Source of the DNA: a virus
Direction: 5' to 3' (one strand)
Length of the DNA: 24,073 nucleotides
IMG/VR virus record: IMGVR_UViG_3300047409_000435
Coordinates: 1-24,073 of that record
In this document: piece after piece, positions 1 to 24,073 of the stretch
Numbering within the stretch: the first letter of the stretch is position 1
Layout: every line of letters starts with the position of its first letter
Translations under genes and position numbers: made by a program
The notes under the pieces: generated by a model
Seen by the model: only the letters and a program-made list of their open reading frames with translations
What the model was told of the DNA's origin: nothing
The model's database searches: none

Positions 1-1
1 C

Positions 2-61
2 TTCGTGGTCGGCGGGGCGGCCGCCGTGTCGTCCTTCACCCTGACGCTCCCCGCGAGCTAG
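2..61 (+). CDS. 3' end of an upstream gene (partial)
   Basis: The frame running in from the left edge ends with a TAG stop at 59-61 and encodes about 19 small and hydroxylated residues (ending TLTLPAS). A good ribosome site (GGGAGG, 65-70) for the next gene follows directly, which supports a tight gene junction here. The fragment is too short to assign a function. Its Ala/Val/Thr-rich beta-strand-like character would fit a virion or fibre protein, but that is a guess. Confidence 0.4.
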   Translation, partial: FVVGGAAAVSSFTLTLPAS

Positions 62-75
62 ACCGGGAGGCCACC

Positions 76-1638
76 ATGCCCGCGCCCGCCCTGATGCCCC
101 TCATCTCCCGGTCGCTCCCCGCCTACGACTCGGGCGGCTTCGGCGGGGCGAACGCCGCCAGCAACGCCGTGGACGCCGACTACTCGACCAACTGGCGGCT
201 CGTCAACGTCCCCTCGGGCGGCAGCCCGCAGTACTGGGCGCTCGACATCAGCGGCGTCGCGGGCGCGGCCAAGGCCAGCGTCGTCCTCCACTGGTTCAAC
301 GACAGTTCCCTCAGCTTCTGGGACGGGGTGAGCGCCCAGAGCAGCGCCAACTTCAACAACCTCCTGCGCGACTACACCCTGCGCGGCCACGCGGGGGCCG
401 GTGGCGGCGTGCCGCCGGTCATCGGCGATGCGGGCTGGGTCACGCTCGCCACCGTCACCGGCAACGTCTACCGCTCCCGCCAGCACGCCCTCACCCTGAC
501 CGGCTACAACTGGCTGTCCTTCCGCATCACCGCCGCCAACGGCGCGGGCGGCAACAACGATGTCGCGGGCCAGGTCAACGTCCACGACATCGCCGCCGGC
601 AACGCCGATAACATCCTCTTCCTCGGCGACTCCATCATGAGCGAGGGCATGTCGTGGCGCAACATCGGCGGCACGCCCTGGACGAACGGCCCGCTCACCA
701 AGCAAATCGAGACGCGCCTCGGGCGGTATCCGCTCTACCAGAATGGCGGGGTGCCGACGACCGCGAGCGGCTACGGCGACACCAACAAGGCCACGCTCTT
801 CAGCGGCTTCACCGGCAAATATGCGGTGTTGGGCTGGGGGGCGAACGATTCCTCGGCGGGCGTCAGCAAGGCCACCTTCAAGGCCAACATGCTCTCCATC
901 GCCACCTACGCGCTCGGCACGGTCGGCTGCACGGCCGTCATCCTCCCCAAGGTCACGAAGCGCACCACCGACGCGCCCGCCGATGCCTTCGTGGTGCAGT
1001 ACAACGCCGCCATTGACGAGCTGGCCGCCGCCGACCCGACGCATGTCCTCGTCGGCCCGGACTTCTACGCGGCCGTCAACAGCGGCACGCTGCCCCTCCG
1101 CGATGGCCTCCACCCGACCTTCGTCGGCGCGGGCAACGGCTACGAGGTCATGCAGGGGATGTGGGCCGACTGGCTCACCGCCAACCTCTATCCCGCCACC
1201 GGGGTTGGCGCGGCCGCGCTGCCCGCCCTCACCGGGACCGGCACGGGCGTCTTCGCCGCCACCCCGTTTGCCACCGTCCTCGGCGGCACGGGCACCTGGA
1301 CGGGCGTGGCCGGGGCCGTGCCCAACCTGACCGTGCGCCAGGGCGACACCGTGACGAAGTTCCTCACGGTCGCGGACGCCGGCCAGCCCACGGACCTGAC
1401 CAACGCCGCCGTGACGTTCCACCTGCGCCTCCCCAACAGCACCACCGACAGCCTCGCCCAGTCGCTCACCCTCACGAACGCCCCCGGCGGCGTCGCCACC
1501 CTCACCCTCACCGCCGCGCAGACCGCCGCCCTGCCCGCGCGCCGCACCCTGACCTACGAGGTCGAGTGCGTTGACGCCATCGGCAACGTCACGACCCCGG
1601 TCGCGGGCCTCTGCTACGTCGGGGAGGACAGCGGATGA
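76..1638 (+). CDS. Virion-associated SGNH/GDSL hydrolase with discoidin-like and BppU-like domains
   Basis: This 520-residue protein has three visible parts. Residues about 1-175 look like a galactose-binding/discoidin-type beta sandwich. Residues about 178-370 are an SGNH hydrolase: the block I GDS motif has the nucleophile Ser186, block II Gly is near 224, block III GWGAND has Asn257, and block V has Asp343 and His346 (DGLH). Residues about 415-517 resemble the Ig-like BppU/DUF2479 domain of phage baseplate proteins (QGDT, then DLTNAAVTFHLR). The family deacetylates or de-esterifies carbohydrates, so a role in removing O-acetyl groups from a surface glycan during adsorption is likely. The ATG at 76 has a GGGAGG site six bases upstream, and the stop overlaps the next start as ATGA. 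All catalytic blocks are intact. The placement before the head genes, rather than with the tail fibre, is unusual. Confidence 0.8.
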   Translation: MPAPALMPLISRSLPAYDSGGFGGANAASNAVDADYSTNWRLVNVPSGGSPQYWALDISGVAGAAKASVVLHWFNDSSLSFWDGVSAQSSANFNNLLRDYTLRGHAGAGGGVPPVIGDAGWVTLATVTGNVYRSRQHALTLTGYNWLSFRITAANGAGGNNDVAGQVNVHDIAAGNADNILFLGDSIMSEGMSWRNIGGTPWTNGPLTKQIETRLGRYPLYQNGGVPTTASGYGDTNKATLFSGFTGKYAVLGWGANDSSAGVSKATFKANMLSIATYALGTVGCTAVILPKVTKRTTDAPADAFVVQYNAAIDELAAADPTHVLVGPDFYAAVNSGTLPLRDGLHPTFVGAGNGYEVMQGMWADWLTANLYPATGVGAAALPALTGTGTGVFAATPFATVLGGTGTWTGVAGAVPNLTVRQGDTVTKFLTVADAGQPTDLTNAAVTFHLRLPNSTTDSLAQSLTLTNAPGGVATLTLTAAQTAALPARRTLTYEVECVDAIGNVTTPVAGLCYVGEDSG

Positions 1639-2699
1639 CCGCCCCGCGTGTCCTGTCCGTCATCGGCGAGGTGGACGCCTCGACCGCCTGGCGCACCACG
1701 CAGCCGGCGGAAATGCTCGCGAAGGCGGGCCACTTCGTCACGTACATCGACAAGAATGACCCGCACCTCGGGCTGGTCGCCCTGCTGGCCGACATCATCG
1801 TGTTGCCGCGCATGACCTGGCCCGCCGCCGACCTCCCGCAGGCGCGCGACTGGATTGCGGGATTGCGGCAGCGCGGGAAGACGTTCGTCTTTGAAGTGGA
1901 CGATGACATGTTCCTCCACATCGACGAACACCTCACCGACCTTGAGGACCGGGAGCAAGTCGAGCGGATGCGCGGGGTGACCGACGCCCTGCGCCTATGC
2001 CACGCCGCCACGGTCAGCGTGCCCCGCCTGTCCACCACCGTCCGCGCCGTGACGCGCCCCGACTTCCCGGTGGCGACCGTCCCCAACTACATCGACCTCG
2101 CCCGCTTCGACGCGGCCAGGGCACGGGCACGCCGCCCCTGGCCCGCCCTCACCATCGGCTGGGTGGGGGCCAAGCGCCAGGCGAGCGACATCGCCCCGCT
2201 GGTGGCGGCGTGGGGCACCATCGCCCGCCGCCATCCCGCCGTGCGCTTCGTCATCGCGGGCCATCCGTTCCCGGCCCTCGTCAATAGCGTCCCGCCCGGT
2301 CGCCTGCGCGTGCTGCCCTGGTTGCCGTTCGACCGCTACCCGGAGCACTACGCGGGCATCGACATCGGCTGCTGCGCGGTGGGCGAGACGCCGTTCAACA
2401 AGTGCAAGAGCGACATCAAGGCGCAGGAGTTCGGGGCCGCTGGCGCGGCGGTGGTGGCGAGTCCCTGGCTGTACAAGGAGTTGGTGCGCGACGGGGACAC
2501 CGGGCTGCTGGCGACGACCGCCGAGGAGTGGACGGTGGCCCTCGACCGGCTGGTGCGGGACGCCGCGCTCCGCAAAGCCCTCGGCCGGCGACTGCGGCGG
2601 CGGGTGGAGGACGAGCGGGCGCTGGCGACCCATGCCGAGGCGTGGCTGGGGGCGTGGGCGTGGCTCATCGAACAGGCGCGCGAAAGGGCAGCGGCATGA
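1635..2699 (+). CDS. GT-B fold glycosyltransferase (GT4-like)
   Basis: This 354-residue protein has the two-Rossmann-lobe layout of GT-B enzymes. An N-terminal half (LSVIGEVDASTAWR, 7-20) is followed by VPNYID at 149-154, the start of the second lobe at IGWVGAK (174-180), and FVIAGHPFP (205-213). The donor-binding region contains KSDIKAQEFGAAGAAVVAS (258-276), with the Glu typical of the GT4 EX7E region. It probably transfers a sugar from a nucleotide donor. Start and stop overlap both neighbours as ATGA, so it is translationally coupled to the SGNH protein and the Com-like protein. The acceptor cannot be read from sequence; virion protein or host surface glycan are the options. It lies apart from the sugar cassette at 6759-11357 but may act with it. 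Confidence 0.8.
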   Translation: MTAPRVLSVIGEVDASTAWRTTQPAEMLAKAGHFVTYIDKNDPHLGLVALLADIIVLPRMTWPAADLPQARDWIAGLRQRGKTFVFEVDDDMFLHIDEHLTDLEDREQVERMRGVTDALRLCHAATVSVPRLSTTVRAVTRPDFPVATVPNYIDLARFDAARARARRPWPALTIGWVGAKRQASDIAPLVAAWGTIARRHPAVRFVIAGHPFPALVNSVPPGRLRVLPWLPFDRYPEHYAGIDIGCCAVGETPFNKCKSDIKAQEFGAAGAAVVASPWLYKELVRDGDTGLLATTAEEWTVALDRLVRDAALRKALGRRLRRRVEDERALATHAEAWLGAWAWLIEQARERAAA

Positions 2700-2920
2700 A
2701 AGTGGAACACGCCGCCATCACCAACCAGGAGCGGTTGCCGCGCCACGCCGGACCGGGGGGCATCCAAGTGCGCTGCCGTTGCGGCCAGGTGCTCGGCCTG
2801 GTCGAGGACGGTCGCCTCTTCTTGCGGCACAAGGGGCGCGAGTTGACCGCCACCCTCCCGGCCGAGGTGCGCTGCGAGCGGTGCGGGTGGCACACCCACG
2901 TCGGATTGACAAGCCGCTAA
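2696..2920 (+). CDS. Com-like small zinc-ribbon protein
   Basis: The 74-residue product carries a zinc-ribbon pattern: VRCRCGQVLG near residues 25-34, then RCERCGWHTH near 61-70. This resembles the phage Mu Com family of translational regulators (IRC..C..LL, then I.CPRC), except that the first knuckle reads C-x-C rather than C-x-x-C. Mu Com binds mRNA, so RNA or nucleic-acid binding is plausible but not shown. The start is the ATG overlapping the glycosyltransferase stop (ATGA). The 3' end of the gene contains the -35 box of the promoter for the head genes. A structural zinc ribbon without regulatory function is the alternative. Confidence 0.65.
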   Translation: MKVEHAAITNQERLPRHAGPGGIQVRCRCGQVLGLVEDGRLFLRHKGRELTATLPAEVRCERCGWHTHVGLTSR

Positions 2921-2934
2921 CGCGCGCCTATAGT
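2906..2934 (+). promoter_or_regulatory. Near-consensus sigma70 promoter for the head gene operon
   Basis: TTGACA at 2906-2911 and TATAGT at 2929-2934 are separated by exactly 17 bases. This matches 11 of 12 consensus positions, which stands out in such GC-rich DNA. The -35 box lies inside the 3' end of the Com-like gene and the -10 lies just after its stop. The expected start of transcription is near 2941, giving a leader of about 92 nucleotides before the prohead protease. Confidence 0.8.
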
Positions 2935-2940
2935 GTTGCC

Positions 2941-3032
2941 ATAACCAACACCCCTCCGGGCTTATGCGGCCCACTACGGCGCGGCTCTACTGCCGCCCAC
3001 TGGTGGGCCTTCTTCATGCCCGGAGGCGCGCG
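2941..3032 (+). promoter_or_regulatory. Folded 5' leader that pairs with the prohead protease ribosome site
   Basis: Three nested perfect stems can be read. P1: CCTCCGGGC (2953-2961) with GCCCGGAGG (3018-3026). P2: GGCCCAC (2968-2974) with GTGGGCC (3003-3009). P3: GCGGC (2981-2985) with GCCGC (2992-2996), loop TCTACT, extendable by two G-C pairs past a one-base bulge. Together they form a rod of about 23 base pairs. The 3' strand of P1 contains the whole Shine-Dalgarno GGAGG (3022-3026) for the GTG start at 3033, so the folded form should block initiation. Whether it responds to a protein, temperature or a ligand cannot be told from one sequence. Confidence 0.65.
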
Positions 3033-3782
3033 GTGGAACTCGAACGCAAGCAACTCGCCTTCAGCCTCACCGAACTGAAAGCCAAAGAGAGCGGCTGGGA
3101 GGTGGCGGGCTACGCCAGCACGTTTGGCGGGACGCCCGACAGTTACGGGGACATTGTCGCCAAGGGGGCGTTCAGCGCCTCCCTCCTCACCCGCCCCAAC
3201 GTGCGCCTCCTCTGGCAGCACGACCTCGCGGAGCCGATTGGCAAGGCCATCAGCCTGACCGAGGACGACAAGGGGCTGCTGGGCCACTGGTCCCTGGTGC
3301 CCACCGACACCGGCACCAAGGCGCACCAGCTCCTCACGGCCGGCCTCGTGGATGCCCTCTCCATTGGTTTCATGACCAAGGCCGCCGACTACAGCGACGA
3401 CGGCACGCGCGTCCTGCGCGAGGTCGAGCTGGTGGAGGTGTCGCTCGTCACCGTGCCCGCCAACACCAACGCCATCGTCACCAGCTTCAAGACCGACCTC
3501 CCCTTCACCGCGCTCCTACAGCAGGCCGGCGAGGCGCAGGCGACCGTCGCGCGGGAGGCGAAAGCACTCCGCGACCGTCGCGCCGCCATCAATCGCCCGC
3601 TCAACGACCAGCACCAGCAAGCGATAGCGGCCTTCCTGGCAGAGGCGAAAGCGCTGCACGAGGAACTGGCCGCGCTCGCGGTCGTGACTCCCGAGGCGGA
3701 AGCCGACGAGTCGGAGGCCCTGGCCCTACGACTGGCACTCGCCCGGCGGCGCTACGCCGCCATTCTCAAGGAGTCAGCATGA
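3033..3782 (+). CDS. HK97-type prohead serine protease (U35)
   Basis: This 249-residue protein is the head maturation protease that cleaves the capsid protein delta domain during assembly. The family core is clear: GYASTFGG with YGDIVAKGAF (26-47), the catalytic His63 in LLWQHD, and the nucleophile Ser110 in DALSIGF, followed by VELVEVSLVTVPAN (131-144). The C-terminal third (about 160-249) is Ala/Glu-rich and helical, as expected for a scaffold-like tail. I chose GTG 3033 because GGAGG (3022-3026) sits six bases upstream and the encoded VELERKQLAFS matches the usual family N terminus. The in-frame ATG at 2964 has no ribosome site and would add 23 unrelated residues. The stop overlaps the capsid start. 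Confidence 0.92.
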   Translation: MELERKQLAFSLTELKAKESGWEVAGYASTFGGTPDSYGDIVAKGAFSASLLTRPNVRLLWQHDLAEPIGKAISLTEDDKGLLGHWSLVPTDTGTKAHQLLTAGLVDALSIGFMTKAADYSDDGTRVLREVELVEVSLVTVPANTNAIVTSFKTDLPFTALLQQAGEAQATVAREAKALRDRRAAINRPLNDQHQQAIAAFLAEAKALHEELAALAVVTPEAEADESEALALRLALARRRYAAILKESA

Positions 3783-5116
3783 GCGCCATCACCGACGTGC
3801 GCCGGCCCATCGAGGACTTGAGCCTCGCGCAAATCAACCAGGAGATTGCCACCCGCTTCCAGCAGGCCGAGACCGCCATGAAGGCCGGCCGGCCCGACGA
3901 CCTCGACCACGCCAAGGCGCTGCTCGAAGAGGTGGACCAGTTCGAGGTGGTGCGCCAGCGGAAGGAATCCCACGAGCAGATGGGCCTCCGCATCGCGGAT
4001 GGCCGCAAGCAGTACGGCACGCCCGCGCAGCCCATGCGCTTCGCCGACGCGCCCGAGGTGGCCGGTGGCGGCGTGCAGCGCGGCAGCAAGAGCCTCGGGC
4101 AGCTCTTCATCGAGTCGCTCGCCTACAAGGCGGCCATCGACAATCGCCTCATCGTCCCCGACTCGCAGATGGGCGGGCCGCTGGTCGTCAACTTCAAGGA
4201 CTATTCGCTCGTCCGCGAGGTGATGGAGCGCAAGGCGCTCATCGTGGGCAACAGCACCACGTCGGGCGGCGCGGGCGTCATCAACGACTTCCAGGCCGGC
4301 TACATCGACGTGCGCCAGCGCGGCCTCACCCTGCTCGACATCGTCAGCCGCATCCCCACCAGCAGCGACACCATCGACTACCTGGTGCAGTCGAGCTTCA
4401 CCAACGCCGCCGCCGGGGTGGCCGAGGCGACCGCCGCCAGCGGCACCAGCGGCACCAAGCCCGAGAGCGCGCTCGACTTCGCGCGCGTCACCAAGCCCGT
4501 CGAAACCATCGCGCACTGGATTCCGGTGACGACCCGCGCCCTGGCCGACTTCCCGCAGATTTCCGCCATCATCGACGGGCAACTGCGGCTCGGCATCGAC
4601 CTGGCGTTGGAGTCCTACATCATCACCGGCAACGGCACCTCGCCCAACCTGGAGGGCATCCTCACCAACACGGGCGTGCAGACACAGGCGCTCGGCTCCG
4701 ATAGCACGCCCGATGCGCTCTTCAAGGCGATGGTCAAAGTCCAGGTGACGGGGCTATCGGTCCCCAGCGCCCACGTCCTCAACCCGCTCAACTGGCAGAC
4801 GGTGCGGCTGCTCCGCGAGAACGCGGCGACCGCCTCGGCCGGCGGGTATCTGCTCGGCCCGCCCAGCATGGTCGGTGCCAACACCCTCTGGGGGCTGCCC
4901 GTCGTCCTGTCCATCGGCATGACCGCCAACACCGCCGTCGTGGCCGACTGGTCGATGGCGACGATGGCCCTCTACGACCGCGAGCAGACGACCGTCCGCA
5001 CCGGCTACATCAACGACGACTTCACCCGCAACATCGTGCGCTTGCTCGCCGAGATGCGCGCGGCGTTCGCCATCTTCCGGCCGACCGCCATCTGCAAGGT
5101 CACCGGGCTGACCTAG
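3779..5116 (+). CDS. Major capsid protein, HK97 fold
   Basis: This 445-residue protein has an N-terminal charged helical delta domain (about 10-75, coiled-coil character) and a C-terminal HK97-fold body. Recognisable body features are SRIPTSSDTIDYLVQ, the ALADFPQISAIIDGQL helix and the ALESYIITGNGTSPNLEGIL segment typical of the family. The delta domain should be removed by the protease encoded immediately upstream. A ribosome site AAGGAG (3768-3773) precedes the ATG, which overlaps the protease stop. A strong hairpin lies about 50 bases after the stop. Expression is expected to be the highest of the head genes. Confidence 0.95.
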   Translation: MSAITDVRRPIEDLSLAQINQEIATRFQQAETAMKAGRPDDLDHAKALLEEVDQFEVVRQRKESHEQMGLRIADGRKQYGTPAQPMRFADAPEVAGGGVQRGSKSLGQLFIESLAYKAAIDNRLIVPDSQMGGPLVVNFKDYSLVREVMERKALIVGNSTTSGGAGVINDFQAGYIDVRQRGLTLLDIVSRIPTSSDTIDYLVQSSFTNAAAGVAEATAASGTSGTKPESALDFARVTKPVETIAHWIPVTTRALADFPQISAIIDGQLRLGIDLALESYIITGNGTSPNLEGILTNTGVQTQALGSDSTPDALFKAMVKVQVTGLSVPSAHVLNPLNWQTVRLLRENAATASAGGYLLGPPSMVGANTLWGLPVVLSIGMTANTAVVADWSMATMALYDREQTTVRTGYINDDFTRNIVRLLAEMRAAFAIFRPTAICKVTGLT

Positions 5117-5168
5117 AACAGGCTCGCTAACGGAGGGGCACGGCTGACCACAACCGAATGGCCTTGTC

Positions 5169-5195
5169 GGGGGCGGTAGCGGGTCTACCGCCCCC
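5169..5195 (+). terminator. Strong hairpin after the capsid gene, terminator or processing element
   Basis: An 11-bp perfect stem (GGGGGCGGTAG, 5169-5179, with CTACCGCCCCC, 5185-5195) closes a five-base loop (CGGGT). No T-run follows, so it is not a textbook intrinsic terminator. It could attenuate transcription or protect the capsid mRNA 3' end. The rest of the 151-bp gap holds only the ribosome site for the next gene, where GAAAGGAGC occurs twice (from about 5233 and 5255). Confidence 0.5.
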
Positions 5196-5267
5196 GGCCC
5201 CCTCGCTCCGATTGACCTTGGCACGCGCCGAGGAAAGGAGCCCCCACCGCTCTGAAAGGAGCACCCG

Positions 5268-5882
5268 ATGGCGTCATCCTACGCCACCCTCGCCTGGCTC
5301 AAGACCGCGCTCCAAATCGCGGACGAGAGCGACGACAGCCCGCTGCAACTGGCGCTCGACGCGGCCACCGCGCTCATCGACCAGTGGACCGGGCGGTCAT
5401 TCCGGGACGAGGCGGGTGCGACCAAGTACTTCTGGGCCACCTCGCCCAACATCCTCGAACTGCGCCCCGACATCCGCACCATCACCAGCGTGGCGGTCGA
5501 TACCAACGGCGACCTGACGTTTGCCACGAGCCTCGCCGCGACCGATTACCTCCTCGCCCCGCTCATGCCGCTGCCCGACACGGGCATCTACACCCGCCTC
5601 CGCATCGCCCCGCTGTCGTCGCGCTCCTTCCCCCAGGACCGCCAGGTGCGCGTGGTGGGGGACTGGGGCTACACGGTGGACGGCGACGCCCCGGCACCGA
5701 TACGGCAAGCCTGCCTGATTCAAGCGGAGCGGCTGTTCAAACGGGCGCGCGAGGCACCGTTCGGCATCTTGCAGACCACCGACCTGGGGCAGTTCACCAG
5801 AATCAGCCAGGCTGACCCGGATGTCATGGCGCTCATCGACCCCTACAAGGGCGCGGTCGCGGGCGAGTGGGTGGCCGTGTAA
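5268..5882 (+). CDS. Head-tail connector (gp6-like adaptor)
   Basis: This 204-residue protein has the adaptor family layout. An N-terminal helical segment is followed by a Leu-rich helix (LQLALDAATALIDQWTGRSF, 27-46), beta strands from about 60 to 140, and a C-terminal helix (IRQACLIQAERLFKRAREAP). Such proteins (HK97 gp6, SPP1 gp15) form the ring below the portal. The position directly after the capsid gene is the standard one. AAAGGAG lies about six bases before the ATG. The next gene starts within its stop codon (TAATG). No separate stopper protein is recognisable between this gene and the gp10-like gene. Confidence 0.8.
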   Translation: MASSYATLAWLKTALQIADESDDSPLQLALDAATALIDQWTGRSFRDEAGATKYFWATSPNILELRPDIRTITSVAVDTNGDLTFATSLAATDYLLAPLMPLPDTGIYTRLRIAPLSSRSFPQDRQVRVVGDWGYTVDGDAPAPIRQACLIQAERLFKRAREAPFGILQTTDLGQFTRISQADPDVMALIDPYKGAVAGEWVAV

Positions 5883-6358
5883 TGGCGGGCGGGATAACGA
5901 TGCAGATTATCGGGCTGGAGGCGTTGCAGGCGGGTGTCGCCGCCGGTCCCGCCACGCTCGCGGCCGAGGTGCGGACGGCGATGACGGCGGGGTCGCTCCT
6001 CATCGAGGGCAGCGCCAGGCGGCTCGCCCCCAGGCACACCGGGCGCTTGGCCGGCAGCATCACCCACGCCATCACGGGCGGCGGGGCGAACCTCACCAGC
6101 AAGATTGGCCCGAGTGTCGCCTACGGGCTGTACGCCGAACTCGGGCGCGGGCCGGGCCGACCGCCGCCGGTATCCGCTGTGGCGTCCTGGGCACGGGCGC
6201 ACGGCATCGACCCGTTCGTCCTGGCCCGCGCGATTGGCCGGAAGGGGACCAAGCCCCACCCCTACATGAAACCCGCCTTTGCCGCCAACGTCTCGGGCGT
6301 CATCGCCCTCTTCCAGAAGGTCGGGGCGACGGTCGTCGCGCGGATGGCGGGTGGGTGA
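5882..6358 (+). CDS. HK97 gp10-like neck/tail-completion protein
   Basis: The 158-residue product matches the HK97 gp10 family. It has an N-terminal helix around ALQAGVAAGPATLAAEVRTA, then SARRLAPRHTGRLAGSI (the conserved P-x-x-T-G-x-L-x-x-S pattern), then a YGLYAELGRG strand-turn and a C-terminal PHPYMKPAF motif. Family members act at the head-tail joining region. The ATG at 5882 is favoured because it overlaps the previous stop as TAATG. An internal ATG at 5900 and a GTG at 5867 are possible alternatives, and none has a strong ribosome site. The stop at 6356-6358 overlaps the next start. Confidence 0.85.
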   Translation: MAGGITMQIIGLEALQAGVAAGPATLAAEVRTAMTAGSLLIEGSARRLAPRHTGRLAGSITHAITGGGANLTSKIGPSVAYGLYAELGRGPGRPPPVSAVASWARAHGIDPFVLARAIGRKGTKPHPYMKPAFAANVSGVIALFQKVGATVVARMAGG

Positions 6359-6762
6359 TGCCGTCAACGTTGGAGGACATCACCACGGGCATCAAGCAGC
6401 GCCTCGCCACCATCGACGGCGTGCGCGCCTCGGCGGTCGAGCCGGCCAACCCCCAGCCGGTCGCCGCCTGGCCGTTCCTCCGCACCGCCGACTACGACGT
6501 GGCCTTCGACGGGGCGATGCGCTGGGAGTTCAGTCTCTACGTGATGGTGGCGCTCGCGGTCAACGCCAACGGGCAAACCAACCTGATGCCCTACCTCGCC
6601 CCCACCGGGGCCAAGTCGGTCAAGGCGGCCATCGAGGCCGACCCGACCCTCGGCGGCGTGGCCGACTCCACCAGGGTGACCAGGATTGACGGGGTCGGCA
6701 GCTACGCCGTCGCGGGCAGCACCCTGTACGGCGCGGTCCTGATACTCGAGGTGCTGGCATGA
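6358..6762 (+). CDS. Tail terminator-like protein
   Basis: The 134-residue protein begins with a helix (EDITTGIKQRLATIDGVRA) and continues with beta strands such as WEFSLYVMVAL and YGAVLILEVLA, in the layout of tail terminator proteins (lambda gpU, SPP1 gp17 class). Its position after the gp10-like gene supports this. Terminators cap the tail tube and bind the connector. The ATG at 6358 overlaps the previous TGA (TGATG), and the stop overlaps the next glycosyltransferase start (ATGA). Normally the tail tube gene follows directly; here about 4.6 kb of sugar-modifying genes intervene. Similarity is weak at the residue level, so the call leans on context. Confidence 0.65.
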   Translation: MPSTLEDITTGIKQRLATIDGVRASAVEPANPQPVAAWPFLRTADYDVAFDGAMRWEFSLYVMVALAVNANGQTNLMPYLAPTGAKSVKAAIEADPTLGGVADSTRVTRIDGVGSYAVAGSTLYGAVLILEVLA

Positions 6763-7358
6763 GCGGGCCGACGTTCAGCGTCATCGTGCCTACAGCCGGC
6801 CGGCCCACCCTGGCCCGCACGCTGGACAGCTTCGCGGGGCAGTTGCTGCCGGGCGACGAATGCATCGTGGTCGGCGACACGTTCGACGGCCCGCTGCCCG
6901 AGACCGAGGCCATCTGCCGGGATTACCCCTTCGTGCGCTATGTCGAACATGCGTCTTCCGCCCACTTCTGGGGACACCCACAGTACGAGCACGGGCAGGA
7001 ACTGGCGCACGGCGACTGGCTGCTGGGCAACGACGACGACGACATCTTCACCCCCGACGCCTTCGACGCCATCCGCTCGGCCATCGTGGCCCTCCCCGCG
7101 CCGTGCCCGCTCCTGTTCCGCTTCCGGTCCTACTGGGGGATGACCTTCTGGGACACGCCCGGCCTGCTGGCCCAGGCGCGCATCGGGGGACATTGCCTCG
7201 TGCAGCCCAACATCCCCGGCAAGGTGGGCCAGCGCAACGTGGAGGGGCGCTATCGGTACGAGAGCGACTACGACTGGGTAACCGACACGGTCGCCCGCTG
7301 GCACCCGGTGGTGCCGGTCTGGGTGGACGCCGTGATTAGTGTGGCGAGGCCAGTATGA
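6759..7358 (+). CDS. GT2-like (GT-A fold) glycosyltransferase
   Basis: This 199-residue protein opens with the GT2 signature FSVIVPTAGRPTLARTLDS (6-24). The first strand pairs with ECIVVGDTFDG (34-44), and the metal/nucleotide-sugar site is NDDDDIF at 91-97, the equivalent of the DxD motif. It is shorter than most GT2 enzymes and ends soon after a predicted acceptor-side segment. It starts within the stop of the tail terminator gene and ends within the start of the GNAT gene (both ATGA), so it is firmly part of the rightward operon. The likely role is transfer of a sugar to a virion protein or glycan; the substrate is unknown. Confidence 0.75.
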   Translation: MSGPTFSVIVPTAGRPTLARTLDSFAGQLLPGDECIVVGDTFDGPLPETEAICRDYPFVRYVEHASSAHFWGHPQYEHGQELAHGDWLLGNDDDDIFTPDAFDAIRSAIVALPAPCPLLFRFRSYWGMTFWDTPGLLAQARIGGHCLVQPNIPGKVGQRNVEGRYRYESDYDWVTDTVARWHPVVPVWVDAVISVARPV

Positions 7359-7846
7359 GCGCGACCAGCATTGACACCGGGGCACGCTTCCTCGACGCGG
7401 TGGGCCTGACCGCGCGCCGCGTGATTGACGATGAGGATGTGGAGTGGCTGCGCGTCATCCGCAATACGTGCCGGGCAGGTTTCGCGCACGACACCGCGCC
7501 CATCTCCCACACGGCGCAGGAGCAGTGGTGGCGGGCGAATCAGGGCAACGTCATCGCCTACCTCTACCAGGAGACTGACGGGTTTGTGGTGGGGTATGGC
7601 GTCATCCGGCGGGACGCGGACGGCGTGTGGTGGTCATCGGTCGCGGTGCTGCCGGTCCACGGCGGGCACGGCTACGGCGGGGCCATCACCGCCCACGTCG
7701 TGCGCCAGTCGCCCACGGGCGTGACGCAGGGGCAAGCCCGCAAGGATAACCCGGCCGCATGTCGCCTCCACCACCAGCGCGACTGGGAGGTGGTGGGCGA
7801 TGACGGGCGGCTGCTCACGTTCCGGACGCGCGAGGTGCTGCCGTGA
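7355..7846 (+). CDS. GNAT-family N-acetyltransferase, sugar-modifying type
   Basis: The 163-residue product has the GNAT layout. An N-terminal segment VIRNTCRAGFAHDTAPISHTA (34-54) resembles the (R)N...I..EEQ..WW opening of sugar amino-acetyltransferases such as PseH and FdtC. Motif A is VAVLPVHGGHGYGGAI (96-111), containing the G-x-G-x-G acetyl-CoA pyrophosphate loop. Then comes NPAACRLHHQRDWEVV (132-147), the usual N-x-x-A-x-x-x-Y/H-x-x-x-G/D-F/W motif. It probably acylates an amino sugar made by the DegT-type enzyme two genes downstream. It overlaps both neighbours (ATGA and GTGA). A protein or antibiotic acetyltransferase cannot be excluded. Confidence 0.75.
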   Translation: MSATSIDTGARFLDAVGLTARRVIDDEDVEWLRVIRNTCRAGFAHDTAPISHTAQEQWWRANQGNVIAYLYQETDGFVVGYGVIRRDADGVWWSSVAVLPVHGGHGYGGAITAHVVRQSPTGVTQGQARKDNPAACRLHHQRDWEVVGDDGRLLTFRTREVLP

Positions 7847-8532
7847 CCACGCTGGCCGTCATCGTCCACAGCTTCAACCGGCCGCGGATGCTGCGCGAAT
7901 GCCTCATGTCGGTCGTGTCCGGGGGACCGGAGGCCATCGTCGTCGCCGACGACGGGAGCACGTTCGATGTCGCCGCGCTGTGCTGGGAGTTCGGCGCGCT
8001 CCTGGTGTCGGCCCCGCCGCTGACCGTGGACGAGCGGCTCGTCAGCGCGCGGCAGGGCACGCTCATCAACCGGGCACTGGGACTGGTGGAGCAGGAACTG
8101 GTCACGCATCTGTGCGACGACGACCTCCATCATCCCGGCTGGTACTTCTCGCTGCGCGCCTGGTTCGCCACGCACCCGGAGAGCGACTACGTGCGCGGGG
8201 ACTGGGGCGTGTTTGACGACGGCGACATGCTGGGCGACCGGATGTGCGCCTTCCCCGACCACCGCCGCGCGACGGCCGGCAACTTCGCCTATCGCACCAG
8301 CCTCGTCCGCGAGCGCGGCTGCGCCTGGCCGACCGGGGTGCAGGTCAACCTGGACGACCAATTCCTCTGGACGTTGAGCGCCTACGGCATCGACGTCTTC
8401 CGGCCGGTGACGGTTGGCTTCGCGGGCTGGCGCAGGGAACACCCGGCCATCGCCGGGGGCTACGCCAGCGGGTACGGCTTCAACCACCAGCGGGCGCGGG
8501 CGGTGCTGGACCGGGAGTTTTTGGAGAGCTAG
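7843..8532 (+). CDS. GT2 family glycosyltransferase
   Basis: This 229-residue protein has the standard GT-A signatures: LAVIVHSFNRPRMLRECLMS (4-23), VVADDGST (33-40) and the metal-binding CDDDL (91-95). The later acceptor region includes VNLDDQFLW. The start is GTG at 7843 overlapping the GNAT stop (GTGA). The stop TAG at 8530-8532 overlaps, by two bases, the stop of the leftward HNH gene. It should transfer one sugar unit from a nucleotide donor. Together with the shorter GT2 two genes upstream it could build a disaccharide, but order and specificity are inference. Confidence 0.82.
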   Translation: MTTLAVIVHSFNRPRMLRECLMSVVSGGPEAIVVADDGSTFDVAALCWEFGALLVSAPPLTVDERLVSARQGTLINRALGLVEQELVTHLCDDDLHHPGWYFSLRAWFATHPESDYVRGDWGVFDDGDMLGDRMCAFPDHRRATAGNFAYRTSLVRERGCAWPTGVQVNLDDQFLWTLSAYGIDVFRPVTVGFAGWRREHPAIAGGYASGYGFNHQRARAVLDREFLES

Positions 8533-9089
8533 ACATGTCTCCAGTTGACGTGGCGAATGATTGCGAGAATCGTCCCCGGCTTGACGCCATAGGCGCGTGC
8601 CAGCGCGGCCTGCGTCACGCCACCAGCCGCGTGCTGTTCACGGATGGCCGCGACATCGGCGGCGTTCAAGACGGCGTGGTTATTCCGTTCGCCCAGCGCC
8701 TGCCGTCCTTTGTTCGCGCAGTCGCGCATATTGTCCTGTTGGGTGCCAAGGAACAGGTGTTCGGGGCGCACGCAGGCGCGCACGTCGCACTTGTGCAAGA
8801 CCGAGAGTCCATCGGGGATAGCGCCGTTGGTCAACTCCCAGGCAACGCGGTGGGCAGCAAGATGCTTGTTGCCAAGGCGAAGTTTCCCGTAGCCGTGAAT
8901 GTTCCCCCCGCCGGTCCACAGCCAGCACTCGCCGGACGTATCGACATGCGACCAAAACCGTTCAGCGAGCGGACGGCGGCGCGCATCGTTGACGCATTGA
9001 CGCGAACAAAATTTCTGCGGATCGACGGCGCGACAAGAGAACTGGCGACCGCAATGCTGACAGGTGAGGGTGATACACTTGGCGGGCAT
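8529..9089 (-). CDS. Free-standing HNH homing endonuclease with Zn knuckles and HTH tail (copy 1)
   Basis: The 186-residue protein has N-terminal Cys motifs (CQHC at 10-13, FCSRQC at 27-32) and an HNH core: LAAHRVAWEL (78-87), SVLHKCDVRACVRPEHLFLGT (96-116) and DNMRDCANKGR, as in the HNH_3 group. A NUMOD-like helix-turn-helix follows (from about 140, LNAADVAAIREQ to GVKPGTILAIIRH). Such genes cut DNA lacking the insertion and spread by gene conversion. The ATG at 9089 is chosen over upstream starts because AAGGAGG (9098-9104 on the plus strand) sits eight bases before it. It is opposite in direction to the surrounding operon and has its own predicted promoter. Confidence 0.88.
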   Translation of the reverse strand: MPAKCITLTCQHCGRQFSCRAVDPQKFCSRQCVNDARRRPLAERFWSHVDTSGECWLWTGGGNIHGYGKLRLGNKHLAAHRVAWELTNGAIPDGLSVLHKCDVRACVRPEHLFLGTQQDNMRDCANKGRQALGERNNHAVLNAADVAAIREQHAAGGVTQAALARAYGVKPGTILAIIRHVNWRHV

Positions 9090-9126
9090 TCTGGGAACCT
9101 CCTTCGCAGGTTTCCGGGGGGCCATA

Positions 9127-9162
9127 CCGAGGGCGGTTGCCGCCGCGCCTCGGCTTTCTGTT
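9127..9162 (+). terminator. Terminator-like hairpin in the HNH copy 1 leader
   Basis: CCGAG (9127-9131) pairs with CTCGG (9149-9153), and GGCGG (9132-9136) pairs with CCGCC (9140-9144), with a TTG loop and a four-base bulge. On the plus strand it is followed by CTTTCTGTT, giving an intrinsic-terminator look. On the minus strand the same hairpin lies in the leader of the HNH mRNA. If active rightward, it would reduce transcription of the DegT and CgeB-like genes. Confidence 0.5.
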
Positions 9163-9168
9163 GCCCTA

Positions 9169-9177
9169 ATTTTACCA
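9169..9177 (-). promoter_or_regulatory. Extended -10 promoter for HNH copy 1
   Basis: Read leftward, TGGTAAAAT gives an extended -10 (TG-n-TAAAAT, one mismatch to TATAAT). The HNH start is about 80 bases downstream. No good -35 is visible, as is usual for extended -10 promoters. The second HNH gene has the same element (TGCTATAAT) in the same relative place, which strengthens both calls. Confidence 0.55.
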
Positions 9178-9192
9178 TGGGGGCGGGCTAAC

Positions 9193-10287
9193 ATGACGCC
9201 GCGCATAGATTTATTCAAGGTCAGGATGGCCCCCGACGCGCACGCGCGCGTGGCCGAGGTGCTGGCAAGTGGCTACATCGGCCAGGGGCCGCGCTGCGAG
9301 GAGTTCGAGCGCGCGTTCGGGGCGGTCGTCGGGGCGCACCAGCCGCCGCTCCTGCTCAACTCCTGCACCAGCGCCATCGACCTGGCGCTCCACCTCATCG
9401 GCGTCGGGCCGGGCGACGAGGTCATCAGCACGCCCATCACCTGCACCGCGACCAATAGCCCGGTGGTCACCAGGGGGGCGCGGCTGGTCTGGGCCGATGT
9501 GGACCCGTTGACGGGCAACATCGACCCGGCCGACGTGGACCGGAAGGTGACGGCAGACACGAAGGCCATCATCGCGGTCAACTGGGGTGGGCGGGAATGC
9601 GATTATGTCGGCCTCTACGGGTGGGACATCCCGATTATCGAGGACGCGGCACACGGCCCCTACCGTGTCGCTGGGGGGGGCGATTACCTGTGTTTCAGCT
9701 TCCAGGCGATTAAGCACCTCAGCCTCGGCGATGGCGGCGCACTCCTGAGCCACGAGGGCGACATGGCCCGCGCCAAGCTGCTCCGCTGGTACGGGCTTGA
9801 CCGGGAGAGCAGCGCCGATTTCCGGTGCGCCCAGAACATCACCGAGGTCGGCTACAAGTACCAGTCCAACGACATCGCGGCGGCCATCGGCCTCGCCAAT
9901 CTGCCGGGACTGCACACCGCCGTGACGCGCGGGCAGGACAACGCGCGGTGGTACTGCGACTGGCTGGCCGACCTCCCCGGCGTGACCGTGCCGCCGTATG
10001 ACCCCGGTTGTAGCTACTGGCTGATGACCATCCTCGTGGACGACCGGGCCGACTTCATGGTCCATCTCGGGCAGCGCGGCATCGCCACCAGTCAAGTCCA
10101 CGCGCGCAACGACAAACACGACGCCTTCCGGGCGGTGTCCACCGGCTGGCCGCTGCCGGGCGTGGACGCCTTCGACGCGCGCCAGGTGAGCATCCCGAAT
10201 GGCTGGTGGGTGTCCGACGCCGAGCGGGAGTACATCGCGCGGACGATTGCGGACTGGGCGCTCGCGCGGGACAGGAGGGCGGCATGA
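9193..10287 (+). CDS. DegT/DnrJ/EryC1-type PLP-dependent sugar aminotransferase
   Basis: This 364-residue enzyme has the full family pattern. GYIGQGPRCEEFERAF (28-43) is followed by the PLP phosphate region NSCTSAIDLALH (56-67), GDEVISTP with ADVDP (101-105), and IIEDAAHGP (148-156) with Asp151 for the pyridine nitrogen. SFQAIKHLSLGDGG (169-182) carries the Schiff-base Lys174, and YKYQSNDIAAAIG (221-233) follows. Family members convert a nucleotide-linked keto sugar to an amino sugar. With the nearby GNAT enzyme this would yield an N-acylated amino sugar; no dehydratase is in the window, so the keto sugar must come from the host or another locus. ATG 9193 matches the family N terminus (the longer frame adds unrelated residues). 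The stop overlaps the next start. Confidence 0.9.
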   Translation: MTPRIDLFKVRMAPDAHARVAEVLASGYIGQGPRCEEFERAFGAVVGAHQPPLLLNSCTSAIDLALHLIGVGPGDEVISTPITCTATNSPVVTRGARLVWADVDPLTGNIDPADVDRKVTADTKAIIAVNWGGRECDYVGLYGWDIPIIEDAAHGPYRVAGGGDYLCFSFQAIKHLSLGDGGALLSHEGDMARAKLLRWYGLDRESSADFRCAQNITEVGYKYQSNDIAAAIGLANLPGLHTAVTRGQDNARWYCDWLADLPGVTVPPYDPGCSYWLMTILVDDRADFMVHLGQRGIATSQVHARNDKHDAFRAVSTGWPLPGVDAFDARQVSIPNGWWVSDAEREYIARTIADWALARDRRAA

Positions 10288-11357
10288 ACCTCCTGATGGT
10301 CAACCCCGGCGCATCGTATGCGACTTTAGATGTCCACACAGGCTACCGCGACGCGCTGCGGGCGCAAGGCCACACCGTGCGCGAGTACCACCTCGACCAG
10401 CGCATCGACGATGTGGGGCTGTATCTGAAGTCGGTCTACCGCCGCAAGCGCCTCGGCGAGCCGCCGGCCGCGCTCGTCCTCACCAAAGCTTGCGCCGACA
10501 TCATCCCGCAGGCGCTCTACCACAGCGTCGATGGCGTCGTCATCATCAGCGGCATGTACTGCCACCCCGACACGCTGGTGCTGCTGCGGCGGGCGGGCGT
10601 GCCCACGGCGCTCATCTTGACCGAGTCGCCCTACGATGACGCCCAGCAGGCCCGCATCATCCCGTGGGCCGATGTCGTCTTCACGAACGAGCGCACCTCA
10701 GTCCCCGTGCTGCGCCAGGCCAACCCGAACACGCACTATCTCCCCCACGCGCACGACCCGGCCAAGCACCGCGCCGACCCGCAGCCGGGCGACGCGGCCG
10801 TGCCCGCCCATGACGTCCTCTTCATCGGCAGCATGTTCGAGGAGCGGGCGAACCTCCTGGGCGCGGTGGACTGGACCGGGCTGGACTTCGGCCTGTACGG
10901 CGAGTGCGGGATATTGCCCAGCCGCCACCGGCTCCGCAAGCACATCAAGGGCGGCATCGTCGCCAACGCGGTCGCCGCCGCCCTCTATCGCAAGGCGCGC
11001 ATCGCCATCAACCTCTACCGCACCTCGCGCGGGTTCGGCGTGGGTGTCGAGCACATCGACCACGCCGAGAGCCTGAGCCCGCGCATGGTGGAGCTGGCCG
11101 CGTGCGGCGCGTTCACCGTGTCGGAGCGGCGGGCCGAGAGCGACGAGGTGTTCGGCTGGATGGTGCCGACCTTCAGCACCGCGGCGGAACTCGGCGAGCG
11201 CATCCGCCACTACCTCGACCGCCCCGACGAGCGCGCCGCCCTGGCCGCCCGTCTCCCCGGCTGCGTGGCGGACCGGACCTTCGCCGCGCAGGCCGATGTT
11301 GTGGTGTCTACGCTCCGTGCCGCGTGGCAAGGAGCGGGCGCGATACGGAGCGCGTAG
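10284..11357 (+). CDS. CgeB-like GT-B glycosyltransferase
   Basis: The 357-residue protein has a first Rossmann-like lobe (LLMVNPGASY, 3-12; ALILTESPYDDA, 109-120) and a second lobe starting at HDVLFIGSMFEERANLL (176-192). It ends with the donor-site signature SLSPRMVELAACGAFTVSE (263-281) and a terminal EL..RIRHYLDRPDER segment, typical of the CgeB/glycosyltransferase family 1 group. AGGAGG (10273-10278) lies five bases before the ATG, which overlaps the aminotransferase stop. It is the last gene of the sugar block and is followed by the tail tube gene. Acceptor unknown; glycosylation of virion proteins fits the setting. Confidence 0.82.
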   Translation: MNLLMVNPGASYATLDVHTGYRDALRAQGHTVREYHLDQRIDDVGLYLKSVYRRKRLGEPPAALVLTKACADIIPQALYHSVDGVVIISGMYCHPDTLVLLRRAGVPTALILTESPYDDAQQARIIPWADVVFTNERTSVPVLRQANPNTHYLPHAHDPAKHRADPQPGDAAVPAHDVLFIGSMFEERANLLGAVDWTGLDFGLYGECGILPSRHRLRKHIKGGIVANAVAAALYRKARIAINLYRTSRGFGVGVEHIDHAESLSPRMVELAACGAFTVSERRAESDEVFGWMVPTFSTAAELGERIRHYLDRPDERAALAARLPGCVADRTFAAQADVVVSTLRAAWQGAGAIRSA

Positions 11358-11377
11358 GCGCAGAAAAGGAGACAACT

Positions 11378-11776
11378 GTGGCGAGATATCACGGAAAATC
11401 GGGTAGATTATACGCCAGCACGACCGGCACCGGCACCGCCGTCCCGGTTGCCTCGCTCTCGCACTGGTCGATTGACATGGCGACCGACACGGCCGAGACC
11501 ACCAGCTTCGGGGACACCAACAAGACCTATGTCCAGGGGCTACCCGACATCAGCGTGAGCTTCGAAGGGTTCTACGACGACGCCGACAGCACGATTTACA
11601 CGGCCTCGACCTCGACCGATGGGACCAAGTTGTACCTGTACATCTCCACGAACGCGGCCAGCAAGTACCTGTATGGCCCAGCCTGGCTGAACTTTTCCCT
11701 GGACACCCCGGTGGACGACGCCGTGAAGGTGTCGGGCTCGGCGGCGGCGAACGGTGCCTGGGGCATCAGGCTGTAG
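11378..11776 (+). CDS. Major tail protein (tail tube)
   Basis: This 132-residue protein is beta-rich and Thr/Ser-rich, with LSHWSIDMATDTAETTSFGD (27-46), GLPDISVSFEGFYDD and a C-terminal AWLNFSLDTPVDDAVKVSGS segment. This fits tail tube proteins of siphoviruses. Its position directly before the two-frame chaperone genes and the tape measure is diagnostic. The start is GTG at 11378 with AAAAGGAGA (11364-11372) upstream; no ATG nearby has a ribosome site. It is short for a tube protein and lacks an extra Ig-like domain. The first 30 codons are less GC-rich than the neighbouring genes. Confidence 0.75.
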   Translation: MARYHGKSGRLYASTTGTGTAVPVASLSHWSIDMATDTAETTSFGDTNKTYVQGLPDISVSFEGFYDDADSTIYTASTSTDGTKLYLYISTNAASKYLYGPAWLNFSLDTPVDDAVKVSGSAAANGAWGIRL

Positions 11777-11787
11777 GGGCGTGACCG

Positions 11788-12204
11788 ATGGTGGCAACGT
11801 ACATTGACGCGCATGACGACACGCTGGCGATTACGGCGACCGAGGACGGGCGGGTGCTCACCGCGCCCCGCCCGCCCGCCGTGCGCCGGATGCCCATCAA
11901 GACCGCGAACGTGGACCTCGGCGGCGAGTACGCGGGCTGGACGGCGACCGTCAGGACCAACGCGCCCTTCAGCAACTTCCTCGCCCTCACCCGGCTCAAT
12001 GCCGACGACGGGCAGGCGGCGCTGCGGGCGCTGGGGGAAATCTACGACCTCCTGCCCGCGCTCGTCCTCGCCTGGAACTTCGTGGACGAGGACGGCCGCC
12101 CGCTGCCGTGCGACCGTGAGGGGTTCGCCCACCTCCCGGCCGACCTGATGGTGGCGCTCATCGGCGCGGTGAACGGCGCGGGCGCGGACGACCCAAAAGG
12201 CTGA
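11788..12204 (+). CDS. Tail assembly chaperone, short form (gpG-like)
   Basis: The 138-residue product lies between tail tube and tape measure genes, the place of the lambda G gene. It starts with beta strands (YIDAHDDTLAITATEDGRV) and ends in a helical region (QAALRALGEIYDLLPALVLAW) before GADDPKG. The product should bind the tape measure protein during tail assembly. A frameshift site in the last codons lets a minority of ribosomes make the longer G-T form. The original reading frame stops at TGA 12202-12204, three bases after the slip site. Residue-level family similarity is weak; context and the frameshift site carry the call. Confidence 0.75.
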   Translation: MVATYIDAHDDTLAITATEDGRVLTAPRPPAVRRMPIKTANVDLGGEYAGWTATVRTNAPFSNFLALTRLNADDGQAALRALGEIYDLLPALVLAWNFVDEDGRPLPCDREGFAHLPADLMVALIGAVNGAGADDPKG

Positions 12205-12443
12205 GGAAGCCGCTGCGGGCCTTCTGGGAGGCGCAGCGGCGCGGGCGGTCGGGGGCGGGCTGCCCCTGGCCGTGGGCGCTGGTGCTGCTCGGGGAACGGT
12301 TCAAGGCATTGCCCTGGCACCTGGAGCGGGAACCAACCGACCGCGTGCTCTACTACGCCGGCCTCCTGGCGCTGGAGGGGGAGTATCGCGAGGACACGCG
12401 GGGGATGGAACCGGGCGAGGCGCTCTACGACCTGGACGAGTGA
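11788..12443 (+). CDS. Tail assembly chaperone, -1 frameshift fusion (gpGT-like)
   Basis: Slipping back one base on C-CCA-AAA (12192-12198) lets ribosomes bypass the stop at 12202 and read 81 more codons, to TGA at 12441-12443. The fusion would be about 218 residues: 137 from the short form, then RLRKPLRAFWEAQRRGR and a Trp/Leu-rich T domain ending ALYDLDE. The T part has no start codon or ribosome site of its own, yet reads as normal protein (PWPWALVLLGERFKALPWH), which supports frameshift expression. Lambda-type gpGT links tube and tape measure during tail assembly. A 9-bp stem-loop sits 10 bases after the slip site. Confidence 0.8.
12192..12240 (+). other. Programmed -1 frameshift signal
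   Basis: The heptamer CCCAAAA (12192-12198) is in the exact X-XXY-YYZ phase of the upstream frame (C CCA AAA). After a 10-base spacer, a perfect 9-bp stem GCCGCTGCG (12209-12217) with CGCAGCGGC (12232-12240) closes a 14-base loop. The zero-frame stop falls inside the spacer. All parts of a canonical frameshift site are present. Confidence 0.82.
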
Positions 12444-12453
12444 GGCGATGACG

Positions 12454-12885
12454 CTAGCGCATGTCCGCGATGGCCGCCTTGAACCTGTCGGCCTCGGCCT
12501 TCGCCAGGCCGCTGTTGAGTTGCACCAGCACGTTCCCGTTCGTGTAGACGTAGGGCGCGAACGCGGGGAACATGGCGTACCACTGCTCCATCGCGGCGCG
12601 GTCGGCGAGCGTGTCGAAGAAGAGGACTTGCCCGCCCTTCGGCGCGACGGACGGGATGGTGAAGTCGCGCCGGTCGGTGGCGACGTTCGGCGACAGCGCG
12701 GCCGGGTCGCGCGGCACGTACTGGACGTCGGTGATACCCAGCGGCGTCAGCGCCGTGACGACTTCGTCAACGGTGTACTTCCGGAACGTTGGGGTGGCGG
12801 TGGGGGCCGGTGTCCCGCACGCCACCAGGGCGAGCAGGGCGAGCAGGACGAGCGTGGCGGTGGTCATGGTAGACTGGCGGGACAT
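12454..12885 (-). CDS. Secreted lipoprotein, candidate superinfection-exclusion moron
   Basis: The 143-residue protein has a short N-terminal segment, a hydrophobic core (11-22) and the lipobox LVAC with lipidated Cys23. A Pro/Thr linker (PAPTATPT) follows, then a small alpha/beta domain: YTVDEVVTALTPLGI (37-51), QVLFFDTLADRAAMEQWYAM (86-105), YVYTNGNVLVQLNSGL (112-127). The ATG at 12885 has AGGGAGG (12894-12900 on the plus strand) eight bases upstream; Met7 is an alternative start. The gene is antisense between the chaperone and tape measure genes, ending 10 bases from the chaperone fusion stop. Phage lipoproteins of this kind are known to block injection by related phages (Ltp of TP-J34), but this one shows no recognisable similarity to Ltp. 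The exclusion role is inference. Confidence 0.8.
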   Translation of the reverse strand: MSRQSTMTTATLVLLALLALVACGTPAPTATPTFRKYTVDEVVTALTPLGITDVQYVPRDPAALSPNVATDRRDFTIPSVAPKGGQVLFFDTLADRAAMEQWYAMFPAFAPYVYTNGNVLVQLNSGLAKAEADRFKAAIADMR

Positions 12886-12928
12886 GGGGGCAACCTCCCT
12901 GTGTCGCGTCGGGGGTGTGACAGCACCG

Positions 12929-12958
12929 CCCGACATTTCATTTGTCGGCGCACAGTAT
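12929..12958 (-). promoter_or_regulatory. Likely promoter and palindrome for the lipoprotein gene
   Basis: Read leftward, TATACT (12953-12958 on the plus strand) is a good -10. Immediately downstream lies a perfect inverted repeat, CCGACA (12929-12934) with TGTCGG (12942-12947), spaced by seven bases. It could be an operator or a leader hairpin. No clear -35 is visible. The -10 lies less than 30 bases from the tape measure start, so the two genes share this short region. Confidence 0.45.
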
Positions 12959-12978
12959 AGCGCATTGAGGCCGGGAAC

Positions 12979-15900
12979 GTGGCGACGGCGGCAGAGCTGC
13001 AAATCATCCTGACCGCGAAGGATTCAGCCAGTCAGCAAATTGACGGGCTGGGCAAGTCGCTCGGCGCGCTCGGCGGCGTCGGGAAAGTCGCCGCCGTGGG
13101 CCTCGCCGGGTTGGCGACGGTGGGCGTGGGGCTGGCCGCCGGCCTCGCTTCGAGCATCACGGCGGCGGCCGACTTCGAGGCGTCGATGAGCGCGGTCGGG
13201 GCCGTCTCCGGGGCGTCGGCCACGGAACTGGCGGCCCTCTCCGCGAAGGCGCTCCAACTCGGGCAGGACACCAGCCTCGCCGGCATCGGGGCCACGGACG
13301 CGGCGGCGGCGATGGCGGAACTGGCGGCCGGCGGCGTCAGCACGCAGGACATCCTCGAAGGCGCGGCCGAGGGGGCACTGCTCCTCGCCTCGGCCGGTGG
13401 CATCGCCGTCCCGCGCGCGGCCGAGATTGCCACCAACGCCCTCAACCAGTTCGGCCTTTCGGGGGCGCAGGCGGGCCACGTCGCCGACCTCCTTGCCGGG
13501 GCGGCCAATGCCTCCAGCGCGGACGTGAACGACCTGGGCGAGAGCCTGAAGTTCGTTGGTCCCATCGCCAACAGCATGGGGCTATCGATTGAGGAGGTCG
13601 TCGCCACCCTCGCCGAGTTCGGCGCGCAGGGCATCAAGGGCAGCCAGGCCGGCACCTCGCTGCGGTCCATCCTCGCGTCCCTCTCCGACCCGTCCCAGAA
13701 GGCCAAGGACGCCATGCAGGCGCTCAACCTGGAGTTCTTCGACGGCGCGGGCCGCATGAAGTCCATCGCCGGCATCAGCGAGGAACTCAAGACGAAACTT
13801 GGCGGCCTGACCGACCAGCAGCGGGCGCAGACCCTCTCCACGCTCTTCGGGAACGAAGCCCTGTCGGCGGCCACCATCCTGTACGGCGAGGGCGCGGCCG
13901 GCATCGCGAAATACCTGGGCGAGGTGAATGTTGCCGGGGCGGCGGCGGCGACCGGGGCGAAGCGCAACGACAATCTCCGTGGCAGCCTGGAGCAACTGAA
14001 ATCGTCGCTGGAGACGGCGAGCATCGCGCTGGGGACCGCGTTTCTGCCGGCCGTGCGCGGTATCGTCAACGCGGTCGGCGACGCGGTGAACGCGGCCATT
14101 CCGTTCATCCAGCAGTACGGCCCGGTGCTCGTGGGAGCGTTGCAGGCGGGCATCGCGGTCCTCGCGGGCTTCGGCCAGGCGGTGGGCCAGGCGGCCCTCG
14201 CGGTGCTCGGCGCGTTCCGGGCGTTCGCGAGCGGGCAGACGACCCTCGCCGAGTTCATCGGCGGCATGGAAATCTTCGTCACGGCGATTCGCGACAAGCT
14301 GGCCGGGCTGGCGGTCGCCGCCGCGCCGTACATCGCCCAATTCTTCCAGGCGATTGCGGGGGCAATCGCGCAGTGGGCACCGCAAATCGCGGCGCAGTTC
14401 GGGCTATGGGCGGCGTCGTTTGTGGACTGGATTGTCACGACCGCCATCCCCGCGCTGGGACCGCCGCTCGCCGCGTTCCTCGCCGCCATCGGTGCGTGGA
14501 TTACCGGCACGGCCCTCCCCGCCATCCAGGCGCAAGTGCTGGTCCTCGCGGCCGCGCTGACGGACTGGGTGCTGACCACGGCGGTCCCGGCCCTCCAGGC
14601 GGCGCTCCCGCTGTGGGTGCTCGCGTTCGCCACCGGGCTGCAAGCGGCGTTGGTGGTGGTGCAGCAGTGGGCGGCCGACCTCATGGTGGGCATCGGCGGG
14701 GCGCTCAACGCCATCCTGCCGCTCATCCAGGCGTTCTTCGCGGTGTTCCTGGCGAACCTCCCGGCGCTGCAAGCCTTGTGGTCGCAACTCATCGTCGTCT
14801 GGGGGCAGGCGCTGGCGGCAATCGCGCCGCTCGCCCCGGCCGGCGAGGTGCTCGCGGCGGTGCTGGGCGGCGTGCTGGTGCTCGCCGTCACCGGCTTCCT
14901 GGGCATCCTGGGCGCGCTGGTCGGGTTCCTGACCGGGGCGCTGCCGGGGGCCATCCAGGTGGCGAGCGGGCTGCTGACCGCGCTCGGGGGCGTCTTCCAG
15001 GCGGTGCAGGCCGTCATTCAGGGGGTGGTGAGCGTGGTGTCCGCGCTCATCCACGGCGACTGGGCGGGCGCGTGGCGGGCGGCGACGCAGGCGGCCAACG
15101 ACTTCTCCACGGCCGTGCAGACCATCTTCCGGGGCTTCGTGACCGTCATCACCGGCCTCATCGAGACGTTCATCGGCGGGGCCGAGGCGGCGTGGGCGGG
15201 CTTCGTCGCCACGACGCAAGGCTTCTTCAGCGCCCTGGTGAGCGACAGCGAGAACCAGATTGGGCAGATGATTACGAGCATCGTGGCGAGCGTCACGGCG
15301 TTCATCGCGGACACCGAGGCGGCCGTCACCGCGTGGGTATCCGCCGTGGTCACGTCGTTCACGACGCTGGCGACCGACACGCTGGCGCAGACCACGAACC
15401 TCGTGACGACGGTCACGGCCAGCATCGCGGCCTTCATCGGGAACACCGAATCGCTCGTCACCGGGTGGGTGCTCGCCATCGCCAACGCCTTCCTCGACCT
15501 GTACACGCAGGCGACGGGCGCGGTGACGAACTTGGTCACGGAGGTCGATGGCTCCTTCACGAATCTGGTCGGCCTGGTGCGGCTGGCGATGGGGAACCTC
15601 TCCGCCGCCGTCATCAGCGCCCTGGAGGGGCTGATTGGGACGGCGGCGAGCGAGGCGGCGAGCGTCGGGCGGGCGATTGCCGATGGCATCGCGGGCGGCA
15701 TCAGCAGCGGCGCGGGGGCCATCGCGTCGGCGGCCAGGGATGCGGCGTCGGCGGCGTTCGAGGCGGCGAAGAGCGTGCTGGGGATTCACAGCCCCTCGAA
15801 AGCGTTCGAGTACGTCGGCGCGATGACGGTGGCCGGCTTCGCCAGGGGCATCACCAGGAACAGCGGCCTGGTGGAGCGCGCCCTCGGCGGCGTGACGGTC

Positions 15901-16089
15901 GGGACGCCCACCGTGGCGGGCATCGCGACGAGCGCGGCCCCGGTCGGTGGTGGTGCCTTTGCGGGCGGCGGGAGCGTCACCTACCTCATCACCGGCAACA
16001 CCATGCTCAGTAAGGACACGGCCACCCAGCAGGCCATCAGCGGCATCGTGACCTCGGCGCAGCGACGCACCATCGGGTATAGCGTATGA
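12979..16089 (+). CDS. Tail tape measure protein
   Basis: This 1036-residue protein sets tail length and is ejected during infection. The conserved tape-measure core spans about 64-290 (ADFEASMSAVGAVSGAS to LFGNEALSAATILYGEGA). Long Ala/Val/Leu-rich stretches, some able to span a membrane, fill about 360-720. Residues about 770-880 hold imperfect repeats of roughly 44 residues (VTAFIADTEAAVTAWV and IAAFIGNTESLVTGWV). The C-terminal motif IHSPSKAFEYVGAMTVAGFARGI begins at 936. The start is GTG 12979 with GAGG about eight bases upstream. By the usual rule of about 0.15 nm per residue the tail would be near 150 nm. The stop overlaps the next start. Confidence 0.93.
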   Translation: MATAAELQIILTAKDSASQQIDGLGKSLGALGGVGKVAAVGLAGLATVGVGLAAGLASSITAAADFEASMSAVGAVSGASATELAALSAKALQLGQDTSLAGIGATDAAAAMAELAAGGVSTQDILEGAAEGALLLASAGGIAVPRAAEIATNALNQFGLSGAQAGHVADLLAGAANASSADVNDLGESLKFVGPIANSMGLSIEEVVATLAEFGAQGIKGSQAGTSLRSILASLSDPSQKAKDAMQALNLEFFDGAGRMKSIAGISEELKTKLGGLTDQQRAQTLSTLFGNEALSAATILYGEGAAGIAKYLGEVNVAGAAAATGAKRNDNLRGSLEQLKSSLETASIALGTAFLPAVRGIVNAVGDAVNAAIPFIQQYGPVLVGALQAGIAVLAGFGQAVGQAALAVLGAFRAFASGQTTLAEFIGGMEIFVTAIRDKLAGLAVAAAPYIAQFFQAIAGAIAQWAPQIAAQFGLWAASFVDWIVTTAIPALGPPLAAFLAAIGAWITGTALPAIQAQVLVLAAALTDWVLTTAVPALQAALPLWVLAFATGLQAALVVVQQWAADLMVGIGGALNAILPLIQAFFAVFLANLPALQALWSQLIVVWGQALAAIAPLAPAGEVLAAVLGGVLVLAVTGFLGILGALVGFLTGALPGAIQVASGLLTALGGVFQAVQAVIQGVVSVVSALIHGDWAGAWRAATQAANDFSTAVQTIFRGFVTVITGLIETFIGGAEAAWAGFVATTQGFFSALVSDSENQIGQMITSIVASVTAFIADTEAAVTAWVSAVVTSFTTLATDTLAQTTNLVTTVTASIAAFIGNTESLVTGWVLAIANAFLDLYTQATGAVTNLVTEVDGSFTNLVGLVRLAMGNLSAAVISALEGLIGTAASEAASVGRAIADGIAGGISSGAGAIASAARDAASAAFEAAKSVLGIHSPSKAFEYVGAMTVAGFARGITRNSGLVERALGGVTVGTPTVAGIATSAAPVGGGAFAGGGSVTYLITGNTMLSKDTATQQAISGIVTSAQRRTIGYSV

Positions 16090-17228
16090 GCGGTGCGGTA
16101 AGGTTGCGCGGAAATGTTGTTTATCAACTAGACATTCGCTGGGACGGGGTGACCTGGACCGACGAGACGTCGCGCCTGAAGTCGTTCACCGTGCAGCGCG
16201 GGCAGTCGGACGACCTGGCCCAGACCGAGGCGGGCACCCTCGCGCTGGTGATGAAGGACACGACCGGCCGCTTCAACCCCGCCAACGCGGCCAGCCCGCT
16301 CCAGCCGTACATCACCTACCCGCTGCGCCAGGTGCGGCTGCGCGCCACCTACAGCAGCACGACCTATTACCTGTTCTCCGGCTACACCCGGCGGCACGAG
16401 AGCGACCCCGGCCGGGACGCCAGGGAGGCGCGGCTGGACTGCATCGACGCCTTTGTGTTGCTCGACGGCTACAGTCCGGTGACGGCGACGGGGGCGACGA
16501 CCGGCGCGGCCATCGCGAGTATCCTGGCCGAGGCGGGTTTCAGCGGCAGCACCGACCTCGATACGGGCGACACCATCACCTACGCGGCGACCGGGCAGCA
16601 GACGGCGCTCGCGGCCATCGGGGATTTGCTCACGACCGAGCGCGGCTTCTTCTACATCGCGGCGAACGGCACGGCGGTGTACCTGGACCGCCAGGCCACC
16701 AACCACAGCCCGTACACGAGCAGCCAGGGGACCATCGCCAGCACCATGCGGGCCATCGCGCCGGGCATCGACCTCGACCGGATGTACAACCGCGTGACGG
16801 TGACGAGGACGGGCGGGGTGGCCCAGACGTACAGCGACACGACGGGCGCGCTCGGGACGCTCCTGCGCGACTACCCGGCCGTCACCAGTCCCTACCTCGC
16901 CGACGACAACCAGGCGATGGCGCTCGCGCACTACCTCGTCGGGAAGGGCAAGAACCCCATCCCGCCCGTGCGCGCCCTCGACCTCTCGCAGCACGACGCC
17001 GCGACCTTCGCGCAGCTCCTGGCGCGGGAACTCGGCGACCGCGTGACCGTGACCGAGAGCCTCGGGGGCACGGCCGGGGACTACCACATCCGGCGGATTG
17101 TCCACGAGGCGAACTGGGGCGCGGGCGTCCATCGCGGGTCGTGGGCGCTGCTCCTGCGCGACACGCAGCAGCCGTTCATCATCGACCAGAGCGTGGTCGG
17201 GTCGCTGACCGACGCGCTCACCTACTGA
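16086..17228 (+). CDS. Minor tail / baseplate hub-like protein
   Basis: The 380-residue product follows the tape measure gene, where siphoviruses encode distal tail and hub proteins. The first half is beta-rich (FTVQRGQSDDLAQTEAGTLAL, 34-54, and DTTGRFNP at 58-65), similar to distal-tail/hub N-terminal domains. The middle has YAATGQQTALAAIGDLLTTERGFFYIAANG (about 165-194), a pattern seen in hub proteins of Gram-positive siphophages. A late segment RELGDRVTVTES also fits. It overlaps the tape measure stop as ATGA. No enzymatic motif is visible. Whether it is the distal tail protein or the hub cannot be settled, since only one such gene is present. Confidence 0.7.
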   Translation: MSGAVRLRGNVVYQLDIRWDGVTWTDETSRLKSFTVQRGQSDDLAQTEAGTLALVMKDTTGRFNPANAASPLQPYITYPLRQVRLRATYSSTTYYLFSGYTRRHESDPGRDAREARLDCIDAFVLLDGYSPVTATGATTGAAIASILAEAGFSGSTDLDTGDTITYAATGQQTALAAIGDLLTTERGFFYIAANGTAVYLDRQATNHSPYTSSQGTIASTMRAIAPGIDLDRMYNRVTVTRTGGVAQTYSDTTGALGTLLRDYPAVTSPYLADDNQAMALAHYLVGKGKNPIPPVRALDLSQHDAATFAQLLARELGDRVTVTESLGGTAGDYHIRRIVHEANWGAGVHRGSWALLLRDTQQPFIIDQSVVGSLTDALTY

Positions 17229-17241
17229 GGAGGCACGCGCG

Positions 17242-18192
17242 ATGCCGCTGACGACCGTGCCGGATAAGTCCTCCGGCGACCTCTTCACCGAGGCGATGTG
17301 GGACACCTACCTCAAAGATAATATCAACGAACTCATCGGCCGTGCGGGCGGCGGCAATCTGCTCGTCAACGGCGGGATGGAAATCTGCCAGCGCGGCGCG
17401 GGGCCGTTCAACGGGGGCGGCACGGCGGTGGTCGGCCTCGACTGCTGGAAGGGCAACCGCACCAATGTCGCCGGCACGTCGGCCGTGGCGATGTCGCAGG
17501 ACGTGACCACGATTGACGCGGCCTCGTCCTACAGCATGAAGTGCGTCATCACGTATACCGCCATCACGAGCGAGGTGTATCAGAAACTCGAAGAGGTGGT
17601 GTCGCTCCGCGGCAAGACGCTGACGTTCGCCATCCGCATCAACCAGCCGAGCGCGTCCTATATCACCCCGTTCTTTCGCGTGGATGGGGCGAAGACCTAC
17701 GGGACGCCGAACGCCAGCACCGGTAGCTGGGTGACGTTGAGTCAGTCGCAGACGATGGGGTCGACCGTCGCCAGCATCGAGGTCGGGGTCGAATTCGGCA
17801 CGTCCGCCCAGACGTGCTACCTCGACAATGCCATGCTCGTCGTCGGCGCGACCGCCTCGGCGTATGTGGCCCGGCACCCGGCCGAGGAACTGGCGCGCTG
17901 CCAGCGGTACTACGAGGTGCACGGGGCCTCTTCGGGACACCCCTACGTCAGCAGCTACGGGGCGGCGGGCGCGGTGAGCGCGGGGATTTCCTGGCCGTAT
18001 GCCGTGGCGAAACCCGCCTCGCCGACCGTGACCAAGAACGGCACCTGGGCGGTCACGAACTGCGCGCAGCCCGCCATCACCGCCGGCGGCACGGCGGGCT
18101 ACACCCTGACCACCACGGTGACGGCGCTGGGGGGCTACACCTTCAACCCGAATAGCGCGGACGACACGATAACGGCGGAATACAACCCTTAA
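17242..18192 (+). CDS. Tail fibre / receptor-binding protein with carbohydrate-binding-like domain
   Basis: This 316-residue protein begins with a short attachment segment (FTEAMWDTYLKDNINELI, 15-32), then NLLVNGGMEICQRG (39-52). That motif is common in phage tail fibres carrying a CBM-like jelly-roll domain, as is the later YLDNAMLVVGATAS with PAEELARCQRYYEV. The C-terminal 90 residues are beta-rich. It should sit at the tail tip and contact surface sugars. GAGGAGG (17226-17232) lies nine bases before the ATG. It is the only clear fibre in the window, so host range probably depends on it together with the SGNH protein. Confidence 0.78.
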   Translation: MPLTTVPDKSSGDLFTEAMWDTYLKDNINELIGRAGGGNLLVNGGMEICQRGAGPFNGGGTAVVGLDCWKGNRTNVAGTSAVAMSQDVTTIDAASSYSMKCVITYTAITSEVYQKLEEVVSLRGKTLTFAIRINQPSASYITPFFRVDGAKTYGTPNASTGSWVTLSQSQTMGSTVASIEVGVEFGTSAQTCYLDNAMLVVGATASAYVARHPAEELARCQRYYEVHGASSGHPYVSSYGAAGAVSAGISWPYAVAKPASPTVTKNGTWAVTNCAQPAITAGGTAGYTLTTTVTALGGYTFNPNSADDTITAEYNP

Positions 18193-18210
18193 CGTGTGGG
18201 GGTAACACGG

Positions 18211-18597
18211 ATGGCGGTGCGACCAACGGGGACCGACGCGACGGGCGTGCAGGTGGTGCATGACGAGGCCGGGCACGGGGGCACCATCCCCTGGGCCGAG
18301 GTTGATTTCCTGCGCGGGCCGCAGGGGGCGCACCAGTCGTTCCTGGTGCTGGACTGCCCGGTGGCGGGGTGCGACAGCCAGTCCGTCCACCCGGTGAGTG
18401 GCGGGGCCGACCGAGGTGGCGTGCAGGAGGTCTTCGCGCGCCACTACCTGCGGCGGGCGCAGGCGCTGGGGCTGCCGGTGACGACGCTGGCCGAAGCGCG
18501 GGCGCTGGTGCGGCAGCGGGCGCGGGAACTGGACCCGCAGCTGCCGGTCGAGGACGAGGCGGCGGCGGCGCAGGCGAGCGCGGACGAGGCCGAGTGA
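18211..18597 (+). CDS. Hypothetical late protein
   Basis: I do not recognise this 128-residue protein. It has an N-terminal compact part (TIPWAEVDFLRGPQGAHQ) followed by LDCPVAGCDSQSVHPV, a C-x4-C then His pattern that could hold a metal. The C-terminal part is an amphipathic helical region rich in Ala, Glu and Arg (about 80-128). It lies between the fibre gene and the lysis genes. ATG 18211 is favoured; GTG 18196 upstream is an alternative, and the ribosome site is a weak GGGGG. A tail accessory or fibre-assembly role would fit the position. Confidence 0.6.
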   Translation: MAVRPTGTDATGVQVVHDEAGHGGTIPWAEVDFLRGPQGAHQSFLVLDCPVAGCDSQSVHPVSGGADRGGVQEVFARHYLRRAQALGLPVTTLAEARALVRQRARELDPQLPVEDEAAAAQASADEAE

Positions 18598-18635
18598 TTC
18601 CCCCGTTGCGGGCGACACGGAAGAGGCGGCCCACC

Positions 18636-18782
18636 ATGACCATCACCGTGACCTTCATCCTGGCGCTGATTGCCCTCGGCTGTTTCGTGGCGAGCCTGTT
18701 CCCGTCCATACCGGAGAAGTACACGACGGCGGTTGGCGGCATCCTGCTCGCGGTCGCCCTGCTGGTCGCGGCGCGGACCTAG
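18636..18782 (+). CDS. Small two-helix membrane protein, candidate holin
   Basis: The 48-residue protein has two predicted membrane helices (about 3-22, ITVTFILALIALGCF and on; about 30-46, AVGGILLAVALLVAA) joined by a short FPSIPEKY turn. It was found by reading between the flanking genes. AAGAGG lies about nine bases before the ATG. It is placed three genes before the amidase, where holins usually are, but 48 residues is short even for a class II holin. Other small phage membrane proteins of unknown role look alike. Confidence 0.6.
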   Translation: MTITVTFILALIALGCFVASLFPSIPEKYTTAVGGILLAVALLVAART

Positions 18783-18784
18783 CG

Positions 18785-18907
18785 ATGGGCTGCCGGGACC
18801 GGGTCGCGCGCCTCCTGTTCCGCGCCGCCTTTAAATGTGCATCGGATGCTCACGTCCGCTGGCTCTGGGCCGTGGAGTACCGCTACTGGCACGAACGGGG
18901 TGGCTGA
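18785..18907 (+). CDS. Small hypothetical protein (40 residues)
   Basis: An ATG two bases after the previous stop opens a 40-codon frame rich in Arg, Trp and Tyr (RLLFRAAF, WLWAVEYRYWHERGG). Its TGA overlaps the next ATG as TGATG. This tight spacing on both sides suggests a real coupled gene. The product is basic and aromatic with no recognisable domain. Confidence 0.45.
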   Translation: MGCRDRVARLLFRAAFKCASDAHVRWLWAVEYRYWHERGG

Positions 18908-19143
18908 TGGGCAACCTGGCCGGACTCTGGCCCGCGCTCCAGAGCATCGGCATCGTGGGCATCCTGGTCGTCGTCCTGGTGGCCGTGAGCCGGGGGGCCT
19001 ACATCCCGCGCGCGGGTCACGAGGAAGCCTTAGCGCAGCAAGCCCTCCTCATCGCGGAACTGTCGCGGGAGGTGCAGAAGTTGGAAGAAACCGTGAACCG
19101 GCTCCAGGCGGCGCTCGCCGCGAAGTCGGGCGACGACGACTAG
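18907..19143 (+). CDS. Membrane-anchored coiled-coil protein, candidate holin or i-spanin
   Basis: The 78-residue protein has one N-terminal membrane helix (about 8-29, IGIVGILVVVLVAVS) and a long heptad-patterned helix (about 40-72, LIAELSREVQKLEETVNRL), ending in an acidic DDD tail. This shape fits class III holins or inner-membrane spanins. It starts within the stop of the 40-codon gene and ends ten bases before the amidase start, so it belongs to the lysis group. No outer-membrane spanin lipoprotein is visible next to it, which makes the spanin option depend on host envelope type. Confidence 0.6.
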   Translation: MGNLAGLWPALQSIGIVGILVVVLVAVSRGAYIPRAGHEEALAQQALLIAELSREVQKLEETVNRLQAALAAKSGDDD

Positions 19144-19152
19144 GGGGGCACG

Positions 19153-19938
19153 ATGGCCGTGGCGAAGCCGCCGATGAACACGACGTACCGCAGCCCCAAT
19201 CGGGGCGGCTACAGCAGCCCACACCGCCCCGAGGCCATCGTATGGCACGTCACGGTGGGGGGTGCGGCGGGGAGTTTGTCGTGGCTGTGCAGCCCCGCCA
19301 GCAACGCCAGCAGCAACTATCTTATCGACCGTGCCGGGACCATCTACGAGCTTGTCCCACCGACCGAGAGCGCGTGGGCCAACGGTGCGGTCAACAAGCC
19401 CGATATGGGCAACCCCGTCATCGCGGGGTGGATTAACGCCCCGGTCAACCCCAACGCCAGGTCAATCTCAGTGGAGCACGAGCGGACGCAGAGTGCCAAC
19501 AACAAGCCGGGTGGCTTCACCGAGGCGCAGCACCGCGCGACCGTCAACCTCGGCGCGTGGCTCTGCCAGGAGTTCGGCATCCCCGCCACGCGGACCAACA
19601 TCATCAGGCACGCGCAGTTGGATAGCGTGAACCGGCAGTATTGCCCCGGTCTGGCTGAAGATGAAATGATTGCCTGGATTGGGGAAATTGCTGCCCTGGT
19701 TGGTTCCACAGCCCCGCCAAGTAACCAGACCGTGCCGGTTCCCGCACCAGGCACGGCCGCGTCCACACTCCTGCCGACCGGGCAGAGCATCAGCGTCATC
19801 AACTGGGACGGCCAGGCCGCGACCATCGATGGGACCGCTTATGTCGATGTGGGCCTAACCTGCACCAACAGCAAGGGCGAGCAGTACTCTCGCTCCCTGA
19901 AGAACGGGACGATGGGGCCATGGACAAGAGTCAACTAA
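19153..19938 (+). CDS. N-acetylmuramoyl-L-alanine amidase endolysin (Amidase_2)
   Basis: This 261-residue enzyme should cleave the bond between muramic acid and the peptide stem of peptidoglycan. The zinc ligands of the family are visible: His32 in IVWHVTVG, His153 in IIRHAQLD and Cys164 in QYCPG. SNYLIDRAGTIYELVP (54-69) and ISVEHE (105-110) are other conserved parts. Residues about 185-208 form a Pro/Ala/Thr linker, and 209-261 form a small domain (INWDGQAATIDGTAYV) that may bind the cell wall. There is no signal peptide, so a holin is needed. GGGGGG lies before the ATG. The stop TAA overlaps the stop of the leftward HNH gene by two bases. Confidence 0.9.
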   Translation: MAVAKPPMNTTYRSPNRGGYSSPHRPEAIVWHVTVGGAAGSLSWLCSPASNASSNYLIDRAGTIYELVPPTESAWANGAVNKPDMGNPVIAGWINAPVNPNARSISVEHERTQSANNKPGGFTEAQHRATVNLGAWLCQEFGIPATRTNIIRHAQLDSVNRQYCPGLAEDEMIAWIGEIAALVGSTAPPSNQTVPVPAPGTAASTLLPTGQSISVINWDGQAATIDGTAYVDVGLTCTNSKGEQYSRSLKNGTMGPWTRVN

Positions 19939-20477
19939 GGCAGGTGCTTCCAGAGGTGGCCTATCGCGATGGCGCGAATCGTCTCGCGGGCGACGCCGAA
20001 CTCGGCAGCGAGGGTGTTGCAACCTTCGCCCTCCGCACGTCGGCGTCGGATGTTCCTGACTTGCCCCTCGGTCAATTTGGCGCGGGGATTCCCTGTCCCC
20101 GTACTATGCAGTCGGCCATGTTCTTCGGCGGAGAGGACAAGCAGGTTGTCGGGGTGGTTGTTCGTCCCGTCGCCATCGACATGGTGGATAACTTCATCGG
20201 GCGTGAGGTAGCGCCCCTCGCGTCGTTCGACAACCAGACGATGCTGTGCGACGCGCCCGTTATTACCAGCCTGAGGATGGTCGGGCCGATACTCGTAAAG
20301 ATAGCCGTTGCTGCGCTGAACGCCACCCTTCCATGCCGCCGCATTTTGACCCCGCTTCTGTCGTTGCGCGACATCGTGACAGGCGCGGGAGCAGAAACGC
20401 TTTCGCCCGATGCGGCTGGGATAGGTCTGGATTGGGGCATTGCAGGACTCGCAGGGGATGGTAATCTTACCGGGCAT
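19935..20477 (-). CDS. Free-standing HNH homing endonuclease with Zn knuckles and HTH tail (copy 2)
   Basis: The 180-residue protein has CESC (9-12) and FCSRAC (28-33) at the N terminus. The HNH core is VAQHRLVVERREGRYL (76-91), EVIHHVDGDGTNNHPDNLLVL (95-115) and EEHGRLH, and a helix-turn-helix tail runs from AKLTEGQVRNIR to ARETIRAIAIGHLW. It shares domain order, N-terminal start (MP-x-K-x-I) and C-terminal HTH with the first HNH gene, but the nuclease cores belong to different HNH subgroups. The ATG at 20477 has GGAGG (20488-20492 on the plus strand) about ten bases upstream. It sits just after the amidase gene, in reverse direction, with its own predicted promoter. Confidence 0.88.
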   Translation of the reverse strand: MPGKITIPCESCNAPIQTYPSRIGRKRFCSRACHDVAQRQKRGQNAAAWKGGVQRSNGYLYEYRPDHPQAGNNGRVAQHRLVVERREGRYLTPDEVIHHVDGDGTNNHPDNLLVLSAEEHGRLHSTGTGNPRAKLTEGQVRNIRRRRAEGEGCNTLAAEFGVARETIRAIAIGHLWKHLP

Positions 20478-20502
20478 GGTGGACTCACCTCCATCATGTG
20501 GC

Positions 20503-20540
20503 GCCGGGGGGCGACCACGAATCGCGCCCCGGCTTTTCCT
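20503..20540 (+). terminator. Intrinsic terminator-like hairpin in the HNH copy 2 leader
   Basis: GCCGGGG (20503-20509) pairs with CCCCGGC (20527-20533), with an inner stem GCGA (20511-20514) and TCGC (20522-20525) and loop CCACGAA. TTTTCCT follows on the plus strand. This should terminate rightward transcription after the lysis genes. On the minus strand it is a leader hairpin of the HNH mRNA, matching that of HNH copy 1. Confidence 0.65.
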
Positions 20541-20553
20541 AGGTTTGACGCCA

Positions 20554-20562
20554 ATTATAGCA
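20554..20562 (-). promoter_or_regulatory. Extended -10 promoter for HNH copy 2
   Basis: Read leftward, TGCTATAAT is a perfect extended -10 element. The expected transcript starts a few bases further on and includes the shared leader hairpin, then the GGAGG and the HNH start about 75 bases downstream. No strong -35 is needed for this promoter class and none is seen. Confidence 0.7.
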
Positions 20563-20581
20563 GATAGGCAGGAGGCCATAC

Positions 20582-20932
20582 ATGCCGTTCGTGTACCACG
20601 GGGACTTCCTGGGCGCGGCAAAGAAGGCGGATGGCTTTTTCGGGTCGATGGGCGGCGTCGGTCCCGCCTGTCCGCCCTCCGTGCTGGCCTTCTGCTCGAT
20701 GGGCGCGCAGGAACGCGAGTTTCGCGTCTATCTCTACGACCAGGAGGGGCGGGAAACCAAGGCAATCATCCCCTTCTCCTCCGTCCCGATTCAGGACGGC
20801 AGCGTTGAGCGCATCAACGTCACCGGCTCGCCCGTGGTTGTCCTTCACGACCAGGTCGTCAAAGTTTTCTACACGGATTTCTTCGCGCGGGCACTGTACC
20901 GCCTGAACACGGGGTGGCGTCTGGAGCCATGA
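20582..20932 (+). CDS. Hypothetical protein
   Basis: I do not recognise this 116-residue protein. It begins MPFVYHGDFLGAAKKADGFF and continues with a beta-rich part (EFRVYLYDQEGRETKAIIPF, VVVLHDQVVKVFYTDFFARALY) without catalytic motifs; Cys residues at about 30 and 38 are isolated. AGGAGG lies before the ATG with a seven-base spacer, so translation should be efficient. It is separated from the lysis genes by the HNH insertion and its terminator-like hairpin, so it may depend on read-through. Its stop overlaps the next start. Confidence 0.7.
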   Translation: MPFVYHGDFLGAAKKADGFFGSMGGVGPACPPSVLAFCSMGAQEREFRVYLYDQEGRETKAIIPFSSVPIQDGSVERINVTGSPVVVLHDQVVKVFYTDFFARALYRLNTGWRLEP

Positions 20933-21120
20933 GCGAGACGACCACGAGCGCCGCGACCACCCCTGTCCCCGTCTGGGCGCAACCCCTGGTGCTGACCGAG
21001 GCCGAGGCGGCAGAGCTCCGCCGCATCCTCGACGACCCGACCACGCGCGCGCCCGAGGGCCGGGCTGTGCCGGTGGTGACCGCCGCCGCGTGGAACAGGC
21101 TGAACCGCGCGCCGGGCTAA
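20929..21120 (+). CDS. Small hypothetical protein, last rightward gene
   Basis: The 63-residue product starts with a Thr/Ala/Pro-rich stretch and contains an amphipathic helix (LTEAEAAELRRILDDP, about 22-37). The ATG overlaps the previous stop (ATGA), which fixes the start. The strong terminator at 21198 follows about 80 bases after the stop. No domain is recognised. Confidence 0.6.
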   Translation: MSETTTSAATTPVPVWAQPLVLTEAEAAELRRILDDPTTRAPEGRAVPVVTAAAWNRLNRAPG

Positions 21121-21197
21121 CATTTCCGTCCCCCTCTCTGGCGGGAGTGGGGGCGGCGTCGCGCGCACGGCGTGGCGGTCCACCTCTCCCCCCCTCA

Positions 21198-21239
21198 GGC
21201 CCCTCGGTGCGCTCCCGTTGCACCGGGGGGCCTTTCTTT
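21198..21239 (+). terminator. Intrinsic terminator of the rightward genes
   Basis: A 13-bp stem (GGCCCCTCGGTGC, 21198-21210, with GCACCGGGGGGCC, 21220-21232, one G-U pair) with a nine-base loop is followed by TTTCTTT (21233-21239). This is the best intrinsic terminator in the window and marks the end of the late operon, where leftward genes converge. Confidence 0.85.
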
Positions 21240-21258
21240 GCGCCAACGTCGCTGAGAA

Positions 21259-21365
21259 GCCCGCTGGTGGCCCCACAGCGGCACACGGCGACGCCCCGCC
21301 GGTTGCCCGTGCGGGGCGCGTCACGCGCGGCCGGGGGCAGCGCGGGGATGCGGGGAGGATAGCAC
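21259..21365. repeat. 107-bp perfect direct repeat, copy 1
   Basis: Identical over 107 bases to 21980-22086 (offset 721). Similarity extends left to 21247 with three mismatches. It can fold into several hairpins: CCGCTG with CAGCGG, GCCCCGC with GCGGGGC, and GCGCG with CGCGC around TCA. Read leftward it begins near GTGCTATCCT, which resembles a weak extended -10 (TGC-TATCCT). It lies between the terminator and the last leftward gene. Function unknown. With the flanking bases it fills most of the 271-bp gap 21121-21391. Confidence 0.9.
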
Positions 21366-21391
21366 ACGCCCGTCGCACCCCGGCGCTACCG

Positions 21392-21655
21392 CTATTCTAA
21401 TAGCCCCCGCACCACCGTCGCGCACGCCGGGCACATGCGCGCGGCGTAGAAGCGCTCGAAGGTGGCGGTGTCCACCAGGTGCGACCCATCCACGGCGGTC
21501 GAACGCCAGGGCACCGTCAGCCCGCACAGCGACTCGCCCGCGACGTAGCCGGTGTACCAGCGTTCGGGCAGCCAGCCCCCCACCGGGGCCGGGGCGCGGT
21601 AGTAGGCGTGGAAGCGGGGGTCGCCCCGCCACATGAACGTGCGGAGTTGCAGCAT
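21392..21655 (-). CDS. Hypothetical protein with CxxC, last leftward gene
   Basis: The 87-residue protein is rich in Trp and Tyr (FMWRGDPRFHAYYRAP, LPERWYTGYVAGESLCGL). It ends with a compact AARMCPACATVVRGLL, a single C-P-x-C knuckle that could pair with Cys54 (CGL) and a His for metal binding. The ATG follows the previous gene by 12 bases with AAGGGG upstream. It is the end of the leftward set and is followed by repeat copy 1. The family is not recognised. Confidence 0.65.
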   Translation of the reverse strand: MLQLRTFMWRGDPRFHAYYRAPAPVGGWLPERWYTGYVAGESLCGLTVPWRSTAVDGSHLVDTATFERFYAARMCPACATVVRGLLE

Positions 21656-21667
21656 CAGCCCCTTGCC

Positions 21668-21877
21668 TCAGTCGCCCGGCCGTACCCGGTCGGCCAGTTC
21701 GTCACTCAGCACCTTGAACGCGTCGGCCAGCGCGTCCACGTCGTCGGCGTCGAGGATGAGGTTGGACATATGCCGCCCCCACTGCACCGTCAGCGCGACG
21801 TGCGGGCGCGTGCCGAGTCGGGCGAGCGTAATCTCCACCCCGCCCGTCGTCTTGATGCGCGCCAGACCATCGAGCAT
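21668..21877 (-). CDS. Small hypothetical protein
   Basis: The 69-residue protein starts MLDGLARIKTTGGVEITLA and ends with an acidic helical part (DADDVDALADAFKVLSDELADRV). The ATG at 21877 is fixed by a strong GAGGAGG about six bases upstream; the longer frame would run into the hairpin region. It resembles small early phage proteins of unknown role. It lies just downstream (leftward) of repeat copy 2 and the hairpin at 21901, so it is the first gene of the two-gene block bracketed by the 107-bp repeats. Confidence 0.65.
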   Translation of the reverse strand: MLDGLARIKTTGGVEITLARLGTRPHVALTVQWGRHMSNLILDADDVDALADAFKVLSDELADRVRPGD

Positions 21878-21900
21878 CGCCCACCTCCTCTCCGCCCTCT

Positions 21901-21940
21901 GGCCCGCGGTGCCGTGCTGCGGTGCCGCGGGCCGTTTGTT
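21901..21940 (+). terminator. Hairpin with T-rich tail upstream of repeat copy 2
   Basis: GGCCCGCGG (21901-21909) pairs perfectly with CCGCGGGCC (21925-21933) and is followed by GTTTGTTGTG on the plus strand. No rightward gene precedes it, so it may be a backup terminator or the folded leader of the leftward gene starting at 21877. Repeat copy 1 has a similar hairpin on the same side. Confidence 0.45.
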
Positions 21941-21979
21941 GTGTCCCACGCCCGGTGCCGCCCTTCCCGTCGCTCACAG

Positions 21980-22086
21980 GCCCGCTGGTGGCCCCACAGC
22001 GGCACACGGCGACGCCCCGCCGGTTGCCCGTGCGGGGCGCGTCACGCGCGGCCGGGGGCAGCGCGGGGATGCGGGGAGGATAGCAC
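21980..22086. repeat. 107-bp perfect direct repeat, copy 2
   Basis: Identical to 21259-21365. It lies in the 292-bp gap 21878-22169 between two leftward genes, with a hairpin on either side (21901-21940 and 22086-22133). Nothing in the gap other than these elements is recognisable. In one frame both copies encode the same peptide, but neither copy has a ribosome site for it. Confidence 0.9.
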
Positions 22087-22133
22087 CCCCCGCCCGGTGC
22101 CGCCCGGTGCTGCGGTGCCGGGGGGCTTCTTTG
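22086..22133 (+). terminator. Terminator-like hairpin beside repeat copy 2
   Basis: CCCCCCG (22086-22092) pairs with CGGGGGG (22119-22125) around a 26-base loop, followed by CTTCTTTG on the plus strand. The 3' arm and tail closely match those of the 21198 terminator (CCGGGGGGC then TTCTTTGCGC), suggesting a common origin. Activity on the plus strand is uncertain because no rightward gene precedes it. Confidence 0.4.
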
Positions 22134-22172
22134 CGCTGCAGTCATCGTCGCCATAGGCGACATTGACGATTA
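22129..22172. repeat. 44-bp repeat after a stop codon, copy A
   Basis: Matches 22416-22459 with one mismatch (22155). Read leftward it starts with the TAA stop of the gene at 22170-22403 and contains GTCGCC and GGCGAC around a three-base loop. The single mismatch falls in that loop. It may be a 3'-end RNA element. Confidence 0.85.
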
Positions 22173-22403
22173 GTCGCCGCCGTGGTCCTTGGCAAATTGG
22201 GCATAGGCCAATTGCGCCATCTCAACTATCGCGTCGAGCGTTTCGTCGCTCATGCCTCTAGCGCCGTTCACATGCAACGTCAGCCCCTCGCGCTCAACCC
22301 AGAAGCCGCGCCCGCGCGTGCGTTCTCCGGGTGGCAGGGCGCGCTCGGCGTTCCGCCAGTGCTGCTGGTAGGGGCGGCTGTCGCCCCAAGTAAGACGCCT
22401 CAT
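22170..22403 (-). CDS. Hypothetical protein
   Basis: The 77-residue protein has an N-terminal basic, aromatic part (MRRLTWGDSRPYQQHWRNAE), a beta-like FWVEREGLTLHVNG and a C-terminal helix (DETLDAIVEMAQLAYAQFA). AAAGGAGG about nine bases before the ATG makes the start secure. It is a member of the leftward operon and its ribosome site is in the flank of the 44-bp repeat copy B. I do not recognise a family. Confidence 0.7.
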   Translation of the reverse strand: MRRLTWGDSRPYQQHWRNAERALPPGERTRGRGFWVEREGLTLHVNGARGMSDETLDAIVEMAQLAYAQFAKDHGGD

Positions 22404-22415
22404 AACACTTGCCTC

Positions 22416-22459
22416 CTTTGCGCTGCAGTCATCGTCGCCATCGGCGACATTGACGATTA
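22416..22459. repeat. 44-bp repeat after a stop codon, copy B
   Basis: Matches 22129-22172 with one mismatch. Read leftward it starts with the TAA stop of the gene at 22457-22774, forms the same GTCGCC/GGCGAC hairpin and runs into the ribosome site of the next gene. Confidence 0.85.
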
Positions 22460-22774
22460 CTCGCGCGCCCGCCGGGGTGCCACCGCGTCAATAGCCCGCT
22501 GCAAGCGCCAAGTCTCCTCGGCTGGTATCCCGAACTGCCCCGCCCAAACGACCCGCCGCAACTCGTGCAGCAGCGTGTGCGCCTCGGCCAGCGCCGCGCG
22601 CAGCGCGACGAGTTCGTCCACCGCGTCGAGGAAGGCCGCCTGCACCGCCGGGAAGTGTCGCAGCGCCTCCCGCCCGCTCCAGTCGAGCCAGTCGCGCAAC
22701 TCCTCCTCCGTGCGCGGTGCCGCTTGCCGCGCCGACTGCACCAGCGCGTCCCCACCCGTCGCTTCAGTCGCCAT
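22457..22774 (-). CDS. Hypothetical helical protein
   Basis: The 105-residue protein is almost wholly helical by eye: an acidic ELRDWLDWSGREALRHF segment, then a heptad-like LDAVDELVALRAALAEAHTLL (about 49-69), then EETWRLQRAIDAVAP. It may be a coiled-coil accessory protein. The ATG at 22774 lies within the end of the upstream gene (11-bp overlap). The purine-rich sequence before it contains a tandem 12-bp repeat (GGGCAGGGGGCG), which may supply the ribosome site. Confidence 0.7.
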   Translation of the reverse strand: MATEATGGDALVQSARQAAPRTEEELRDWLDWSGREALRHFPAVQAAFLDAVDELVALRAALAEAHTLLHELRRVVWAGQFGIPAEETWRLQRAIDAVAPRRARE

Positions 22775-23078
22775 GCCCGCCCCCTGCCCGCCCCCTGCCC
22801 GTCGTCGCAGTCGCCATGTCGCGCCCCGTCGTCGGCAACACGGCGTGCCACTCCTTCGTCTTCGAGTTGCGCCACGCCATTTCGCGCCACGCCCGCTGCG
22901 CGGTCAGCCACTGGCCCGGATTGTCCGTCAGGCGGTCGTGCCACCAGTCCGGCATGAGGTTCAGCAGCGCGCCCGTCGTGAGCGGGCCGTGTTCCCGCAG
23001 GAGGTCGAGCGCCAGCCGCACCGCGCGCTCCCGCTCGTTCATTGCCCGATACCCGTCCGCCCCGCCCGTCGCGCTCAT
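22764..23078 (-). CDS. Hypothetical protein, possible winged-helix
   Basis: The 104-residue product begins MSATGGADGYRAMNERERA, then RLALDLLREHGPLTTGALLNLM (about 20-41), a helix-turn-helix-like pattern seen in winged-helix domains. WWHDRLTDNPGQWLTAQRAWREMAW follows and then a Gly/Thr-rich tail. DNA binding is possible but unproven. The start at 23078 overlaps the upstream stop (ATGA). Met13 is an alternative start. The initiation region is part of a 33-bp repeat shared with the gene at 23475-23657. Confidence 0.65.
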   Translation of the reverse strand: MSATGGADGYRAMNERERAVRLALDLLREHGPLTTGALLNLMPDWWHDRLTDNPGQWLTAQRAWREMAWRNSKTKEWHAVLPTTGRDMATATTGRGRAGGGHGD

Positions 23079-23089
23079 GCCCGCCCCTC
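23057..23089. repeat. 33-bp repeat over a start codon, copy 1
   Basis: Identical to 23636-23668. Read leftward it holds a GAGGGGCGGGC ribosome region, the ATG and the codons for the opening MSATGGA of the gene at 22764-23078. Confidence 0.85.
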
Positions 23090-23224
23090 GCGCATTTCTG
23101 CGATAACGAGGTGGTTGTGTCGTGTCACACACTCGTCGCACGCCCGTGTCCACAGGCGCTCGCCCAGGAAACACACCGCGCCCAACCACCCCCAGGCCCG
23201 CCGCCGCAGGTGCCACCGCTTCAT
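23075..23224 (-). CDS. Small basic protein with CxxC
   Basis: The 49-residue protein is basic and aromatic at the N terminus (MKRWHLRRRAWGWLGAV) with a single CDEC knuckle (about 29-32) followed by TRHNHLVIAEMRE, where the His residues could complete a small zinc site. The start at 23224 has AGGAGG with a seven-base spacer. The stop overlaps the next start as ATGA. No family is recognised. Confidence 0.6.
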   Translation of the reverse strand: MKRWHLRRRAWGWLGAVCFLGERLWTRACDECVTRHNHLVIAEMREGRA

Positions 23225-23235
23225 GCCCGCCCCTC

Positions 23236-23442
23236 CTACTCCGTCGCCCGCTGCACCCGGTGGCAAACGTCTTCGTACTCGGCCAGCAGTTGCAGCCAGA
23301 AGTCCTCCATGCTCTCTGCCCTGCGCCCGTCGCCCGACGCCAACGCGCGCTCGACGATTGCGTAGCCGTACTCCAGGCGTGCATAAATGGCGTCCCGTCG
23401 TTCCTCCAGCGTGCCAGCCCCACCGGCTTTGGTGTCAATCAC
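23236..23442 (-). CDS. Hypothetical helical protein
   Basis: The 68-residue product is helical (LEERRDAIYARLEYGYAIVE, then AESMEDFWLQLLAEYEDVCHRVQ). It uses a GTG start at 23442 with GGAGG nine bases upstream. The ribosome site region is duplicated: CAGTTGCCTCCC occurs at 23445-23456 and 23462-23473 on the plus strand. It belongs to the leftward operon. No function can be assigned. Confidence 0.6.
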   Translation of the reverse strand: MIDTKAGGAGTLEERRDAIYARLEYGYAIVERALASGDGRRAESMEDFWLQLLAEYEDVCHRVQRATE

Positions 23443-23474
23443 AGCAGTTGCCTCCCTCAGTCAGTTGCCTCCCG

Positions 23475-23657
23475 TCACCACTGCCCGCCAATCGCCCGCT
23501 TGCGTCGGAAGTACCGACGCCGCGCCCGGTCAATCAGGCGGTCCAATCGGCGCATGCGGTGGGGTGCAGCCATCCACCGGAAGGCCAGACGTTTCCACAG
23601 GAGCCACGCCTCCTCCACCAGCGCCAGCGTCATACCCGCCCCGCCCGTCGCGCTCAT
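23475..23657 (-). CDS. Small basic hypothetical protein
   Basis: The 60-residue protein starts MSATGGAGMTLALVEEAWLL and then becomes strongly basic (HRMRRLDRLIDRARRRYFRRKRA), which suggests nucleic-acid binding. GAGGAGG lies seven bases before the ATG at 23657, and the start overlaps the upstream stop (ATGA). Its first seven residues and ribosome region are identical in DNA to those of the gene at 22764-23078. Confidence 0.6.
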   Translation of the reverse strand: MSATGGAGMTLALVEEAWLLWKRLAFRWMAAPHRMRRLDRLIDRARRRYFRRKRAIGGQW

Positions 23658-23668
23658 GCCCGCCCCTC
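23636..23668. repeat. 33-bp repeat over a start codon, copy 2
   Basis: Identical to 23057-23089 (offset 579). It covers the end of the upstream gene, the ribosome region, the ATG and the first codons of the gene at 23475-23657. Confidence 0.85.
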
Positions 23669-23860
23669 CTCGTCCACCACCGGATATTCACAGTCAGCGC
23701 ACAGCGTCTTCGTCAGGTGAATCGGCCGCCCGCACTGCTGGCAGCGGTGCTCGTCCTCATCCGCTACCGCGTCCCGGCATTCCTCCCACAACGCGGCGAG
23801 ACGCGACGGGGTGAACGCCTCCCAGTGCGCCCGCTTTGCCCGCAGCTCGTCATCGAGCAT
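23654..23860 (-). CDS. Small zinc-ribbon protein
   Basis: The 68-residue protein has a helical first half (LDDELRAKRAHWEAFTPSRL) and a two-knuckle zinc ribbon: CQQCGRPI and, nine residues on, CADC, followed by an acidic tail. The ATG at 23860 is chosen over 23866 because GGAGG lies seven bases before it, while the upstream ATG is only two bases from that site. The stop overlaps the next start. Such small ribbons are common in early phage operons; the partner is unknown. Confidence 0.7.
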   Translation of the reverse strand: MLDDELRAKRAHWEAFTPSRLAALWEECRDAVADEDEHRCQQCGRPIHLTKTLCADCEYPVVDEEGRA

Positions 23861-23878
23861 CGTCATTCCTCCTCGCGT

Positions 23879-24073
23879 TCATGCCCGCCGCGCCCGCTCG
23901 TGCAACCACGCCGCCCGCTCCATGAAGCAGGCGCACTCGACGCAGACACCGCCCCGGTCCACCAGCCGCGTCGGCTCCCCGCACCGCGCGCAGGACACCG
24001 GCACCGCCAGCAGCCGCAGGAGCAGCGTCACGCCGAAGTCGGCGAGCGTCAGGGTTGCCGCGTGCCAGTCCTG
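23879..24073 (-). CDS. Zinc-ribbon protein, 5' end outside the window
   Basis: The frame enters from the right edge and gives 64 residues: ADFGVTLLLRLLAVP, then the zinc ribbon SCARCGEPTRLVDRGGVCVECACF with two C-x-x-C knuckles, then a basic ERAAWLHERARRA end. The TGA is followed, about twenty bases on, by the start of another zinc-ribbon gene, and the ribosome site of that gene (GGAGG) lies in the gap. The start is not in view. Confidence 0.65.
   Translation of the reverse strand, partial: QDWHAATLTLADFGVTLLLRLLAVPVSCARCGEPTRLVDRGGVCVECACFMERAAWLHERARRA

Follow-up and report, generated by a model that had tools for sequence, protein, structure and literature searches.

A conserved structured leader RNA predicted to occlude the ribosome-binding site of a phage prohead protease gene

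Gene order, promoter and leader fold

The window, by which we mean the whole stretch of DNA analysed, comprises 24,073 bases of virus record IMGVR_UViG_3300047409_000435, given as one strand, 5' to 3'. Within it, a small zinc-ribbon gene is followed by a promoter-like sequence, a structured leader and the genes for a prohead protease and the major capsid protein (Table 1). The initial annotation had described a promoter, TTGACA and TATAGT 17 bases apart, which is present exactly and matches 11 of the 12 letters of the sigma-70 consensus. No second promoter-like site was found in the window; because about 0.8 + 0.7 such sites are expected by chance, the match alone is little proof. Judged from the promoter alone, transcription would start about 7 bases past TATAGT, near 2941. 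Downstream, the capsid start overlaps the protease stop by ATGA (3779-3782), and through this overlap the capsid could come under whatever control acts at the protease start.

Table 1. Features of the head operon and its leader in the window
Feature	Position	Strand	Remarks
Small Cys4 zinc-ribbon gene, 74 aa	2696..2920	+	Called 'Com-like' for its position and its cysteines; candidate trans-acting factor
Sigma-70-type promoter, TTGACA-17-TATAGT	2906..2934	+	-35 at 2906-2911, -10 at 2929-2934; overlaps 3' end of zinc-ribbon gene
Structured leader RNA	2941..3032	+	Presumed 5' UTR of head operon mRNA; z -5.2; covariance model matches in relatives
P1 5' arm (anti-SD arm), CCTCCGGGC	2953..2961	+	GGGC invariant; outer five positions vary among relatives
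P2 5' arm, GGCCCAC	2968..2974	+	Predicted fold; pairing across relatives
P3 5' arm, GCGGC	2981..2985	+	Predicted fold; compensatory changes
P3 3' arm, GCCGC	2992..2996	+	Predicted fold; compensatory changes
P2 3' arm, GTGGGCC	3003..3009	+	Then pyrimidine tract TTCTTC, 3010-3015; terminator score borderline, d = -0.1
P1 3' arm, GCCCGGAGG	3018..3026	+	Holds whole SD GGAGG (3022-3026); invariant in 8/8 close leaders
HK97-type prohead protease (Peptidase_S78), GTG start	3033..3782	+	Pfam PF04586, E 8.7e-29; TIGR01543
Major capsid protein	3779..5116	+	Pfam PF05065, E 2e-37

The three nested, perfect stems claimed for the leader, P1 (9 bp), P2 (7 bp) and P3 (5 bp), are all there, and the outer one does enclose the whole GGAGG of the protease GTG start. 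Folding gave a minimum free energy of -54.9 kcal/mol, as against -37.2 for shuffled sequences (z -5.2), and none of 200 shuffles was as low. The region is 67% GC and its complementary strand folds about equally well; after correction for GC content it ranks among the most stable 105-base stretches of the window, without being unique.

Several other arrangements of this region were considered and rejected. A further perfect 9-base inverted repeat (2921-2929 and 3024-3032) links the promoter to the SD region; its pairing would need read-through transcripts from upstream, and by inspection it is absent in L006 and other relatives. An ORF beginning at ATG 2964 is in frame within the leader of the window, and is not conserved coding sequence because leader indels among relatives are not multiples of three. 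A four-arm switch, in which the GGGC/GCCC cores would re-pair 1:2 and 3:4, is unsupported at equilibrium: when P1 was forbidden, P2 and P3 stayed, and no 3:4 helix was predicted in any of eight leaders. Elsewhere, the right-end region of the window carries a 124-base direct repeat (21247-21370 and 21968-22091, 96%), with further short repeats of 33 and 52 bases nearby.

Conservation of the leader in related phages

Relatives were all metagenomic sequences, with promoters called by inspection. Together with the window, the close group comprises eight mutually related leaders. One belongs to a 96% relative (L002/L057, one contig), a near duplicate of the window whose leader is almost unchanged. 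L006, L058, L059, L061/L062 (two records carrying the same locus) and L063 have proteases of 59-67% identity in the same arrangement, and L112 combines a diverged protease domain with this arrangement. The order common to the close relatives is a TTGACA-type promoter, the leader, GGAGG and GTG. Two more distant leaders were found independently, by zinc-ribbon profile search, in L167 (3190-3345) and L168 (405-566); there, too, the zinc-ribbon gene precedes a TTGACA promoter and the leader. By inspection, TTGACA (TTGACG in L063) lies at the same place, with a spacing of 17-18, in all ten related leaders, and P1 starts 13-18 bases past the -10 element in each of the eight close ones.

Each of the eight close leaders is predicted to adopt the same fold (z -4.4 to -6.8). 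From these leaders we built a covariance model, which recovered one element per phage, upstream of the prohead protease, in the window and in eight other contigs, L061 and L062 being counted separately, at E-values of 1e-22 to 2e-17 that hold by construction. Elsewhere across 62 sources nothing fell below E 0.6 except the complementary strand of the same palindromes. The L167 and L168 leaders are remote matches (E 6.5e-8 and 1e-8). In these two phages the leader precedes an unidentified ORF, followed in L168 by a major head protein (PHROG 3990), and they carry a remote version of the leader with a different head module.

MAFFT did not align the distant leaders well enough for covariation to be counted. 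In a model-fitted alignment, 97.5% of cells were paired and eight were changed on both sides; the covariation score was 0.227, compared with 0.140 in shuffles (0/500), and slid controls did not exceed 0.084. A manual count of P2 and P3 in the ten leaders gave compensatory types at P2-1, P2-7, P2-8, P3-2, P3-3 and P3-4, with only 2 of 130 cells failing to pair. The compensatory changes that a covariance search had been expected to reveal in P1-P3 thus appeared at six pairs of P2 and P3, but P1 had no double change. Mean identity was 86% in paired columns, 59% in internal unpaired columns, 60% at third codon positions of the protease and 36% in the 5' flank. From these comparisons, the leader is a real, conserved RNA structure and not a product of chance. 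The sequence of P2 is conserved beyond the needs of pairing, which suggests a recognised hairpin.

In L058, an ORF resembling an HNH/AP2-type homing endonuclease (called by eye, about 2750-3460) lies between the zinc-ribbon gene and the leader. The coding sequence normally found upstream has thus been exchanged for this ORF, yet promoter and leader are both preserved, and the -35 element sits in the 3' end of the ORF. The proteases of L059 (4001-4726) and L112 (4337-5059) have diverged N-terminal domains, nearly identical C-terminal parts and similar leaders, a pattern that suggests domain exchange with the leader kept.

Further searches returned little. Rfam 15 gave no family at the gathering threshold in the window and none at E 5 in 2890-3060, and the open-access papers searched described no comparable RNA element at the prohead protease of a phage; the initial annotation likewise knew of none. 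No close protease was found among GTDB genomes in a prophage search; a leader search in 400 genomes of one phylum found none and, having no positive control, is uninformative. DNA pattern scans of viral contigs yielded known members plus chance matches. One candidate, L148 (45-150), has a hairpin resembling P2, a short tract and ATGCCCGGAGG, with an HNH-like ORF next and terminase genes nearby. Its GGAGG and hairpin come without a P1 or a covariance model match, and we did not count it as a member.

Predicted burial of the ribosome-binding site, and the zinc-ribbon gene

The predicted cost of freeing the protease SD, 14.7 kcal/mol, is the highest of 17 start sites tested in the window; the other 16, a few of them uncertain as starts, range over 0-8.2. 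Among 27 sites combining GGAGG with a start codon (median 4.6), its cost was the largest on the + strand, and the sole higher value belonged to the complement of the same palindrome. As in an SD-occluding control leader, the SD is predicted to be paired more than at the other genes of the window.

P1 is 94.4% paired across the close leaders. Its inner GGGC/GCCC core and the SD strand never vary among them, while the anti-SD strand has G-U changes in L006, L058 and L061 and mismatches in L059, L112 and L063. Predicted occlusion in the latter three drops to 4-10 kcal/mol. The anti-SD arm of L063 is the most weakened (SD pairing probability 0.47-0.56, opening 4.3-5.7 kcal/mol). The pairing of P1 with the SD is therefore less secure than P2 and P3: the fold is well supported because P2 and P3 covary, and the SD pairing moderately so, because the P1 core is invariant and the strand opposite the SD carries mismatches. 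In most of the group, the fold is predicted to hide the SD of the first gene, and very strongly in this phage.

Hairpins of other kinds lie ahead of the protease start in nine more distant phages (L067, L071, L074, L075, L076, L081, L082, L086 and L088). The SD is fully or largely paired in most of them, at a predicted opening cost of 8-21 kcal/mol and often with a T-rich tract next; in L067, L074, L081, L082, L086 and L088 it is paired within terminator-arm hairpins. Two hairpins are present in L065 and L070, where the SD sits unpaired in a loop. Just upstream of the protease start, L065, L066 and L070 also show four GCCGGGC/GCCCGGC arms with two possible pairings, and a Com-type gene upstream.

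Zinc-ribbon homologues occupy the same upstream position in all ten phages. The four cysteines are invariant in eight homologues, spaced CxC in the window protein and CxxC in several more. The window protein had been called Com-like, and its Cys4 module in a small protein fits that description, as do the syntenic small zinc genes beside the protease in more distant phages, which are Com by PF10122 (L073, 4e-6; L069, 5e-5). PHROG 6417, 'translational regulator', likewise matches L065, L073 and L069 (2e-8 to 3e-7). The window protein itself, however, fails the profiles of the Mu Com family (PF10122, PHROG 6417 and PHROG 13819): it has no Pfam, PHROG or NCBIfam family match, and none to PF10122 or PHROG 6417 even at E 10. 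An hhalign comparison of window-type zinc ribbons with the Com-type set of syntenic proteins gave a probability of 78%. An AlphaFold model (pLDDT 71) resembled no PDB fold at E below 1, and Com proteins searched against the phage record collection found nothing that matched well. Inside the invariant GCCCGGAGG, within the helix, stands the Com SELEX motif CC(N)2-3GAG; at about 2.5 per kb across the window it is too common to carry weight. The zinc-ribbon gene and a strong hairpin do not always go together, since the leaders of four phages with a Com-type gene at this position (L073, L077, L078 and L085) do not stand out in folding (z -0.1 to -0.8). By position, fold class and analogy, the zinc-ribbon protein is possibly a factor that acts on the leader.

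Candidate mechanisms and known systems

On balance, we think it probable, with considerable room for doubt, that the leader is a cis-acting RNA which, by occluding the SD, keeps head-operon translation low until P1 is opened by a trans factor that recognises P2/P3. The promoter match, the covarying P2 and P3, the conserved P1 core and the exceptional predicted SD occlusion in this phage are all computed; where transcription starts, that basal translation is low, that a trans factor releases it and which factor this is, we infer. As the RNA emerges from the presumed start, P3 and P2 would fold first, and the inner P1 clamp GGGC/GCCC would close next. Outer P1 would then cover the protease GGAGG as the SD emerges, and protease translation would stay low until the outer P1 pairs open, with the capsid probably affected likewise through the ATGA overlap. 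The likeliest opener would be a phage protein recognising the conserved P2/P3 hairpin, with the zinc-ribbon protein as leading candidate, acting as Com does on mom mRNA. The translation switch first proposed for the head operon is partly supported, by the conserved fold and promoter and the predicted deep burial of the SD, but P1 lacks a compensatory double change and the hairpin with its pyrimidine tract can also be taken for an attenuator.

Attenuation is the main rival to SD occlusion, and we regard it as unlikely. Here the P2/P3 hairpin and pyrimidine tract would terminate the short leader transcript, RNA polymerase would enter the head operon with the help of a phage antitermination factor, which might be the zinc-ribbon protein, and SD occlusion would be secondary. 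The hairpin is promoter-proximal, and its homologue in L167 and L168, with U6 or U5 behind it, is a strong intrinsic terminator (d = +48 and +34); P1 does not hold the SD in these two, where the SD lies in a separate small CUCCC/GGGAG hairpin. In L067, L071, L074, L081 and L082 an SD hairpin precedes a T-rich tract (with TTTTT in all but one of these phages), with d = +20 to +35. These terminator-like SD hairpins lie about 60 bases upstream of the protease start, the T-rich tract stands directly before GTG, and CGGCCC occurs twice ahead of its complement in several. Within the close group only L112 scores positive (d = +14); the tract is weak in the others (window -0.1, L006 -1.0, L058 -2.5, L063 -17, L059 -31, L061 -33, L057 -35), and attenuation does not require a conserved P1 containing the SD. 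Translational control and attenuation are not mutually exclusive.

Protection of the 5' end is a poorer candidate, and we consider it improbable. Structures near the 5' end protect mRNA from decay in the ompA leader and T7 late leaders, and a closed structure could likewise shield this late mRNA, the SD pairing being tolerated or opened by ribosomes. Both the strong fold in every close member and the start of P1 13-18 bases after the -10, hence near the presumed 5' end, suit such a role. It needs no burial of GGAGG, however, whereas GCCCGGAGG is invariant and occlusion in the window far exceeds that at other genes, and conservation of P2 beyond pairing points to a recognised hairpin.

We give very little credence to a put-type RNA antiterminator, as in phage HK022, in which the nascent leader would modify RNA polymerase for read-through of the long structural operon. 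A short stem-loop RNA right after the promoter of a structural operon, in a window with no other promoter-like site, would fit, but P1 here pairs with the SD, which put elements are not known to enclose, and no Rfam family matched. A chance fold of GC-rich sequence, or a palindrome acting at the DNA level without an RNA role, is already disfavoured and very improbable: the GC content and the equally folding complement are set against a z of -5.2, compensatory changes, a single copy at the same place in ten leaders and a conserved promoter orientation.

More tentatively, and as a possibility we would not bet on, a mobile cassette of zinc-ribbon gene, sigma-70 promoter and leader may time the head genes in several uncultured phage lineages, joined to two different head modules; the zinc ribbon would bind RNA as an activator and act on translation, transcription attenuation or both. 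This cassette, if real, would carry Com-type RNA control beyond DNA modification into virion assembly. Should the occlusion mechanism be correct, an RNA switch would set the timing of capsid assembly in these phages, and the small zinc-ribbon gene upstream of many related proteases would gain a testable role. At about 130 bases, the leader is a compact part suited to reporter assays.

Known systems share parts of this arrangement. In lambda, the Q gene sits upstream of pR' and late antitermination proceeds past tR'; common to both loci are a factor gene directly upstream of a promoter, a short leader with a terminator-like hairpin and then a late operon, but the window hairpin encloses the SD and its terminator tract is weak. 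Hairpins also hide the ribosome sites of the T4 genes I-TevI, soc and e, but there the late promoter is inside the hairpin, which leaves the late mRNA open. The window leader is not of this type, its promoter lying upstream of both arms (the -10 ends at 2934, P1 starts at 2953). The MS2 coat protein binds an operator hairpin at the replicase start as a repressor; a hairpin over a phage ribosome site is shared, and in MS2 it binds a phage protein, whereas the candidate here is an activator-type factor. Closest in outline is phage Mu com/mom, in which a small Cys4 zinc protein gene adjoins its target, the mom mRNA has a structure hiding the translation start with a hairpin beside it, and Com binds that hairpin beside the translation inhibition structure (PMC6483171). 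The target in Mu is a DNA modification gene and here would be the prohead protease and head operon; a separate promoter lies between the two genes here, and the window protein fails the Com family models.
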